Under the pieces are notes generated by a model. That model saw only the letters and a program-made list of their open reading frames with translations, was not told the origin of the DNA and did not search any database. The position numbers and the translations under genes are program-made. Source: Hymenobacter jeollabukensis (GTDB taxonomy: Bacteria > Bacteroidota > Bacteroidia > Cytophagales > Hymenobacteraceae). From it: DNA of 64,000 nucleotides. Positions within the stretch are counted from its first letter, which is position 1; each line of letters starts with the position of its first letter. Location: positions 682,001-746,000 of the forward strand of contig NZ_VAJM01000002.1 in NCBI RefSeq assembly GCF_005771675.1. Reading direction: 5' to 3'. Shown here in pieces: positions 1 through 64,000 of the stretch.

Positions 1-2
1 TC

Positions 3-1202
3 AGCTACCAGCTGAACGATAACAACACCGTCAGCGCCGGCGTGAGCGGCACGCGCTACCAGTTCGAGCCGGCCACGGTGAAGTCGCTGAGCTCGGAGTC
101 CATCTTCCGCGGGCTGAAAGTGGACGACCAGCAGGCCGGCGAGTACGCTGCCTACCTCGACAACGAGCAGACCCTGGGCCCGCGCCTGCAACTGCAGTAC
201 GGCCTGCGCCTCTCGGCTTTCGACTTCCTGGGCTCGGGCACCGCCATTTCCGACTACGTGGGCGAAACCGGCCAGCGCAAAACGGCCGTCAACACCCGCA
301 CTTACAAGGACGGGGAGCTGATCAAGCGCTACGCCAACCTGGAGCCCCGGGCCTCGCTGCGCTACACCGTGGACCTGAACAGCTCGGTGAAAGCCAGCTA
401 CACCCGCACGGCCCAGTACGTGCACCTGATTTCGAACACCACCGCCGCCTCGCCGCTGGACGTGTGGAGCCCGAGTACCAATAACATCCGCCCCGAGCGC
501 GGCAACCAGGTGGCGCTGGGCTACTTCCGCAACTTCCACGACAACGCCTACGAGGCCTCGGTGGAAGTCTTCGGCAAGACCATGGACAACCAGGTCGACT
601 ACGTGAACGGGGCCAATACCCTGCTCAACAAGGACCTGGAGGGCGAGCTGCTCTACGGCCAGGGCCGGGCCTACGGCGCCGAGTTCTTCGTCAAGAAAAG
701 CCAGGGCAAGCTCTCCGGCTGGGTGAGCTACACCTTGAGCCGCTCGGAGCGGCAGATTGACGGCATCAACCGCGACCAGTGGTACCCCAATAAGTACGAC
801 AAGACGCACAGCCTCAACGTGGTGGGCATGTACCAGCTCGGCCCCCGGCTGACGGCTTCGGCCTCCTTCGCCTACGGCACCGGGGTGGCCACCACCTTCC
901 CCAACGGCCGCTTCGTGTACGAGGGCCTGGTGGTGCCGGTGGTGAGCGGCGACGCCCGCAACAACTACCGCGTGCCCGCCTACCACCGCCTCGACCTCGG
1001 CGCCACGCTGAAGAACCGGCCGAAGCCCGACCGGCGCTGGCAGAGCGAGTGGGTGTTTTCGGTGTACAACGCCTACTCGCGCCGCAACCCCTACGGCATC
1101 TACTTCCGCCAGAACGCGGACAACCCGCGCAAAACCGAGGCCGTGCGCCTGGCCGTGTTCGGCTCGGTCATCCCCTCGGTCAGCTACAACTTCAACTTCT
1201 GA
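3..1202 (+). CDS. TonB-dependent receptor, C-terminal part (5' end outside window)
   Basis: The reading frame is open from the left edge, so this is the last 399 residues of a longer protein; the GTG at 42 is not a real start. The visible part is an alternating aromatic/polar beta-barrel with strand-turn motifs such as RASLRYTVDL and VKASYTRTAQYVHL, and it ends in a terminal Phe (VSYNFNF), the usual C-terminal signature of outer-membrane barrels. TonB receptors import substrates across the outer membrane using TonB-ExbBD energy. A DUF4249 lipoprotein gene follows, a standard Bacteroidota pairing. The substrate cannot be inferred because the plug domain lies outside the window. Confidence 0.9.
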   Translation, partial: SYQLNDNNTVSAGVSGTRYQFEPATVKSLSSESIFRGLKVDDQQAGEYAAYLDNEQTLGPRLQLQYGLRLSAFDFLGSGTAISDYVGETGQRKTAVNTRTYKDGELIKRYANLEPRASLRYTVDLNSSVKASYTRTAQYVHLISNTTAASPLDVWSPSTNNIRPERGNQVALGYFRNFHDNAYEASVEVFGKTMDNQVDYVNGANTLLNKDLEGELLYGQGRAYGAEFFVKKSQGKLSGWVSYTLSRSERQIDGINRDQWYPNKYDKTHSLNVVGMYQLGPRLTASASFAYGTGVATTFPNGRFVYEGLVVPVVSGDARNNYRVPAYHRLDLGATLKNRPKPDRRWQSEWVFSVYNAYSRRNPYGIYFRQNADNPRKTEAVRLAVFGSVIPSVSYNFNF

Positions 1203-1468
1203 TGGCCCGCCCCGCTGCCCTTCGCCCCGCGGCCGTGCCGCAACCCGGCCTCGTTTCGCCGCCGGTGGAAACATACTACCCCACCATTGAGACGCGGCTG
1301 CACGTCGCGCCGACGGCGGCCGGATTGTCACTTTTCTACGAAGCTGGTTTCGGGGTGCGTCCGGAGTGCCTTCGCTGTGCCTATATCGAAACGGCTGCCT
1401 CCGGCCGGCGCGTGCTGACCATCGAAATAGAATATTCCCAAGAACTGCGCTGCCCCTCTGAGCTATGA
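1202..1468 (+). CDS. possible 88-aa ORF bridging the receptor and DUF4249 genes
   Basis: An ATG at 1202 overlaps the receptor stop (TGATG), and the ORF ends in a TGA overlapping the DUF4249 start (ATGA at 1465-1468). It would therefore be translationally coupled at both ends. The product is 88 residues with no signal peptide, membrane segment or domain I recognise; the last 60 residues (from VETYYPTIETRL) look more protein-like than the Pro/Ala-rich first 20. Receptor and DUF4249 genes are usually adjacent without such a gene, so this may be a chance open frame in a 262-base gap. Double overlap is the only positive evidence. Confidence 0.25.
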   Translation: MARPAALRPAAVPQPGLVSPPVETYYPTIETRLHVAPTAAGLSLFYEAGFGVRPECLRCAYIETAASGRRVLTIEIEYSQELRCPSEL

Positions 1469-2292
1469 AACGCTTCCCCTTTTTCCTGACCTTGCTCGCG
1501 GCCGGCCTCGGCCTGCTCAGCAGCTGCACCGACGTGGTCGACGTGGACCTGCCCGAGCCCGAGCCCCAGCTGGCCGTCGAGGGCAACATCACCGACCAGC
1601 CCGGCCCCTACACCATCCGCCTAACCAAAACCGGCCCCTACTTCAAAGACCAGGAGCCGCCCGCCGTGCGCGGCGCCGAGCTGGTGCTCAGCGACAACGA
1701 CGGCGTGACCGAAACCCTGCGCGAAACCGCCCCCGGCGTCTACCAGACCCGCCAGCTGCAGGGCAAAATCGGCAACCACTACCTGCTCAGCATACGGGCC
1801 GAGGGCCAGCAGTACCGCGCCGCTACCGAAATCAAGCGCGTGCCCGTTATCGACGGCCTCACGCAGCAGCTCAAGCAGAACGAGCCTGGCTGGGACGACG
1901 GCATCTACGCCTTCTACAACGGCCCCGAGCTGCCCGGCGTGGGCGACTACTACCGCTTCAAGATCTGGCTGAACGGCGAGCTGCAAAACGACCCCGGCGA
2001 CCTGGTAGTGCGCGACGACGCCTTGGTCGACGGCCGCTACATCGGCGGCATCGAGCTGAACGAAGACCCGCTGCAGCCCGGCGACAGTGTGCGCGTGCAG
2101 CTGCTCTCGCTGCCGCAGGACTACTACTACTTCCTCAACGAGATGTTCACCCAGATCAACAACGTGGGCCTGTTTTCCTCGCCCCCGGCCAACGTGCGCT
2201 CCAACGTGGTCAACGTCGACCCCAACGGCCCCCGGGCCGTGGGCTACTTCGCCGGCACCGCCGTGCGCTCGGCCCGCCTGACGATACAATAG
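1465..2292 (+). CDS. DUF4249 family lipoprotein
   Basis: The product has 275 residues. It starts MKRFPFFLTLLAAGLGLLSSC, a type II signal peptide with lipobox LLSSC, so it is probably an outer-membrane lipoprotein. The mature part has the DUF4249 pattern: an N-terminal beta-sandwich (VEGNITDQPGPYTIRLTKTGPY) followed by a second domain ending in a strand (AVGYFAGTAVRSARLTI). DUF4249 proteins are encoded next to TonB-dependent receptors in Bacteroidota and are presumed to assist them; the biochemical role is unknown. Here it lies directly downstream of a receptor. The family call is by pattern recognition. Confidence 0.88.
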   Translation: MKRFPFFLTLLAAGLGLLSSCTDVVDVDLPEPEPQLAVEGNITDQPGPYTIRLTKTGPYFKDQEPPAVRGAELVLSDNDGVTETLRETAPGVYQTRQLQGKIGNHYLLSIRAEGQQYRAATEIKRVPVIDGLTQQLKQNEPGWDDGIYAFYNGPELPGVGDYYRFKIWLNGELQNDPGDLVVRDDALVDGRYIGGIELNEDPLQPGDSVRVQLLSLPQDYYYFLNEMFTQINNVGLFSSPPANVRSNVVNVDPNGPRAVGYFAGTAVRSARLTIQ

Positions 2293-2437
2293 GCCCTTCG
2301 CGCCGCGCTGGCTGCGCGGGCCCGTGCGTCGGTACCGGCCGACCACCGGCCCAGCGGCAGCCACGCGGCGCGAACCAGCCTGCTCCGACTGCGCTACATC
2401 CGCCGAAATTCCGCAAATTCACCGCTCAACCACCGCC

Positions 2438-3517
2438 ATGCTCCACCTCTACCCCGATACCGATGCCCCCTGGGAGCTGCTCGCCAAGCACCTCGCGGGC
2501 GAAGCATCGGCGGCGGAACAGGCGGAGCTGCACCAGTGGCTGACCGCCGCGCCCAGCCGCCTGCGCCTGCTCACCGACGCGACGCGGGCCTGGGAGCGGG
2601 GCGGCAGCGTGGCCGAGGCCTTCACCGAAGCCGACGTGGAGCCGGCCTGGCAGCGCTTCAGCGCCGCCGCGGGCCTGCAACCCACCGGCGGCACGGCCCC
2701 CGCGCCGCCCGCCCCGGCCGAAACCGGCCGCGTGGTGCCGATGTGGGACCAGGCGCAGACGTGGATGCGCGTGGCCGCGGCCGTGCTGTTGCTCGTGGGT
2801 TTCTGGGCCGTGGCCCGCACCTTCCTGTGGAAATCGAATGCCGCCCAAGCCGTGACGGTGGCCGCCGGCCCCCGGCGCCAGCTGGCCACCCTGCCCGACG
2901 GCAGCCGGGTGTGGGTGAACAAGAACTCCACCCTGAGCTACGCGGCCGACTTCAACCAGACCAGCCGGGTGGTACAGCTGCGCGGCGAGGCCTTTTTTGA
3001 GGTGCAGAAAGACCACGGCCGCCCCTTCACGGTGCTGGCCGGCGACACCCGCACCCGGGTGCTCGGCACCTCGTTCAACGTGCGTGCCTACGCCACCGAA
3101 GATTCGGTGGAGGTGGCGGTGGTGACGGGCCGCGTGGCCTTCGCCCCCGACCGTCAGAAACTCACCGTGCAGGATTCGGTACTGCTCACGCCCGGCCTGC
3201 GGGGCGTCATTCGCCGCGCCGCGCCCGCCGTGGCCGTGCAGCGCCGCATCACCGACCCGAACTTCCGCGCCTGGCAGCACGACGAGCTGGTGTTCGACAA
3301 CCAGTCGCTGGGCCAAGTGGCCAACACGCTCACGCGCTACTACGGCACGTCCGTGGCTTTGAGCCGCCCCGAGCTGGCCAACTGCCGCTTCACCGGCACT
3401 TTCCACCAGGCCGAGCTGCCGCAGGTGTTGCGCGTGCTCAGCCTCTCGGCCAACCTGTCGGTGACTCAGTCGGCCGACGGCTACACCCTCGACGGACCGG
3501 GCTGCCCCAGCCTGTAA
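2438..3517 (+). CDS. FecR family anti-sigma factor
   Basis: The product has 359 residues. I chose the ATG at 2438 because the open frame upstream is low complexity. Domains in order: a cytoplasmic N-terminal region of FecR type (LLAKHLAGEASAAEQAELHQWL, about residues 7-95), one transmembrane segment (VAAAVLLLVGFWAVARTFLW, about 110-130), a periplasmic FecR beta domain (LPDGSRVWVNKNSTLSYAADF through VVTGRVAF), and a C-terminal DUF4974-like domain (LVFDNQSLGQVANTLTRYYG). FecR proteins relay an outer-membrane receptor signal to an ECF sigma factor. No sigma-factor gene is visible beside it, which is unusual. The STN protein 32 bases downstream is the likely outer-membrane partner. Confidence 0.93.
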   Translation: MLHLYPDTDAPWELLAKHLAGEASAAEQAELHQWLTAAPSRLRLLTDATRAWERGGSVAEAFTEADVEPAWQRFSAAAGLQPTGGTAPAPPAPAETGRVVPMWDQAQTWMRVAAAVLLLVGFWAVARTFLWKSNAAQAVTVAAGPRRQLATLPDGSRVWVNKNSTLSYAADFNQTSRVVQLRGEAFFEVQKDHGRPFTVLAGDTRTRVLGTSFNVRAYATEDSVEVAVVTGRVAFAPDRQKLTVQDSVLLTPGLRGVIRRAAPAVAVQRRITDPNFRAWQHDELVFDNQSLGQVANTLTRYYGTSVALSRPELANCRFTGTFHQAELPQVLRVLSLSANLSVTQSADGYTLDGPGCPSL

Positions 3518-3549
3518 CCCATACTCTTTCATTTTTCCCCTTGCCTGCT

Positions 3550-5562
3550 ATGCGCAACCGCATATGCCTGGCCGCCGCCGTGCTGTGCGCACTGGCCGGT
3601 GCGCCCGCCGCCGCCCAGGTGCGCACCGGCTCGGTGCTGGACCGCCGGGTGACGGTGACCTTCAACCAGGCGCCGCTGGAATCGGTGCTGCGGACGCTGC
3701 GGCGCCAGTACGGCGTGCGCATCTCCTACAGCAACACGGCCCTGAACCTGCGCCAGCCCGTTACGCTCTCGGCCCAGAACCAACCCCTGCGCACGGTGCT
3801 GAGCGAGGTGCTGGAAGGCAAGAACATCGGCTACGAGCTGGTGGGCGACCAGTTGGTGCTGCACCCCGCCCCGCCCAAGGCCCCGGCACCGAAAGCGGCT
3901 CCGACTACCGTCACTACGACTACCACCGTCAGCCGCGCCGACACCGATAAAGCTCCCGACAAACCGGCCGCCACCGCAGCCAAGGAGCCCGAAGCCCGCC
4001 CGGCCACCCCGGCGGAGTCGGCGAAGCCCGCCCCGGCCGGCGGCGTACCAGCCAAGCCAAAGCCCGCCGCCCCGGCGAAGAAAGGGCCGGTAAAGCCCGC
4101 TTCCGGCACCGCCGCCAAGGGCAGCACCACCTCCGGCCGCGTTTCCACCGCGGCGTCGGCTGAAAGCAAGCGCGTCGGCAAACCGGAGGCGGCGGCACCC
4201 GGCAAAAACGGCCCTGCCGAAGCTACCGCCGGCGCCACCGTGCCTGCCGTTGAGCCTGCTGCCACGGCCAATCCTGCCGGTTCGCCCGCCACCGATGCAG
4301 CGGCTGCGCCAACGGCCGCCGTGCCTGCCGTAGCCGCCCCGGGCGGCGCGGCCACCGATTCGGCGGCGGCTCCGGCCACCGAGACGTTCGAAGAACCCGC
4401 CCGTCCCACGTTCACCAAGCCCGCTCAGATTTCCCTGCTCGGGCCGCTGGGCTCCAACGGCCTGCGCAGCGGGCAGACGGTCAACCACGTTTCCATCAAT
4501 CTGCTGGGCGGCTACGCGGCGGGCGTTGAGGGTTTTGAGGCCGGCGGGCTCGTCAACGTGGACCGCGACACCGTGGCGGGCGTGCAGGTGGCCGGGCTCG
4601 CTAACGTCGTCGGCCGCCACCTCGACGGCTTTCAGGCCGCCGGGCTGGCCAACGTGCTCGGCGGCCCCGGCCGCGGCTGGCAGGCGGCTGGTCTGCTGAA
4701 CCTGGCTACCCGTCCGGTGGCCGGCGCCCAGACGGCGGGCCTGTTCAACTACGCCGGCCCGCGCAAGCGCCCCGCCGAGCCCGAGCTGACCGCCAGCACC
4801 GCCCTGGCCACCACCGCCAGCGGCGGCCTTGACGAAGCATCGGTGGCGCCCAAGGAAATGGCCGTGCAGGCCGCGGGCCTCTTCAACGTGGCCCTGACGG
4901 AAATCCACGGCGGGCAGGCGGCGGGCCTCTTCAACGTGGCCAAGGAAGCCAACGGGCTGCAGGCCGCCGGGCTGTTCAACGTGGCCGGCACCGTGCGCGG
5001 CGTGCAGCTGGCCGGACTGGTCAACTTCGCCGATTCCGTGCAGGGGGTAAGCCTGGCGCCCTTCAACTTCGTGGTGCACGGCTACCACCGCCTCGAACTC
5101 ACCAACTCAGAAACCTGGCCCGTCACGGCCACGCTGAAGCTCGGCGGCTCACCCGCGTTCTACACCTTCTTCACCGGCGCCTACGACGGTTTCGGCAGTG
5201 GCCCGCGCCGCTGGGCGGCCGGCTACGGCTTCGGTACCGATATGTGGGCCCGCCGCCGCCTCAGCCTCAGCCTCGACGCCGTGGCCATGCACGTCAACGA
5301 GGAGCAGCGCGGCCTGACCCGCGCCCTGAACCTGCACAACCAGCTGCGCCTGCTCGTCGGCCTCACACCCTTCAAGCCCGACAGCCGCTTCCGCTTGGTG
5401 GCCGGCCCCACCGTCAGCGTACTCGTGACGCAGCGCTACGATACCGCCGAAGGGCAGGTCTATTCCAATATCAGCCAGGGCCGCAAGCTGTGGCTGAACG
5501 ACGGCAACGCCCGCACCCGCGTGCTCGGCTGGTACGGCTACAGCGTGGGCCTGCGGTTCTAA
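3550..5562 (+). CDS. secreted STN-domain protein with Ala/Pro linker and surface repeats
   Basis: The product has 670 residues; the ATG at 3550 gives a clean signal peptide (MRNRICLAAAVLCALAGAPA). An STN (secretin/TonB short N-terminal) domain follows at about residues 30-95 (LESVLRTLRRQYGVRISYSN ... GYELVGDQLVLHP). A 190-residue Ala/Pro/Lys/Thr-rich linker comes next. Then about nine repeats built on GxQAAGLFNVA or GVQVAGLANVV occur at about 300-500; they resemble the LA_2272-type surface repeat. The C-terminal 170 residues alternate like beta strands and end in F. STN domains contact FecR, so this fits as FecR's periplasmic partner, but there is no TonB plug or barrel. Confidence 0.82.
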   Translation: MRNRICLAAAVLCALAGAPAAAQVRTGSVLDRRVTVTFNQAPLESVLRTLRRQYGVRISYSNTALNLRQPVTLSAQNQPLRTVLSEVLEGKNIGYELVGDQLVLHPAPPKAPAPKAAPTTVTTTTTVSRADTDKAPDKPAATAAKEPEARPATPAESAKPAPAGGVPAKPKPAAPAKKGPVKPASGTAAKGSTTSGRVSTAASAESKRVGKPEAAAPGKNGPAEATAGATVPAVEPAATANPAGSPATDAAAAPTAAVPAVAAPGGAATDSAAAPATETFEEPARPTFTKPAQISLLGPLGSNGLRSGQTVNHVSINLLGGYAAGVEGFEAGGLVNVDRDTVAGVQVAGLANVVGRHLDGFQAAGLANVLGGPGRGWQAAGLLNLATRPVAGAQTAGLFNYAGPRKRPAEPELTASTALATTASGGLDEASVAPKEMAVQAAGLFNVALTEIHGGQAAGLFNVAKEANGLQAAGLFNVAGTVRGVQLAGLVNFADSVQGVSLAPFNFVVHGYHRLELTNSETWPVTATLKLGGSPAFYTFFTGAYDGFGSGPRRWAAGYGFGTDMWARRRLSLSLDAVAMHVNEEQRGLTRALNLHNQLRLLVGLTPFKPDSRFRLVAGPTVSVLVTQRYDTAEGQVYSNISQGRKLWLNDGNARTRVLGWYGYSVGLRF

Positions 5563-5590
5563 AGCGCACTAAGCGAGAAAATACATTGAA

Positions 5591-5666
5591 CGTCATGCTG
5601 AGCTTGTCGAAGCATCTCTACCGCTTCGTTGTTCGGTAGAGATGCTTCGACAAGCTCAGCATGACG
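5591..5666. repeat. REP-like palindrome, copy 1
   Basis: A perfect 33-bp inverted repeat: arms 5591-5623 and 5634-5666, 10-base spacer. Arms begin CGTCATGCTGAGCTTGTCGA. It lies between the ends of two convergent genes and can form a very stable hairpin. A close relative is at 7332-7422, where TTGTC in the arm becomes GCAGTC, so this is a dispersed family rather than a gene-specific terminator. Confidence 0.9.
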
Positions 5667-5696
5667 CGCTGTTTGCGTTTACCGTCGTCCAAAAAC

Positions 5697-7106
5697 TTAC
5701 TTCTTCATGTGTCGGGCCAGCCAGTCGCCGATGACGGCCAAGGCGGTAGGGGAGAAGGTTTCGGTGAGGCGGCCGTACTCGTCGGTGAGGCCGGTGGTGG
5801 CCGTCTGGAAGAGGTGGTTGAGGCCGGGCAGCTCCTGCGCGGTGACGTCGGCATTGCCGCCGGCGCGCACGCCTTTCTCCCAAGCCGCCAGGTTCGGGCC
5901 GGCGGCCACCTGCAGGTCCTTGCTGCCGCCGAGGGCCAGCACCGGGCACTTCACCTTGGGCAGCAGCGGCTCGGGGTTGAAGGCCAGCAGCTGCCGGTAC
6001 CAGGCGGTGGTCAGCGCGGCAGCCTGCTGCTGGGCCTGGGCCGCGTTCATCCCGATCTGCGTGAGCAGCTTCACCACCTGCGCCTGGGCCTGCTGGTTGT
6101 CGGGCGTTTGCAGCACGGTCAGGTAGACCTGCTGATTCAGGTTGCGGGCGGCGGTGAGCTGCTCCGCTTCCATGCCGCTGGCCCGGCCCAGATCCTCGTT
6201 CTGGCGCACCATCATTTCCACCCCGCGCACCGCCGGCCCGGCCAGCGACACCAGAAACGCCGGCGGCTGGGCCTGGGTAGCCGTCAGCAGCCCAATCATG
6301 GCGCCCTCGCTATGCCCGATGAGACCCGTTTTGGCGGCCTGCACGTCGGGGCGCTGGCGCAGGTAGGCCAGGGCGGCCTGGGCATCGGTGGCGCCGTCGG
6401 CGGTGGTGTAGCTGGCCTGGCTGCCTTCCGACTGGCCCACGCCCCGGTCGTCGTAGCGCAGCACCACGAAGCCGCGGCGGGTGAGGTAGTCGGCCAGCAC
6501 GCGGAAGGGGTGGTGGCCAAACACGGTTTCGTCGCGGTCCTGCGGGCCCGAACCGCTGACGAGCACCACGGCCGGAAACGGCCCCTGGCCCGGCGGCACC
6601 GTCACGGTGCCCGCCAGCCGAATGCCCGCCGTGGCGTTGCGAAACGTCACGTCCTCGGCCCGGTAGGGCAGGGGGGCCTTGGGTTCCTGGGGCCGCTGGG
6701 GCGCGGCTGTGGCCGTGCCCGCCGCCTGCCGCCGCAGCGTGAGCGGGGCCGTGCGCCCGCCCTGCTGCCAGCTGGCGCTGATCTGCTGTCCGTCGGCCGA
6801 AACCTTGCCCGTCACCCGCACGGCCGGGGCCGTAAGGCGCATGATGACGCTGTCGGCGCGCACCGTGATGCTGGCAATGGGCAGCCCGTAGGCCTGCTGC
6901 TTGGGGCTGTCGAGGGTGCCGGTGTAGCCGCCCGCGCTCTGCTGCAGGTGAAACACCAGCGGCACCTCGGTGCCGCCGGCGCTGAGGCTGCCCTGCCAGT
7001 CGCCGGCCAGGTTCGGCGGGGCTGGGGCCGCCGCGGTGGTCAGGGCTGAAAAGCCGCCGCACAGGATCAGCAGGCACAGGCAGGCAAGCAGGCGAAAGGC
7101 GGGCAT
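5697..7106 (-). CDS. secreted alpha/beta hydrolase
   Basis: The product has 469 residues. An ATG at 7106 is preferred over the TTG at 7133 because it gives a direct signal peptide (MPAFRLLACLCLLILCGGFS). About 150 residues of a beta-rich N-terminal domain precede an alpha/beta-hydrolase fold. Oxyanion region VVLVSGSGPQDRDE, nucleophile elbow GHSEG (Ser codon 6309-6311), acid in GGSKDLQV and His in GLNHLFQ give a full Ser-Asp-His triad. It resembles the serine aminopeptidase/esterase-type hydrolases common in Bacteroidota; the substrate is unknown. A paralogue lies directly upstream on the same strand (7465-8976). Confidence 0.88.
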   Translation of the reverse strand: MPAFRLLACLCLLILCGGFSALTTAAAPAPPNLAGDWQGSLSAGGTEVPLVFHLQQSAGGYTGTLDSPKQQAYGLPIASITVRADSVIMRLTAPAVRVTGKVSADGQQISASWQQGGRTAPLTLRRQAAGTATAAPQRPQEPKAPLPYRAEDVTFRNATAGIRLAGTVTVPPGQGPFPAVVLVSGSGPQDRDETVFGHHPFRVLADYLTRRGFVVLRYDDRGVGQSEGSQASYTTADGATDAQAALAYLRQRPDVQAAKTGLIGHSEGAMIGLLTATQAQPPAFLVSLAGPAVRGVEMMVRQNEDLGRASGMEAEQLTAARNLNQQVYLTVLQTPDNQQAQAQVVKLLTQIGMNAAQAQQQAAALTTAWYRQLLAFNPEPLLPKVKCPVLALGGSKDLQVAAGPNLAAWEKGVRAGGNADVTAQELPGLNHLFQTATTGLTDEYGRLTETFSPTALAVIGDWLARHMKK

Positions 7107-7331
7107 AGACTGTTTGATGAGGTGAGCAGGCAAATGAAGCGGTTTATCCGGATGGCGGACAAGCAGCGCCTAGTCTTTCCAGGCAGCTTCAGCGCCTGAC
7201 GCCGGGATACGCAGCTATCAGACGGAGAAAAACCAGCCGCCGCCGGTTGCAGGCGGCGCGTTTAGACTTGCTCCGCCGTCGGCTTACTCCTTAAGAATTT
7301 GTTTGGAGTTGGCCAAAAGCGCTTATAGAAC

Positions 7332-7422
7332 GTCATGCTGAGCGCAGTCGAAGCATCTCTACCGCTCCGTCTGATACAATTCAACGAAGCGGTAGAGATG
7401 CTTCGACTGCGCTCAGCATGAC
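7332..7422. repeat. REP-like palindrome, copy 2
   Basis: A perfect 35-bp inverted repeat: arms 7332-7366 and 7388-7422, 21-base spacer. Arms begin GTCATGCTGAGCGCAGTCGA. Same family as 5591-5666 with a different inner pentamer and longer loop. It sits between the two hydrolase paralogues, downstream of the 7465-8976 gene. Confidence 0.9.
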
Positions 7423-7464
7423 CAAAACCTGAAATTCCACACCCTCACAGGACAAACGAGCCGT

Positions 7465-8976
7465 CTAGCGGGCGGCTCGTTTGTCCTGGGTGGCCACGCC
7501 ACCGGTTGATTTCGAGGCGGCTTTCAGCTTGGGCTTGGCCAGCACCGGCGCTTTGGCGTCCGGCGCCGCAGGTGGCAGGGTGCTGTGCTGGGCCACCCAG
7601 CCGTGGATCAGGGCCAGGGCCTTGGGCGAAAACGTGGGCTGCACCTGCCCGTTCACCAGCGGCCAGTCGGTGGCCGATGACTGGAACCAGTGGTTGACGC
7701 CGGTCAGCTTGTGGATTTGCACCCGGCGGTTGCCGCTGGCCTTGAGGCCTTTTTGCAGCGTCGGCAGGTTTTTGTTGGCCGCCACCAGCAGGTCGGCGGC
7801 GCCGTTGAGGGCCAGCACCGGGCACTTCACCTGATTCAGCTTGGTCTGCGGGTCGAAGTCGATGAAATAGCGGTACCAGGGCGAGGTCAGCTGGTAGGCG
7901 CGGGCCTGCACCATCGTAAAGTCGATGTCGGCGTTGGACATACGCAGCATGGCCGCCACCTTGGCCCGGGCCAGGTCGTTGTTGGGCGTCTGGCGAATGA
8001 TGCCCAGCATCTGCTCGTGCAGCTGCAGGGCCGAGGTTACCTGCTGGGTGTTGGCCCCGATCAGGCGCATGATTTCCACCTGCTGCCGCTTCAGCACCTC
8101 CGGCCCCGACAGCCCGTAGCCCGCCAGGGACACCACGTAGTCGGGCGCGTTCCGGTCGGCGGCGGCCAGCAGGGCCACGTTGGCCCCTTCGCCGTGGCCC
8201 ACCATGCCCACCTGGGTTTTGTTGATTTTGTAGTGCGCCCGCAGAAAACCCATGGCCGCCTGCGCGTCCGACACTAGGTCGGCCGTGGTGGCCTGCTTGT
8301 AGTTGCCGGTCGATTTGCCCACGCCCCGGTCGTCGTAGCGGAGCACGGCCACGCCGCGCCGGGTGAGGTAGTCGGCCAGGATGTGAAACATGCGGTAGTT
8401 GTCCACCGCCACGTTGCGGTCCTGCGGCCCCGAGTCCGAAATCAGCACCACGGCCGGGAAGGGACCCTTGCCCTGGGGCATGGTCAGCGTGCCGGTCAGG
8501 CGCAGCTTGGCCACCTTGTTGGGCACCACCACCTCTTCCTCGCGGTAGGGCAGGGCCGGCTTGAAGGTCGCCGCGTTGATAACCGTGCCCGTGGTGCGCT
8601 CCAGCACCAGCGGCCCCGTCAGGGCCGGCTGCGTCCAGGTGCCGCTGATGCGCTTGCCGTCGGCCGCGAGCTTGCCCACGAATTTACTGGCCGCCTCCTC
8701 GATGCGCATGGTCACGTCGCTGCCCTTCAGCTCAATCTTCACCGGCATGCGGCTGATTTTCTGCTTGGGCACGTCGAGGGTGGCGTACAGGGTGCCGTTG
8801 CTGAGCGGCACGATGGTAATGACCATTTCCCAGGCCCCGCTGGGCACCTTCAACGAGCCGCGCCATTGCCCGCCCAGGGGCGAGTCGGCCGCGCCGGGCT
8901 TCGGGCCGGCCGTAGCGCCTACAGCCACCAATAACAACAGCCCCAGAAGCTGGAAATGACGTAAAAAAATCCTCAT
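7465..8976 (-). CDS. secreted alpha/beta-hydrolase paralogue lacking the catalytic serine
   Basis: The product has 503 residues with signal peptide MRIFLRHFQLLGLLLLVAVG. It shares the architecture of the neighbouring 5697-7106 product (VVLISDSGPQDRN oxyanion loop; FDPQTKLNQVKCPVLALNGA near the acid). The nucleophile elbow reads GHGEG instead of GHSEG: the codon at 8191-8193 is GGC (Gly) where the paralogue has AGC (Ser). The acid (NGAADLLV) and His (GVNHWFQ) are kept. The C-terminus has an extra Lys/Ala-rich tail of about 40 residues. Without the serine, ordinary hydrolase chemistry is unlikely, so it may be a binding or scaffold pseudoenzyme. Confidence 0.87.
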   Translation of the reverse strand: MRIFLRHFQLLGLLLLVAVGATAGPKPGAADSPLGGQWRGSLKVPSGAWEMVITIVPLSNGTLYATLDVPKQKISRMPVKIELKGSDVTMRIEEAASKFVGKLAADGKRISGTWTQPALTGPLVLERTTGTVINAATFKPALPYREEEVVVPNKVAKLRLTGTLTMPQGKGPFPAVVLISDSGPQDRNVAVDNYRMFHILADYLTRRGVAVLRYDDRGVGKSTGNYKQATTADLVSDAQAAMGFLRAHYKINKTQVGMVGHGEGANVALLAAADRNAPDYVVSLAGYGLSGPEVLKRQQVEIMRLIGANTQQVTSALQLHEQMLGIIRQTPNNDLARAKVAAMLRMSNADIDFTMVQARAYQLTSPWYRYFIDFDPQTKLNQVKCPVLALNGAADLLVAANKNLPTLQKGLKASGNRRVQIHKLTGVNHWFQSSATDWPLVNGQVQPTFSPKALALIHGWVAQHSTLPPAAPDAKAPVLAKPKLKAASKSTGGVATQDKRAAR

Positions 8977-9119
8977 AAAGTGAAAAAAGAAACCGACAAG
9001 GTGGAAGAATTACGGTGCCTTATTCCGGCAAAATACCAAAATTAAGCAATGTCGGCCATGCCCCTACGCTCCCCGCCACAGAAAGTTGAGGAAACCCACC
9101 GGCGAAGCCGTCCGGGCCC

Positions 9120-9158
9120 AAAAAAGCCCCGGTCCCGCGCCAGCGGAACCGGGGCTTT
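9120..9158 (-). terminator. rho-independent terminator of the 9184-9879 gene
   Basis: A 16-bp near-perfect stem (arms 9123-9138 and 9143-9158, AAAGCCCCGGT core) has a run of A at 9120-9125. On the minus strand this gives a GC stem followed by U residues, 26 bases after the stop codon. Confidence 0.8.
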
Positions 9159-9183
9159 GGCGCCTCCGAACGGCGGCCCGCGC

Positions 9184-9879
9184 CTAGCCCGCCACCGCGG
9201 CCCGCGGCGCCACCGGCGCGGCGGCCGGCGTCGGGTCCACCACGTACTCGCCGGCCTTGGTCGCGTCGCTCAGCTTCCAGCACGAGTCGCCGGCCGCGCA
9301 CAGCTGCACCAGCTGCCGGTACAGCCCGTTCGCGAACAGGATGCGGGCCCGCGTGGCCCCGCTGCGGGTACTCTCGGCCTCCTTGCGGTCGGCCAGGCTA
9401 TCCACGAAGGCCGCGTTCTGCGTGTCCACGTCGTCGAGTAGCGCCGCCGTCAGCCCCTGCTCCTGGTACTCCTCCAGGTATTTGCGCCCCTGCTTCACCA
9501 GCATCGTAGCCGCCAGGTGCAGCTTGGCGTCGCTCACGCTCGATACATCCGACACGCCAAACCGCTTGTACCGGGCCGAGCGCACGTCGTCTTTTAGACT
9601 GATAATGCTGGTCACGGCCTGCACCGTCGTTTCCAGCGCCACGCGCACGGCTTCCTTGTCCTGCGTCACGGCGGCGCCTTCCTGCTTCAGCACGGTATCT
9701 GGCTCCATGTCGCCGAACTCCGCCGTGTCGGTTTTAAACTTCTGAATGCGCTGGGCCGTCACGCCGCGCTTGGCCAAGTCGGCCGCGTCGCGGTCCAGGG
9801 CAATGTGCAAATCCAGGCACCGCTGCCATAAGTCAGCCTGGGTAAAGGGATACTCGGCCACAGGGTCTTTGTCCTGCAT
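9184..9879 (-). CDS. hypothetical alpha-helical protein, 231 aa
   Basis: I do not recognise this protein. It starts MQDKDPVAEYPFTQADLWQR at the ATG at 9879. The body is predominantly helical with many charged residues, has no signal peptide or membrane segment, and ends in an Ala/Pro-rich tail (DPTPAAAPVAPRAAVAG). One CAAGDSCW motif near residue 205 holds its only two cysteines. It is a single-gene unit with its own terminator. Codon use matches the neighbouring high-GC genes, so I consider it a real gene. Confidence 0.75.
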   Translation of the reverse strand: MQDKDPVAEYPFTQADLWQRCLDLHIALDRDAADLAKRGVTAQRIQKFKTDTAEFGDMEPDTVLKQEGAAVTQDKEAVRVALETTVQAVTSIISLKDDVRSARYKRFGVSDVSSVSDAKLHLAATMLVKQGRKYLEEYQEQGLTAALLDDVDTQNAAFVDSLADRKEAESTRSGATRARILFANGLYRQLVQLCAAGDSCWKLSDATKAGEYVVDPTPAAAPVAPRAAVAG

Positions 9880-9983
9880 GGGAATAGGGAGTTAAGAGGT
9901 GAAACAATAGCCGCACAGCCGCCACATCGGTAACCGACGGCCCACCCAAGCTAGCGGTTACGCCGGAGCTTTCCTAGCCCTTA

Positions 9984-10313
9984 ATGGTCAGTCATCCCGC
10001 CCCGTCCGAAGCCTTTCCCGGCGCGACCCAGGAAGCCCCCGGCCCGACCAAAAAACCTCCCGGCGCGACCAATGAAGTGCCCGGCACGACCCAAGAACTC
10101 CCCGGCCTCCTCGAAGTACTTCCCGGCCCAAACGAAGCTCTTCCCGGTGCGACCGAAGCAGTTACCGGAGATGGTTCCGGTGCTTCGGGCGGTCCGGGTG
10201 GGGCTTCGGAGCCGGCGGATACCTCTCACGTCTTGACCGCTGCTGTTTCGGTAGCGGCAACGGCGGCTTCGGGCGGGGCGGGTGGGGAGCTGGGCGTGCG
10301 GGGTGGGGAATAA
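9984..10313 (+). CDS. possible repeat protein encoded by the 21-bp minisatellite
   Basis: This 109-residue frame starts at ATG 9984 and spans the tandem repeat at 10017-10163. It yields heptapeptides such as PGATQEA, PGATNEV and PGTTQEL. The opposite strand is also open (9981-10229, heptads of type FLGRAGR), so openness alone is weak evidence: a 21-bp unit without stops stays open in every copy. No flanking domain, signal peptide or family match is visible. It may be non-coding. Confidence 0.22.
   Translation: MVSHPAPSEAFPGATQEAPGPTKKPPGATNEVPGTTQELPGLLEVLPGPNEALPGATEAVTGDGSGASGGPGGASEPADTSHVLTAAVSVAATAASGGAGGELGVRGGE
10017..10163. repeat. 21-bp tandem repeat, about seven copies
   Basis: Seven degenerate units begin CCCGGCGCGACC or close variants at 10017, 10038, 10059, 10080, 10101, 10122 and 10143. 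The period is exactly 21 bases, so any frame is preserved as a heptad. Copies differ mainly in their last nine bases. Confidence 0.85.
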
Positions 10314-10376
10314 AAGACCGTGCCGTCTGGTTGAACGCGGGCGGCGCGGGGTTGACGGGGGGGCGGAACGCGGCAG

Positions 10377-11207
10377 CTACGGCGTCAGAATCGGACCGTA
10401 GCCGTTGCTGCCCGGGTCGTCGGCGCGCGGCGGCCAGCCCTGGGACGTCTGGATAAAGTCCTCGTACAACGGAATGCGGCGGCCGAAGCTGGTGGCCAAG
10501 GCCTGCTCATAGATGCGGGAAAACTCGGGCACCCGTTCATACCACTCCTGGTCTTCCTCATCAAAATAAGACTCGTAAGACTCGGGGGGCATGTCTAGGT
10601 ACTGGCCGAACTCATAGAGCAGGTAGTGCCGCAGATTCCAACAGTACACGATAATGTCGGCACCCCACATCATCGACAGCACCGGGTTGCCCGCCTCTAG
10701 CGGTTCACTAACCACGTAGCGGTGTATGTGGATGGGTAGTAGCGCCGGGGCCTGGGCAAACCGCTCGTTGAAGGCCGCCAGCTGCTGTTCCGCCGTTGCC
10801 GGCTTGGGGCCCCATACCGGCATCCATTTGGTGTGCAAATCCTCGTAGGGGTTGCCCAGCCGCCGCCGGATTTCCTCCTCCTGCGTCAGCCAGTTGTAGC
10901 ACAAGCGTTCTGCCACAGGCCCGCCTTCGTCCCAGGAATCCGGGGGGATGATGTGCGTGTACGGCTGGTCGAGGGTGTGCAGAACGCGCAGGAACTCCCG
11001 GTGGTCAGGCGTAAACCGGACGTTGTAGCGGGCTTCCACGGCGTCGATTTCGGCCTCTGATAGCCCAATCCAGTGAATGCCCGCGGGCCATTCAGTGAAA
11101 CGCCCCCCCCACATTTCTTCTACCCGCGGATTCTGCCGCCAGAAGGTTTCCGTGCGTTCTTTAAACCAATACAAAAACTCGGTCAGATTTTCGGGAATCT
11201 GGAACAT
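10377..11207 (-). CDS. SMI1/KNR4 (SUKH)-like protein
   Basis: The product has 276 residues, starting MFQIPENLTEFLYWFKERTE at ATG 11207 rather than the TTG at 11222. The pattern GLSEAEIDAVEARYNVRFTP followed by DHREFLRVLHTLDQPY is typical of the SMI1/KNR4 (SUKH) fold, whose bacterial members include immunity proteins against polymorphic toxins. The central part contains HRYVVSEPLEAGNPVLSMMW, a second typical SUKH segment. No cognate toxin gene is next to it; uvrA lies on the other side of a 140-base divergent gap. The immunity role is therefore only a family-level possibility. Confidence 0.65.
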   Translation of the reverse strand: MFQIPENLTEFLYWFKERTETFWRQNPRVEEMWGGRFTEWPAGIHWIGLSEAEIDAVEARYNVRFTPDHREFLRVLHTLDQPYTHIIPPDSWDEGGPVAERLCYNWLTQEEEIRRRLGNPYEDLHTKWMPVWGPKPATAEQQLAAFNERFAQAPALLPIHIHRYVVSEPLEAGNPVLSMMWGADIIVYCWNLRHYLLYEFGQYLDMPPESYESYFDEEDQEWYERVPEFSRIYEQALATSFGRRIPLYEDFIQTSQGWPPRADDPGSNGYGPILTP

Positions 11208-11347
11208 AAAGCGGGGTAGCAACTAACGCTGCTAAAGTAACCAGCTCTACCCAAACCACCCCGCCCCTGCGTACCTTCGCCGACCCGTCCCGCGGCTAAT
11301 CACGTTAGCCGAAACCTTAGCGGTGGGAAACGGTGTTAGAGGAACCT

Positions 11348-14248
11348 ATGGCCCAGGAGAACCTGCAAGTCGCCGCCCCGGCGGACGACCCGATTGATCA
11401 GCTCGATCCGCGCGAGTACATCATCATCAAGAACGCGCGGGTACACAACCTCAAGAACCTGAGCGTGGCTTTTCCGCGCAACAAGTTCATCGTCGTCACG
11501 GGCCTGTCGGGCTCGGGCAAGTCATCCTTGGCGTTCGACACGCTTTACGCCGAGGGGCAGCGCATGTACGTGGAGAGCCTCTCCTCGTACGCCCGCCAGT
11601 TCCTGGGGCGCATGGACAAGCCCGACGTGGACTACATCCGCGGCATCTCGCCGGCCATTGCCATCGAGCAGAAGGTAACGGTGCGCAACAACCGCTCGAC
11701 GGTGGGCACCAGCACCGAGATATACGACTACCTCAAGCTGTTTTTCGCCCGCGTGGGGCGCACTTACTCGCCCGTATCGGGCCTTGAAGTGCGCAAGGAC
11801 CAGGTGGCCGACGTGGTGGACTACCTCATGGGCCTGCCCGAGGGCACCCGCGTGATGGTGCTGGCCCCGTTGCTGCCTTCGGAAGACGGCCGCCCGCTGC
11901 GCAAGGAGCTGGATCTGCTGCTGCAGAAGGGTTACGCCCGCGTCATCATCAATGGCGAAATGGCCTTCATCGAAGACCTGCTGGCCGAGGGGAAACCGGA
12001 GCCGGTAGGGGAGGTGCAGATCATGATTGACCGCGCCGTGATTCAGCCCGGCGACGAGGATTTGCAGTTCCGCCTCTCCGACTCGGTGCAGACGGCCTTT
12101 TTCGAAGGCCACGGTACCTGTTTGGTTGTCAGGAGCGGGTTGTCAGTTGCCAGTGTAGGCGACAACCAGAACGGCCTGGCAACTGACAACTCACAACTGA
12201 CAACTGAAACCCGCACGTTTTCGGACCGCTTCGAGCTGGACGGCATCACGTTCGAGGAGCCGAGCGTCAACTTCTTCACCTTCAACAACCCCTACGGCGC
12301 CTGCCAGCGCTGCGAGGGGTTCGGCTCGGTGCTCGGCATCGACCCGGACCTGGTGATACCGGACAAAACGCTGACCGTGTACGAGGGGGCCGTGGCGCCC
12401 TGGCGCACCGAGAAACAGAGCGAGTGGCTGAAGCCGCTGCTGAAAAACGGCATCCGCTTCGATTTCCCCATTCACCGGCCCTACAACGAGCTGACCGAGG
12501 CCGAGCAGCGCCTGCTCTGGGAGGGCAACAAGTACTTCCAGGGCCTGAACGACTACTTCGACTGGGTGCAGGAGCAGACGCACAAGATTCAGTACCGCGT
12601 GCTGCTCTCGCGCTACCGCGGCCGCACCGTGTGCCCCGACTGCCGCGGCACCCGCCTGCGCAAGGACGCGCAGTACGTGAAAGTGAACGGCCGCAGCATC
12701 AGCGACATCGTGCTCATGCCGATTTCGGACGCGCTCAGCTTCTTCGACAACCTCTCGCTGACCGAGCACGAGCGGGGCGTATCGGACCGGCTGGTGACGG
12801 AAATCCACAACCGCCTGAGCTACCTGGTGCGCGTGGGCCTGGGCTACTTGACGCTGAACCGCCTTTCGAACACGCTCTCAGGCGGGGAGTCGCAGCGGAT
12901 TCAGCTGGCTACCTCGCTGGGCTCGGCGCTGGTGGGCTCGATGTACGTGCTCGATGAGCCGAGCATCGGGCTGCACCCCAAGGACGCGGAGCAGCTGATC
13001 GGGGTGCTGCGCTCCTTGCAGCAGCTGGGCAACACCGTGGTGGTGGTGGAGCACGAGGAGAAGATGATGGAGGTGGCCGACCAGATCATCGACATCGGGC
13101 CGGAGGCCGGCTCGGGCGGCGGTAACCTGATGTTCCAGGGCACCTACCAGGAAATCCTGCGGGACGAGACGACCTACACCGGGCAGTACCTCAGCGGCAA
13201 GCGCGAGGTGCCGGTGCCTGCGGTGCGCCGGCCCTGGCGCAACGCGCTGGAGGTCGTCGGGGCGCGCGAAAACAACCTGAAGAACCTCACGGTGAAGTTT
13301 CCGCTGGGCGTGATGACGGTGGTAACAGGCGTGTCGGGCTCGGGCAAATCGACCCTCGTGAAGCGCATTCTATACCCGGCGCTGGCCCGGCAGCTGGGCG
13401 GCACGTCGTCGGAAAGCATCGGCAAGTTCGACAAGTTGGGCGGCGACCTGACGGCCGTGTCGCACGTGGAATTCGTGGACCAGAACCCCATCGGCAAGAG
13501 CAGCCGCTCGAACCCGGTAACCTACGTGAAGGCCTACGACGCCATCCGCACGCTCTTTGCCGACCAACCGCTGGCCAAGGCCCGGGGCTTCAAACCCTCG
13601 CACTTCTCCTTCAACATCGAAGGCGGGCGCTGCGAGGTGTGCCAGGGCGAGGGGCAGGTGAAGATTGAGATGCAGTTCATGGCCGACATCTACCTGACCT
13701 GCGAGGCCTGCGGCGGGCGCAAGTTCAAGCAGGACATCCTCGACGTGAAGTACCAGGACAAGAGCATCGACGAGGTGCTGGAGCTGACGGTGGAAGACTC
13801 GCTGGACTTCTTCGCCAACCAGCCCAAGGTGGCCGAGCGCCTGCGGCCCCTCAACGACGTGGGCCTGGGCTACATCCGCCTGGGGCAGTCGGCCAATACG
13901 CTGTCGGGCGGGGAGGCGCAGCGGGTGAAGCTGGCCTCGTTCCTCACGAAGGGCAACACCCTGCAGAGCGACAAAATCCTGTTCGTGTTCGACGAGCCGA
14001 GCACCGGCCTGCACTTCCACGACATCAACAAGCTGCTCACGGCCCTGAACGCGCTGGTGGAGCAGGGCAACTCGGTGCTTATCATCGAGCACAACATGGA
14101 CATCGTGAAGGCCGCCGACTGGCTGATTGACCTCGGACCCGAGGGCGGCATCAACGGCGGGCACCTGCTGTTCGAGGGTACGCCGGAGCAGTTTGTGAAG
14201 CTCAAGGACACGAACCACACCGCCCGCTTCCTGGCCGAAAAGCTGTAG
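11348..14248 (+). CDS. uvrA: UvrABC excinuclease ATPase subunit A
   Basis: The product has 966 residues; I chose the ATG at 11348 ([15 protein letters not shown]) over the GTG at 11333. UvrA dimers recognise helix-distorting DNA damage and load UvrB in nucleotide excision repair. Both ABC modules are complete: Walker [10 protein letters not shown] and GVSGSGKST, signatures [12 protein letters not shown] and [13 protein letters not shown], and Walker B aspartates in [11 protein letters not shown] and [11 protein letters not shown]. Zinc-binding Cys pairs appear as [24 protein letters not shown] and CEACGGRK. An extra segment of about 30 residues (about 258-288) is encoded by a palindromic repeat before FSDRFELDG, with the frame preserved. 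Confidence 0.98.
12139..12206. repeat. palindromic repeat inserted in frame within uvrA
   Basis: Perfect 15-bp inverted repeat, arms 12139-12153 (GTTGTCAGTTGCCAG) and 12176-12190, followed by another ACAACTGACAACTG copy at 12193-12206. The block is AT-richer than the rest of uvrA and encodes low-complexity Ser/Thr/Leu residues where UvrA families normally have a short loop. Confidence 0.8.
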
Positions 14249-14270
14249 AAGGCGCGGCACGCAACCCTGG

Positions 14271-14301
14271 CGGGGCACCCAAGCGGGTGCCCCGTTTTTT
14301 T
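14271..14301 (+). terminator. rho-independent terminator of uvrA
   Basis: A 10-bp perfect GC stem (CGGGGCACCC at 14271-14280, complement 14285-14294) with an AAGC loop and seven T residues, 22 bases after the uvrA stop. Confidence 0.92.
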
Positions 14302-14367
14302 GCGCCCTGCCCGCCACCGAAACCCGCTGAAAAGCGGTATCTTCTGGAAGACGAAGGGCTGAGGGCC

Positions 14368-14853
14368 ATGATGCTGCGCGACATTCCCGCTATCCTGATG
14401 CAGTACGACGCGGCGGCGGCGCTGGTGCGCGCGGCGTGGCGGCGCGGCTGCCCGCTGGCCGACTTCGTGCCCTCGCTCACGCGGCTGGTGGCGTTCAGCT
14501 GCCAGCACCCGGTGCGCTACTGGCTGATGAACATAGACCAGCTGCCGCCGATGGGGCCCGTGGAGCAGGCCTGGATCATGGAAAGCTGGTTTCCGGCCAT
14601 GGCCGCCACCTCGGTGCAGCACCTGGCGCTGGTGCTGCCGAATGATCTGCACAACCACATGGTGGCTACGGCGCCGATATTCAACCCGCCCACGGCCATG
14701 ACCTTCGAGCTGCACTTCTTCCCCGACGACGCCACCGCCTTCGACTGGCTGCTGGAGCACGACCCGCGCCGCCGCGAGCTGTGGCAGGAGTGGGAAGACG
14801 AGCTGGCCCGCCTGCACCGCGACGCCCCCGACTGCGCCGACGCCTACAGCTAG
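14368..14853 (+). CDS. hypothetical protein, 161 aa
   Basis: The frame is open from 14287, but that part overlaps the uvrA terminator, so I start at the ATG pair 14368/14371 (MMLRDIPAILMQYD). The order of helices and strands (RYWLMNIDQLPPMGPVEQAW, then AATSVQHLALVLPND, then MTFELHFFPDDATAFDWLLE) resembles the small STAS/SpoIIAA-like domains of Bacteroidota, in which a strand and a helix frame a regulatory loop. This is a resemblance, not a firm assignment. No signal peptide or membrane segment is present. The DUF2251 gene follows after 88 bases on the same strand. Confidence 0.65.
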   Translation: MMLRDIPAILMQYDAAAALVRAAWRRGCPLADFVPSLTRLVAFSCQHPVRYWLMNIDQLPPMGPVEQAWIMESWFPAMAATSVQHLALVLPNDLHNHMVATAPIFNPPTAMTFELHFFPDDATAFDWLLEHDPRRRELWQEWEDELARLHRDAPDCADAYS

Positions 14854-14941
14854 CCCGCCGCCAGCCCGGCCGGACGGCCCCGGCGCCGCATTATCCGTAG
14901 GGGTAACGGGCTGCGCCGTTGCGACCCACCATTGCCACGCC

Positions 14942-15355
14942 ATGAGTGCCACCACGGAAGCACAGTTTCTGATCGGGCAGCCCGCGCCGGGTGCCGAAAA
15001 CTACCTGCTGAGCAGCACCGCCGCGCACGGCGGCTACGAACTGATGTTCGAAGATGACGGCACCACCGGCTACGTCTACGCCATCGGGACCAAGCCCGGC
15101 CCGGAGCTGCTTGACGCGCTGCACATCTACAACGTGGCCGACATTGCCGACCGGCACCTGCCCGTCACGGCCAACGTCATCTGGAACGAAACCGAGGACG
15201 CCGCGGGCTTCGTGCTCAACGGCTACTGCCATGCCCTTTACGACTTCCGCCAGCAGGCCGGCTTTTGCCGCACCGGTTTCCCGCCGCCCCGCCAGTTGCA
15301 GCCCACCCCCCGCGAGCTGACGGATGAGCTGGTGGACCAGTATTTTGCGGCCTAG
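14942..15355 (+). CDS. DUF2251 family protein
   Basis: The product has 137 residues, ATG at 14942. It carries the DUF2251 pattern: YELMFEDDGTTGYVYAIG, then LLDALHIYNVADIADRHLP, then VLNGYCHALYDFRQQAGFCR. Members are small cytosolic proteins of unknown function. It is preceded by an unrelated small gene and followed by a hairpin at 15576, so it may be the last gene of a two-gene unit. Function cannot be inferred from context. Confidence 0.8.
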   Translation: MSATTEAQFLIGQPAPGAENYLLSSTAAHGGYELMFEDDGTTGYVYAIGTKPGPELLDALHIYNVADIADRHLPVTANVIWNETEDAAGFVLNGYCHALYDFRQQAGFCRTGFPPPRQLQPTPRELTDELVDQYFAA

Positions 15356-15575
15356 CCGAGCAGATGGCTCCATCTGCATATTGGCCATCTGATTGTTGAG
15401 AAGCATAGTACTGGCTCACAGCTAGACCGAAAGCGGCAAGGGCCTGTTGCACAGAGGTGGACTGCTGTTGCGCAAGAACCAACGTCTTAAAGCTGCCAAG
15501 TGCAACCTGCGGCCGTCAGTTCATGCTGTTCTATTGGGAGCGGTCGACGGGCTGAAATTGCGGGTTGGGTAAAGA

Positions 15576-15607
15576 AAAACCCCGCCTGCATGGTGCAGGC
15601 GGGGTTT
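15576..15607. terminator. bidirectional hairpin terminator
   Basis: A stem of AACCCCGCCTGCA and its complement around a TGG loop, with A residues before and T residues after, so it can act on either strand. A second small inverted repeat (GTGATTCC / GGAATCAC) follows at about 15611-15630. Confidence 0.8.
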
Positions 15608-15732
15608 TCGGTGATTCCGCTGGAATCACTGAATATTATACATCACCTTGCAAAAAACCTTCGTTTTTGTACCTAAAAGCAGGTTTTCACACCCGCTACT
15701 TACTCGCTCTTACACCCATATTATGGAATTTA

Positions 15733-15774
15733 CATACCCACTTGCATACCCACTTTACAGATTTGCTACCTTTG
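15733..15774 (+). promoter_or_regulatory. integrase promoter with 11-bp direct repeats
   Basis: Two copies of CATACCCACTT start at 15733 and 15745 (12-base period). A Bacteroidota-type -7 box TACCTTTG is at 15767-15774, with a TTG at 15742-15744, 22 bases upstream. The ATG of the integrase is 26 bases after the -7 box. The repeats overlap the -33 region, so they could be an operator or integrase arm site. Confidence 0.55.
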
Positions 15775-15799
15775 GGCAGCCCCCTCTCCTCCCCTCTTT

Positions 15800-17038
15800 A
15801 TGGCTGCCACCAAGCTCCGCCTCCGCAACGACCGCATCAGCTTCGGCAAGACGACTGTGTACGTGCAGTACGTCTACAAAAGCAAGAACTACTACTTCTC
15901 TACCAACGAGAAGATCGAACCCGAGCAGTGGCTTGCCGCCCGGCAGAAAGTCGCCGGCAACTCGACCGAGGTACAAGACCTTAATGGCCGCTTATTAGGG
16001 CGTTTGGCCACCATCAACCGCCTGCTGGCCGACGCCCAACGGCTACAGGTGGAGCCCACACCGGCCTATCTGCGCGAGCAACTGACGCTTCTGGCGCAAG
16101 GCGACACGCCTAAGAAAGTCGCCAAAACTAGCCTAACTACCAGCTCAGACGACTTCCTCGACTTATTCGAGCAGTACATCCAAGCGACGCAGGCCACGAA
16201 GGCACACGGCACGGTCAAGCACTACAAGACCACGCTCAACCACCTTAAAGCCTTTGCCGCCCAGAAGCGCCGCAAGCTCACGCTGGCGCGCATCGACGCG
16301 GGCTTCTACCACGAGTTCGTCACCTTCCTAACGAAAGACAAGGCCATGACCAACGGCACGGCCAACAACCAGCTCAAGCGCGTGAAGGTGGTGATGGGCT
16401 ACGCCGGCGAGCAGGGCCTCACGGACAACGCCGCCTTCCGCAAGTTCAAGCCCCTGCGCCACACCGAAACCGACGTGGTCTACCTCACCAAAGACGAATT
16501 GGAGCACTTGGCCAGCTACGACCTCACGGCCGAGCCGCGGCTGGCGCGGGTGCGCGACCTGTTCGTGCTGGCCTGCACCACGGGCCTGCGTCATTCCGAC
16601 TTCAGCACCGTGCGCCCCGACCAAGTCAAGGGCGACCAGCTGGTGGTGCGCACGGTGAAAACGCGGGACTGGCTGTACGTGGACCTGAACCGTTACTCCC
16701 GCGCTATTCTGCAGCGTTACCCCGACGGGCTGCCGCAGCTCTCGCAGCAGAAGTTTAACGCCTACGTTAAGGAACTGGGCCGTCATTGCGGCCTGGACAC
16801 GCCCGTGCAGGTCGTGCACTACCAAGGCAGCCAGCGCGTGGAACAGTGGCTAACCAAACACGAGCTGCTCTCCTCCCACACCGGCCGCCGCACCTTCGTC
16901 ACCCAGAGTCTGGAACGTGGCATGGCCCCGGCCGTCATTATGAAGTTCACCGGTCACAAAGACCTCAAGACACTCATGCGCTACGTCAAAGTCGCCGACG
17001 CAGAGAAGCGCACCCAGATGGAGAAAGCCTGGGGGTAA
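15800..17038 (+). CDS. tyrosine recombinase/integrase
   Basis: The product has 412 residues. The N-terminal arm-binding domain (LRLRNDRISFGKTTVYVQYVY ending in KIEPEQWLAARQKV) and a SAM-like core-binding domain at about 115-220 precede a catalytic domain with Arg in TTGLRHSDFS, HTGRR, GHKDLKTLMRY and the nucleophile Tyr in MRYVKV. This is the architecture of integrases of Bacteroidota conjugative and mobilisable elements. No obvious cargo or conjugation genes lie beside it, so it may be a lone remnant. The start is the ATG at 15800, just after the promoter at 15733-15774. Confidence 0.93.
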   Translation: MAATKLRLRNDRISFGKTTVYVQYVYKSKNYYFSTNEKIEPEQWLAARQKVAGNSTEVQDLNGRLLGRLATINRLLADAQRLQVEPTPAYLREQLTLLAQGDTPKKVAKTSLTTSSDDFLDLFEQYIQATQATKAHGTVKHYKTTLNHLKAFAAQKRRKLTLARIDAGFYHEFVTFLTKDKAMTNGTANNQLKRVKVVMGYAGEQGLTDNAAFRKFKPLRHTETDVVYLTKDELEHLASYDLTAEPRLARVRDLFVLACTTGLRHSDFSTVRPDQVKGDQLVVRTVKTRDWLYVDLNRYSRAILQRYPDGLPQLSQQKFNAYVKELGRHCGLDTPVQVVHYQGSQRVEQWLTKHELLSSHTGRRTFVTQSLERGMAPAVIMKFTGHKDLKTLMRYVKVADAEKRTQMEKAWG

Positions 17039-17050
17039 TTGCAAAAGAGA

Positions 17051-17092
17051 CAAGCAAACGACCCAACGGTGTACCGCTGGGCCGTTTGCTTG
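17051..17092. terminator. hairpin terminator after the integrase
   Basis: Arms CAAGCAAACG at 17051-17060 and CGTTTGCTTG at 17083-17092, extended by a partial inner stem (CCCA/TGGG). It starts 13 bases after the integrase stop. Confidence 0.75.
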
Positions 17093-17145
17093 TACAGCGC
17101 TACCAACTCTCCAGCCGGTCTGCTGAACATTGATTGCTGTACAAG
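17089..17145. repeat. inverted CTTGTACAGC pair
   Basis: CTTGTACAGC at 17089-17098 and its reverse complement at 17136-17145, 37 bases apart. A very similar pair lies in front of the serine resolvase at 44980-45039. It could be a recombination site; the rest of 17146-17435 shows no gene or motif. Confidence 0.4.
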
Positions 17146-17435
17146 TTTATTAAACCAAAAATAGCGCTGCAGAGGCTGATAAGTGCAGCCAAAACGGTGA
17201 CGCCGAGTTGTTCAGTTAAAGGAAGGAATAATTGTACTGGTCCAGAAAGTTGGGGCCATCAAAGCAACAGTTCGTTTCTTTCTGGACTTACTTCTTATCC
17301 CTGGATTCTGTAACGCAGAGGATGCAACGGCCAGCTTAGCGGATGAGCTCCGAAAAACATGCTTTTTGGCTTACGGTAGAATACCCTCTCCGGAATCTGT
17401 AACGCCCCGTTGAATATAGCCCTGAGTGATATACG

Positions 17436-18470
17436 TTACCGTACTATAATTTTACGGACCCGTAAGGGCTCTGTAACATAAAGGCCGTCAGAAGGAGCAC
17501 CAGCCACGCAGGTTGCCCAAGCGAATTGTGCCGTAACGTTGGTGCCATCCGCGTAGCCACTATTGTTGGGTAGTCCCGCAAGGGTAGTCACCGCTCCGTC
17601 GCGCGTGATGCGTCGGATGCAATCAAAACTGGTAGCGTAAAGCACCCCCTGAGCATCGATAGCCAAGCCGTAGGGTGTATTGAATTGTGCCGCTATTCCT
17701 ATCCCATCCGCTGAATTCAAGCTGCCGCTGCCAGCGAAGGTAGTGACGGCGCCAGCTGGGGTGATTTTACGAATTAGATTCCCGTTCCCTTCGCTGACAA
17801 ATACAGTACCGTCTGCATCCACGACGATGCCATGCGGGCTGTGGAACCGGGCCGCAGTACCTATGCCATCGACTACGCCCGCTGTTCCACTGCCAGCCAA
17901 AACACTTACGTCACCGGCAGGAGAAATTTTGCAAATCCGGTAGCCGAGGCGCTCTGTCACGTATAGCGCACCTTGCGCATCCACGGCCAGGCCTCGTGGG
18001 TAGTTGAAGTTATAGGTAGCCGCCCCTCCCGGCAAGTCGCTGATAACGCCTGCCGGACTCACTTTGCGAATCCGGGTATTGCCTTCGCTTCCCACATACA
18101 AGTTGCCTTGCTTGTCGAGCGCAATACCTGTTGGGTCAGGGAACGACACCAAGGTTGATACTTGTCCATCAGGGGTGATTTTTCGGATGGCGTCGTTATA
18201 ATTATCCGTTACATAAATAACTCCTTGGCTGTTAACGGCTATACCAAACGCTTGGCCGAATGAGGCAGCAGTACCCATGCCCTCGGCATAGCCTAGTATT
18301 CCCGAGCCCGCTAACGTGGTCACAAACGTACCCGGCGTTTCCACCGCTGTACCGGTACCCAGAGTCGGGTCGGTTTTCTCACAACCGATTGAAAGCAAAC
18401 TAAGAAAGCACAGTGCAAGTACCAACTTGGCAGAGGATGGCAGGGACTTTAAACTGCGGTTTTGCAACAT
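17436..18470 (-). CDS. NHL-repeat lipoprotein
   Basis: The product has 344 residues. The N-terminus has a lipoprotein signal with lipobox LSIGC at about residue 30. Six NHL-type repeats follow, each with a pattern like IRKITPDGQVSTL and GIAVDAQGVLYATS, giving a six-bladed beta-propeller. NHL propellers bind protein, carbohydrate or nucleic acid; none is named here. Base composition is visibly lower in GC than uvrA, and it follows the integrase, so it may be acquired DNA. It appears to be a single-gene unit. Confidence 0.88.
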   Translation of the reverse strand: MLQNRSLKSLPSSAKLVLALCFLSLLSIGCEKTDPTLGTGTAVETPGTFVTTLAGSGILGYAEGMGTAASFGQAFGIAVNSQGVIYVTDNYNDAIRKITPDGQVSTLVSFPDPTGIALDKQGNLYVGSEGNTRIRKVSPAGVISDLPGGAATYNFNYPRGLAVDAQGALYVTERLGYRICKISPAGDVSVLAGSGTAGVVDGIGTAARFHSPHGIVVDADGTVFVSEGNGNLIRKITPAGAVTTFAGSGSLNSADGIGIAAQFNTPYGLAIDAQGVLYATSFDCIRRITRDGAVTTLAGLPNNSGYADGTNVTAQFAWATCVAGAPSDGLYVTEPLRVRKIIVR

Positions 18471-18849
18471 GAACCAGAAAGCTAAATGAATGATGAGTGC
18501 TTTGTTCGACGGACTCTGTTACATGGCAGCGAAGGCAAGCTGAAGCCAGCTGCATGCCGTATCAGTTAAGTACCAAGTAGGAAAAGATCTAATACAGAGA
18601 GTGAGCTTGCTCACGTCCCATACAAAGCAGTTGTAAACATATGATTTAATTAAATCATATTAATATTATAAATAGGATCTAGCCGGAAAGAGGAAAAACG
18701 GATCCCGCAACTTTGGATTGGTGATTTGTCAGTAGGGTGTTGGGAGCTCATCTTCCTGTAAGCAATGTCGCTTAATATAAAATCGTTGGCCAACGGGCTC
18801 TGGCGCTTGCCTAGGCAACGTTCCACAATAAATTATCCCCGCTTGACAA
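18471..18849. other. AT-rich intergenic stretch
   Basis: Between the start of the NHL gene and the stop of the ankyrin gene. AT-rich, particularly 18640-18680. I see no gene, clear hairpin or repeat. Confidence 0.5.
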
Positions 18850-21138
18850 CTACCAACCTGACGGAACGGAGTGACGAAATACTCGGCTGGGCAAGTCGGT
18901 TGGCGCTACCGGCTCCCGCATGGGCTCACCCAATGCAGCCCGTAAGGATTTGAATGCCGGCAATTGGCTAGCGGCCAGCACTTCGGCGGCCGATGCCCCG
19001 GTCGCGTTGCGTAGATCGAGGCGTCCGCCGCGGGCGATTAGCAGGTGGGCCACCGCTAAAAAGTTTGCTTCCGCTTGAGCCTGGTCTGATCGGGTCAACT
19101 GGCGCAGAAAGTCGGCTTGGTGCTGCACGAGCCAGTGCAGAGGAGTGTAGCCCTCGCGGTTGGCTTGATTTGGGTCCGCTCCAGCATCGAGCAGACTTCG
19201 CACAATAGCAAAAGAGGGGTATGCGCTACTGACGGCCGCCAGCAGCGGACTCATGCCTCCCGTAGCGCACCGCCCAGGCTGGGCACCAGCTTGAAGTAAC
19301 GCCCGAACAGCCCCTTCGCTACCGGTTGCCGCGGCTTGTACCAACGGCGGCTGCTTAGGCTTGCCGTTGGGGGCGGCACCGTGGGCCAGCAAACGCTGCA
19401 CCGGCGCCAGTTCCCCACGGCCTGCAGCACGGGCCAGCGGGGTGAACCCCGCGCTGTCGGCCACCTCCAACCGTGCGCCGTGAGTCAAGTACAGTTCCAG
19501 GACTTCCAGACGGAGCGAATCGCTACCCTCGAGCAGCACGTGCAGTGGCGTACGGCCGGCCTCGTCCTGATCGAGCAAGCTGACTCCTGCGGCGAGACAG
19601 GCCCGTGCTACTTCCTTATCCACCCGACCATTAAGCATGGGCGAGGCGCCACACCCCTGCAGCCGCGCACCGTGGGCCAGCAGCAGTTGCAATACGGGCA
19701 GCGTCAACGGTTCCAAAGCCTGGGCGGCAGGTGTATTGCCGGCGTGGTCGGTCGCATTCGGCGAGGCTCCGTGCGCCAGCAACTGCCGCACCAGGACTGT
19801 ATCGGCATACCACCACAGGGCAGCGTGCAGCGGTGTGCTGCCTGTTTGGTCGGGGAGGCTGGCATCAGCTCCCTTGGCCAGCAGCGCTGCCACTAGCTTA
19901 GTGGTATTGCGGGCCACGCCCGGCCAGCGGTTGCGGCGGGCTTCCCCGTCGTTCTCGGCCGTATGATCCTCGCGCTGCAGTGCCAGAGCCCAGCCCAAAG
20001 GGGTGCGTCCCTGCTCATCTTGGGCGTTGGGGTCGGCGCCAGCCGCCAGCAGCAGGCCAGCGGCCTCCGCCCGACCTTCACGGGCGGCGCAGTGCAACGG
20101 GGTCGAGTGCCAATCGGTGCGCTTGGGGTAAAACCCGCGGGGCTCAGTGTAGAGGCTGGTTTCGCTGGCCGTGCGGGCGTCGGGTGCAGCGCCGGCGCGC
20201 AGCAGCAGGGCGATGGTTTCAGGCAAACCGGTTTCGGCGGCGAGGTGTAAGGCATTGTAGCCAGCCCAGTTGGCGGCCGTCATGCTGGCGCCCTGACGCA
20301 GCAGCAGACGTACCAACGGCACGTCGCGGCGGCGCACGGCAAGGTGCAGGGCGGTGGCGCCCTCCCCATTGGGCGCGTCCACGGCCGCCCCGTGGGTGAC
20401 GAGGTAGCGCGCCATGCCCATCTCCCCGCAAGTAACGGCGTGGTGCAGGGGGCGCATTCCATTGACGTCTTCCTCCGCGGGGTCGGCGCCAGCGGCGAGC
20501 AGTAGATCGAGTAGGGCTACGCTGGCTGAGTCGGTCCGCGCCGGGAGTAATTCGCCGGGCGGTGGACGCCGCATCGCTCGCGGGCCAAATCCGCTGCCGG
20601 GGCTACGTTCGCGGCGGAAGTTGTGGTAAATAAGCCGGGACAAGTAAGGGGTCCAGGTTTGCCCGACTGCGGGGTCGGGCCCTACGTCACAGGCCAGCAG
20701 CAGGCGGGTCAGCGCCCGTTCGTGGGGTGGTACGGCGTCGAACACGAGGGCCAGCGGAAGGACACCTCCGGGGCCCGGTAACGTAGCCCAGGCGCCCTGG
20801 TCGAGCAAAAACTTCGTCATGGCCACCTGGTCGTAACTTAAAGCCACGTGCAGCGGGGCTTCGCCGGGGCGAGCAGTGCGTGGGCCAGGTAGTACCAGGA
20901 TCATGCCCGGCTCAGTGGCAACAGAGTCGGGGTAGCGGTCATTCACTTGCGCGCCCCGAGTCAATAGGCGCCGGGCCAAAGCCAGGTCGCCCGTAGCCGC
21001 CGCTAATCGCAAAGAGTCATTGTTGCTGAGCCCGGAGCGGGCACCGGAAGGAATACCGGGCTCTTGGGCCGCGGTACCTTCGGCTGGGTACCCCAGCAGT
21101 ACCACAAACAGGCTTACGAATAGGCGCGCTCCAAGCAT
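18850..21138 (-). CDS. secreted ankyrin-repeat protein
   Basis: The product has 762 residues; ATG at 21138 (the TTG at 21156 is less likely) gives a signal peptide MLGARLFVSLFVVLLGYPAE. The rest is about 18-20 ankyrin repeats with standard signatures such as GMRPLHHAVTCGEMGMARYL, GATALHLAVRRRDVPLVRLL and GRTPLGWALALQRED, interrupted by longer linkers. Ankyrin solenoids mediate protein binding. A signal peptide on such a long array implies a periplasmic or exported binding scaffold. No partner gene is obvious: an NHL lipoprotein lies downstream and a type IX cargo protein upstream on the opposite strand. Confidence 0.9.
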   Translation of the reverse strand: MLGARLFVSLFVVLLGYPAEGTAAQEPGIPSGARSGLSNNDSLRLAAATGDLALARRLLTRGAQVNDRYPDSVATEPGMILVLPGPRTARPGEAPLHVALSYDQVAMTKFLLDQGAWATLPGPGGVLPLALVFDAVPPHERALTRLLLACDVGPDPAVGQTWTPYLSRLIYHNFRRERSPGSGFGPRAMRRPPPGELLPARTDSASVALLDLLLAAGADPAEEDVNGMRPLHHAVTCGEMGMARYLVTHGAAVDAPNGEGATALHLAVRRRDVPLVRLLLRQGASMTAANWAGYNALHLAAETGLPETIALLLRAGAAPDARTASETSLYTEPRGFYPKRTDWHSTPLHCAAREGRAEAAGLLLAAGADPNAQDEQGRTPLGWALALQREDHTAENDGEARRNRWPGVARNTTKLVAALLAKGADASLPDQTGSTPLHAALWWYADTVLVRQLLAHGASPNATDHAGNTPAAQALEPLTLPVLQLLLAHGARLQGCGASPMLNGRVDKEVARACLAAGVSLLDQDEAGRTPLHVLLEGSDSLRLEVLELYLTHGARLEVADSAGFTPLARAAGRGELAPVQRLLAHGAAPNGKPKQPPLVQAAATGSEGAVRALLQAGAQPGRCATGGMSPLLAAVSSAYPSFAIVRSLLDAGADPNQANREGYTPLHWLVQHQADFLRQLTRSDQAQAEANFLAVAHLLIARGGRLDLRNATGASAAEVLAASQLPAFKSLRAALGEPMREPVAPTDLPSRVFRHSVPSGW

Positions 21139-21627
21139 TGGTAGCAAAATTATCAAATAATGTACTCCTAGGTGAGTCTTAAAGTACCAGATAATATGAA
21201 AGTTTGGTACCGCAGGTATGCAGCGGAACGTGCCCTTATGCCGGCAGATTGAGGTACAGGCTATTCTTTTGGACTAGAGCAGCGGCGGTATTGACACTAG
21301 GCATTGGAGAGCTAAAGCGCGAGGCGATACCAGTAGTGCAATATTTTGATTATCAAATGGTTTGCCAGTTGTTCATCCGCCCGAAGATGTCCCTGAGCTG
21401 AGTGTTGAGGTTTCCCAACTGCTGCACTGGTCATTATTTGCAGAAGTATGCAGTGGCTAGCTCAGGGCTATTATGATTCTAATGATTGCTGTTTGGATTA
21501 ATGCTATTTGATTGCAATAATTTAATAAAACACAGCATAAGTGATTAAAAAGATGTTAATTTTGGAGTTTTCTCATTTAATGGTTGCACTAAGAGCATAA
21601 GTGTCGCTCTCATAATACCACAGGCGC
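21139..21627. other. AT-rich divergent intergenic region
   Basis: Gene-free region between the divergent ankyrin and giant secreted-protein genes. It is strongly AT-rich from about 21470. A sequence TAATTTTG at 21557-21564 matches the Bacteroidota -7 box, 64 bases before the ATG at 21628, but I see no TTG at the expected -33 distance, so the promoter call is weak. Confidence 0.4.
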
Positions 21628-24600
21628 ATGGGCATTTTTACTGGTCAAAACCATCTGGCCACCTTTAAGTGGTGGTCATTCGTATGGCTGTTGTTGTGCA
21701 ACGGCTTAGTCACACAAGCTCAGAGTTGGCAGTGGGCCCACACGGCTGCCGGCCAATCCAATTCTTCTGATATGGGGGTCGACGCGGCGGGCAATAGCTA
21801 CGTAGTCGGCGCCTTTTCAGGAACGGGTGCTAGCACCATGTCATTTGGCAACAACGTGACGCTCACTTCTACAGGCGGCAGTGATATGTACATTGTCCGC
21901 TACGACCCAGCGGGACTGCCGCTCTGGGCTGGGCTGATTGATTTTGATCGGCTGGTTACAATGGCGGGGCCCGCCGTGACGGCCGATGGCAGCGGTGGCG
22001 CATACGTGTCGGGGCCGTTGCCCAATGGCGTAACTGTCACGTTCGGCTCCCAATCGGTTACAGGCAACACCGCCAACGATTCGTATCTCGTGAAATATAG
22101 CGGGAGCGGCGCCGTACAATGGGTGCAGAAGCTCCATGCTTCTGGAACGGATATCGTGGCCGATACCGGAGGCAACCTTTACTTGAGCGGCAATTTTCCT
22201 AACGTCACAGACGACAATTGGGCAACAGTAACCAAATTCTCGTCCACTGGTAGCGTGTTGTGGGTCTCCAGACCCAGTGCCAATAATACTAATGGTAATA
22301 GGTATTGCGCTACTTCAACCAGCAAGATTACCCTGGATAAAGTAGGGAATGTGTGGGCTACCGGTGTATTCTCAAACACCACTACGCTTTCAGGCGCCAC
22401 GATAGGATGGGGAAGTTCTCTATCAAACAATTTTTCGTCTTCATCCACATACGGAACGCCCAATAAATTCGTGGTGAAGATCGGGGCCAGCGACGGGGTG
22501 GCCACGCTGGCTTACATCACTGAACAACCGACGACGTCGCCCCCCGATTACACCCGGGACATAGGCATAGTCGCCGACGACGCTGGCAATGTGTATCTGG
22601 CCACAGCTCAATCAAATAATGGCACATATGCGGTATCAATCGGTACCGGCAGTGCAGCAACTCCCTTAGCAATACAAGAGGGCACCACGGGCGGGTATGT
22701 AGCTCGGTTCAACAGCAGCGGCACTCTGGAGTGGGTTAAAGTTACTACCACCGCTTCCACAGCGACCGGCAACTGCACCATGTCTGGTCTGGCCCTGGCT
22801 ACCGGAGGTGATATATACAGCAGTGGCTACTTCTCCGGCACCGTAAGTATTGCCGGCAACAGCCGCACCAGCGTATTGGATCCGGGTTCACGCCCATCGG
22901 ACGACGGGTTCCTGACCCGCTATTCGGCCACGGGGGCAGTGGTTTCGCTGCAGATCTTGGCCGGGCTCAACGCCAGTAACCAATCCAGCCAAGATGTTAT
23001 CAGAAACTTGGGTGTGGACGCCAGCGGTTCCTTGTACGTAGCCGGAGGCTATGCTTACCAATTGAACGTGGGTACGCTCACGCTACCGGACCTTAGCACC
23101 CTAAGTAATTTCGTCGCTAAATACGGCGTGAGCTGCAGCCAGCCCACTGCCAACGCGGGAGCCGACCAGAGTGCCTGCTCGGGCGGCAGCGTAACGCTCG
23201 GCGGCGCGGCAGCCCAAACGGGGGTTAACTACAGTTGGTCGGTGAGCCCCAGCATTGCGGGCTTCAGCAGCAGCCAGGCCCAGCCCACGGTGGCGCTGCC
23301 CACCGTCACGGCCAACACCCAGTACGTCTTTACCCTGACCGCCACCGACGCGCAGACGAGCGTATGCACGGCCTCGGATGCGGTGACGGTGACCGTGGCG
23401 CCCGCCCCGGCAACTCCCAATGCAACGGCTTCGCCGAGCAGCATTGCCCAAGGCCAGAGCACCACGCTGAGCGTAAGCAACGTGCAAAGCGGCGTGAGCT
23501 ACAGCTGGAGCGGCCCCGGGCTGCAAACCACCACGGGCAGCAGCGTCACGGCCACGCCCCCGAGCACGGGCACGGCGCAGTACACCGTGACGGCCACCAA
23601 CGCCAGCAACTGCACGGCCTCCGGGCAAGTCGGCGTGAGCGTGGCCGCCGCGCCGGTGCTGACGAGTTTCTCGCCTGCCTACGTAAAGCCCGGCGACGCC
23701 ATTACCATCAGCGGCCAAAACCTGCAGGGCCTCACGCAACTGACCTTCAACGGCGCGCCGCAACCCACTTTTACGGTGAGCAGCGACGGCACACAGATTA
23801 CCACTACGGTACCGGGGCCGGACTACCAACTGAACGGCACGTCCCGTCCCGTTACTACCGGTTTGGTGCGGGCCACCACGCCGGCCGGCACGGCCACCAG
23901 CCCGACCAAGCTGCGCATCTTCAACGTCATCGGCTACTACGATTCGTCGCGCGGGTATAACTTCCCCGCTGTCCAGAGCTCGACGTTCACCTACCCCATC
24001 AACAACGGGGACCAGATTTACCTGAAAGGCTCGGGGTTCCTCGGGGCCACCGGCGCCAGCTTCCGGGGCCTGATCGGTTGCGGCAGCGTGTCGTCGTTTG
24101 CCGCCAGCCCGGTGGTGCTGAACGACTCCATGCTGTACGTGGTATTTCAGTACAACTTGGCCGGGTTTGGTTACCCCTCGGTTTCGGCATCCATTACCAC
24201 CTCCGTGGGTACCCTAGCGCCGTACGGCGCGCCGGGCAACAACTTCTTTTTCAACCTGCTGATCAATACACCATACGCTTCCTGCTTGTCGCCTACCAGC
24301 GGGCCGGCGGGAACCCGGGTGACGGTCAGCGGCAACTGGTCAATCAGCGCTGGCCAGGGAGCCACCGGCATTACCTTCAACGGCGTGCCGGGGCTGAACT
24401 TCGCCGCCAACTCCAACGGCGTTCAGCAAACGGCCACGGCGGACGTGCCGCCTGGCTTGAGTGCAGGAACCGTTACCGTGCAGGTGCAGGGCAATTTTGG
24501 GTTCGGTGGATCTACGTATCTGCGCCTGCCCTTTACCGTCACGGCGCAGCCGTCTATTGCCAGCTTCACGCCCCCCAGCGGGCCGACCAACCTGACGACG

Positions 24601-27567
24601 GTGACGCTGACCGGCGCCAACCTGATGGGGGCTACGGCCGTGAGCTTCAACGGCACCGCGGCGTCGGGCTTTACCGTGGATACCACCGGTACCCACCTGA
24701 CCGTGACGGTTCCGAATGGGGCCACGACCGGACCGATTTCGGTGACGACGCCCCAGGGCACGGGCACCAGCACCAGCAACTTCACCGTTACCGGGCAGGG
24801 CCCGGTCGTCAGCTCGTTTGCCCCGACTTTCGCCAAGAGCGGGCAGACCGTCACCATCACCGGCGTTAACCTGACGGGGGCCACGGCGGTGCGCTTCAGC
24901 GGCGTGAGCCAGCCCTCGTTTACGGTGAATGCCGCCGGCACGCAGCTGACGGCCACGGTTCCGTTCGCCAACACGTCCGCGTCGCCGGACCTGCCGTCGG
25001 GCCTGGTGCAGGTGGTGACGCCGGCGGGCACGGCCACGTCGGCCACCGCGCTGCGCCTGCTGGCCGTGACGGCGGCCACGGTGGGCGCCAGCGCCTATCC
25101 CGGCGGGTTGACGGGCGACAACGCCACCATTAGCGGCTCGGGTTTCACCGGGGCCACGGTGGCCTACGTGCTAAACTCCCTGACCTACCCCGTGGTGTAC
25201 ACGGTGGTTAGCGAAACCCAGATTACCGCCACGGTGCCCGATCTGAGCGGCGTGTCGGCCTTGTCGGGCAACGGCGGGTTCGTCGTGACGAACACGCCCG
25301 GGCTGAGCGGGGCCAACTTCGAAGTGCTGAGCCCGGTTATCAGCTCCCTGTCGCCGAGCAGCGGCCCGGCGGGCACGGTGGTGACGGTGACCGGCTTCAA
25401 CTTCCAGCGCACCGACCCGCGCTCGGGCTTCCCGATACCGGCGCAGATTACGGGCGTGACCTTCAACGGCGTACCGGGCACCAGCTTTCAGTTGCTGAGC
25501 CCCACCCAAGCCCGGGTGACGGTGCCTGCGGGTGCCGGCACCGGGTATGTGCGTCCAGTCGGCGGGCCGCTGCAGGAAGGCAGCTCGCGCGGTCTGGCCT
25601 TCACGGTGGCGACGCCGACCACGGCCAACGTGTGGACCGGCGCGACTTCCACCGCGTGGACGGCGGCGTCGAACTGGAGCCTGGGCACGGTGCCGGGTAC
25701 TACCAACGACGTGGTTATCCCGGCCGGCGCCGCGCGCTACCCGGTGGTAAGCACGACGCAACCGGCCGTGGCTTCCGTATCGGTCGCCGCGGGGGCCTCG
25801 CTGAGCTTGTCGAACGGCACCCTGCAGGTGCTCGGCGCGCTGACCAACAACGGCACCATCACCCAAGCCAGCGGCTTGCTGGAAGTGCAGGCCAATGTGG
25901 TCAACAACGGCAGCTACACCACCACGGGCCAGGCCCCCCTACGTCTTGCCTCGACGACCACGGCCCAGCTGCTGGGCGGCTCCGGCACCACGCAGCTGTT
26001 CAGCCTACTGGTGGGCACTCCCGGGGCCACGCTGACCGGCCCGGTACAGGTGCGCGGCGTGGTGAGTCTGACGAGCGGCAACCTGGCGTCGAACGGCAAC
26101 CTCACCCTCGTGTCGGATGCCCAGAACACGGGCATGGTGGCCAACCTGGGCAGCGGCGTCGTGACCGGCAACGTGACGGTGCAGCGCTACCTCAGCCCCG
26201 CGCTGAATGCGGGCCCGGGGTACCGGCACTTCAGCAGCCCGGTGGCCTCGGGCGCCACGGTGGCCGATTTGGCCGCCCCCGCTACCACGCCCGTGGTGAA
26301 TCCGGCCTACAACTCGGCGCCGAACCCCTACGCCGTAACCCCGTTCCCGACGGTGTTTCAGTACAACGAGCAGCGCCTGACGGGCAGCGGGACCACGGCC
26401 GATTTCGACTACGGCTGGGAGTCGCCGGCCGCTACCAGCAGCCCGCTGACCGTAGGCCGGGGCTACACGTCGAATCTGAGCCCGACGACCGTGGACTTCA
26501 CCGGTCCGCTGAACAACGGCGCCGTGCCGGTGACCCTGACGCGCGGCGGCACCGCGGCTTCGGGCTGGCAGCTGCTGGGCAACCCCTACCCCTCGCCGCT
26601 CAACTGGGACAACCTGGTGCGCCCGGCCGGCGTGGACAACGCCTTGTACGTGTACCGTTCCAGCGGGCAGTATACGGGCAGCTACGTGAGTTACGTCAAC
26701 GGCGTGGGCCCGGCGGGCGCCAACATTGTGGCCATGGCGCAGGGCTTCTTTGCCCGGGTCACGACGGGTACAAGCGCAGCTACGCTCACCTTCACCAACG
26801 CCGCGCGCGAAGCCAGCTACCTGAACCCGGCCGTGTACCGCACGCAGGAAACCCGGCCGTTGCTGGCGTTGGGGCTGCGGCGCACTGGCAGCAGTGCTCC
26901 GGCCGAGGCCGATGCGTTCTACTGCTACCAGGAAGCCGGCGCTACGCCGGGCTTCGATTCCCGTTTCGACGCGCTGAAAATGCAGCTCAACGGCGGCCAG
27001 CAGCCCACGCTCTACCAACAGGATGGCGCCAACGGCTTTGCCATCCAGGGCTTGCCCACCGGCAGCCAGCCGTTTGACCTGACGCTGGCGGTGAATGCCC
27101 CGCAGGCCGGTTCCTACACGTTTGCGCCCGAGCAGCTGGTGAACTTCCCGGCCACCAGCCAGCTGCTCCTGGAGGACCGCCTGACCGGCACCTGGCACGA
27201 CCTGCGCCAGGGCGCCTACACCGCGCAGCTGGCGCAGGGCTTGAGCACCGTCCGCTTTGTGCTGCACCTCAACGCCAGCCGGCCGCTGGCCACCGCGGCG
27301 CACCAGCTGGCTGGTGCCACCTTGCAGGTATACCCGAACCCGGCCACCGGCACGAGCGTGACTCTGGTCGCCGCGGGCCTGCCCGCCGGCAGCGCCGAGC
27401 TGCGCTTGGTCAATGCGCTGGGCCAGGTAGTGCAGACCCAGCCCCTGACTCTGCGCGGCCCACTGCTGGAGCAGCCGTTGGCAGTAGACAAGCTTCCGGT
27501 GGGGGTGTACACCGTGCAGTTGCGCACCAGCGCTGGTACGCTCACCCGCAAATTGGTGCTGCACTAA
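21628..27567 (+). CDS. giant secreted repeat protein with type IX sorting domain
   Basis: The product has 1979 residues. After a signal peptide (to about residue 32) come SBBP-like propeller repeats (GVDAAGNSYVVGAFSG, VADDAGNVYLATAQ) to about 490. Two PKD/Ig-like domains (TANAGADQSACSGG) reach about 670. Several IPT/TIG domains follow (TSFSPAYVKPGDAITISGQN; SSLSPSSGPAGTVVTVTGFN) to about 1320. A domain with WTGATSTAWTAASNWSLGTV and a long beta region come next. A type IX sorting domain (LQVYPNPATGTSV ... GVYTVQLRTSAG) ends the protein. It should be exported by the Por/type IX system and anchored at the cell surface; an adhesin role is likely but unproven. Confidence 0.93.
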   Translation: MGIFTGQNHLATFKWWSFVWLLLCNGLVTQAQSWQWAHTAAGQSNSSDMGVDAAGNSYVVGAFSGTGASTMSFGNNVTLTSTGGSDMYIVRYDPAGLPLWAGLIDFDRLVTMAGPAVTADGSGGAYVSGPLPNGVTVTFGSQSVTGNTANDSYLVKYSGSGAVQWVQKLHASGTDIVADTGGNLYLSGNFPNVTDDNWATVTKFSSTGSVLWVSRPSANNTNGNRYCATSTSKITLDKVGNVWATGVFSNTTTLSGATIGWGSSLSNNFSSSSTYGTPNKFVVKIGASDGVATLAYITEQPTTSPPDYTRDIGIVADDAGNVYLATAQSNNGTYAVSIGTGSAATPLAIQEGTTGGYVARFNSSGTLEWVKVTTTASTATGNCTMSGLALATGGDIYSSGYFSGTVSIAGNSRTSVLDPGSRPSDDGFLTRYSATGAVVSLQILAGLNASNQSSQDVIRNLGVDASGSLYVAGGYAYQLNVGTLTLPDLSTLSNFVAKYGVSCSQPTANAGADQSACSGGSVTLGGAAAQTGVNYSWSVSPSIAGFSSSQAQPTVALPTVTANTQYVFTLTATDAQTSVCTASDAVTVTVAPAPATPNATASPSSIAQGQSTTLSVSNVQSGVSYSWSGPGLQTTTGSSVTATPPSTGTAQYTVTATNASNCTASGQVGVSVAAAPVLTSFSPAYVKPGDAITISGQNLQGLTQLTFNGAPQPTFTVSSDGTQITTTVPGPDYQLNGTSRPVTTGLVRATTPAGTATSPTKLRIFNVIGYYDSSRGYNFPAVQSSTFTYPINNGDQIYLKGSGFLGATGASFRGLIGCGSVSSFAASPVVLNDSMLYVVFQYNLAGFGYPSVSASITTSVGTLAPYGAPGNNFFFNLLINTPYASCLSPTSGPAGTRVTVSGNWSISAGQGATGITFNGVPGLNFAANSNGVQQTATADVPPGLSAGTVTVQVQGNFGFGGSTYLRLPFTVTAQPSIASFTPPSGPTNLTTVTLTGANLMGATAVSFNGTAASGFTVDTTGTHLTVTVPNGATTGPISVTTPQGTGTSTSNFTVTGQGPVVSSFAPTFAKSGQTVTITGVNLTGATAVRFSGVSQPSFTVNAAGTQLTATVPFANTSASPDLPSGLVQVVTPAGTATSATALRLLAVTAATVGASAYPGGLTGDNATISGSGFTGATVAYVLNSLTYPVVYTVVSETQITATVPDLSGVSALSGNGGFVVTNTPGLSGANFEVLSPVISSLSPSSGPAGTVVTVTGFNFQRTDPRSGFPIPAQITGVTFNGVPGTSFQLLSPTQARVTVPAGAGTGYVRPVGGPLQEGSSRGLAFTVATPTTANVWTGATSTAWTAASNWSLGTVPGTTNDVVIPAGAARYPVVSTTQPAVASVSVAAGASLSLSNGTLQVLGALTNNGTITQASGLLEVQANVVNNGSYTTTGQAPLRLASTTTAQLLGGSGTTQLFSLLVGTPGATLTGPVQVRGVVSLTSGNLASNGNLTLVSDAQNTGMVANLGSGVVTGNVTVQRYLSPALNAGPGYRHFSSPVASGATVADLAAPATTPVVNPAYNSAPNPYAVTPFPTVFQYNEQRLTGSGTTADFDYGWESPAATSSPLTVGRGYTSNLSPTTVDFTGPLNNGAVPVTLTRGGTAASGWQLLGNPYPSPLNWDNLVRPAGVDNALYVYRSSGQYTGSYVSYVNGVGPAGANIVAMAQGFFARVTTGTSAATLTFTNAAREASYLNPAVYRTQETRPLLALGLRRTGSSAPAEADAFYCYQEAGATPGFDSRFDALKMQLNGGQQPTLYQQDGANGFAIQGLPTGSQPFDLTLAVNAPQAGSYTFAPEQLVNFPATSQLLLEDRLTGTWHDLRQGAYTAQLAQGLSTVRFVLHLNASRPLATAAHQLAGATLQVYPNPATGTSVTLVAAGLPAGSAELRLVNALGQVVQTQPLTLRGPLLEQPLAVDKLPVGVYTVQLRTSAGTLTRKLVLH

Positions 27568-27713
27568 CCCACTGAACCCCGCGAGCAACTTGCTTTCGCT
27601 CATCAATCCACCGTTGGCCGCCGCCAAGCAATACCTTTCCGGGCTCGGTGGCCCTGTCGCCTCAGCGGTTTTCCGTCAACAAGGGCTCGACAGCTAAAAG
27701 CTCGGTGGTTCTG

Positions 27714-27757
27714 ACGCACAACGCCCCTGCTTCGCGCGAAGCAGGGGCGTTGTGCGT
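27714..27757. terminator. perfect hairpin after the giant secreted-protein gene
   Basis: 21-bp perfect arms 27714-27734 and 27737-27757 (ACGCACAACGCCCCTGCTTCG), two-base centre. It lies 147 bases after the stop. No T-run follows, so it could be a palindromic repeat instead. The rest of 27568-28008 shows nothing else. Confidence 0.6.
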
Positions 27758-28008
27758 TATGGGATGTGGTCGTGATGCAAGGCCGTAGCCTGATGCGAGC
27801 AACGTTTAGCGATACCTTGTTCATCTGAACACTCTCGGCCGTAAAGTTGAACGGCCGTGGGTGGCTGTTGCAGAACTCACCCTGCAGAGGTATCGACTGG
27901 AGTTTAGGGCCGCCGGTTGCTGCGCACTCTTGTCAATTGTCCTCCCTACAATGTTGATGGGGCAGCCCGTACGGAGCTGCCGAGCACCGTTTTCCGCTTG
28001 GGGTATTT

Positions 28009-29523
28009 TTACTTCGTTATGAGCTTGGACCGGCGCTTGGCAGGCTTGGGTTGCCCGGCCGCCTTGCGGGCGAATGCCCCGGCGGGCATGGCCGCCAGAA
28101 AGGCTCCGTGGGTTCCGGCGGCTTGCGTGAGGATTCTGCCGCTAAACGCAACCGGCAGTTGAGCCTGCCCGGCCACGTACAGCGTTGTGCCACGCAGCGC
28201 CAAGGCCGTTGCCGCCGCGGGCCCGCCCGTAACCTCGCCGCGCAGCCAGGTCACGCGGCTCGTCGTGTCGGCGTCGAGCACATGCGCCACAAACAACTCC
28301 TGCGCGGTGCTTGGCGCCCGGGTTCGTTTCAGGGTAAGGGCCCCTAGCGCCAGGGAGTCGCTTAGAAACGTACCCGCTACGTACACGTCATGGCCTTTAA
28401 CTAGCAATGCCTGGACTTGCTCCTCATCCGCGCCGCCGAGCTGCTGGGCCCAGGCAAAGCGTCCCTCGTCGCCGGCGGCCACCAGTTTGGTCAGGAATAC
28501 GTCGCCGGTATGTCCGTAGGCGCTGGAACGCAATAGAAAAGGGCCGAACTTCGCTTTTCCGTAAAACTCCCCGGTCAGGTACACCTGGGCGCCTTCAACA
28601 GCCAGCGCCTTGCAGCGCACCACGCTGTTGCCGTAGCCCCCGATGCGTTGCGCCCACATAAACTTGCCTTGCTCCCCTCGGTCGTCGAGCCGGGCCACAA
28701 ACGCGTGCCGGTCTTGGCCCAAGCCGAATGCGCTGCTGCCCGCCTCGGTCTTCGTCAGCAGTACGTTGCCGAACGTGATGGCCGGGGATCTGAATTCGCC
28801 GGCCACGTACACCGCTTCACCGGCTACGGCCAGGGCGCTGGCCGCGCCTCCTATGGGCATGGCCCACTGTACCCGTGCGGTTGCTCCCTCGTCCGTTAGC
28901 TTGGCCACAAACGCATTGTCGTACGCGACCGGGGTCTGCGCCAGGGTGATTTCCGCAAAGGAATTGCCCGTTACGAATAAATCGGCGCCTTGTACCGCCA
29001 GCGCTGCCAGGTAATTATCGCCGGGGCCGCCCCACGGAACAACCCACGTAAAGGCGGCGGTGTTCTGCGTCGGCGTGAGTTTGGCGAGGAAGGAATCTAC
29101 CGTGGTGCCCGTGGGGTCGGTATTGTGCAGGGCGAGGGCTCCGAAGGTCACTACCGGGCTCTGAAAGCGGCCGGCCAGATACAGACTGGTTCCATCGGTA
29201 GCCAGGGCCTGCGCTCCGTCGTCGCCCGCTCCGCCCGCGCGCAGTGCCCACACGAAACGGCTCTGGCCAGGGCTCCACTTGGCCAGGAAAGCGTCTGCTC
29301 CCCCGGCGCTTTGCAACTGCAGGCTGCCCAGGGTCAGATGCCCCTCGAACCGGCCGGCTACATACACATCCCCGGCCGCATCGGTGACCAGCGCTTCAAT
29401 GGCCGGGGCACTTGAGGCGCTGCTGCTATCGGCGAGAAGCGGCACGACTTGCTGCCAGGCTTGCCCTCGCGCCTGCTGCATGGCCATGAAGAGCAATAGG
29501 CCCAAACAGGGTAAAAACTTCAT
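28009..29523 (-). CDS. secreted SBBP-like beta-propeller protein
   Basis: The product has 504 residues. I start at ATG 29523 (MKFLPCLGLLLFMAMQQARG), which places a signal peptide at the N-terminus; the open frame upstream has no such feature. At least eight repeats follow of type VTDAAGDVYVAGRFEGHLTLG, ALATDGTSLYLAGRFQSPVV and ALLVKGHDVYVAGTFLSD, alternating with ...AFLAKWSPGQSRFVWALRAGG. This matches the N-terminal half of the 21628-27567 product, so the two may be related. No sorting domain is present; it ends in a basic tail (KPAKRRSKLITK). Confidence 0.86.
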   Translation of the reverse strand: MKFLPCLGLLLFMAMQQARGQAWQQVVPLLADSSSASSAPAIEALVTDAAGDVYVAGRFEGHLTLGSLQLQSAGGADAFLAKWSPGQSRFVWALRAGGAGDDGAQALATDGTSLYLAGRFQSPVVTFGALALHNTDPTGTTVDSFLAKLTPTQNTAAFTWVVPWGGPGDNYLAALAVQGADLFVTGNSFAEITLAQTPVAYDNAFVAKLTDEGATARVQWAMPIGGAASALAVAGEAVYVAGEFRSPAITFGNVLLTKTEAGSSAFGLGQDRHAFVARLDDRGEQGKFMWAQRIGGYGNSVVRCKALAVEGAQVYLTGEFYGKAKFGPFLLRSSAYGHTGDVFLTKLVAAGDEGRFAWAQQLGGADEEQVQALLVKGHDVYVAGTFLSDSLALGALTLKRTRAPSTAQELFVAHVLDADTTSRVTWLRGEVTGGPAAATALALRGTTLYVAGQAQLPVAFSGRILTQAAGTHGAFLAAMPAGAFARKAAGQPKPAKRRSKLITK

Positions 29524-30026
29524 ACTAGACCTGCAGTTAGCTGATTGATACTTGGTGGACGACGGCCTGTACAAATCCCGCAACGGAATTGATTGGCCCA
29601 TGAGGTTTGCGGGGCGAAATTACTTAGCGACAGAACAGCCTAGAGGCCGTGCTTTAAATCTCTCCTCCATAAAGGCCATCTTTTATCTCTACTCGCTTTG
29701 TTGTATACTCTTTTCATTATCACCTATGATTAAAACCTATAGCTGCTGCTGCCTTGCGCCGAAGGCGTTCAGGTGTTGCGAATCGTTGGATCGTTTTCTC
29801 GTTGGTGCGAAAAGTGCGTCGCTTGTACAGTATGCTGCTAGCTTCGGCTGCGTCGTACTGGCCTTTATGTAGAAGCGCCCACGTGACCACGCATTTCTTG
29901 CCATTCTGGGGCCTTCACGGCTGTTTTAATATCCGTGCCATTCTCTGCTATGCTAGCATTCTTTGTTATAATCCAGCTACGCAAACTAAATCGCTCGTTT
30001 TTCTGAACAAACCCAGAGGTAAACAA
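29524..30026. other. gene-free stretch
   Basis: AT-richer than average, with no credible gene on either strand; frames here lack family features. CTTGTACAG occurs once at 29822 and CCTGTACAAA at about 29567, motifs also seen near the recombinases, but without clear pairing. Confidence 0.4.
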
Positions 30027-30058
30027 AAGCCCCACCGAAATTGCTCCGGTGGGGCTTT
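30027..30058 (-). terminator. terminator of the histidine-phosphatase gene
   Basis: Arms AAAGCCCCACCG (30027-30038) and complement (30047-30058), 8-base loop. On the minus strand it is followed by TTTTGTTT, 42 bases after the stop of the 30100-30648 gene. Confidence 0.8.
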
Positions 30059-30099
30059 GAGTTAACCATAGACTACCGTTCAGGCAGACGCGAACTGAG

Positions 30100-30648
30100 C
30101 TACTGGCCGTATTTGCTGACGACCACAACGGGAGCTGCGCCGTCGACCAGGGTGATTTTGAAGAGGTTGTCGTATTCGGTATCGGGGATATCGGCGAGTG
30201 GCCGCGGGGCGCCCAGCGCTTCAATCTGCGGCAAGACGGTGTTGGAATGGCCTACCACGACCACCGTTTTGCCCCCGTATTGCGTCCGAATCAGCGCCGC
30301 CAGTACGGCCGGCTGGGTAGCATCGTATACCTGGGGCACCAGGTTCGTGGCCGCGGCCAGCGGGGCGAGGGTGGCGCGGGTGCGCCGGAAGTCGGTGGTG
30401 AACAGGGCCGCCGGGACCGGGGTGGCCAGCAGCCGGCTCAATTCCTGGGCTCGCGCCTGGCCCGCCACAGACAACGTGGGGTCGGTCGGATGGGACGCAT
30501 TATCCCGTTCGGCGTGCCGCAACAGGTGCACGGTGGTCACCACGGGCTGGACAGCTGGTGGAGCCGGTTCTTCTGACTTAGAGGAGCAGTTGGGTAGCCC
30601 CAGACAACCCGTCAGAAATAAGACCCAGAGAAACAGGCGCGTGCTCAT
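30100..30648 (-). CDS. histidine-phosphatase superfamily lipoprotein
   Basis: The product has 182 residues, ATG at 30648 (the TTG at 30657 is unlikely). It begins with a lipoprotein-like signal (FLTGCLGLPNCSS; two possible lipobox cysteines). The phosphoglycerate-mutase-like core shows the catalytic LLRHAERD motif at about residue 43 and the second catalytic His in VVGHSNTVLP at about 134, with the linking arginine in TTDFRRTRAT. Secreted members usually dephosphorylate small molecules or act as broad phosphatases; the substrate here is unknown. It is a single-gene unit with its own terminator. Confidence 0.88.
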   Translation of the reverse strand: MSTRLFLWVLFLTGCLGLPNCSSKSEEPAPPAVQPVVTTVHLLRHAERDNASHPTDPTLSVAGQARAQELSRLLATPVPAALFTTDFRRTRATLAPLAAATNLVPQVYDATQPAVLAALIRTQYGGKTVVVVGHSNTVLPQIEALGAPRPLADIPDTEYDNLFKITLVDGAAPVVVVSKYGQ

Positions 30649-30935
30649 AGCGGACAAGGCGGTTGATTGCGTTTAACGTGGCTACCCCAAGTTGAAGAGT
30701 CGTTAGGGCATCGGAAAAGTCGGCTCTGCAGAGCCGACGGCGTGAAGCAGCTGCTCCCTGTTTGCAGCCCTGCTCATGCGGAAACAGATGGTTCCAATGT
30801 ACGGCATACGCGCCGATTTTCGGACCCGACACGCCCCATCTAGGCCCGCCCAGTCGACCCTTGCCAATGCCTGGCCAACGCCGAAGCGCTGACCACGGCC
30901 CAGGTGTTTGCCCGCTACGTTGGCAGCAACCTAGC

Positions 30936-31097
30936 TCAACTGGCCTGGCTGACCAAGGCGGCCAGCCGGTCGAGCACCCGTTGCGCGGCGGCGGTGAACG
31001 GGCGCGGCCGGCGGTCGATGAGGCAACGCGTGCCCCGGGGGCGCGGGTCGGGCAGGCGCAGCCGCGACCCGGCGTAGCAACGCTGCTCGTTGGCTTC
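30936..31097 (-). pseudogene. GAF-domain remnant
   Basis: The minus-strand frame ending at 30936 contains CYAGSRLRLPDPRPRGTRCL followed by IDRRPRPFTAAAQRVLDRLA. This matches the C-terminal strand-helix unit of GAF sensor domains (typically YAGxPL...GTLCVIDxxPRxLT...). Nothing coherent continues upstream or downstream, so it is a broken fragment about 50 residues long. The remainder of 30649-31260 is unassigned, apart from a 20-bp palindrome at 30719-30738. Confidence 0.5.
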
Positions 31098-31260
31098 TGC
31101 GGCGTGCCGGGCCTTCACGCGGCAGCCCCTGCCTGGCCTGTCAAGAGCGCTACGCTGACCAGCAGGTTGATACGCTTGGCCCCCGTGAAGATGCGTAGGA
31201 GGTAAAACGCCGAGGCCGCGTGGCACGTTAGACCACGAAACGCCCGTATACCTTCCTCCC

Positions 31261-32019
31261 ATGCCTGCCCTCCTTGGCACCCTGCGCACGGGCACCAGCG
31301 GCATCGTCGTGCGGGGCCCCAAGGCCACCTTTCCGGAGGCCTATCAGGCCACGAGCCGCCTCACCTACTATGCCACCCTGTTTAACTCGGTGGAGGTTAA
31401 CAGCACCTTCTACCGCATCCCCCAGCCCAAAACGTTTGCGGCCTGGGCCGCGGAAACCGGCCCTGCGTTTGCCTTTACCCTCAAGCTGTGGCGCGATATT
31501 ACGCACGCCAAGAATCTTGCCGAGGACCTCTCCGGCATTGCCCGCTTTCTAGAGGCCGCACGGGCGTTGGGCCCCAAAAAGGGATGCCTGCTCATTCAGT
31601 TCCCGCCCAGCAACACCATTCGTCAGCTACACGCGGTCAGTGCCCTCTTGACTGCGCTTGCCGCAGCAGACCCTGCCCGCGAGTGGCGCAAAGCGGTGGA
31701 GTTTCGCCACCCCAGCTGGTATGCCGGGGATGCGTTTGAGATGCTGGACCACCACGGCGCCAGCCTCGTGCTGCACGATAAAGGCCCCGCCCGAAACGCC
31801 CGGCTCAACGAGGGGGCCGACTTTGTCTATATGCGCTTCCACGGCCCGCAGGGCAACTACCAAGCGTCCTACGAGCGCGACTTTCTGCACGACCAGGCCG
31901 AGGTGATACACGACTACCTCCGCGAGGGGAAAGACGTGTATGCCTACTTCAACAATACCATGGGCGCCGCGTTTGACAATGCCCAAGACCTGTACCGGCT
32001 GGTAGCTCAGCGGGCATGA
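31261..32019 (+). CDS. DUF72 family protein (YecE-like)
   Basis: The product has 252 residues. Its features are typical of DUF72: TGTSG near the start, YYATLFNSVEVNSTFYRIPQ, FAFTLKLWRDITHAKNL, GCLLIQFPPS, and VYMRFHGPQGNYQASY followed by VYAYFNNTMGAAFDNAQ. The family forms a TIM-barrel-like fold of unknown biochemical function. The length is normal and no catalytic assignment is possible. It converges with the MBL-hydrolase gene at 32285-33145, with a palindrome and a terminator in the gap. Confidence 0.92.
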   Translation: MPALLGTLRTGTSGIVVRGPKATFPEAYQATSRLTYYATLFNSVEVNSTFYRIPQPKTFAAWAAETGPAFAFTLKLWRDITHAKNLAEDLSGIARFLEAARALGPKKGCLLIQFPPSNTIRQLHAVSALLTALAAADPAREWRKAVEFRHPSWYAGDAFEMLDHHGASLVLHDKGPARNARLNEGADFVYMRFHGPQGNYQASYERDFLHDQAEVIHDYLREGKDVYAYFNNTMGAAFDNAQDLYRLVAQRA

Positions 32020-32140
32020 GCCGTACGACGCGCGTCCGGGGCAGGGGGCGCCGGTGTCCAGGGCCAGGTCGTGTTTAACCACGGTGCGGGCCTACCTGGG
32101 TAAACCCTCCTTTCGCCAGAAAGAAGTTAACCAAATCCAC

Positions 32141-32170
32141 CGTTATTATGAACACATGTTCATAATAACG
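32141..32170. promoter_or_regulatory. perfect AT-rich 30-bp palindrome
   Basis: Arms CGTTATTATGAACA (32141-32154) and its exact complement (32157-32170) around CA. The core ATGAACACATGTTCAT resembles a dimeric repressor site, yet it lies between the ends of two convergent genes rather than at a promoter. It could equally be a transcript-end hairpin for the DUF72 gene. Confidence 0.5.
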
Positions 32171-32200
32171 GTCGTATAGCTGTACATTGTTCAGGTAAAC

Positions 32201-32240
32201 AAAGGCCCCGTCTGTCAACAGCAAACGGGGCCTTCGTTTT
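32201..32240. terminator. terminator between convergent genes
   Basis: Arms AAAGGCCCCGT (32201-32211) and ACGGGGCCTT (32225-32234), followed by CGTTTT on the plus strand and by TTTGTTT on the minus strand. It serves the DUF72 gene, the MBL-hydrolase gene, or both. Confidence 0.8.
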
Positions 32241-32284
32241 ATACAGCCTGCTCTAAAAGCAATCTTCAAAAACGACTGCCCTGA

Positions 32285-33145
32285 CTACAGCCACTGGCGG
32301 GGAATGAGGCGGAACCCAGTGCCGTCTTTTTCCACATAGTGTAGGCAGGGATACTCGAAGTGGGCACCGGCCAGCAGCAAGCGGCGGTCAGCGGCCTGTT
32401 GCAGGGTGCGGATGCGCGTCTGCACGGCCAGCGCATGGTCGACGTCGGTAGCGAAGCCTACTTGGGGCAAGGCCGCCTGAACGGCCGGTAGGTTGAGCAC
32501 ATCGGCGCAGAACAGCAGCTCCTCATCGGCCGACTGCAGCCGGAAGCCCGTCTGTCCCGGGGTGTGGCCCGGCAAGGGCACCGGGGTGATGCCCGGCAGC
32601 AGCTCGGGGCCGGCGGCGCGCAGGGGCTCGTAGGGCTGCAGGGCCAGCCGGGCGTAGGCGGCGTTCTGCTGGTCGTACTCGCTCAGGTCCGCGTTGTCGA
32701 ACCAGTAGGCCGCTTCGGTTTCGGACACCCACACCCGGGCGTTGGGAAAGGCTTTCTGCCCGTGTTCGTCCAGCAAGCCGTAGTAATGGTCGCCGTGCAG
32801 GTGGGTCAGCAGAATGAAGCCGATGTCGGCGGGCTGCACGCCGATAAAGGCCAGGGCCTCGCGCAGGCGGCCCTGGATAGCGGGAGCCATTTTGGCACCC
32901 ATACCCGTGTCAATCAGCACCGGGGCGTGGTCGTCGGACTGAATGAGAAACACGTTGGTGGTCAGGGCCGCCGGGGTCGAGCGAAAGGCGCGCTGGAGCT
33001 GCAGCTGCAGGCCGCCCTCGGGCACGTGGGTGAAGTAAGGATCGGCGTCCGGAAAGCGGCTGTCGTTGAGCACCGTCACCAGCTTCCGGCCGATGGGCCA
33101 TTGCAGCACCGCCGGCAGGGTGGCAAGTGGGGGTTGTTGTTCCAT
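32285..33145 (-). CDS. MBL-fold metallo-hydrolase
   Basis: The product has 286 residues, ATG at 33145. The metallo-beta-lactamase metal-binding motif HxHxDH is clear: LLTHLHGDHYYGLLD, at about residue 110. Later ligands appear as LPGHTPGQTGF and LLAGAHFEYPC. There is no signal peptide. The fold covers lactonases, glyoxalases and phosphodiesterases; the N-terminal layout (VFLIQSDDHAPVLIDTGMGA) is like quorum-quenching lactonase relatives, but the substrate is not determinable. It is divergent from an HxlR regulator with 90 bases between, so it is the probable regulatory target. Confidence 0.9.
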   Translation of the reverse strand: MEQQPPLATLPAVLQWPIGRKLVTVLNDSRFPDADPYFTHVPEGGLQLQLQRAFRSTPAALTTNVFLIQSDDHAPVLIDTGMGAKMAPAIQGRLREALAFIGVQPADIGFILLTHLHGDHYYGLLDEHGQKAFPNARVWVSETEAAYWFDNADLSEYDQQNAAYARLALQPYEPLRAAGPELLPGITPVPLPGHTPGQTGFRLQSADEELLFCADVLNLPAVQAALPQVGFATDVDHALAVQTRIRTLQQAADRRLLLAGAHFEYPCLHYVEKDGTGFRLIPRQWL

Positions 33146-33199
33146 GTTTGTGGGGTTGATGGAACAAACGTAGAGCGGGCCAGTTACCCAGAAAAGAAG

Positions 33200-33213
33200 G
33201 CACTTTGTAGTGC
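33200..33213. promoter_or_regulatory. candidate HxlR operator
   Basis: Inverted repeat GCACT-TTGT-AGTGC in the 90-base gap between the divergent MBL hydrolase and HxlR genes. Its position fits a site where the regulator controls both genes. Inferred from location and symmetry only. Confidence 0.45.
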
Positions 33214-33235
33214 TTTACGCACCCAAAAGTGAAAA

Positions 33236-33634
33236 ATGGAAACGCAGCCCAGCAGCCCGGAAAAAAAAATGTCGTTGTTCTGCCAGGTCATGACGATGGC
33301 CGACCAGCCGATGCTCATGGACGAGACCTGCCTGCTGCACCAGGCCGTGATGCTGCTGGCCGACAAGTGGACCTTGCTGGTGCTGCTGGCGCTGCTGCCG
33401 GGCGTCAAGCGCACCAGCGACTTGCTGCGGCAAATCGACGGCATCTCGCCCAAGATGCTCACCCAAACGCTGAAGAAGCTGGAGGCGGCCGGCATCATTG
33501 CGCGTCAGGTATACCCGATGGTGCCGCCCAAAGTGGAGTACCGCCTCACCGAAACCGGCCAGGAGCTGGAAGAAGTGCTGGCCAGGCTCTACGACTGGTC
33601 GGTGAAACGCACGCAGCTCCACGACGCCCGGTAG
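33236..33634 (+). CDS. HxlR family transcriptional regulator
   Basis: The product has 132 residues. The winged-helix HxlR domain is complete: CLLHQAVMLLADKWTLLVLL (helix 1 region), the recognition segment LLRQIDGISPKMLTQTLKKL, and the wing VEYRLTETGQELEEVLARL. HxlR regulators respond to small molecules or reactive species through a conserved N-terminal Cys, and C31 in MDETCLLHQ is in place for that. It is divergent from the MBL-hydrolase gene, the usual arrangement for a local regulator. Confidence 0.93.
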   Translation: METQPSSPEKKMSLFCQVMTMADQPMLMDETCLLHQAVMLLADKWTLLVLLALLPGVKRTSDLLRQIDGISPKMLTQTLKKLEAAGIIARQVYPMVPPKVEYRLTETGQELEEVLARLYDWSVKRTQLHDAR

Positions 33635-33698
33635 CGCAGAGCAGCGGCCACAGTCAATGACTGGAGCCGCTTGTTGGGAATACGCCTTCCCGTCGGCT

Positions 33699-33777
33699 AT
33701 GCCAACTGCTTGCCTCGACGACTTCTGCCACAAGCTGGCCGCGCTGACTAACGCCGTACCCCGTGCCTTGACTTATG
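33699..33777 (+). pseudogene. N-terminal fragment of an AraC-family regulator
   Basis: The frame from ATG 33699 reads TACLDDFCHKLAALTNAVPR. This matches the start of the AraC-family protein at 40470-41399 (TASLDEFYHKLAALAGTDPS). Similarity stops a few codons before the palindrome at 33789. It is a broken paralogue; nothing of the DNA-binding domain remains. The rest of 33635-34055 has no gene. Confidence 0.7.
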
Positions 33778-33788
33778 TGTTGGAGCGC

Positions 33789-33859
33789 TTCAATCCCGAT
33801 GACCCTGTAGTACAGCGGCGACGCGGGCGCCGCCGTACTACAGGGTCATCGGGATTGAA
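33789..33859. repeat. long palindrome truncating the AraC fragment
   Basis: 25-bp perfect arms 33789-33813 (TTCAATCCCGATGACCCTGT...) and 33835-33859, extended inward by a GCGGCG/CGCCGC stem. Different in sequence from the 5591 and 7332 palindromes. Confidence 0.85.
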
Positions 33860-34055
33860 ACCAACGTTTTCTATGAGCGGCTGACTGGGCCAACGTGCGC
33901 CAACAGCGTGACTACGTTGCCTTGCGTAAGACGCTGCCCTTAGCCCAGCGAGGCCTGGGGCAGGTCCGCAACCATCCGTGTGCACAGGCAACTGCCGGGT
34001 ACCCGCCTCGTGGCTGCGCACCAGCCCGGCCAGGAATTCGGAAAAAGAACTACCC

Positions 34056-34634
34056 CTACTTTTTCAGCGCGGGGTCAATCACATTGGCATCGAACTCTTC
34101 GTTGAGCCGCTTGTAGAGCGGCGTGGGCTCGACCGTCACAATCAGCTCCAGAGTGGGACCGATAACCAGCTCCAGCAGGTGGCCGCCGCGCACGCTGCCG
34201 TCGGCCGCGGCCAGGTTCAGGTGCGAGTGCGGGGCCGGCTGCCCGTTGAGCACGGCAATGTCGCCCGTCAAGGACGTGACCTCGCAGGGTTCGGTTATCG
34301 AAATGACTTTGAATTGCTTGCGGCCGTAGTCATACACGCCAATCTTCGCCGACAGCGCATCCCCAATGGCCTGGTAGTGCGCGCTTTTGACGTTGTAGGT
34401 GCGGGCAAATTCCGTCAGGCCCGACATGACTTCGTCGTTTTTGGCGAAGACCAGCACGTAGGTTTTCGTCTGGCCGTTAGTGCTCAGCAGCTTGACCTGC
34501 ATGCCCGGAGCCTTGCCGGCTTGCACGGGTTTGCCCTTCGCGGGCGACACGTATTCCTGGGCCTGAGCCGCGTAGCCAGTGCTGGCAACGAGCACAGCAG
34601 CGGCAAGGAGTTGTTTAACTCGACAAATGGTCAT
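34056..34634 (-). CDS. secreted PPC (DUF296)-domain protein
   Basis: The product has 192 residues with signal peptide MTICRVKQLLAAAVLVASTGY. The PPC/DUF296 domain is clear: TYVLVFAKNDEVMSGLTEFA, AHYQAIGDALSAKIGVYDYG, CEVTSLTGDIAVLNGQPAPH, SHLNLAAADGSVRGGHLLEL. Bacterial members often contain metal-binding histidines; PHSHLN is in place here. It is last in a four-gene minus-strand unit (36326-37267, 35848-36306, 34694-35833, then this), 59 bases after the royal-jelly-like gene. Role unknown. Confidence 0.88.
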   Translation of the reverse strand: MTICRVKQLLAAAVLVASTGYAAQAQEYVSPAKGKPVQAGKAPGMQVKLLSTNGQTKTYVLVFAKNDEVMSGLTEFARTYNVKSAHYQAIGDALSAKIGVYDYGRKQFKVISITEPCEVTSLTGDIAVLNGQPAPHSHLNLAAADGSVRGGHLLELVIGPTLELIVTVEPTPLYKRLNEEFDANVIDPALKK

Positions 34635-34693
34635 GGTGGTTGGTTATGTACTGGTGAAAGGCTGATGCATGCGGCCTGGCGTTGAGGCTCAGC

Positions 34694-35833
34694 CTACTTC
34701 AGCTTCAGCCGGACTACCTGGTAAGGCCGCTTGGTTAGGTTCTGCCCGTTGTTGAACCAGGGCATGTTCTGAATCTGCGAGCAGGAGATGTACAGGTAGC
34801 CGTCGGGGCTCACGCTGTAGCTGTCGGGCCAGCTCAGCGTGGTGGGGTCGGTAACCAGCGTGGTCACCTTCTTGTCGGGACCGATTCTAACGATACTGGA
34901 CTTCTCCAGGTCGCCCAGGTAGAGGTTGCTGGCCGCGTCGAACTCCATGCCATCGGTGGTCACAAAATTGCCCAGGTCTTCGACGCGCTGCTCGACCTGC
35001 TGCTCCGAAGCCTTGAAGTCGCGCAACACTGCGGTGCTTACCCGGTACAGCTTATTGTCGGTGAGGGGCTTATAGTACAGCCACGCTTTGTCGGGCGTGA
35101 GGGCAATGCCGTCGGAATTGATTTTGACCGGGCCCTGGGCGTTGGCCAACTCTTTACCGTTCATTTTGAAATGATAAGTCGTATCCGACTGGGTGGAATA
35201 ATGCGACTGCAGCACCCGGCGGGCCGCCCCGGTAGCCAGGTTGAGCACCACGATACCGCCCTTGCTGGAGCTGGTGAGGTAGGCAAAGCCGTGCTGGTTG
35301 TCCACCCGGATGTCGTTGAGGTAGCTGTCGGCGCCGGCCACCGCCTCCGGGAAGCGGTAGATGCGCTTCACCTGATTGGTTTTCAAGTCAATCTGCACCA
35401 CCTTATTGCTTTTCTGGTACACCTTGCCCAGCCCGATGCCGGCCGGGTCTACCACCCAGAGTGAGCCGTGGTCGTCGGCCACCACGGCCTGCACGCACAC
35501 GAATTTATTGGTGCCGTCGTCGCCCTTTTTGAAGCTGTTCCAGGCCGCGTCGGGATAAGGCCTGGCCTGGCCATCGGAGCCGATTTCCAGGAGCGAATAG
35601 CTGTGCTTATCCAGCCAATACGGATAATTGACGAACACGCGGCCATCGGCCGCGGCGGCTACGCCCGTCAGCTGGTAGGTGCTATCGGCGAAAACGGGCT
35701 CCAGCGCGGACGTGGCCGCGGCGGGCGTTTCGGCCGGTTGGGCGGCGGGCGGCTGGGCGGTGGAGTGGTCGGTGCCGCAGGCGTCGGCCAGCAGGGCCAA
35801 GGCCAGCCCGACGTAGATGAGTGGGTTACGCAT
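34694..35833 (-). CDS. major royal jelly/yellow-family lipoprotein (copy 1)
   Basis: The product has 379 residues. The N-terminal signal ends at Cys19 (LLADAC), suggesting a lipoprotein. The body is a propeller of the MRJP/yellow (L-dopachrome-tautomerase-related) type: GRVFVNYPYWLDKHSYSLLE, LWVVDPAGIGLGKVYQKSNK, DIRVDNQHGFAYLTSSSKGG, and the family end LSWPDSYSVSPDGYLYISCS. It overlaps nothing, follows the cupin gene after 14 bases, and has a paralogue at 37434-38576. Bacterial members are of unknown substrate; the context with an oxidoreductase and a cupin suggests small aromatic or lactone metabolism. Confidence 0.9.
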   Translation of the reverse strand: MRNPLIYVGLALALLADACGTDHSTAQPPAAQPAETPAAATSALEPVFADSTYQLTGVAAAADGRVFVNYPYWLDKHSYSLLEIGSDGQARPYPDAAWNSFKKGDDGTNKFVCVQAVVADDHGSLWVVDPAGIGLGKVYQKSNKVVQIDLKTNQVKRIYRFPEAVAGADSYLNDIRVDNQHGFAYLTSSSKGGIVVLNLATGAARRVLQSHYSTQSDTTYHFKMNGKELANAQGPVKINSDGIALTPDKAWLYYKPLTDNKLYRVSTAVLRDFKASEQQVEQRVEDLGNFVTTDGMEFDAASNLYLGDLEKSSIVRIGPDKKVTTLVTDPTTLSWPDSYSVSPDGYLYISCSQIQNMPWFNNGQNLTKRPYQVVRLKLK

Positions 35834-35847
35834 GATGAAGTAAGTGT

Positions 35848-36306
35848 TTATTTGCCCGGCCCGGCCGAGTAGGTGTCGGTGCCGTCAATCCAGTCCTGGC
35901 GACGCGGGGTGAAGAAGTCCACGTCGACGGTGCCGTCTTCGAGGGCCTCGAACCGATGCGGCACGTTGGACGGGATGATGAGTCCTTCGCCGGCCTTCAC
36001 CAGGTAGGTTTGGCCTTCGATGCTCACCCGCACGCTGCCCTGCAGGATAAGCGAGTACTGCTCATTCGGGTGCTGGTGCCGCGGAATGACGGCCCCTTTC
36101 CGGTACACCAGGCAGCCAATGGTGCCCGCCCGCCCCGACACCATGCTGCGGGTAGTAAGGGCATTCACGGCGCGGGTGGACAGGCTGGCGAAGGCAAAAT
36201 GCTGCACCGGCGGCGTAGCCCGCGCAGAAACCTGGTGAAACGTATAGCCGCTGAGCAAGCCCACGGCGACGCCCGTAAGCGCGGTAATCCAAAGCTGTGA
36301 TTTCAT
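35848..36306 (-). CDS. membrane-anchored cupin protein
   Basis: The product has 152 residues. An N-terminal hydrophobic anchor or signal (WITALTGVAVGLLSGYTF) precedes a single cupin_2 barrel at about 55-140. Metal-binding histidines appear in IPRHQHPNEQYSLILQG and in VPHRFEALED. Such small cupins bind Fe, Mn or Zn and can be dioxygenases or isomerases. It is second in the operon, 19 bases after the oxidoreductase stop and 14 bases before the royal-jelly-like gene. Confidence 0.9.
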   Translation of the reverse strand: MKSQLWITALTGVAVGLLSGYTFHQVSARATPPVQHFAFASLSTRAVNALTTRSMVSGRAGTIGCLVYRKGAVIPRHQHPNEQYSLILQGSVRVSIEGQTYLVKAGEGLIIPSNVPHRFEALEDGTVDVDFFTPRRQDWIDGTDTYSAGPGK

Positions 36307-36325
36307 AACTGCTTACGAATCAATT

Positions 36326-37267
36326 TTACAGCACCACGACGACCTTACCCTGAGTTTTGCCGCTTTCCACCAGGCGTAGCGCCTCGGTCAGCTCAGCAAA
36401 GGGCAGCGCCTGCGACACGTGCGCCCGCAGGCGGCCATCGGCCAGGCGCTCGGCGAGGCGCTGCATATCGGTGCCATCGGAGCTGACCAGGAAGAAGTAG
36501 CCGTGGATGCCCTTGGCGGCGGCCCGCTCGGTGATGTCGGGGCTCAAGCCGCTGGGGATACTGATGAGCGTGCCGCCCGGCTTCACCACGTCCAGGGAAC
36601 GGACCATGTTGTCGCCGCCAATGGCATCGAGCACCATGTCAACGGGTTGCACCGCGTCTTCAAACCGCACCTGGGTGTAATCCACGTGCTCATCGGCCCC
36701 GAGCGACAAGACAAAGTCTCGTTTGGCGGCCGAGGAGGTACCGATGACGTAGGCCCCCAACTCCTTCGCCAGCTGCACCGCAAAGTGCCCGACCCCGCCC
36801 GCGGCGGCGTGAATGAGCACGCGCTGGCCCGGCTGCACGTGGGCCTTGGTCACCAGGGCCTGCCAGGCGGTGAGGGCCGCCAGCGTGGTGGCAGCGGCTT
36901 CTTCGTGGCTGATGCTGGCGGGTTTGCGGGCCAGGTGAGCGGCGGGGGCGGCCATGTACTCGGCGTAGGCGCGGCCGTGGCCGGGGAAGTTGACCATGCC
37001 GAACACCTCGTCGCCGACCTTGAAGTCGGTTACGTCGGCACCCACGGCGCTGACCACGCCCGAAATATCCCAGCCCGGTATCAGCGGCTGCTCGTCTTTG
37101 AGGCGGCCGTACACGCCCTTGCCGTAGGTGGTTTTCACGTCGACGGGGTTCAGGCTGATGGCTATTACCTGCACCAGCACCTCAGCCGGGCCGATGGTGG
37201 GGGTGGACAAGGTGGTCGTTTGGAGGCTGTCGGGGCCGGTGGTACCCGTGAGCAGGAAGGCGTTCAT
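36326..37267 (-). CDS. NADP-dependent quinone-oxidoreductase-type dehydrogenase
   Basis: The product has 313 residues; ATG 37267 gives MNAFLLTGTTGPDSLQTT, the natural start of this MDR family, and the longer open frame upstream contains the regulatory block. The GroES-like fold (PVDVKTTYGKGVYGRLKDEQ, LIPGWDISGVV) is followed by a Rossmann domain with the NADPH-binding motif AAAGGVGHFAVQLAKELGAY. The structural-zinc cysteines of true alcohol dehydrogenases are absent. It reduces activated alkenes or quinones in known relatives. First gene of the operon, preceded by the regulatory block at 37294-37359. Confidence 0.93.
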   Translation of the reverse strand: MNAFLLTGTTGPDSLQTTTLSTPTIGPAEVLVQVIAISLNPVDVKTTYGKGVYGRLKDEQPLIPGWDISGVVSAVGADVTDFKVGDEVFGMVNFPGHGRAYAEYMAAPAAHLARKPASISHEEAAATTLAALTAWQALVTKAHVQPGQRVLIHAAAGGVGHFAVQLAKELGAYVIGTSSAAKRDFVLSLGADEHVDYTQVRFEDAVQPVDMVLDAIGGDNMVRSLDVVKPGGTLISIPSGLSPDITERAAAKGIHGYFFLVSSDGTDMQRLAERLADGRLRAHVSQALPFAELTEALRLVESGKTQGKVVVVL

Positions 37268-37293
37268 AGGAAAATGGGTTGGGTGATTGAGCC

Positions 37294-37359
37294 GCACAAA
37301 GGTGCCCGGCGCCGCTACCTGGCCCGCGGTACGAATCGGGGATAATGCGGCACGGAAAG
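37294..37359 (-). promoter_or_regulatory. AraC-type promoter/operator block, copy 1
   Basis: Direct repeats GCGGTACGAA (37326-37335) and GCGGCACGGAA (37347-37357) start exactly 21 bases apart. Near the gene, CAAAGGTG gives a minus-strand CACCTTTG, one mismatch from the -7 box TAnnTTTG, with no clear -33 TTG. A near-identical block with the same internal spacing precedes the 39120 start. This fits an activator-dependent promoter for the oxidoreductase operon. Confidence 0.65.
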
Positions 37360-37433
37360 CGGAGCCACGGCGAGCGTTAATGACGGACCGTTCTATCGGC
37401 TTCCGCCTGGTCCTTTGGTTTTTAGCCAGCTTC

Positions 37434-38576
37434 TCAACTGCGGAATGGCTCGGCACCGATGGGCAGCTTGTAGATGAATACCGGCGGCTGAAAGGCGTCC
37501 ACGCCGCCGTGCAGGCGGGCAAGGCGGTTGAGCTGCGCGGCCGGAATCCACAGGTTGCCGTGGTTATCAATCCATAGGGCATCGGGCCAGAGCAGGTGCT
37601 TGTCTTCGAGCAGCGTGGTGGCCTGGGCGTCGGGCGTGATTTTGAGGATGCGCTGGTGGTTGGCGTCCGCCACGTAGAGGTTGCCCGCAGCGTCGATGGC
37701 CGTGCCGCCCGTGCTGGGCGTGTCGAAGAACAGCTGCACGTGCCGGCTTAGCTCGGCGGCGGGCAGCTGCGGGTTGAGCAGGTAGCGCGTCTCAATGCGG
37801 TAAAGGGGGCCGGAGGCAGTCTGGAAGTAGAGAAGCCGGCCGTCGGGCGACACTTCGAGCTGGTCGGCGTGCACCCGCACGGGCTGGCCGGCGGGGGTGG
37901 TAAGCGCGGTGCCCTCCGCGTAGAGGGGGCGCCGGGCGGTGGTGCTGGCATCGTTTTCCAGTACGCGGCGGCCCCGGCCCGTTTGCTTATCCAGTACGAT
38001 AAGGGCCGGCACCCCGGCATCGGTGAGGTAAATGGTGTTGCCGGCCAGGCGCAGGTCGTCTACGAAGCTGTTGGGTTTCAGCACGTCGGTCAGCGGCAGG
38101 GTGCGCACTACCTGGTTGGTTTGCAGGTCGATGGCCACCAGCTTGGGGCCGCCGGGCAGGACGGGGCCGCCCATCTGGGCCGTGCCGGTGTCCACCACCC
38201 ACAGCAGACCATCGGGGCCGATGCGGAGTGAATTGGCCCGCACAAACTTGCCGGCGGTGGGCGCGCCGGGCTGCCAGTCGTTCCAGGCAGCGCTGGGGTA
38301 AGGCTCGGGCTGGCCGTTGCGCAGCTCGGCAATGCGGGGGCCTGCTTCGCCAGCCGGGCGCGGGTAGAGCACAAACGCCCGCCCGGCGTCGCTGACCACA
38401 ATGCCCACCCAGGGCGTCGGACCCTGGTATACCGCTTCGAGCGGCCCTACGGTCGGGTGGGCCGCCGGCGTCTGCTCCGTGTTTCTTTCCATGGAAGTCG
38501 ACGTGTTCGAGGTGCAGGCGCTGAGCAGCAGTCCGAGCAAAATGCTTTTTAGCAGGGTTTGGCGCGGGGCGTTCAT
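37434..38576 (-). CDS. major royal jelly/yellow-family lipoprotein (copy 2)
   Basis: The product has 380 residues; ATG 38576 overlaps the upstream stop (ATGA), so it is translationally coupled to the ester cyclase frame. A lipoprotein signal ends in LLLSACTS. The MRJP/yellow signatures match copy 1 at 34694-35833: RAFVLYPRPAGEAGPRIAEL, LLWVVDTGTAQMGGPVLPGG, DDLRLAGNTIYLTDAGVPAL, LWPDALWIDNHGNLWIPAAQ. The two copies are clearly diverged paralogues placed in separate operons with the same promoter block. Confidence 0.9.
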   Translation of the reverse strand: MNAPRQTLLKSILLGLLLSACTSNTSTSMERNTEQTPAAHPTVGPLEAVYQGPTPWVGIVVSDAGRAFVLYPRPAGEAGPRIAELRNGQPEPYPSAAWNDWQPGAPTAGKFVRANSLRIGPDGLLWVVDTGTAQMGGPVLPGGPKLVAIDLQTNQVVRTLPLTDVLKPNSFVDDLRLAGNTIYLTDAGVPALIVLDKQTGRGRRVLENDASTTARRPLYAEGTALTTPAGQPVRVHADQLEVSPDGRLLYFQTASGPLYRIETRYLLNPQLPAAELSRHVQLFFDTPSTGGTAIDAAGNLYVADANHQRILKITPDAQATTLLEDKHLLWPDALWIDNHGNLWIPAAQLNRLARLHGGVDAFQPPVFIYKLPIGAEPFRS

Positions 38577-39120
38577 GGCTTTACCACGCCGATCTGCTGC
38601 TGGAAAGACAGGTTGTCTTCCAGGTGCCAGTCCTCGTAAATCTTGCCGTCGCGGATGTGCAGGATGTCGATGGCAATGAAGCGAATGGCTTTGCCCGAGG
38701 CCGGGTGCGATCCAAACGGCCCGGTATTGTGGCCCGTGAACAGCAGCCGGGCCACCACCTTGTCGTTGGCCAGCACCACGTCTTCCAACGTGCATTCAGG
38801 TCGGGTACGGCCATCAGAAAGCCTTTGGAAGCGGCTTGCAGGCCCGGCAGCCCCTGGGGCCGGCCCAGCGGCAAGGTGTTGTCCTTGAAATCGGGGCTGA
38901 CGGCGGCGCGGGCATAGCGCACGTCGCCCGTGTTCCAGAAAGTGTAGAATAGGCGGGCCGTGCGCAGCAGCTGCGCGGCCTGCGCATCGGTGAGGCTGCT
39001 GGCCCACGTCACGAGTTTGGGGGCCGTGATGGGAGCCAGCGGCAGGTTCGATTGGGCGGGGGCGGCCGGCCCGCCGGCGCCCAGCAGCGCCAGGCCGGCC
39101 AAAAGCGGAAGCAGTTTCAT
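38573..39120 (-). pseudogene. secreted SnoaL-like ester cyclase, frameshifted
   Basis: ATG 39120 starts a signal peptide (MKLLPLLAGLALLGAGG) and a SnoaL-like body (FYTFWNTGDVRYARAAVSPD, GLQAASKGFLMAVPDLN) in one frame. The family sequence then continues in another frame: TLEDVVLANDKVVARLLFTG, IAIDILHIRDGKIYEDWHLE. The switch lies at about 38788-38796, where one base appears to be missing. The second frame ends at 38573 in the ATGA overlap with the next gene, which shows the intact gene once ran through. SnoaL folds are cyclases or small hydratases. Either a real recent pseudogene or a one-base sequencing error. Confidence 0.85.
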
Positions 39121-39143
39121 GGCAGGAAAAGGTTGATTGGACG

Positions 39144-39209
39144 GCACAAAGGTGCCTGCCCCTGCTACCTAGCCTGCGGTACGAATCGGGGATAATGCGG
39201 CACGGAAAG
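39144..39209 (-). promoter_or_regulatory. AraC-type promoter/operator block, copy 2
   Basis: Direct repeats GCGGTACGAA (39176-39185) and GCGGCACGGAA (39197-39207), 21 bases apart, plus the CAAAGGTG -7 region. Sequence and internal spacing (32 bases from GCACAAA to the first GCGGT) match copy 1. It precedes the ester cyclase/royal-jelly operon by 23 bases. Confidence 0.65.
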
Positions 39210-39451
39210 GAGGCGCTCCGGGTGAGCTATTGCTGCTGGTTCTGCTTCCGAAGCCTACACCACTAATCATACCCTGGCTCTTGCGCTTGCTGCAAAAGAG
39301 CCCTTAGCTGACTGTATATGGCCTTTTGAGGCCCAAGCCTGCGCTCAAAGGCCACCTGCTGCCCGGCCGGCGCCAATGTGCCCGCCGGGAGTGGTTGGAT
39401 TTTCTCCGGCACTGTCCTCGCGGACAAGCTCACGCCGACGCGTACGCGTTG
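39210..39451. other. intergenic, possible C-terminal coding remnant
   Basis: No complete gene. On the minus strand, in the same frame as the AraC gene but after its stop, the stretch 39400-39262 reads PAGQQVAFERRLGPQKAIYS and then QLRALLQQAQEPGYD before a stop. This looks coding-like, but I recognise no family. A weak hairpin (GGCCTTTTGAG / CTCAAAGGCC) lies at 39320-39353. Confidence 0.35.
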
Positions 39452-40348
39452 TTAAGCTACCAGCGGCACGCTGGCCGGCGCGGCGGCTGATTTCAGCTGG
39501 CAGAACTGGCCGCGCTGCTTGAATTGCTGCGCGGTGTAGCCGTAGTGCTTTTTAAAGGTGCGGGCAAAGTGGCTGGTGTCGGTAAAACCCAGCTCAAACG
39601 CAATTTCCTTGACCGAGTGGTCGGAGTGCAGCAGGCGGGATTCGGCCACCTTGAGCCGCGACTTCGTAATGTAGGCTTGCAGCGACTCGCCGGCGTGCTG
39701 CCGGAAATACTCGCCGAAATACGACGGCGCCACGCCCGTGCGGGCCGCCAGCGCGGCAATGCTCAGCTGCTCCGGCTGAAACAGATGGTGCTGAACGTGG
39801 TTGAGCACTTCCACGAAGCGGCGGGGCGCGCTGCCGGGTGCAGCCAGTAGCGCCGCTTCCACGTGGCGCGCCAGCAGGTTCAGCACCGTCACCAGCGTGC
39901 TTTGGATGAGGGAGGACGAAAAGGTGTCGCCCTTGGCGTATTCAGCCCGGATCAGGTGCAGGCATTGAACCAGGTGGTGCTTGTCCTGCGGGTCCGCAAT
40001 CAGGTCGCCGGGCACCTGGTTGTAGTTAATCAGGATGTAGGAGAGCTGCTGAAACCAGGCCTGAAAGTCGGCTTCGGCTGGGCTGTTGCGGGCAAATACT
40101 TGGTGCGTAAAGCGCAGAAACACGAACCGCGTCGGGGTGCTGATCTGAAACGAATGGCAGTCGAGCGGCGGCAGCAGGAACACGTTGCCGGCTTCGTACG
40201 CTATATGCTGGTGGTTTATGCACTGCCGGCCCGCGCCGGCCTCGATAAACACCAGCTCGAAGAAGTTGTGCTGGTGCGGCCGGGCCACCCACTGCGTCAG
40301 CTCTTCTACGGTAATTTCAAACGGGGCGTGCGACTGTTGGATGTGCAT
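39452..40348 (-). CDS. AraC family regulator with cupin sensor domain
   Basis: The product has 298 residues, ATG 40348. The N-terminal half is a cupin-type sensor (PHQHNFFELVFIEAGAGRQC, YEAGNVFLLPPLDCHSFQIS). The C-terminal 100 residues hold two AraC helix-turn-helix units (LSIAALAARTGVAPSYFGEY and KEIAFELGFTDTSHFARTFK). AraC proteins bind tandem direct repeats as dimers and activate nearby promoters. It is divergent from another AraC gene at 40470 and lies upstream of both royal-jelly operons, so it is a plausible activator of the 37294 and 39144 blocks. Confidence 0.93.
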   Translation of the reverse strand: MHIQQSHAPFEITVEELTQWVARPHQHNFFELVFIEAGAGRQCINHQHIAYEAGNVFLLPPLDCHSFQISTPTRFVFLRFTHQVFARNSPAEADFQAWFQQLSYILINYNQVPGDLIADPQDKHHLVQCLHLIRAEYAKGDTFSSSLIQSTLVTVLNLLARHVEAALLAAPGSAPRRFVEVLNHVQHHLFQPEQLSIAALAARTGVAPSYFGEYFRQHAGESLQAYITKSRLKVAESRLLHSDHSVKEIAFELGFTDTSHFARTFKKHYGYTAQQFKQRGQFCQLKSAAAPASVPLVA

Positions 40349-40401
40349 AGCGTTGGGGTGTTATCGTCCGCAATAAGGCGCAAGGATGAAATTTTGTTTT
40401 C

Positions 40402-40449
40402 CCGGCCGGGTGGTCCATCTATCCGGCCGGCAGCTGGCCGCTACCTTTG
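40402..40449 (+). promoter_or_regulatory. promoter with 21-bp direct repeats before the second AraC gene
   Basis: CCGGCCGG occurs at 40402-40409 and 40423-40430, exactly 21 bases apart. A perfect -7 box TACCTTTG is at 40442-40449, and the gene starts at 40470. Spacing of two helical turns fits an AraC dimer site, so autoregulation is likely. Confidence 0.65.
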
Positions 40450-40469
40450 AATAACGCAACCTCCGCCCC

Positions 40470-41399
40470 ATGAAAACGGCATCCCTGGACGAGTTTTACC
40501 ACAAGCTGGCGGCGCTGGCCGGAACCGACCCGAGCGGCCTGCTGCCCAGCGGCATTCAGCGGGAAATCGGGCATTTCAACGTCTTCAACCTCGAGGACCT
40601 ACTGCGCCACGTGCGCGAGAAGCCCACCATGCCCTTCGACCGCCGGGCCTACTACAAAATCAGCCTGATTACGGGCCGAAGCCGGGCCGAATACGCCGAC
40701 AAGGTCATTGCCATCGACCAGCAGGCCCTGCTGTTTGCCACGCCCAAAGTACCCTACCACTGGGTGCCCGACGACCTGAACCAGGTGGGCCTGTCGTGCG
40801 TGTTTACGGCCGATTTTATGCTGCCGGCCAAGAGCGGCGCGGTGCTCGACGAGCTGCCCATCTTCCGGGCGGGCGGCTACCCGGTCTTCCAAGTATCGGC
40901 CGCGGAGCACGCCGAGCTGCGGGCCATTTTCCAGAAGATGCAGCAAACCATCGGCTCCGAGTACGCCTATAAGTACGACCTGCTGCGCACCTACGTGCTG
41001 GAGCTGATTCATTTTGGGCAGCGCTTGCAGCCGGCCCCGGCCGAGCACCCCATGCTCAACGCTTCGGCGCGCGTCAGCTCCCTATTTATCGAATTGCTGG
41101 AGCGGCAGTTTCCCGTCAGCACGCCCCAACAGCGGCTGCAGCTGCGCACGGCCGGGGAGTTTGCCGACCGGCTGGCCGTGCACGTCAACCACCTGAACCG
41201 GGTGCTGAAGGAAACCACCGGCCGAACTACCACCGACCTCATTGCCGGCCGCCTGCTGCAGGAAGCCAAAACCCTGCTGCAGGAAACCAACTGGACGGTG
41301 TCGGAAATTGCCGACTGCCTCGGCTTCGCGGAAGTGGCGCATTTTTCCCATTTTTTCAAGCGCCACACGTCCCTCTCGCCCCTAGCTTTCCGCGCCTGA
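40470..41399 (+). CDS. AraC family regulator
   Basis: The product has 309 residues, ATG 40470. The N-terminal sensor half begins TASLDEFYHKLAALAGTDPS and carries a cupin-like segment (YYKISLITGRSRAEYADKVI). The C-terminal AraC domain has FADRLAVHVNHLNRVLKETT and SEIADCLGFAEVAHFSHFFK as its two helix-turn-helix units. It is divergent from the cupin-type AraC gene and directly upstream of two short-chain dehydrogenase genes. The CCGGCC-type repeats before it and before the first SDR suggest it controls both. Confidence 0.93.
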   Translation: MKTASLDEFYHKLAALAGTDPSGLLPSGIQREIGHFNVFNLEDLLRHVREKPTMPFDRRAYYKISLITGRSRAEYADKVIAIDQQALLFATPKVPYHWVPDDLNQVGLSCVFTADFMLPAKSGAVLDELPIFRAGGYPVFQVSAAEHAELRAIFQKMQQTIGSEYAYKYDLLRTYVLELIHFGQRLQPAPAEHPMLNASARVSSLFIELLERQFPVSTPQQRLQLRTAGEFADRLAVHVNHLNRVLKETTGRTTTDLIAGRLLQEAKTLLQETNWTVSEIADCLGFAEVAHFSHFFKRHTSLSPLAFRA

Positions 41400-41433
41400 A
41401 GCGGATTGTTTGATGCAGACAAATAATGGGTTG

Positions 41434-41473
41434 GCCGGCGCAAACGGGGCCTGAGCCGGCCGCCGGAGCTTTG
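41434..41473 (+). promoter_or_regulatory. promoter with 21-bp direct repeats before the first SDR
   Basis: GCCGGC at 41434-41439 and 41455-41460, exactly 21 bases apart, ahead of a -7-like GAGCTTTG at 41466-41473. The half-site resembles the CCGGCC repeats at 40402, so the same AraC protein may act here. The gene starts at 41503. Confidence 0.55.
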
Positions 41474-41502
41474 TGGGGTCAAGTAACAATCCCCTCATTG
41501 TC

Positions 41503-42333
41503 ATGAGCAACACTGTGTTTATCACCGGCGCATCGTCCGGTTTTGGCCGGGCCACCGCCCGTTATTTTGCCGCGCAAGGCTGGAACGTCGTCGCCACCAT
41601 GCGCACCCCGGAGCAGGAAACCGAGCTGACCCAGCTGCCCAACGTGCTGGTCACCCAGCTCGACGTGGAGCGGCCGGCTACCATTGCCGCGGCCGTGGCC
41701 GCCGGGCTGGCGCGGTTCGGCCAGCTCGACGTGCTGGTCAACAACGCCGGCTTCGGCACCTTCGGCATCTTCGAATCGGCTTCCGCGGTGCAAATCCGGC
41801 GGCAGTTCGACGTGAACGTGTTCGGCCTGATGGCCGTGACGCAGGCCGTGCTGCCGCATTTGCGGGCGCAGCACCGCGGCACGGTCATCAATGTTTCATC
41901 CTTTGGCGGGCGCGTAGCGGTACCCGTGGGCAGCCTCTATAACGCCTCCAAGTTTGCGGTGGAGGGCTTTTCGGAGTCGCTGTCCTACGAGCTGGCGGCG
42001 CTGGGCGTGGGCGTCAAAATCATCGAGCCCGGCGGCGTCGCCACCAATTTCGGCAGCACCTCGGCCGAAGTCATTCAGAGCAATCTGCCCGAGTACGCAC
42101 CCGTCACCAGCACGTTCCGCACGCACTATGCGCAAGCCACCGGGCACCTGCCGCGCAGCACCGCCGAGGATGTGGCCCGGGTCATTTACCAGGCGGCCAC
42201 CGACGGCACTTCGCAGCTGCGCTACGTGGTCGGGGCCGATGCCGCGCACTACCTGCAAGCCCGGCAAACGGCTTCCGACCAGGAGTATCTGGCCATCATG
42301 CGCGGCTACTTCCCCTATTTCGCGGCTGAGTAG
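41503..42333 (+). CDS. short-chain dehydrogenase/reductase 1
   Basis: The product has 276 residues; I start at ATG 41503 (MSNTVFITGASSGFGRATAR), which puts the cofactor motif TGASSGFG at the N-terminus. Further signatures: VLVNNAGFGTFG, catalytic Ser in INVSSFGGR and the YxxxK motif in LYNASKFAVEGFSESL. SDR enzymes reduce carbonyls with NAD(P)H. Neither cofactor preference nor substrate can be told; similar SDRs beside AraC regulators are common in Bacteroidota. It forms a pair with SDR 2 downstream, separated by a palindrome. Confidence 0.94.
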   Translation: MSNTVFITGASSGFGRATARYFAAQGWNVVATMRTPEQETELTQLPNVLVTQLDVERPATIAAAVAAGLARFGQLDVLVNNAGFGTFGIFESASAVQIRRQFDVNVFGLMAVTQAVLPHLRAQHRGTVINVSSFGGRVAVPVGSLYNASKFAVEGFSESLSYELAALGVGVKIIEPGGVATNFGSTSAEVIQSNLPEYAPVTSTFRTHYAQATGHLPRSTAEDVARVIYQAATDGTSQLRYVVGADAAHYLQARQTASDQEYLAIMRGYFPYFAAE

Positions 42334-42338
42334 CGGCG

Positions 42339-42398
42339 CGAGCTTGGCGGTTCGCGTCCGCTGGCGAGCATCCACCCGGACGCGAACCACCAAGCTCG
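42339..42398. repeat. palindromic element between the two SDR genes
   Basis: 22-bp arms 42339-42360 and 42377-42398 (CGAGCTTGGCGGTTCGCGTC...), one mismatch that is a G-U in RNA, 16-base loop. No T-run follows, so a mobile palindrome rather than a standard terminator is possible. Confidence 0.75.
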
Positions 42399-42432
42399 TC
42401 GCACTATTGCTCGCTCCGCCCCGACGTCATTC

Positions 42433-42495
42433 TGTATCACAACTTCCTCCTTTTGTATCAGCCTCCCGCCGGGGCCTTGCCGGAATTTTGTGTCA
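42433..42495 (+). promoter_or_regulatory. promoter with TGTATCA repeats before the second SDR
   Basis: TGTATCA at 42433-42439 and 42454-42460, exactly 21 bases apart, plus TGTGTCA at 42489-42495 over a -7-like GAATTTTG (42483-42490). The half-site differs from CCGGCC, so another regulator, perhaps the AraC protein at 43437, may act here. The gene starts at 42518. Confidence 0.55.
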
Positions 42496-42517
42496 TCACT
42501 TCACCCCTACAACAGAG

Positions 42518-43339
42518 ATGGCAAAGACAATCTTCATTACCGGCGCTTCCCGCGGATTCGGGAAAATTTGGGCCGAAGCTTTTTTGAAACGCGGCGACAA
42601 CGTAGTAGCCACGTCCCGCAACGTAGCCGGGCTGCAAGACCTGGTCGACACCTACAGCGCGGCCTTCCTGCCGCTGGCCCTCGACATCACCAACCGCGCC
42701 CAGAGCCTGGCCGCCGTGCAACAGGCCAAAGAGCACTTTGGCACGCTCGATGTGGTCATTAACAACGCGGGCTACGGCGTATTCGGGGCCGTGGAAGAAA
42801 TCAGCGAGCAGGAAGCCCGCGACATCATCGACGCCAACTTGCTGGGCACGCTCTGGGTGACGCAGGCGGCGCTGCCCATCTTCCGGGCGCAGGGCCACGG
42901 GCATATTATCCAGCTGTCGAGCATTCTGGGCATCAATACGGCCCAGACGCTGGGCCTGTACAGCGCCACCAAGTTTGCGGTGGAGGGCCTAAGCGAGGCG
43001 CTGGCGCTGGAGGTAAAGGACCTCGGTATTCACGTCACGCTGGTGGAGCCTAATGGCTTCAAAACGGACTTCGGCGGCAGCTCGGCCGTGCAAAGCCAGC
43101 CCATTGCGGCCTACGACAAGGTGAAAGAGGCGCTGTGGGCCATTCCCAGCTTCGTCCCCGATAACTACGGCGACCCGCTGACGACCGTGCCGGCCATCCT
43201 CCAACTAATTGATTCCGAGAAGCCGCCGCTGCGCCTGTTTCTGGGCCGCGACGCTTACCCCTGGGCGCAGCAGGTCTACGGCGAGCGGCTGGCCAACTGG
43301 GCCGCGTGGCAGGACGTGGCCGTGGCGGCCCACGGCTAA
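42518..43339 (+). CDS. short-chain dehydrogenase/reductase 2
   Basis: The product has 273 residues; ATG 42518 gives MAKTIFITGASRGFGKIWAE with the cofactor-binding TGASRGFG. NNAGYGVFG, catalytic Ser in IIQLSSILG and YxxxK in LYSATKFAVEGLSEAL follow, and the C-terminal part (LRLFLGRDAYPWAQQVYGER) is typical of these larger SDRs. It is about as long as SDR 1 but clearly diverged from it. Its promoter carries different 21-bp repeats, so the two dehydrogenases may respond to different signals. Confidence 0.94.
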   Translation: MAKTIFITGASRGFGKIWAEAFLKRGDNVVATSRNVAGLQDLVDTYSAAFLPLALDITNRAQSLAAVQQAKEHFGTLDVVINNAGYGVFGAVEEISEQEARDIIDANLLGTLWVTQAALPIFRAQGHGHIIQLSSILGINTAQTLGLYSATKFAVEGLSEALALEVKDLGIHVTLVEPNGFKTDFGGSSAVQSQPIAAYDKVKEALWAIPSFVPDNYGDPLTTVPAILQLIDSEKPPLRLFLGRDAYPWAQQVYGERLANWAAWQDVAVAAHG

Positions 43340-43361
43340 TACCCGTGCTCCACTCCCGTGA

Positions 43362-43398
43362 AAACGGCCCCCGTTCCTGGGTAGAGCGGGGGCCGTTT
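43362..43398. terminator. hairpin terminator after SDR 2
   Basis: Perfect 12-bp arms AAACGGCCCCCG (43362-43373) and complement (43387-43398), 13-base loop, 22 bases after the stop; T residues at the end of the second arm. Confidence 0.8.
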
Positions 43399-43436
43399 GG
43401 GGTATATTCATCCGGCCATAGCTTACTTGCCCCCCC

Positions 43437-44333
43437 ATGAAGCATTTCACCAGCATCGGCGAATTCCACCGCATCAGCGGCTATGAGCCGGCCGAGCACC
43501 CGCTGCTGAGTTTGTTGACCTGCCAGGAACTGACGCACTGCTCCTTCGGCAGCAGCCCGATTACCACGGACTTCTACATGATTAGTCTGAAGAAAATCAA
43601 GGCGGGCAACTTTCTCTACGGCAAAACCACATATGACCACGACGCCGGCTCCCTCTCCTTCGTGAAGCCCCGGCAGGTGATGGCAATCAACGACATCGAA
43701 CTGACCGAAAAAGCCTTCGTGCTCTTCATGCACGAAGACTATCTGCTCGGCCACCCGCTGCACGCCGAGATAAAAAAGTACGGCTTCTTCGACTACGAAG
43801 CCAACGAGGCGCTGCACCTGTCCCCGCGCGAGGAGCAGATTATGTGGGGCTTGTACTACCAGATGGACTTCGAATACCGCAACAATCCGGATGAGTACAG
43901 CCGCGACATTATCCTAACGCACCTGGCTTCCCTACTGAAATATTCGCAGCGCTTCTACAAGCGCCAGTTCCTCAACCGCAGCCCCCTGTCGGGCACCACG
44001 GCCTCGCGCTTTACGGACCTGCTGACGGCTTATTTTGAGGATGGCCTGCTGCAAACCAAAGGCCTGCCCACCGTGAAATACCTGGCCGAGAAGCTGCACA
44101 CCTCGCCGCGCTACCTCACCGATTTGCTGCGGCAGGAAACCGGCAAAACGGCTCTCGACCACATTCACCTGTTCCTGCTGGGCGAGGCCAAAAACCTGCT
44201 CATCAGCACCGACAACACCATTGCCCAAACGGCCTACCAGCTCGGGTTTGAAAACCCGCCCTATTTCTCCCGGCTCTTCAAGAAGGAAGTCGGCCTGACG
44301 CCGCACGAGTACCGGGCGCAGTTCCTGAACTGA
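43437..44333 (+). CDS. AraC family regulator, third copy
   Basis: The product has 298 residues. The N-terminal sensor part (FTSIGEFHRISGYEPAEHPL, SLSFVKPRQVMAINDIEL) is unlike the two other AraC proteins here. The C-terminal DNA-binding half has VKYLAEKLHTSPRYLTDLLR and AQTAYQLGFENPPYFSRLFK, the two helix-turn-helix units, followed by the terminal EYRAQFLN. It is transcribed in the same direction as the SDRs. Its stop codon directly abuts an IS3 remnant, though the C-terminus looks complete. Confidence 0.93.
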   Translation: MKHFTSIGEFHRISGYEPAEHPLLSLLTCQELTHCSFGSSPITTDFYMISLKKIKAGNFLYGKTTYDHDAGSLSFVKPRQVMAINDIELTEKAFVLFMHEDYLLGHPLHAEIKKYGFFDYEANEALHLSPREEQIMWGLYYQMDFEYRNNPDEYSRDIILTHLASLLKYSQRFYKRQFLNRSPLSGTTASRFTDLLTAYFEDGLLQTKGLPTVKYLAEKLHTSPRYLTDLLRQETGKTALDHIHLFLLGEAKNLLISTDNTIAQTAYQLGFENPPYFSRLFKKEVGLTPHEYRAQFLN

Positions 44334-44336
44334 GTG

Positions 44337-44630
44337 GTCCAGGCGCTTACGCGCTTAGTCGAGTGCTATGGCCTCCCCGCGCAGCTGCGCACCGACAACG
44401 GCCTTGAATTTATTAGCACCAAACAGAGCGAATGGTGTGAATAATGGGGTCTTACTCTGCACTGGATTCCACTCGGCAAGCCGACGCCGAATGCGTATAT
44501 CGAACGCTCCAACGGGGCATTTCGCCGCGAACTGCTCGACGCCTATCTCTTTCGCTCGCTGGCCCATGTGCGCCAACTCGTCGACAAGTGGCGGCACGAC
44601 TATAATACGCAACAGCCTCACCAGGCCTAG
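44337..44630 (+). pseudogene. IS3-family transposase (orfB) fragment
   Basis: The frame from 44337 reads LPAQLRTDNGLEFIS, then an internal TAA, then KPTPNAYIERSNGAFRREL and DYNTQQPHQA before a TAG. This is the C-terminal DDE part of IS3-type transposases, with the second Asp and the Glu of the triad visible. The N-terminal part is missing and one internal stop is present. It starts directly at the AraC stop, so the ancestral insertion touched the end of that gene. Confidence 0.85.
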
Positions 44631-44910
44631 AATTTCAGCCCCCTCAATTTAAACAAGCGGCATAATCTGTGTCTACCACTGTCTTATCTAATGGGTAAGC
44701 GTACACAACAAGATAGGATAATACCTTAAAGGACAGCTAGCTAGATGTAGAGGAGAGCAATCCGTTTTCCAAGAGCAGCCCCAACGTCGCCAGCCGGCTG
44801 AAAGAGATTATTCAGTTGTTGAGCGCAGTTGACGCAAATCGATACCCTGGAACTAAGCAGTCCCTTCACTCAGCTGAACTGGAAAGACATTAATTGAAAC
44901 GGCCGTTTTC
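44631..44910. other. intergenic region
   Basis: About 280 bases of lower-GC sequence between the IS remnant and the resolvase sites. I see no gene, hairpin or repeat. Confidence 0.4.
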
Positions 44911-45039
44911 TTGTACAACTCATCTGTTAACTGAACCGCAAGTCCGACCTAGCTCAGCAGGCTGGATTTGGTTCAGTAAACTTGTACAGGAATCAAAGTA
45001 CAGGAATGCCTACCTTGGCGTTGATTAACCTGTACAAGT
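44911..45039. repeat. putative resolvase site (TTGTACA repeats)
   Basis: TTGTACA at 44911-44917; ACTTGTACAGG at 44980-44990 with its exact reverse complement CCTGTACAAGT at 45029-45039 (38-base gap); and GTACAGGAAT repeated at 44984 and 44998. All lie just before the serine-recombinase start, overlapping its promoter. Arrangement of inverted sites in front of a resolvase gene is typical of res sites and autoregulation. Confidence 0.6.
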
Positions 45040-45043
45040 CCGT

Positions 45044-45646
45044 ATGAAAATCGGCTACGCCCGCGTCTCCACCCGCGACCAGAACCTGGAGCTCCAGCTT
45101 GACGCCTTGACCCAGGCCGGGTGCGAGGTCATCTACCAGGAGAAAGCCTCCGGTTCCTCGGCTGCCCGGCCCGAGCTGGACAAGATGCTTGGGCAGCTGC
45201 GCCAGGGCGACGCGGTCTACATCTACAAGCTCGACCGGCTGGGCCGCTCGCTCAAGCACCTCCTGGAGTTGGTGGGTGAGCTGCAGCAGCGCGGCGTCGG
45301 GCTGGTCTCCTTGACTGACGCGATCAATACCACCTCCGCCCAGGGCCGGCTCGTGTTTAACCTCTTTGCCTCGCTGGCGGAATTCGAGCGCGAGCTCATC
45401 CGCGAGCGCACCCACGCCGGGCTGGCGGCCGCCCGGGCCCGCGGCCGGGTGGGCGGCCGGCGGCGGGGGCTATCGGAAGAAGCGGAGCGCACGGCCATCG
45501 TAGCCGAGACGCTTTATCGCGAGCAGAAGCTTGGGGTGAACGAAATTGCCCAGCGTCTGCGCATCTCCAAGGTCACGCTTTATAAATACCTGCGCCACCG
45601 CGGCGTGGTCATCCACGGCCACCGCACCACGCCCGCCAGTGGCTAA
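45044..45646 (+). CDS. serine recombinase (resolvase/invertase family)
   Basis: The product has 200 residues. The catalytic Ser is in YARVSTRDQ (residue 9), the arginine cluster in DRLGRSLKHLLELV, and the long helix with FASLAEFERELIRERTHAG. A C-terminal helix-turn-helix (LGVNEIAQRLRISKVTLYKY) binds DNA. Small resolvases resolve cointegrates or invert segments by a Ser-DNA intermediate. No transposase of a Tn3-type element is next to it. The TTGTACA inverted sites immediately upstream are the likely target. Confidence 0.95.
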   Translation: MKIGYARVSTRDQNLELQLDALTQAGCEVIYQEKASGSSAARPELDKMLGQLRQGDAVYIYKLDRLGRSLKHLLELVGELQQRGVGLVSLTDAINTTSAQGRLVFNLFASLAEFERELIRERTHAGLAAARARGRVGGRRRGLSEEAERTAIVAETLYREQKLGVNEIAQRLRISKVTLYKYLRHRGVVIHGHRTTPASG

Positions 45647-45769
45647 CCGTACTTGGGGCGTGCCTAGTAAAAACAGGCAGAGGCATTTCTTGCCGCTGCC
45701 TGTACACCAGCATAATTAAAGCCTTGCTGAGGATCCTTGTGGCAGCACCGTTGGTTTAGGTGCACTTTA

Positions 45770-48700
45770 TCATTCCACGAACAAGCGCTTGGAAGCAGTG
45801 CCCGCCCGCACGATATAAAGACCCGTAGGCAAGCCGCGTAAGTCGAGTACCGCTTCCTGAGTTGGTTTAAGGGGCGCATGCGTGCGCACAGGTCGTCCTA
45901 ACATGTCCAGCAAGCTGATGGGCACATTGGAAGCGCCGCGGATGCGCACGGAGTGCTGTGCTGGATTAGGCCACACTGATAATGGCTCGGGCGTGGGGGG
46001 GCGAGTCGCCAACACCGGCATTTGGGGAGCAGCCACGACCACCGGTACGATGTCGGTGCGGCCAGCGAAGGTTACGCGCAACGAGTCTAGACCGGTAGAC
46101 AAACCTATTATGTATCTGTTGCGCCGGCCCATCCGGGCCTTGCCACCGCTGCGGAACGTAAACTGCATTCCCGGTTGGCCTAGTACGTTGCGGTCAAGGC
46201 CGTCAGAATACGTGCCGAAAACCTGCACGAGGGCGCTGTCGCCTGCGGAGGTATAGGCGAGGCGGGGCTCCAGCCGCACGCGGGTCAAGGTCGCGCGGGT
46301 GGTAAGCCCAGTGCCCAGGGTATCGTGTTGCACGAAAACAGAATCGGCGAAGGCGAAGGCAGCCAGCTTGAGCCGGCCCAAACCACCTTTGGGTACCTTG
46401 ATGTAGGTCGTGCCTCCAGCCCCAGTGATGAGCTTCGAGGTGAGTTCGTCCGTGCCGGTGCCACACACCAGCATGATGCGCGTCACATCTGAACTGGCCG
46501 ATACCGCTACTTGGATGCTGTCCACGTCGGTCAGCACCGTGTTGCGCGTGGGCGAAGTAATCACGAGCGTGGAAGCGGTTTTCGCGGGAGGGGCTGGTAT
46601 GGGAGTCGCGGCCCGTGGGAAAACACTGTGTATTGGAACCGGGCGGAAGCCGGCTGTGCTGAAGGACGTACTTCGGCTGTTCGCCTTGAGCAACGTTATC
46701 AGTTGGGTCTGCACTACGGAATTGCCGCCCGAGCCGTGCCACTGGCCGGGCGTGTTGTCGGTGTACGCGCCTGTCAAGCCCCCTTGTTGACTATCAAGCC
46801 CCACGATGCAATCATTACCGGGGCTTTGAAACATCCTGGCTGAAAGAAAGGTGTTAAAAGCCGCGCTGCTTCGAGGGTACGCCAGGGAGACGAACCCCAT
46901 GATCACGCCTCCCCAACTGAGGTTGCCATTGATCAACTGCGATACCGGCAGCAAAGGACTCAATTGAAAGGTGGTCGTGGTCGCATGAACGACTACTCCG
47001 TGGGTGTTGGGAGCTATGTTGAGGCGGGCGACGCCTGTGCCGGGCGCTAAGCCGCTATAATTCAAGTCGTCCACTGCGCCTTTGGTCGGGTCTTTACCCA
47101 AAAACATCAAGTCTTCCACCAAGGCCAAACGTGGTACCGCGGACAGCGAGTTGATGAAATTGGGGATTGGGCTACCGCTGTGCGGGGTGTTGAGGGTGAT
47201 GAGCTTGTTGATGTCTTGTTGGTAGCTGCTGCTTTGGATGTACTGCCGGGCGAGCAACCCGCCCATACTGTGACCGATCACGTCAATCTTTGATACCGAA
47301 ATGTTGCGGTCGGCGTACGAGCGGAGCAGCGCGTTTTTGTCGTTGATAATGTAGGGCGCGTTGTGCAAAAAATCGCGGTCGTTGTCGTAGCGGGCATACC
47401 GGATATCGCTTTGCTGGCTGTATACGCCATCGGTCACCAACCTTAAGGGTAGATCTGGAAACGCATCGGGTCCGTTCGACCACAGCCCGTGCACCAAGAG
47501 CAGCGGGGGGCGCACGGCTTGCACCAAGTACGTGCCCAGCACCGTGCCGGTCCCTTTGTCCACCACCTCCAGGTGCAGGTCTTTGTACCAACCGGTCGCG
47601 ACCACGAACGAAGGGTGGTAATACATCGCCTCAGCGGCGGTTGCGGTCGTGAGCGTGTCGAGGTAGCCGGCGGCATCAGCCAGAGCGCCGGTGCGGCTGT
47701 TGGTCGGGTTTTCTTGCAGGCGCAGCTTGAAATGCGTTCCGGTGCTCCGGGCCACGCTGAAGAGGGTTCCGGCCGCCCCATCGGCGCCTACTTTAATAGC
47801 ACCAGGAGCTTGGTGGTGCAGGTCGACGCGGGACGTTCGGACGCCTTGCTGCTGCAGATGGTAAGCCGTAAGGACGGGCGCCAGTACACTGAACGGCACG
47901 CCATTGCTGAGGCCACCAGGGGTCGTGACCCGGATAGGACCGGTTACCGCCCCACTGGGTACGGTGATGTTGGTGATTTGGGTACCGGCACTGTTGACGG
48001 TGAAACCGGCAGTAACTAAGTTAGCTGTATTACCAGTGAAGGCAATAATAGTGGCTTGGCTTAGGTTGCTGCCTGTCAGGGTAATAACTTCACCAATAGT
48101 AGCCGAAGCTGGGGTCACCGCAGTCAAGGTAGGGGTAGGGGCAGTCACACTAAACGGAACGCCACTACTAACGCCGTTAGGAGTCGTGACCGTGACGTTT
48201 CCGGTCACCGCCCCACTAGGCACGACGATGTTCGTAATCTGCGTACCGGCACTGTTGACAGTGAAACCCGTAGTAACTACGTTGGGGGTACCACCACTGA
48301 AAGTGACAGCAGTCGCTTGACTTAGATTACTGCCTGTCAGCGCAATAGATGCGCCAATAGAACCCGAAGAGGGAGTTGCGGCGGTTAGAACAGGGGCATC
48401 ATCTAAGGTACTCCAACGGCCCCCGTTCCACTGAACCAGGTAAGGCAGCGCACCTGTGAAGCTTCCGCCCACGTAGGACGTGTTACCAACACCCGCGGCC
48501 AAGGCGTACACGCTACCGCCGCCCACTATACCCGAGCCCAGAGCACTCCACCCGGTACCGTTCCACTCGGCCACCCGCTCGGCCGGTACTCCCCCAGCCG
48601 TGCCAAATCCCCCTATCGCATAGAGATTACCGTTTCGGCCCACGGTGAGGGCGACCGGTACGTCGTTTAAGCCGGTGCCCAACGCGCTCCACGCCGTGCC

Positions 48701-49663
48701 ATTCCACTTGGCGATGTGGTTGGCCGGCCTTCCCCCGGCCATCGTAAAGTTTCCTCCCGCGTACAAGTTGCCGTTTCCATCCAGCGCAAAAGAAGTCGGC
48801 AAGTCATTTAGCCCAATGCCCAGGACGCTCCACGCCGTACCGTCCCACTTGGCTATGTTCGCAGCCCCCCCGCCGGGCAAATTAAAATTCCCCCCTGCGT
48901 ACAGGGTGCCGCTGGCGTCCGCCGCAAGGGCGGACGGTGAGGCTGCATTGCTCAGGGTGCTCCACGCGGTGCCATCCCACTTGCTTATGGGACCTGAGCC
49001 GGTCCCTGGGCCCCGCGCTGCGTAGAGGTTACCAAGGCCATCCACGACGAGGGAACACCGGCCAAGGGCGTAAGTCGAGTTCAATCCAGTGCCCAGGCTG
49101 CTCCAGCTGCTGCCATTCCACTTGGCTATGTAGTTGGCGGGCACTCCCCCAGCGGAAGTAAAGTCTCCGGCCGCGTAAAGGATACCGCTCGCATCCACAG
49201 TCAGGGTTAAGGAATAGGGATAAGGAGACTGGGTCGGCGCACCTAACCCCGAACCCAAGGCACTCCACCTCGTGCCGTCCCATTTGGCTATACGATTGGC
49301 CTGTACTCCCCCGGCTGTAGTAAAGCCTCCTCCCGCGTAAAGATTGCCGTTTCCATCCGCCGCTAAAGCGATAACCGGACCGTTCACTCCGTTTCCTTGG
49401 AGTACAAAGGGACCCAAATACGCAGCTGATTTACTTTGCTCGCGAAACACCGGCTGGCCTGCCACTGCCATTTCCATGCGGTACCCTACGGTGCTGAACG
49501 ACCCGCGCACCCCCGCCCGCACCGTGCCGTCGGGGTTCAGGATGGCATCGAGGGTGCCGCAATAGGCCGGGGTAGTCAACAACAAGGCTGCGTAAACTAG
49601 GCATGTAGTCAACCACAGGCTCGCCACGCGGCTGTGATAAGGAAGGTGAGCACAGTTGTTCAT
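45770..49663 (-). CDS. secreted propeller-lipase with type IX sorting domain
   Basis: The product has 1297 residues; ATG 49663 (TTG 49684 is less likely) starts a signal region ending about TTPAYCG. About eight propeller repeats (GNGNLYAGGNFTMAGG, IAKWNGTAWSALGTG) lie at 90-430. Two nearly identical IPT/TIG domains (SIGASIALTGSNLSQATAV) follow. An alpha/beta-hydrolase domain then appears with LLLVHGLWSNGPDAFPDLPL and nucleophile GHSMGG. The C-terminus (LSVWPNPAQHSVRIRG ... GLYIVRAG) is a type IX sorting domain. I infer a cell-surface lipase or esterase displayed with a binding propeller. Confidence 0.93.
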   Translation of the reverse strand: MNNCAHLPYHSRVASLWLTTCLVYAALLLTTPAYCGTLDAILNPDGTVRAGVRGSFSTVGYRMEMAVAGQPVFREQSKSAAYLGPFVLQGNGVNGPVIALAADGNGNLYAGGGFTTAGGVQANRIAKWDGTRWSALGSGLGAPTQSPYPYSLTLTVDASGILYAAGDFTSAGGVPANYIAKWNGSSWSSLGTGLNSTYALGRCSLVVDGLGNLYAARGPGTGSGPISKWDGTAWSTLSNAASPSALAADASGTLYAGGNFNLPGGGAANIAKWDGTAWSVLGIGLNDLPTSFALDGNGNLYAGGNFTMAGGRPANHIAKWNGTAWSALGTGLNDVPVALTVGRNGNLYAIGGFGTAGGVPAERVAEWNGTGWSALGSGIVGGGSVYALAAGVGNTSYVGGSFTGALPYLVQWNGGRWSTLDDAPVLTAATPSSGSIGASIALTGSNLSQATAVTFSGGTPNVVTTGFTVNSAGTQITNIVVPSGAVTGNVTVTTPNGVSSGVPFSVTAPTPTLTAVTPASATIGEVITLTGSNLSQATIIAFTGNTANLVTAGFTVNSAGTQITNITVPSGAVTGPIRVTTPGGLSNGVPFSVLAPVLTAYHLQQQGVRTSRVDLHHQAPGAIKVGADGAAGTLFSVARSTGTHFKLRLQENPTNSRTGALADAAGYLDTLTTATAAEAMYYHPSFVVATGWYKDLHLEVVDKGTGTVLGTYLVQAVRPPLLLVHGLWSNGPDAFPDLPLRLVTDGVYSQQSDIRYARYDNDRDFLHNAPYIINDKNALLRSYADRNISVSKIDVIGHSMGGLLARQYIQSSSYQQDINKLITLNTPHSGSPIPNFINSLSAVPRLALVEDLMFLGKDPTKGAVDDLNYSGLAPGTGVARLNIAPNTHGVVVHATTTTFQLSPLLPVSQLINGNLSWGGVIMGFVSLAYPRSSAAFNTFLSARMFQSPGNDCIVGLDSQQGGLTGAYTDNTPGQWHGSGGNSVVQTQLITLLKANSRSTSFSTAGFRPVPIHSVFPRAATPIPAPPAKTASTLVITSPTRNTVLTDVDSIQVAVSASSDVTRIMLVCGTGTDELTSKLITGAGGTTYIKVPKGGLGRLKLAAFAFADSVFVQHDTLGTGLTTRATLTRVRLEPRLAYTSAGDSALVQVFGTYSDGLDRNVLGQPGMQFTFRSGGKARMGRRNRYIIGLSTGLDSLRVTFAGRTDIVPVVVAAPQMPVLATRPPTPEPLSVWPNPAQHSVRIRGASNVPISLLDMLGRPVRTHAPLKPTQEAVLDLRGLPTGLYIVRAGTASKRLFVE

Positions 49664-49906
49664 AGGCCAAGACGCGGGTACCAAGGACCTGGTGTGTAGC
49701 GCAATAACTAATGTAAGTAATGTAAGCTTGAATATAGCAGCATTAAATATTCATAATTTATTCACTTGCGCTACAAATAACGGGAGTTGTTGCCGGGCCA
49801 AGTATCGGCGAATGAAAGATGGCAGATACCCTGCATCGGCTTGGACTTACAATAACACGGGGCTACCGATGCCCCCTTTCACTGGCGTGTTACTTTTATC
49901 AAACGA

Positions 49907-49973
49907 CCGTTTACAAAACGTGACACCCACTTGCGTCACATCTTCCCAGCACCGTTTACAAAACGTGACACCC
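49907..49973. repeat. 22-bp direct repeat pair
   Basis: CCGTTTACAAAACGTGACAC (plus CC) occurs at 49907-49928 and 49952-49973, a 45-base period. Copies are identical. Confidence 0.8.
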
Positions 49974-50063
49974 GCCCAAGCGGGGGCGCCGGGCACAACC
50001 GCGCACCGCCACCGCCCCTGGGGGCAGTGCGAATGACGACCAACGGCTGGGCTCTGTAGGTAG

Positions 50064-50123
50064 CATCTGGTAGTTACCGGCAGCATGTGGTAGATACTGG
50101 TAACACCTGGTCGTTACCGGTAG
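50064..50123. repeat. 20-bp tandem repeat, three copies
   Basis: Units start at 50064, 50084 and 50104, each a variant of CATCTGGTAGTTACCGGCAG. The copies are 20 bases apart without spacers, which rules out CRISPR. Confidence 0.75.
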
Positions 50124-50835
50124 CATGGAGCGCGAAGTGGTACGCCGCTCGGCGCCGACGTACCAGTAGCTGTCGAGTACAGCTCCCAGTAGTACTATGG
50201 CTTGCTGGAGCGCCGTCATGTACGGCGTTATTTCCGCTGCTAGTGGTGCTCATTCAGCCTACGGCGGCGGGCCCTTCCCACGCGGGCAAAAACAGCGGGT
50301 GTAGACGCGTAAAAAGGACGCGTTTCATACGTGCATTTCCCTTCCGCTACGAGGTGTCTAGAAGGCCCTTGGAGCAACAGCTGAATAGCACGTATAGGGG
50401 CCAGTTTTTACTAGGTGTTTTGAAACGCTTAGCAACAGCCCAAAACCCGCTTTCAAGCGAAATGGCCGTGACAATGCATCTCCCGTTTCCGCCCGAAATA
50501 CCCGTGCGCTGCGCGGCTGTTTTCGCACCGCTGCAAGCGAGGGTAAAAGCGCCTGTGGAGCAGTCGCATAACGGGACGGCCGTGGAGCGACCACAAGACG
50601 CGAATTTGCTCGTGCGAAATCGGTGGTGAAACCACTGCTTTTTCACCCGGCCGGAAGCCGCGCGGATGAACCGCGCTTCGGAATGTAACTTTTACAAGCG
50701 TGGCGGGCGCATCAGGAGTGCTCCAGCAGCGATAGGAGGCGTGCGTTTACGCCGTTGCGAAGAGTAGGCAGCGCGTACGAGCAATCCCCGAGGCCCACCG
50801 CGAGGCCTCCTACAAGGGTTTGGAAAGGAATAGAC

Positions 50836-50931
50836 GGGTTTGTAAGCGTTCCCAAGGGTTTCAACGGGTTTACCGCCTACGACAGCATAGAAACAGAGTA
50901 GCGAAGGGTTTGCAAGCGTTCCTAAGGGTTT
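50836..50931. repeat. 26-bp direct repeat pair with related GGGTTT units
   Basis: The 26-base unit at 50836-50861 (beginning GGGTTTGTAAGCG) recurs at 50906-50931 with two changes. Shorter GGGTTT-AAGCG pieces occur from 50814 to about 50980. The arrangement is iteron-like but irregular. Confidence 0.65.
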
Positions 50932-51109
50932 GTAAGCGATTGGAAGTGTCTACAAGGGCTACCAAGGATCTTTAAGCGTCATGACGGGTGGGCATGGCCA
51001 CTGGTGCCACGTGGCTTCAGCAGGGGTACTCTAGCCGTCAAACACTCGAAATAGGCCACTATATGTTAGCCAATTACACCTATCCAAGCACACTAGTGGT
51101 TTAATCATC

Positions 51110-51163
51110 GATGCACGACCGTGCTGGACCTACCGCTCGGTAGGTCCAGCACGGTCGTGCATC
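51110..51163. repeat. perfect 26-bp palindrome
   Basis: Arms 51110-51135 (GATGCACGACCGTGCTGGAC...) and 51138-51163, two-base centre. Not related in sequence to the 5591 family. Confidence 0.85.
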
Positions 51164-51573
51164 ACGGGTAACCCGTAGCGTTTATTAACGCTCGTTTGTG
51201 TAATGTCACAGCACCGTGCGGGCTGAGGTGCATGCTACTGACGAGAACGTCGCGTTAAACACTTGGCATAGGACAGCGCCAGCGTCTGCTGGGCACAGGC
51301 CACTCCATGCCGCCCGGACTGGGAGGACAGCAATTCTAATTGCCCCTGATTTAGGGTAATGCATCCAGTGCCCTATGCATAAAGGTATATGGAGGTAAAG
51401 AAATTTCTTAGCTATCTGGATTACCGTGATTGTGTTGAGATAGAGCGGAATGGATCTTTTTAACATATGAGTGCAAAGAGACAGGCGGTGTAGCTACTGT
51501 TCCAACTAGGTTTGAAAAGCTAGACCGCCTTACAATTGGTACTGTCTGTGACGGCTTAGAGCGTGTTGGGGAA

Positions 51574-52335
51574 TTAGGTGATTCGATTTAGGCAGAGCGT
51601 GATGTTGGCCCAGAGAATCCAAGCGGCGTGGCTTTCGAGTAGGTGCTCGTAATCGACCACGAGGCGGCGGAAGCAGTTGAGCCAGGCGAACGTGCGCTCG
51701 ACGACCCAGCGCTGGGCCACGGGCACAAACCCGCGAGCCGAGGGCGGGCGGCTGGCCAGTTCATGGCGCAGGCCGCGCGCCAGCAGCCCTTCGGCAAAGC
51801 GACCGCGGTAGGCTTGGTCGGTGACCACGGCGCGCAGACGCGGGCCCCAGTAGCGGCGTTCGAGCAACAGCGGGGCCGCACCTTGCCCGTCGTGCTGGTG
51901 CGCGGCGTGGCTGCGGCAGGCCCACACGCGGCCTCGCGTGTCGACCAGCAGTTGCCGCTTGCGCCCGTTCACGCGTTTGTGCGCGTCCAGCCCTCGCGCT
52001 TCATAGATGCGCGGGGCCAGCTTCACGCTTTGGCTATCGAGGCAGAGTACGGCCGGCGTGGGGGCGCGGCCTTCGCGCACGCGCTCGGCCTGCATCAAGC
52101 AGCGGTTCAGCCGCGGCAGCGTGCCGTCCTGCTGCCAGCGCCGGTAGTAGTAATACACGGCGGTCCACGGCGGGAAGACGGCCGGCAAACTGCGCCATTG
52201 GCAGCCCGTGCGGCACACGTACAGCAGGGCGTTGACCACGTGGCGCAGGCACAAGCGCCGTTTGCGTTGTAGCGGCAGCAGCGGAATCATACCTTGCCAC
52301 TGCGAGTCAGTAAGGGGTTGAAAGCACTCAACCAT
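51574..52335 (-). CDS. IS5-family DDE transposase
   Basis: The product has 253 residues; ATG 52335 (TTG 52368 is less likely) begins MVECFQPLTDSQWQGMIPLL. An N-terminal DUF4096-like region (GCQWRSLPAVFPPWTAVYYY) precedes the DDE domain: first Asp in VLCLDSQSVK, second in AVVTDQAYRGR, Glu in WVVERTFAWLNCFRRL. The frame is intact and the stop sits 15 bases inside the left terminal repeat. It mediates cut-and-paste transposition of the element at 51559-52969. Confidence 0.95.
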   Translation of the reverse strand: MVECFQPLTDSQWQGMIPLLPLQRKRRLCLRHVVNALLYVCRTGCQWRSLPAVFPPWTAVYYYYRRWQQDGTLPRLNRCLMQAERVREGRAPTPAVLCLDSQSVKLAPRIYEARGLDAHKRVNGRKRQLLVDTRGRVWACRSHAAHQHDGQGAAPLLLERRYWGPRLRAVVTDQAYRGRFAEGLLARGLRHELASRPPSARGFVPVAQRWVVERTFAWLNCFRRLVVDYEHLLESHAAWILWANITLCLNRIT

Positions 52336-52423
52336 AAGGGACCGGAAGCCTAGGAACTCCCGCCCCAACTTACTGGCTCGTTTTCTTTGTACATCAAGAT
52401 TGATTTGCCAATACTGGCTCTGT

Positions 52424-52918
52424 ATGCTGGAATCTATTCTGCGGCCATTAGTCGGCCTTGATATTGAAGCCGTGTATCTCGTCGGCTCCTTGGGCGGATG
52501 GGATGAATGGGTAGAAGGCGGCTCCGACCCGTTTCAACTTCTGCTCGGCCTGAGCGATGAGTGGCTGCTTGACGTGAGAGCAGCCGACGCCGGGGACTAC
52601 ATATGGGTGCAGTTAACCCAGGGCCGGTCGCGGGCACAGGCCCTGGCGGATGCCCGCTCTCCTGGGTTGTGGGGGCCGCACCCGATGCTGGCGGGAGACT
52701 ATTTGGCTTCCCTTTTGGGACAACGTATTACGCGGGTGCGCTTGGAACGTGATAGTGCTACCTCGGCCCCTCACTTGTCTGCTACCGAAAAGACGCTCCA
52801 ACTCTTCACCACCCAGCATACCTTCACTGTGTTCAACTATGCGGGCACAGGCTTGTCCACTGATCTAAGCCCAGGTGAGGAGGTTGCGCAAGGGCCTTAC
52901 TGGACTGATGTAGGCTAA
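52424..52918 (+). CDS. passenger gene inside the IS element, unknown function
   Basis: The product has 164 residues; ATG 52424 gives MLESILRPLVGLDIEAVYLV. I do not recognise the family. Conserved-looking features are GSLGGWDEWVEGGSDPFQLL, then LLDVRAADAGDYIWVQLT, and HTFTVFNYAGTG near the end. No signal peptide, membrane segment or nuclease motif is visible. It is divergent from the transposase with 88 bases between starts and lies entirely inside the terminal repeats, so it travels with the element. The Gly/Trp/Asp-rich start loosely resembles small immunity-like proteins, but this is speculative. Confidence 0.6.
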   Translation: MLESILRPLVGLDIEAVYLVGSLGGWDEWVEGGSDPFQLLLGLSDEWLLDVRAADAGDYIWVQLTQGRSRAQALADARSPGLWGPHPMLAGDYLASLLGQRITRVRLERDSATSAPHLSATEKTLQLFTTQHTFTVFNYAGTGLSTDLSPGEEVAQGPYWTDVG

Positions 52919-53027
52919 CGAGTTAGGGTTGTCGCGCATCGTACCGGATTCCTAAATCCCAACACGCTCTTAGGAGTTGAAGCTCCAGATCACTTAGATG
53001 GCTTCTGCAAGCAATGGAAGAACATTC

Positions 53028-53074
53028 CATAAAATGAAGCAGCCCCACTACTAGTGGGGCTGCTTCATTTTATG
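53028..53074. terminator. perfect 23-bp hairpin
   Basis: Arms 53028-53050 (CATAAAATGAAGCAGCCCCA...) and 53052-53074, one-base centre, with AAAA/TTTT near the base of the stem. It serves as terminator for the minus-strand 53103-54257 gene, 28 bases after its stop. Confidence 0.8.
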
Positions 53075-53102
53075 CCAGTGTCTGAGATTCTATACTTGGC
53101 TA

Positions 53103-54257
53103 TTAGTTGTGGTTAGGCGCTTGCATAGTGCTTACATACGCATTGTAGCTGGCAGCAAATTTTTTGGCAGCCTCATGGTTGCTGAACATAAATACCTCGA
53201 AGACGCCACTGTCACTTTTGAATTCCAGCTCGCCATACTGCACAATAGGAATCTGACGGTTCGCTTTGAATCTTCGGTCTGGGGTACCATCCTTATTCAC
53301 CTTTGCCCATGTCCTTCCAATAACAGTCGCGTCTTGTGGAATGATTTCTTCTTCTAAAAAACGGGTTGATCTAAAGGAGAGCTTCAATTCCGGCAGACTA
53401 ACCATACCAAAGTTCTGATGGCTATCAAAGAGAATAGCGAAGCCTGGATAAATGTAAATATCGCTCCCATTCTGATTTTTGAAATATAGTGCATCAAAAT
53501 CCGCGTTTATAAACTCAATATTTTTATGGGATAGCGACGTTATAGTTCGCGTAATTACATGACCAGCGGAAGACTTGTTTTCGAAATTGCGGTTACTTGA
53601 TGTCTTGTCCCAAATTTTGTGGGACCTTGATAATTCGTCGAAGGACGACTTCAGAGCAGCGTATCGAATTTCAATAGATGCATCTGTAGTGATATCTAAT
53701 TGAACCTTACAATTCACTAACTGATTAAGTATTTCGTCTAAGTAGTTTGCTTTGTTAGAATAGTCCTCGTCAAATTTTTTGATAAATAGTCCGATCAAAA
53801 ACAGCTTTGATAGAAGCCTGTTCCGCTTGGCATCCCGAACCTGCTTGGTTACAACTGGCACCTCAACAAGGATTGCCTGTTTCTCTTGGTGGGCAGCTAG
53901 AAAGGTTTCCTTTACCTGGGAAAGCTCACTGCTTGTTACAGAGTCTGCGGAACTGCTTTTGATCTCGCCTTCTAGCTGCTTAGGTAGAAAGTAATAAGGA
54001 GTATCCTCAAGGTCACTCGCAGAACTAGGGTGCAGAACAGCGGGATTGTACGTGCCTTTGTCCCCAGTAGACCAATCAGCTATTTTGCTTCTGCTAGATA
54101 GACCTGTTCCTGGGATACCGGTATTTAGATAGGCCCCTTTTCCATTCAGATTAACATTCAATCCCTTGATGCCTACTGTTGCGCTCAGGCCCTTCGAGCT
54201 AATGTTTAGGTAAACTCCAGGGAATAGCTTTTGTCTGCGACGAAATTTGAAGGGCAT
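53103..54257 (-). CDS. DUF4236-domain protein
   Basis: The product has 384 residues, ATG 54257. The N-terminal DUF4236 domain is clear: MPFKFRRRQKLFPGVYLNIS, then KGLNVNLNGKGAYLNTGIPG. A charged linker and an unassigned helical domain follow. The rest is a beta-rich segment (LPELKLSFRSTRFLEEEIIP) and QIPIVQYGELEFKSDSGVFE at the end. Composition is visibly AT-richer than the high-GC core genes. DUF4236 proteins occur near mobile and conflict-system genes, but their role is unknown. Confidence 0.85.
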   Translation of the reverse strand: MPFKFRRRQKLFPGVYLNISSKGLSATVGIKGLNVNLNGKGAYLNTGIPGTGLSSRSKIADWSTGDKGTYNPAVLHPSSASDLEDTPYYFLPKQLEGEIKSSSADSVTSSELSQVKETFLAAHQEKQAILVEVPVVTKQVRDAKRNRLLSKLFLIGLFIKKFDEDYSNKANYLDEILNQLVNCKVQLDITTDASIEIRYAALKSSFDELSRSHKIWDKTSSNRNFENKSSAGHVITRTITSLSHKNIEFINADFDALYFKNQNGSDIYIYPGFAILFDSHQNFGMVSLPELKLSFRSTRFLEEEIIPQDATVIGRTWAKVNKDGTPDRRFKANRQIPIVQYGELEFKSDSGVFEVFMFSNHEAAKKFAASYNAYVSTMQAPNHN

Positions 54258-54340
54258 CGTAACGGATGTTAGAAGTGATAGGGGGTTATGTGCAATAATA
54301 CACTTATCGCGCAGAAGCGAAAGCGTACATCACAAGATGT

Positions 54341-54382
54341 AAACAGCGTCGGCCCCACCAGTAGGTGGGGCCGACGCTGTTT
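54341..54382. terminator. hairpin between 53103-54257 and 54402-54713 genes
   Basis: 19-bp arms 54341-54359 (AAACAGCGTCGGCCCCACC) and 54364-54382, four-base loop, 19 bases after the DUF3892 stop. Confidence 0.85.
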
Positions 54383-54401
54383 ATGCGAGCTAGTCAGCTT
54401 G

Positions 54402-54713
54402 TCACGGAGCAATCCAATCAAAGTTGATCAGATGGCTCAAGTTGTCGGTGAGCTTATTGTCTGCGTTAGATCGTAAATACTTGCCAGCACTCGCGTTGAC
54501 AACGTGTACAGTTTCTCCTATATTCCAGAATGACCGGGTGTAATTCCAGACCCATGTAGTAACCGTATTACCTGGGGTTTCAACCAATGCAATGGCAGCT
54601 GTTTTTGATGTTTTAGATGCTTTCGTTGTTCCATCCTGGACTATTTGATGAACAGCATAATGAGTAATTACTCCACCTGCCTTCCAAACGCCAGAAATTC
54701 TATATTCTGCCAT
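54402..54713 (-). CDS. DUF3892 family protein
   Basis: The product has 103 residues, ATG 54713. The family pattern is strong: MAEYRISGVWKAGGVITHYA, IALVETPGNTVTTWVWNYTR, WNIGETVHVVNASAGKYLRS and DNLSHLINFDW. DUF3892 proteins are small cytosolic proteins of unknown function. The next gene downstream on the same strand is DUF4236, separated by a terminator, so they are not an operon. Confidence 0.88.
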   Translation of the reverse strand: MAEYRISGVWKAGGVITHYAVHQIVQDGTTKASKTSKTAAIALVETPGNTVTTWVWNYTRSFWNIGETVHVVNASAGKYLRSNADNKLTDNLSHLINFDWIAP

Positions 54714-54780
54714 GTTCTGAGCACTTAAGGGTGAAAGATGTTTTCAATGAACCGAACGATCAACTAGGGATAGGGCCGCC

Positions 54781-55146
54781 TTATGCTGTGATCTTACGCC
54801 GCATCACATAGTGGTACACGTTCTGCCCACCTACCATGATCACGTAGGCGTTCACGAACTCCCAGCCTTCGGCGTTCAGGTAGTTCAACGCGTCGATGAT
54901 AGAGTTGAAACTCTGCACCTTGCCCTCGGCGTCTTTGTACCGGTTATCGGAGAAGAACTTGCGCTCTTGGCCGTAGTCGATAGCGATGGTCACCTTGGTG
55001 CTCATGAACTTCTGCGAGGCCAGCATCATGCAGTATTCTTCGGTGCGCTGGGCAACGCTGGCAGCAGCTGGTGCCGGCGTCGTTTGAGCGAGGGATGCAG
55101 TAGCTGCGCTAACCGTTAGCGCAGCCGTGAGTAATAGTGCTTTCAT
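54781..55146 (-). CDS. secreted hypothetical protein, 121 aa
   Basis: ATG 55146 gives a signal peptide (MKALLLTAALTVSAATASLA). The mature part ends in SIIDALNYLNAEGWEFVNAY followed by GGQNVYHYVMRRK, which resembles the end of DUF4177-like small domains (a helix, then EGWE and beta strands). Function unknown. It is divergent from the TerB-like gene at 55407 with 260 bases between. Confidence 0.75.
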   Translation of the reverse strand: MKALLLTAALTVSAATASLAQTTPAPAAASVAQRTEEYCMMLASQKFMSTKVTIAIDYGQERKFFSDNRYKDAEGKVQSFNSIIDALNYLNAEGWEFVNAYVIMVGGQNVYHYVMRRKITA

Positions 55147-55406
55147 GAATGAAGAAAGGGAATGCAGTAATTTGGTGTAGCTACAGCTAACCAGAAAGCC
55201 GCAAAGTACCAGAGTCTACAGCGCATAAGTATTCGTGCTGCCACTAATTTTCATATCCGTGCTACCACGGATTTTTGCTATTGCTACATAGAAGCATTTG
55301 CAGTCCAGCTTGTATTTAGTTAGGTTTCGCTACTGCTCTTGACGCCATGCGTCATCCACACCTATTGCTTGTCGCTTGATCTTCTCACCCTCTACCCTTT
55401 CCTTCT

Positions 55407-55829
55407 ATGGGACTTTTTGACAAAGTCTTCGGTGGCGCTGCCACGGCCCAGGCCAACCCTTTCACCACGCCCCAGGACGCCTTCTTCGCCGTCCTGTACG
55501 CTTGCATGTCGGCTGACGGCAATGTCGACGATGAGGAAATCACCGCCTTGGTATCCCTGGCCCAGCAAAAGGCGCTCTACCGCGGCCACGACATGGTGAG
55601 CATCTACCGCCGCGTGGCACCCAAGGTCATCCAGTTCGGCAACCGCCAGGAAGCCGTTGCGCTGGCCGCGTCGCAGGTGCCCGCCGAGTTGCGCCCTACG
55701 CTGTTCGCCAACTGCGTAGACTTCGCTGCCTCGGATGGCTTCGTCGGCACGGCCGAGCAGGCCCTGAGCCTGGACCCGCAGCAATGCATGAACATCGTGG
55801 AGGTCATCATGATCAAGAACAAAGGCTAA
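55407..55829 (+). CDS. TerB-like protein
   Basis: The product has 140 residues, ATG 55407. TerB-like acidic helical domain: DAFFAVLYACMSADGNVDDE, EITALVSLAQQ, and FAASDGFVGTAEQALSLDPQ near the C-terminus. TerB domains occur in tellurite-resistance operons and in phage-defence and stress modules; none of the usual Ter partners (TerD, TerC) is here, so a tellurite role is unsupported. First of four co-directional genes to 57689, with a hairpin at 55845 before the next. Confidence 0.85.
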   Translation: MGLFDKVFGGAATAQANPFTTPQDAFFAVLYACMSADGNVDDEEITALVSLAQQKALYRGHDMVSIYRRVAPKVIQFGNRQEAVALAASQVPAELRPTLFANCVDFAASDGFVGTAEQALSLDPQQCMNIVEVIMIKNKG

Positions 55830-55844
55830 CCGCAGCACGCAACA

Positions 55845-55878
55845 GGGCGCCGCTTTTTTGGAGGCGGCGCCCGTTTTA
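55845..55878 (+). terminator. hairpin after the TerB-like gene
   Basis: GGGCGCCGC (55845-55853) and GCGGCGCCC (55864-55872), followed by GTTTTATT, 16 bases after the stop. Some readthrough to the next gene is possible. Confidence 0.75.
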
Positions 55879-55883
55879 TTGTA

Positions 55884-57224
55884 ATGACTATGGAAACCAT
55901 AGGCCTACTCACCATCATCTGCGCCGGCCTGGCCGTCGGGCTCTACCTGGTGCTGCAGCGGCTGAAGGCTGCCAAAGCCCAGCACGCACAACTGGCCCAG
56001 CAGCACCAAGCCCTCACCGAACGCTTTCGCCCCGTTGTTGACGTCGACGCCGAGAAGCAGCGCGTCCAGCAGCAAACGGCAGAATTCGCTCAGCAGTACC
56101 AGCAGCAACAACGGGAAGTGAGCGCCCTCAACGCCCAGGCGGCCGGGCTGCGTTTGGAGTTGCAATCCCTAGAGCTGATGGCCGATTTGCAGTCCTTCGG
56201 CCTCTACAAGCCCCGCTACGACTTCGGCAGCTCTACCCAGTACCAGCAGAAGCTCGACGACGTCTACGCCAAGCAGAAGAAGCTCATCACCGACAAGAAA
56301 GCGGCCACTTGCGCCATCGAGTGGACGGTGAACGGGAGCAAGGTGGAGGGCAAAAAGCAAATCACCCAGACCTTGAAACTAGTGCTGCGGGCCTTCAACG
56401 GCGAGTGTGACGCGGCCATCTCCAAGGTCAAGTACAACAACGTGACCGTGATGGAGACGCGCATCCGCAAAGCCTACGAGGCCATCAACAAGACGGTGGA
56501 AACGCAGCGCTGCACGATTGCCCGCGGCTACCTAGACTTACGCCTGCAGGAGCTGTACCTCTGCCACGAGTACCAAGAAAAGGTACAGGCTGAGAAAGAG
56601 CTGCAACGCCAGATACGCGAGCAGATGCGCGAAGAAGAGCTGGCCCAGCGTGAGCTGGAGAAAGCGCGCCTCGATGCCGAAAAGGAAGAGAAGCGCTACG
56701 CCGATGCCCTGCGCAAAGCCCAGCAAGAGGTAGCTCAGGCTCAGGGTGACAAGCAACTGAAGCTACTGGCCCAGATCAGCGAACTGCAGGCCAAGCTGAC
56801 GGCGGCCCAGCAGGTGAAGGAGCGTGCCATTTCCCAAGCCCAGCTGACCCGCTCGGGCCACGTCTATGTCATCTCCAACATCGGCTCCTTCGGTGAAGAC
56901 GTGTACAAAATCGGCATGACGCGCCGGCTCGAACCCATGGACCGCGTGAAGGAGCTAGGCGACGCCTCCGTGCCGTTCCAGTTCGACGTGCACGCCATCA
57001 TCTACTGCGACGACGCACCCAAGCTGGAAAATACCCTGCACCGGGTGTTCAACCATCGGCGCTTGAATCGGGTAAATGAGAAGAAGGAGTTTTTCCGCGT
57101 CTCGTTGGCTGAGATTGCCGAAGCCGTGAAGGCCAACCACGGCGAGATTGAGTTCCTACACGAAGCAGAGGCAGTAGAGTATCGAAAGACTTTGGCAATG
57201 CTCGAAGAAGCAGTTACTCATTAA
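55884..57224 (+). CDS. membrane-anchored DUF4041/GIY-YIG (T5orf172-type) protein
   Basis: The product has 446 residues. An N-terminal transmembrane helix (IGLLTIICAGLAVGLYLVL, residues 5-24) is followed by coiled coil and a DUF4041-like domain (about 100-240, TVETQRCTIARGYLDLRLQE). A long charged coiled coil lies at 240-320. The C-terminus is a T5orf172-type GIY-YIG domain: GHVYVISNIGSFGEDVYKIG followed by MTRR, and HRVFNHRRLNRVNEKKEFFR. GIY-YIG domains cut or bind DNA. I infer a membrane-tethered nuclease-like protein, a plausible defence effector. It follows the TerB-like gene. Confidence 0.87.
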   Translation: MTMETIGLLTIICAGLAVGLYLVLQRLKAAKAQHAQLAQQHQALTERFRPVVDVDAEKQRVQQQTAEFAQQYQQQQREVSALNAQAAGLRLELQSLELMADLQSFGLYKPRYDFGSSTQYQQKLDDVYAKQKKLITDKKAATCAIEWTVNGSKVEGKKQITQTLKLVLRAFNGECDAAISKVKYNNVTVMETRIRKAYEAINKTVETQRCTIARGYLDLRLQELYLCHEYQEKVQAEKELQRQIREQMREEELAQRELEKARLDAEKEEKRYADALRKAQQEVAQAQGDKQLKLLAQISELQAKLTAAQQVKERAISQAQLTRSGHVYVISNIGSFGEDVYKIGMTRRLEPMDRVKELGDASVPFQFDVHAIIYCDDAPKLENTLHRVFNHRRLNRVNEKKEFFRVSLAEIAEAVKANHGEIEFLHEAEAVEYRKTLAMLEEAVTH

Positions 57225-57227
57225 CCG

Positions 57228-57422
57228 ATGGTAGGAGCGCTCATATTTCTGCTGGCGATTATAGTCGCCATTCTCCTGCACCTGATCAAGTCTTTTCAAA
57301 AACCATCGGCCAACCACAGTGTAGATACACTTGTCCGTGGCAACTTTAGCCAAGTCGGCCAACGAGGTGGCGTGTATCACTACAATAGTCGCGGCAAGAA
57401 GGTCTACCAGAAGCGCCGCTAA
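57228..57422 (+). CDS. small single-pass membrane protein
   Basis: A 64-residue protein starting 3 bases after the GIY-YIG stop, so it is likely co-transcribed. Residues 3-23 (GALIFLLAIIVAILLHLIKS) form one transmembrane helix; the basic C-terminal tail (YHYNSRGKKVYQKRR) is probably cytosolic. No known family. Tight spacing suggests it belongs to the same functional unit. Confidence 0.6.
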   Translation: MVGALIFLLAIIVAILLHLIKSFQKPSANHSVDTLVRGNFSQVGQRGGVYHYNSRGKKVYQKRR

Positions 57423-57455
57423 CACACCGCCAAAACAACATTCATCCAACGTCTT

Positions 57456-57689
57456 ATGGCAGAAATAGAATCATCCCTCGACCACTCATCAGCTGAGCGC
57501 CTAGCGGAACTGCTAATGGCAGCAGAAGACTGGTGCATCTTTCGCGTCGACAAGAAGGGCACTCATGTGCATCTAGCCGGTCCTGAATCCATACTACTAG
57601 TCGGTGACTTCTTTGCCGGAGCGCCAGACATTCGAAAGGTTGTCATGGATTACGTGCGGGCCAAGACAAAACAGCCTGGCAGCAAATAA
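57456..57689 (+). CDS. small hypothetical protein, 77 aa
   Basis: ATG 57456, 33 bases after the previous gene. Acidic N-terminal helix (SSAERLAELLMAAEDWCIFR) followed by THVHLAGPESILLVGDF and a basic end. No family recognised. Last gene before a terminator, so it is probably the end of the same operon. Confidence 0.55.
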   Translation: MAEIESSLDHSSAERLAELLMAAEDWCIFRVDKKGTHVHLAGPESILLVGDFFAGAPDIRKVVMDYVRAKTKQPGSK

Positions 57690-57701
57690 CATGTACCACA
57701 A

Positions 57702-57735
57702 AAAAGGCCTCCCAGCAATGCGAGGCCTTTTCTTA
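57702..57735 (+). terminator. terminator of the TerB/GIY-YIG operon
   Basis: Arms AAAAGGCCTC (57702-57711) and GAGGCCTTTT (57722-57731), 10-base loop, then TCTT. Confidence 0.85.
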
Positions 57736-57811
57736 TCACCGCCATGCACGAGTACACCTACGAGTATTCTCATCTGCCAAGTCCACCGAGGATAGTAAAG
57801 CCATATTACTG

Positions 57812-57853
57812 ATCACAAAAAAGCCCTTCCTTTCGGGAGGGCTTTTTTGTGAT
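57812..57853. terminator. bidirectional hairpin terminator
   Basis: An AT/GC stem with arms ATCACAAAAAAGCCC and GGGCTTTTTTGTGAT, so U-tracts form on either strand. It lies 5 bases after the minus-strand stop at 57859. Confidence 0.8.
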
Positions 57854-57858
57854 ATCTT

Positions 57859-58083
57859 CTACTCAAGCAGAAGGTCTCTTTCCTTGGCGTCTTTCCAGTC
57901 GTTGAGGAAGTCTTGTTCGCTCTTGTAAGTAGTTTCAATTTCCTGGGTCGGAGCATGAATGATATGGACTTCTCCGTTTTGTCTTGCTATCTGTAGGGTG
58001 TATTGCTTGTGGGGCTGATACTTACCCATGATACCTTTACCAACGTAAGTAGCTGTAATCTGTTTGCTTTGAGCATTACCCAT
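57859..58083 (-). CDS. small hypothetical protein, 74 aa
   Basis: ATG 58083. Begins MGNAQSKQITATYVGKGIMG and ends in a charged helix (QDFLNDWKDAKERDLLLE). The beta-strand-rich middle (YTLQIARQNGEVHIIHAPTQ) and acidic tail are plausible for a folded protein. No family recognised. Its own bidirectional terminator supports expression. Confidence 0.6.
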   Translation of the reverse strand: MGNAQSKQITATYVGKGIMGKYQPHKQYTLQIARQNGEVHIIHAPTQEIETTYKSEQDFLNDWKDAKERDLLLE

Positions 58084-58436
58084 ATGGTTGATTAATTAGG
58101 TGGGATGCCTTATACGACCTTCTGTACCTGGAAGTTTAACGACTTGCATCCTCCTGGGGGATGGACACCGGTGCTATGCCCTCGCCTACCTGCCAGCGCA
58201 GGGTAAGGGGTCGCACTAGACGAGGAACGCAAAACAACGCTAAGATCATTTGCCCACCAGAAACGGGCTGGTTTGTCTCACCAAGTCAGTACTTCAAGCT
58301 CGTATGAGCCGTTGATACAAGATGAACCAAAGCTACACGTCAATCTGACCAGCCTCTGCTTTTTTCGAAAACTGCATTCATGGCGTTTAAACGCACGATT
58401 TTTTGAGATGGACCGCTAGTTCAGGACTCGTTAGCG
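58084..58436. other. intergenic region
   Basis: About 350 bases upstream of the recombinase fragments. No gene, hairpin or repeat that I can support. Confidence 0.4.
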
Positions 58437-58752
58437 TTGTTTTCCGTTCTTGGTCCAGTGAGACCCCGTACTCAAGGAAAGAAGCAGGAGAACGAGAACC
58501 AGCTGCGCGAATTTCGGGCCTTCGCTGAGCGGCTGGGCTTTACTCTCCATAAGGAGTACATTGACGGGGAGAGCGGTGGCACGGCCGACCGGCCTGCTTT
58601 CCAGCAGCTGTTTCTCGATGGGTATCAGCGCCGCTTCGATGTAGTGCTGTTCTGAGCCCTGGACCGCTTCAGCCGCGAGGGTGTGACCGAGACGCTCAAC
58701 TACCTGCAGAAGCTCTACTCTGCTGGCGTGCAATTCAAGAGCTTCACCGGAG
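58437..58752 (+). pseudogene. serine-recombinase fragment with internal stop
   Basis: The frame reads QENENQLREFRAFAERLGF, then YIDGESGGTADRPAFQQLFL, then DVVLF followed by a TGA (58653-58655) where TGG (Trp) is expected, then ALDRFSREGVTETLNYLQKL. This is the resolvase catalytic domain, but the N-terminal Ser motif is degraded (VRPRTQ in place of VSTxxQ). The C-terminal DNA-binding domain is missing. It is therefore a clear pseudogene. Confidence 0.85.
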
Positions 58753-58786
58753 GCCAAGGTCTGCCCGATTCGTTCGCTGCAGGCCG

Positions 58787-59083
58787 TTGCGCCAACTCGG
58801 GCGCGAGGCAGGGCCGGTGTTCGTGTCGCTGCGCAAGGGCGAGCGGCTAACCCAAGCGCGGCTTTCCGATAAAAGCGTCAACGCCGTGGTGCAACGCTAC
58901 TTGGGACCTAGCTACTCCGCCCACTCCCTGCGGGCTTCGTTCGTGACGGTAGCCAAGCTAGCCGGCGCTGATGACAGCGAAATCATGAACCAAACCAAGC
59001 ACAAGACTTCGGCCATGATCCGGCGCTATTCTCGCCTAGACGATGTGCGGCGACATAATGCTGCTCAGAAGCTGGGATTGTAA
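58787..59083 (+). pseudogene. tyrosine-recombinase C-terminal fragment
   Basis: The frame contains PVFVSLRKGERLTQARL, then SAHSLRASFVTVAKLAGADD, then HKTSAMIRRYSRLDD with the catalytic Tyr in RRYSR. The HxLR and Tyr motifs are those of a tyrosine recombinase, but only the last third is present. It follows directly on the serine-recombinase fragment, so two unrelated recombinases were truncated and joined. Confidence 0.85.
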
Positions 59084-59117
59084 GGAAGCGCAGTGAGTAT
59101 CTACATGAGCAGGCGAC

Positions 59118-62100
59118 TTACGAAGCAAGGACTGAGAGTGTACAAGACCCCACTGTTTGCAAGTATGCATGTGCGCCTGAAAATAACTTCTTAATGCGCT
59201 GATAAGCTTCGACCTGAGTACCCGTGTGATTCGTTGTTTTCAAGCCTGGCTGCACAATCACAATATCCACCGTGAGGTTAGGGTTATTGATGCTCATCAG
59301 TATCTCACGCAGCTTATCAAGTGACCCTTTCTTCACCCGATTTCCTGTGTCTCCCTCTTTATTACGATAAACCAAGCGGTTGAGCAATACTTTCTTATTG
59401 GTCCAAACCGCTGATTTTACTGCTTGGCCACATACCTCGTAGATATCATCGACGGAACATCTGGGCTCATCTCCACTTTGCTTTTTGCAGTGGAAGAACT
59501 TGATACTATCAGGGCGAAAGGCTAAGATATCAGCTACCTCTAATGAGGCGTGGTCATAGTACACCACATCATAGTCTGGCAACACCATTTGCTCGATGTA
59601 GTCGTGAATCGACAGCCTGGTTTCACCGGCTAAGGCATTCGCGGCGATGTCATCCGCTGTGTAAAACTCCCGATTGACATTTACCTGCAAGCCTGACCAC
59701 GCTATAGCTTGTATTGCACCCTCAGGTATAAGGTCAAAGCTTGTATTGAAGTCCATCAAAGTGCGCCCGGCAAGCTTTGACCAATCTTCGAAGTAAAAAT
59801 TAATGGGGGCATCTGTGAGTAAGCTGAACAGGCTCTTTTGCCGGAGCACATTGTTGCCTCGTGTCTCGTGTAGCTTACAGGGAGTTGATTCGAGATAGTA
59901 AAAGGCTATGTCGGGCTTAATACGATAACCGATTTTTGCAGAGGTTTGGCCGCGCTTAATGAAGAATACGAGTTGATTTGTTGTACACTCCTCGCGGCAA
60001 ATGCTGATTTCACAAGCCACGAGCAAAGCTTCTTCAACAACTTCATCATCTGCGTCCACGAAGGCGACACGCGTTTCTCGATTGTAAATCGACCCGTCCC
60101 AGTCAGCCGCTACCAGAGCATTATCGTTGCTTATTGGGAACGCACTGATGTCCCGCCCACAATCTAGCTCAGTTAGCGGCGATTTGAGGTTGTCCATCTC
60201 GGCATCCGAAATCTTGCGGCTTAGTTTGTTAAGCCAATCAAGCAGTTCTGGCACCTTCCCATCTACTATCGACCACACCTTGGAACTGGTACTGATGCCA
60301 AGTAACATCTCCTGACTAAGTACCGAATCAAAGCCAGCACCAAAAGAATGACCGCGAGTATAATTGAAGGCGTCTGCGGCGGTGAGCAGTTCTTGGGTAC
60401 TACCACCTAAAAGTTGACGATAGGACTCATTGCTACCTTTGGCCTTGCGGCTACGCATGCCAATGTTGTAAAATTTGCACCCCTCCCAGCCGGCCAGAAT
60501 CCGCTTGAGCATCGGCAACGAGAGAATCTCGGCAAAAGCCAACCGGTCAACCACGTAGCTAGAAGCCAGCTCTTTATATAGCTCATTATCCTTCAAGGAA
60601 GAGCATAAGTAAAGTAGGTTGTGTGGCTTATCGTAGTAAACAAGGATCAAGCTGTTCTTGACATCTTTAAGATTATCATCAGCGCCATACCACGCTGGCG
60701 TAATCAGTTCACCCAGGACAAATACCGCGAGTCGGTACTCCGTACTGACGTGGTGATGCCGTAAAATCACCCGGCTCATATTGGCAAGCCCATTGAAATT
60801 AGGGACGACACTTAAGTCGACTAAATCAGGGGCTTCCTCGTCCTCGTCTACTTCGGCAATTGCTTTTGGAATGAGACGATATATTTTGGTGTGATAAAAG
60901 GGCCTTAGCTCCGCGTTTTCAAGAAGTAATGCCTCTTCTGTATCAACCACATAAGAGTCATCTGGAGGAGTAACTTCCTCCAACGTGTCGAAGAAATGTT
61001 GCTCTTCTTCCGTGCGGTCAGTTCTTGCGCGGTGCAACTCAGGTAAGATAGCCGCCCAATCTCGAGTATCCTTAAACAGCTGAATTTTATCAATTTCGAA
61101 GTCGTGCGTGCTTGCGACAATATGTGCCGTATTCGCTGCTGCAACATTTGTCCGGCTTATTCGACCCACAAACTGCAGGGTGATAGGTAGGGTTCTGTGA
61201 GGAGCATGAATTGCAGCAATTTTCAGGGAAGGGAAATCGTAGCCTTCCCCCATCATATCCACGCAGATAACCCCATCGGCTTCACCCTCTTCGAGTTTCT
61301 TCATGCGCTTATCTATAGTAGCTTGAGCAAGCTTGCTATAGATGAGCACTAGCTTAAGTGCGGTCTGCGTGTCGTATAGTTGCTTTAACTGTTCAGCACG
61401 GGTCCGTGAATCCGTCCGTATGATGATTTTGTGGCCATGCTGTTGATGGCTACCGAATACCTCCTCGGTCTTTTTGGCAATGGCAAGATCACGGTCAGTA
61501 GGCTCTTGAATACTGGCTGTTTCTACCGCTATGTATTCGATTTTACTGAACTGCCCTCGGTCGTAAGCTAATTTTAACGGGTAGTTATAGACCAAGCGAG
61601 CCTTTAAGTCTTTTTTATCGTTTCGGAAGGCCGTTGCAGTAACAAGAATCCTTTTGGCTGGCGAAAAGTGGGTGAGCAAGTAGGTCCACGATTTTGCCCG
61701 GCTGTGGTGGGCCTCATCGACCAGCACTACGTCAAAAGCATTGGATTCCAGCACCTGGGGCAACTCTTCTATTTGGTTTAAGGTGCCTGGAATGCCTACT
61801 ACCACGTCATGATTCGTTAGAATCTCGTCCCATTCTGCCTTGCTATGAATGACGTTCTTCAACTCATAGACGCGGGGCTCGGGGCTATCTGGACTCAATA
61901 CTTCATTATTGATCAAGTCGCTGCGAAGCTTAAAGTGCTTGGCAATTTGCTTCCTCACCATCTGGCTCGGTGTCACGACCAAGATTTTGCTCGCCCGGAG
62001 CGCGTAGCAAGCAGCTATCATAACGGCTGTTTTGCCCGTTCCCGTTGGCATACTGACCAGCGCAGGATCTTTCCGGACGCTGAAGTGAGCCAGAATAGCC

Positions 62101-62210
62101 CCAACTGCTCCTACTTGGTTTTCTCGTAATCCTTTCCGTACAACTTCTTCTTCTACTTTAATCTGTTGCTTGAGCCAGAATTGCTGGTACGCATTTGAGA
62201 AGGCTGACAT
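59118..62210 (-). CDS. DEAD/DEAH-box SF2 helicase with nuclease-like C-terminus
   Basis: The product has 1030 residues; ATG 62210 (MSAFSNAYQQFWLKQQIKVE) is preferred to TTG 62294. Helicase motifs: VSMPTGTGKTAVMIAACYAL (Walker A), VVLVDEAHHSRAKSW (DEAH), ILVTATAFR, VICVDMMGEGYDFPSLKIAA, and QFVGRISR (motif VI). After a middle region of about 450 residues, the C-terminal 200 hold DYDVVYYDHASLEVADILAF, IKFFHCKKQSG and DDIYEVCGQAVKS, a pattern like PD-(D/E)XK nuclease folds, with His where the E/D of ExK would be. Composition is more AT-rich than neighbours. I infer a defence helicase-nuclease; unproven. Confidence 0.88.
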   Translation of the reverse strand: MSAFSNAYQQFWLKQQIKVEEEVVRKGLRENQVGAVGAILAHFSVRKDPALVSMPTGTGKTAVMIAACYALRASKILVVTPSQMVRKQIAKHFKLRSDLINNEVLSPDSPEPRVYELKNVIHSKAEWDEILTNHDVVVGIPGTLNQIEELPQVLESNAFDVVLVDEAHHSRAKSWTYLLTHFSPAKRILVTATAFRNDKKDLKARLVYNYPLKLAYDRGQFSKIEYIAVETASIQEPTDRDLAIAKKTEEVFGSHQQHGHKIIIRTDSRTRAEQLKQLYDTQTALKLVLIYSKLAQATIDKRMKKLEEGEADGVICVDMMGEGYDFPSLKIAAIHAPHRTLPITLQFVGRISRTNVAAANTAHIVASTHDFEIDKIQLFKDTRDWAAILPELHRARTDRTEEEQHFFDTLEEVTPPDDSYVVDTEEALLLENAELRPFYHTKIYRLIPKAIAEVDEDEEAPDLVDLSVVPNFNGLANMSRVILRHHHVSTEYRLAVFVLGELITPAWYGADDNLKDVKNSLILVYYDKPHNLLYLCSSLKDNELYKELASSYVVDRLAFAEILSLPMLKRILAGWEGCKFYNIGMRSRKAKGSNESYRQLLGGSTQELLTAADAFNYTRGHSFGAGFDSVLSQEMLLGISTSSKVWSIVDGKVPELLDWLNKLSRKISDAEMDNLKSPLTELDCGRDISAFPISNDNALVAADWDGSIYNRETRVAFVDADDEVVEEALLVACEISICREECTTNQLVFFIKRGQTSAKIGYRIKPDIAFYYLESTPCKLHETRGNNVLRQKSLFSLLTDAPINFYFEDWSKLAGRTLMDFNTSFDLIPEGAIQAIAWSGLQVNVNREFYTADDIAANALAGETRLSIHDYIEQMVLPDYDVVYYDHASLEVADILAFRPDSIKFFHCKKQSGDEPRCSVDDIYEVCGQAVKSAVWTNKKVLLNRLVYRNKEGDTGNRVKKGSLDKLREILMSINNPNLTVDIVIVQPGLKTTNHTGTQVEAYQRIKKLFSGAHAYLQTVGSCTLSVLAS

Positions 62211-62328
62211 TTGAAAAGATTGATAATGGTGGGGAAGAAAACTAACTATTGCATCACGCCTGATGGGCAAGGGCCCCGCTCCTTTCTCAGCCAAACCGTT
62301 CTGGTGCTGGCGCCGGAAGTCGCCCCCC

Positions 62329-63483
62329 TCAGTCCATGAGCATGGGCACCTTCCGCATGGCCACCTTGGGCTCTTTGATCGTTTTCACCTCTTCGATGGG
62401 CTCGCTCTTCTTCACCGTGTACGCCTCGTCCTTGTAGAGTTTGGTCACCACGCAAGCCACGATGTTCACGTCCACGTTGATGGCGTCGATGGCGTTGTCG
62501 TTGACGAGCTTCAGCGTCAGGGTGCCCTGCTTCAGGGCTGTCACCTGGCCCGATGCCGCGACGCTGTTCCCTGCCACGGTGGTGAGGGCGTAGTTCTGGC
62601 CGTTGCGGCTGAACAGCACCGAGAACAGGCAGTTGTCGCCGCTCGGCGGATTGCTGAACAGCGACACCCCTTCGATGGCCAGGATGGCCAGCGCGCCAGC
62701 GCCACCCGTCGCCAACCCGGCGGCCACGCCTACTTTAACGGCGCCCTTGGCGGCGGCCTTCTTGTTGGCGTCTTTGTACCAGGCCTGCCCGGAGTCCCCT
62801 ACCCCGAGGCTGTAGGCCCACGACACGACTTCCGTCGTCCGGTACGGCACCAGCAGGTTGGGTTCCGCCGCGTTCACCGGCAAGCTGAAGTTGATCAGCG
62901 AGTAGCTCGGGTGGTCGGGGTTCATCTGGGAGTGCACCCGCTCGACGCGGCTGAGCACGGGCACCACCGCGGTGTCCACCTGGGCCAGCACCCGCCGGGT
63001 TTTCGGTACTTCGTATTCCCGGTAGCCGGTGACGACCTTCTTGGTGTACACGTTGTAGGTCGTATCGGCTTTCTCCACCCACCGCACGGAGGTGTTGAAG
63101 TCGGGCCGGCTGCCGGGCGCCAGTTGCCGCTGGATGTGGATTTTGCACACCTTTCCCTTCAGCAGCGAGGCGTTGACAAAATGGAATTTGTAGACACCCC
63201 GTTTGTAGACGGGGATGGTCTTGGCTTGTACCTGCGTCACCTCGTAGTCCTCGTACTTCACGCTTCCCGACGCCTCCTCCACGATGGCCATGGATTTCAG
63301 CGGTTTGCGATCGACTTCCTGGAAGCCGAAGACGATCTGGTCGCTGGCGTCAAACGAATAGTACAAGTCTTTCTCTTCGCCGGCGCTCAATTTGAGCGTC
63401 AGGTCCGCCACGTCGAGCAGTTGCTGTCCGTAGCCGACGTGGACGGCGAAGCTGCACACGAATAGGAGTAGAAGTTGTTTCAT
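62329..63483 (-). CDS. secreted hypothetical protein, 384 aa
   Basis: ATG 63483 gives a signal peptide (MKQLLLLFVCSFAVHVGYG). The mature protein begins with a beta-rich domain (DLYYSFDASDQIVFGFQEVD, VYKFHFVNASLLKGKVCKIH) and has a hydrophobic Gly/Ala segment at about 250-275 (VGVAAGLATGGAGALAILAI), perhaps one transmembrane helix. It ends in a Lys/Glu-rich tail. No family assigned with confidence. It returns to the high-GC composition of core genes. Confidence 0.75.
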   Translation of the reverse strand: MKQLLLLFVCSFAVHVGYGQQLLDVADLTLKLSAGEEKDLYYSFDASDQIVFGFQEVDRKPLKSMAIVEEASGSVKYEDYEVTQVQAKTIPVYKRGVYKFHFVNASLLKGKVCKIHIQRQLAPGSRPDFNTSVRWVEKADTTYNVYTKKVVTGYREYEVPKTRRVLAQVDTAVVPVLSRVERVHSQMNPDHPSYSLINFSLPVNAAEPNLLVPYRTTEVVSWAYSLGVGDSGQAWYKDANKKAAAKGAVKVGVAAGLATGGAGALAILAIEGVSLFSNPPSGDNCLFSVLFSRNGQNYALTTVAGNSVAASGQVTALKQGTLTLKLVNDNAIDAINVDVNIVACVVTKLYKDEAYTVKKSEPIEEVKTIKEPKVAMRKVPMLMD

Positions 63484-63553
63484 GCAGAAATCAGAGTAGA
63501 AAAGGGTATTGCAGCGGGAATGCGCTCCGCGCGGGTGACCGGCCACCGCAACG

Positions 63554-64000
63554 TTACCGGACGAACTGGCGCCAATGCTCCTCGGAGAGAATGCGAATGC
63601 CGGTGCCCTTGTCGCGCAGCTGCACGGCCTTCTCAATCTTGCGGCCGTGGCTGGTGTTGATCCAGTCGCGGCTGGCGAACACGCCGATGACCAGGTAATC
63701 GGTGGTGCGGGTTGGGGCCGCATCGGACGGCCGTCCGCCCAGCGCTTCGATGGCGTCGAATACGGCTGTGCGGGCGCCGTAAGCAAATTTGCCGGTGACC
63801 ACCACCTGCTTGTCTGTGAACACCAACGGGTGCGGTTGCGGCACGCACAGCGGCAAGGTGGTCGACAACGCCTCTGCCTGGGGCGTGGGCGCTTGCGACA
63901 ACCCGCACAGCGTTTCCATGACTTCCTTGAGCTCCGCCCGCTCCTCGGCGTCGCACACGCCGTCTTCGAAGATGCGCTCCACGCGGCTGAGCACGGCTGT
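63554..64000 (-). CDS. BRCT-domain protein, C-terminal part (start outside window)
   Basis: The frame is open to the right edge (the GTG at 63994 is internal), so only about 148 residues are visible. A BRCT domain is clear: KQVVVTGKFAYGARTAVFDA, IEALGGRPSDAAPTRTTDYL, VIGVFASRDW and the terminal EEHWRQFV. Before it is an acidic helical stretch (DGVCDAEERAELKEVMETLC). BRCT domains bind phosphopeptides or DNA in repair proteins. The rest of the protein is unknown. Confidence 0.85.
   Translation of the reverse strand, partial: TAVLSRVERIFEDGVCDAEERAELKEVMETLCGLSQAPTPQAEALSTTLPLCVPQPHPLVFTDKQVVVTGKFAYGARTAVFDAIEALGGRPSDAAPTRTTDYLVIGVFASRDWINTSHGRKIEKAVQLRDKGTGIRILSEEHWRQFVR

Follow-up and report, generated by a model that had tools for sequence, protein, structure and literature searches.

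Does a spacing of exactly 21 bp between short direct repeats mark the operators of AraC-family regulators, and does each regulator in a cluster of three have an operator of its own? The question is raised by a gene cluster from a Hymenobacteraceae genome (6.18 Mb), for which an earlier note had proposed that five promoters, with three half-site types for three AraC proteins, form a compact regulon with separate specificities. The whole stretch of DNA analysed, 64,000 nucleotides, is referred to here as the window. From left to right the cluster contains genes for a cupin protein, a zinc-type dehydrogenase (36326-37267; Pfam ADH_N and ADH_zinc_N), a major-royal-jelly-like protein (37434-38576; MRJP) and a SnoaL-like protein (38581-39120; SnoaL), all on the minus strand, then AraC1 (39452-40348, minus), a protein with a cupin-type sensor and an AraC helix-turn-helix region (AraC_binding, HTH_18), and on the plus strand AraC2 (40470-41399), the short-chain dehydrogenases SDR1 (41503-42333) and SDR2 (42518-43339; both adh_short) and AraC3 (43437-44333). 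The presence of three AraC genes was confirmed, as Pfam HTH_18 was found in all of them. The proteins have 298, 309 and 298 amino acids (AraC1 to AraC3) and no kinase or receiver domains according to Pfam. When their helix-turn-helix regions were compared, the presumed recognition helices differed, a finding consistent with separate specificities though no proof of them.

The nearest relative found with the whole cluster was Hymenobacter fodinae 92R-1, in which most of the genes have 89–97% protein identity. The SnoaL-like gene, frame-shifted in our assembly, reads through in H. fodinae; it is either a pseudogene or an assembly error. H. fodinae has additional AraC and SDR genes between the SnoaL-like gene and AraC1 (L063, 5883-7806) that are missing at 39400-39451 of the window, and two other genomes (G077 and G176) have homologues of this extra pair at a distance of a few kb from their dehydrogenase and AraC1 genes. 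Directly 3' of SDR1 there is a hairpin of about -51 kcal/mol (42331-42405), nearly unchanged in H. fodinae and lacking a T run, that is perhaps a terminator or a repeat element.

All five repeats are found where they had been described, at 37326/37347 (P1), 39176/39197 (P2), 40402/40423 (P3), 41434/41455 (P4) and 42433/42454 (P5). The copies are GCGGTACGAA (37326 and 39176) and GCGGCACGGAA (37347 and 39197) at P1 and P2, CCGGCCGG at P3, GCCGGC at P4 and TGTATCA at P5. The consensus GCGGYACGRAA given for P1 and P2 holds for ten of its 11 bases but not for the last one, as the first copy reads GCGGTACGAAT, ending in T. Besides, what had been counted as five promoters are four different ones, because P1 and P2 are near-identical copies, over stretches of about 65 bp, of a single promoter. 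We assessed significance by dinucleotide shuffles, scoring the longest exact repeat in each promoter. At lag 21 the P values were 0.40, 0.15, 0.002, 0.017 and 0.014 for P1 to P5; at any lag between 12 and 40 they were 1.0, 0.99, 0.05, 0.36 and 0.24. No repeat goes beyond chance in the single sequence once any spacing in that range is allowed, and therefore one sequence cannot decide. A spacing of 21 bp is known for AraC proteins, and this is a ground for fixing the lag beforehand.

The P1 operator (37326-37354, minus strand) is located upstream of the zinc-type dehydrogenase. Its A-boxes, GTGCCGC (37353-37347) and GTACCGC (37332-37326), are 21 bp apart with a TCC (37342-37340) between them, and the -7 box CACCTTTG is found at 37297-37304 (minus). 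P2 (39176-39204, minus), upstream of the unit that begins with the SnoaL-like gene and continues with the royal-jelly-like gene, has the same letters and the same box (39147-39154, minus). Alignment of the intergenic gaps showed that both cores are kept in H. fodinae. Altogether the operator, RTNCCGNATTATCCCCGATTCRTACCRC, was found without indels in ten promoters from eight genomes, and in all ten the -7 box is invariant and the distance to it constant (42 bp from ATTATCC to CACCTTTG). Relatives of the dehydrogenase (63–94%) carry the RTNCCGNATTATCCCCGATTCRTACCRC block in H. fodinae (G162) and in G192, G077, G176, G193 and G194; in G138 the block is weaker. In five of these genomes, G138, G077, G176, G193 (where the AraC1 match falls into separate pieces) and G194, an AraC1 orthologue (60–63%) and the dehydrogenase are divergently oriented, and the operator lies in the roughly 175 bp between them. 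A scan of 200 genomes detected the P1 pattern in seven, the reversed-pattern control giving no matches; H. fodinae and the present genome were alone in having two copies, the second preceding the SnoaL unit. Most simply, P2 would have arisen when the P1 promoter was duplicated in front of another operon. The match between distal and proximal half-sites is moderate (RTNCCG vs. RTACCR). By eye, no AraC1-type site was seen in the gap between AraC1 and AraC2.

The P5 operator (42425-42461, plus strand) precedes SDR2 and AraC3. The A-boxes GTATCA (42434-42439) and GTATCAG (42455-42461) are again 21 bp apart, with TTCC (42444-42447) between them, and the -7 box is GAATTTTG (42483-42490, plus), whose TTTG is invariant in all aligned promoters. 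Operator and promoter are unchanged in H. fodinae over about 80 bp. Among the 200 genomes searched, SDR2 orthologues (75–97%) were found in nine others, and at the corresponding position all nine have a block similar to AATCTGTATCAYAAYTTCCKCCTTTTGTATCAG, some 21 poorly conserved bp and a box ending in TTTG. In each of the ten promoters, the reference point of the operator and the -7 box are 51 bp apart. In all nine relatives with the operator, an AraC3 orthologue (74–97%) comes directly after SDR2. The pattern scan of the 200 genomes gave one copy in each of the ten SDR2 genomes and no reversed-pattern matches; a single doubtful match, with two mismatches, came from G047. An intact operator of this type also occurs, once, in G151 (L176, C12:327069-327099), before a truncated SDR2 that matches over 89 residues only, as if a rearrangement had shortened the gene.

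This conservation bears directly on the reading that every 21 bp repeat is due to chance and operators are absent. It would agree with the single-sequence statistics, where each promoter is non-significant at lags 12–40 (P of 0.05 or more), and with the rest of the genome, in which no clean lag-21 excess was found near other AraC genes once tandem arrays had been set aside (the first such scan, with 1.5-kb flanks, was under-powered). However, chance would hardly leave P1, P2 and P5 strongly conserved with a fixed geometry in 8 to 11 genomes, and we consider this reading very improbable. With larger stretches, lag 21 did come first in the own-genome scan; we do not take this as support, because it was due mostly to a pair of tandem arrays and to remnants of coding sequence (multiples of three were raised). 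The window itself contains a tandem array with a 21 bp period (10016-10168, copies matching at about 75%) that is unrelated to the operators. Repeats with this phasing are also found in more distant cassettes. Upstream of the SDR1 homologue of G178 and G180 (L042 and L043), AAACGTATAAG occurs twice at exactly 21 bp, perfect in the former and with one change in the latter, and the pair adjoins an AraC3-like gene (41%). Upstream of the SDR1 homologue of G140 (L044), TGGCGYAAWC occurs three times in steps of 21 bp, with an AraC2 homologue (71%) located 2.3 kb away. These cases suggest that 21 bp phasing may be common among SDR/AraC cassettes. In the window, GGCGCAAAC (41437-41445) can be set beside the G140 repeats, but measured from the -7 box the two are offset by 8 bp.

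A different picture emerged at P3 and P4. The CCGGCCGG pair of P3 (40402-40430, plus) is located between AraC1 and AraC2; in H. fodinae its distal copy reads CTGCTGAC and a deletion has taken 4 bp from the interval to the proximal one, which is itself kept, as is the TACCTTTG box. The GCCGGC pair of P4 (41434-41460, plus), upstream of SDR1, is also broken in H. fodinae, where the distal copy is TCCGGC, in a region otherwise so alike that the comparison tells little. With 116 copies of GCCGGC in the window, this 6-mer has no standing of its own. The earlier note had named conservation of the phasing in relatives as a test beforehand, and P3 and P4 fail it in H. fodinae, so that a third half-site type for a third regulator is left unsupported. 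Both pairs look like GC-rich coincidences. We could not match AraC2 with any operator, and by eye the upstream regions of its more distant homologues share no motif.

One could still hold that all five repeats are real operators, of three half-site types for the three AraC proteins, with P3 and P4 young and lineage-specific. Lag 21 does give the longest exact repeat among lags 10–44 in P3, P4 and P5, and the 8-mer of P3 has the lowest shuffle P at that lag (0.002). However, the P3 and P4 repeats are broken despite flanking proteins that are 95–96% identical between this genome and H. fodinae, and their proximal half-sites end 13 bp (P3) and 5 bp (P4) before the -7 box, not 21 bp as does the conserved RTAYCRS of P1, P2 and P5. 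Together with the abundance of GCCGGC, this makes functional operators at all five places improbable.

The three conserved promoters share a common frame. With the start of the -7 box as reference, P1 and P2 have RTNCCG at -49, TCC at -38 and RTACCRC at -28, and P5 has GTATCA at -49, TTCC at -39 and GTATCAG at -28; RTAYCR at -28 and TCC at -38 are thus common to both operator types. Compared with itself at lags 12–35, each conserved block matches best at lag 21. There is no gap between operator and -7 box in the ten P1/P2-type promoters (eight genomes) or the ten P5-type promoters, all of which share descent within the alignments and are not independent draws. The 19-bp spacer has a mean of 0.74 bits (P1/P2) and 0.79 bits (P5), the operator 1.4–1.9 bits. 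The 11-bp step from the A-box to the TCC is one helical turn, a distance that would fit a monomer with two helix-turn-helices.

The same blocks might be operators of another class (TetR, MarR or an unlinked factor, for instance), their self-similarity at 21 bp being incidental. In favour of this, the central part of the P1/P2 operator, ATTATCCCCGAT, is at 1.87 bits conserved above the half-sites (1.38–1.61 bits), and AraC1 does not adjoin P1 in the window. Such a reading would leave unexplained why the operators co-occur specifically with AraC1 and AraC3 orthologues and why two paralogous regulators are associated with an identical frame relative to the -7 box. Direct repeats of 21 bp are moreover a known AraC-type mode (PMC3878776), and binding to direct repeats is mostly a property of the AraC family (PMC9723621). 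An operator of another class is, in our opinion, unlikely.

Our preferred reading, with a probability of roughly 0.8, is that P1, P2 and P5 are AraC-family operators, of AraC1 in the case of P1 and P2 and of AraC3 in the case of P5, and that P3 and P4 are chance; from the sequences we infer the binding, the dimer and the direction of regulation. At each of the three, a direct pair about 21 bp apart keeps a fixed position beside the core promoter, and is linked to an AraC protein with a double helix-turn-helix (HTH_18) by the joint occurrence of the two in different genomes. Dimeric AraC-family activators would bind at P1, P2 and P5, each monomer covering one half-site with its two helix-turn-helices. 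As the half-sites have the same orientation and 21 bp are two helical turns, both monomers would contact the DNA from the same side. The distal half-site would provide both contacts, the A-box at -49 and the TCC B-box at -38, and the proximal one only the A-box at -28. The latter is close to the expected position of the -33 element, and therefore the bound protein could touch RNA polymerase (class II activation, as at araI2). AraC1 would regulate P1 and P2, and AraC3 would regulate P5 and thereby the SDR2-AraC3 unit; since AraC3 is part of the unit behind P5, it probably regulates itself. As for the inducer, one may guess at a substrate of the dehydrogenases, such as a small reactive carbonyl compound.

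What was proposed for the cluster can accordingly be kept in part. AraC-type operators with 21 bp direct repeats are supported at P1, P2 and P5, where the phasing is kept in relatives, but not at P3 and P4, where it is broken. Separate specificities are upheld for two regulators, the P1/P2 operator travelling with AraC1 and TGTATCA with AraC3, but not for a third. The compact regulon was not borne out, P5 occurring once per genome and P1/P2 being a single operator of which another operon has received a copy. More tentatively, and with somewhat less than even odds, the paralogous AraC proteins of Hymenobacter dehydrogenase cassettes may use one rigid frame in which mainly the letters differ, so that promoters could be copied and regulators diverge without crosstalk.

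These results provide two concrete candidate regulator-operator pairs for Hymenobacter AraC proteins, both with good support from the comparison of genomes, and the -49/-38/-28 frame can be used to find further operators of this kind in the group. Spacing alone is a poor guide, as P3, with the best single-sequence statistics, is absent in the nearest relative. Within an incomplete coverage of the literature, we came upon no paper that describes operators of this type from Hymenobacter. The arrangement as 21 bp direct repeats is already well known, and the P1/P2 and P5 operators are new instances of it.

The half-sites araI1 and araI2 of the Escherichia coli araBAD promoter start 21 bp apart; araI1 has an A-box and a B-box containing TCC, and the B-box of araI2 is weak. 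The operators described here resemble them in the tandem half-sites with the proximal one beside the polymerase, in the distal half-site with an A-box and a TCC B-box, like araI1, and in a proximal half-site where no second box is conserved behind the A-box, like araI2. In contrast to araBAD, the promoter is of the Bacteroidota -7 type (TAnnTTTG-like) instead of the sigma-70 -35/-10 type, the letters of the half-sites are different and the targets are dehydrogenases. In E. coli, AraC binds araI1 and araI2 and the polymerase is recruited from araI2 (PMC4760080). Within the Bacteroidota, the closest likeness is to the HTCS regulators of Bacteroides thetaiotaomicron, which have an AraC-type helix-turn-helix and bind direct repeats averaging 21 bp (PMC3878776). 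However, those are hybrid sensor kinases with receiver and AraC domains that act on polysaccharide loci, whereas AraC1 to AraC3 are one-component proteins of 298–309 amino acids in a cluster where the targets would be dehydrogenases.
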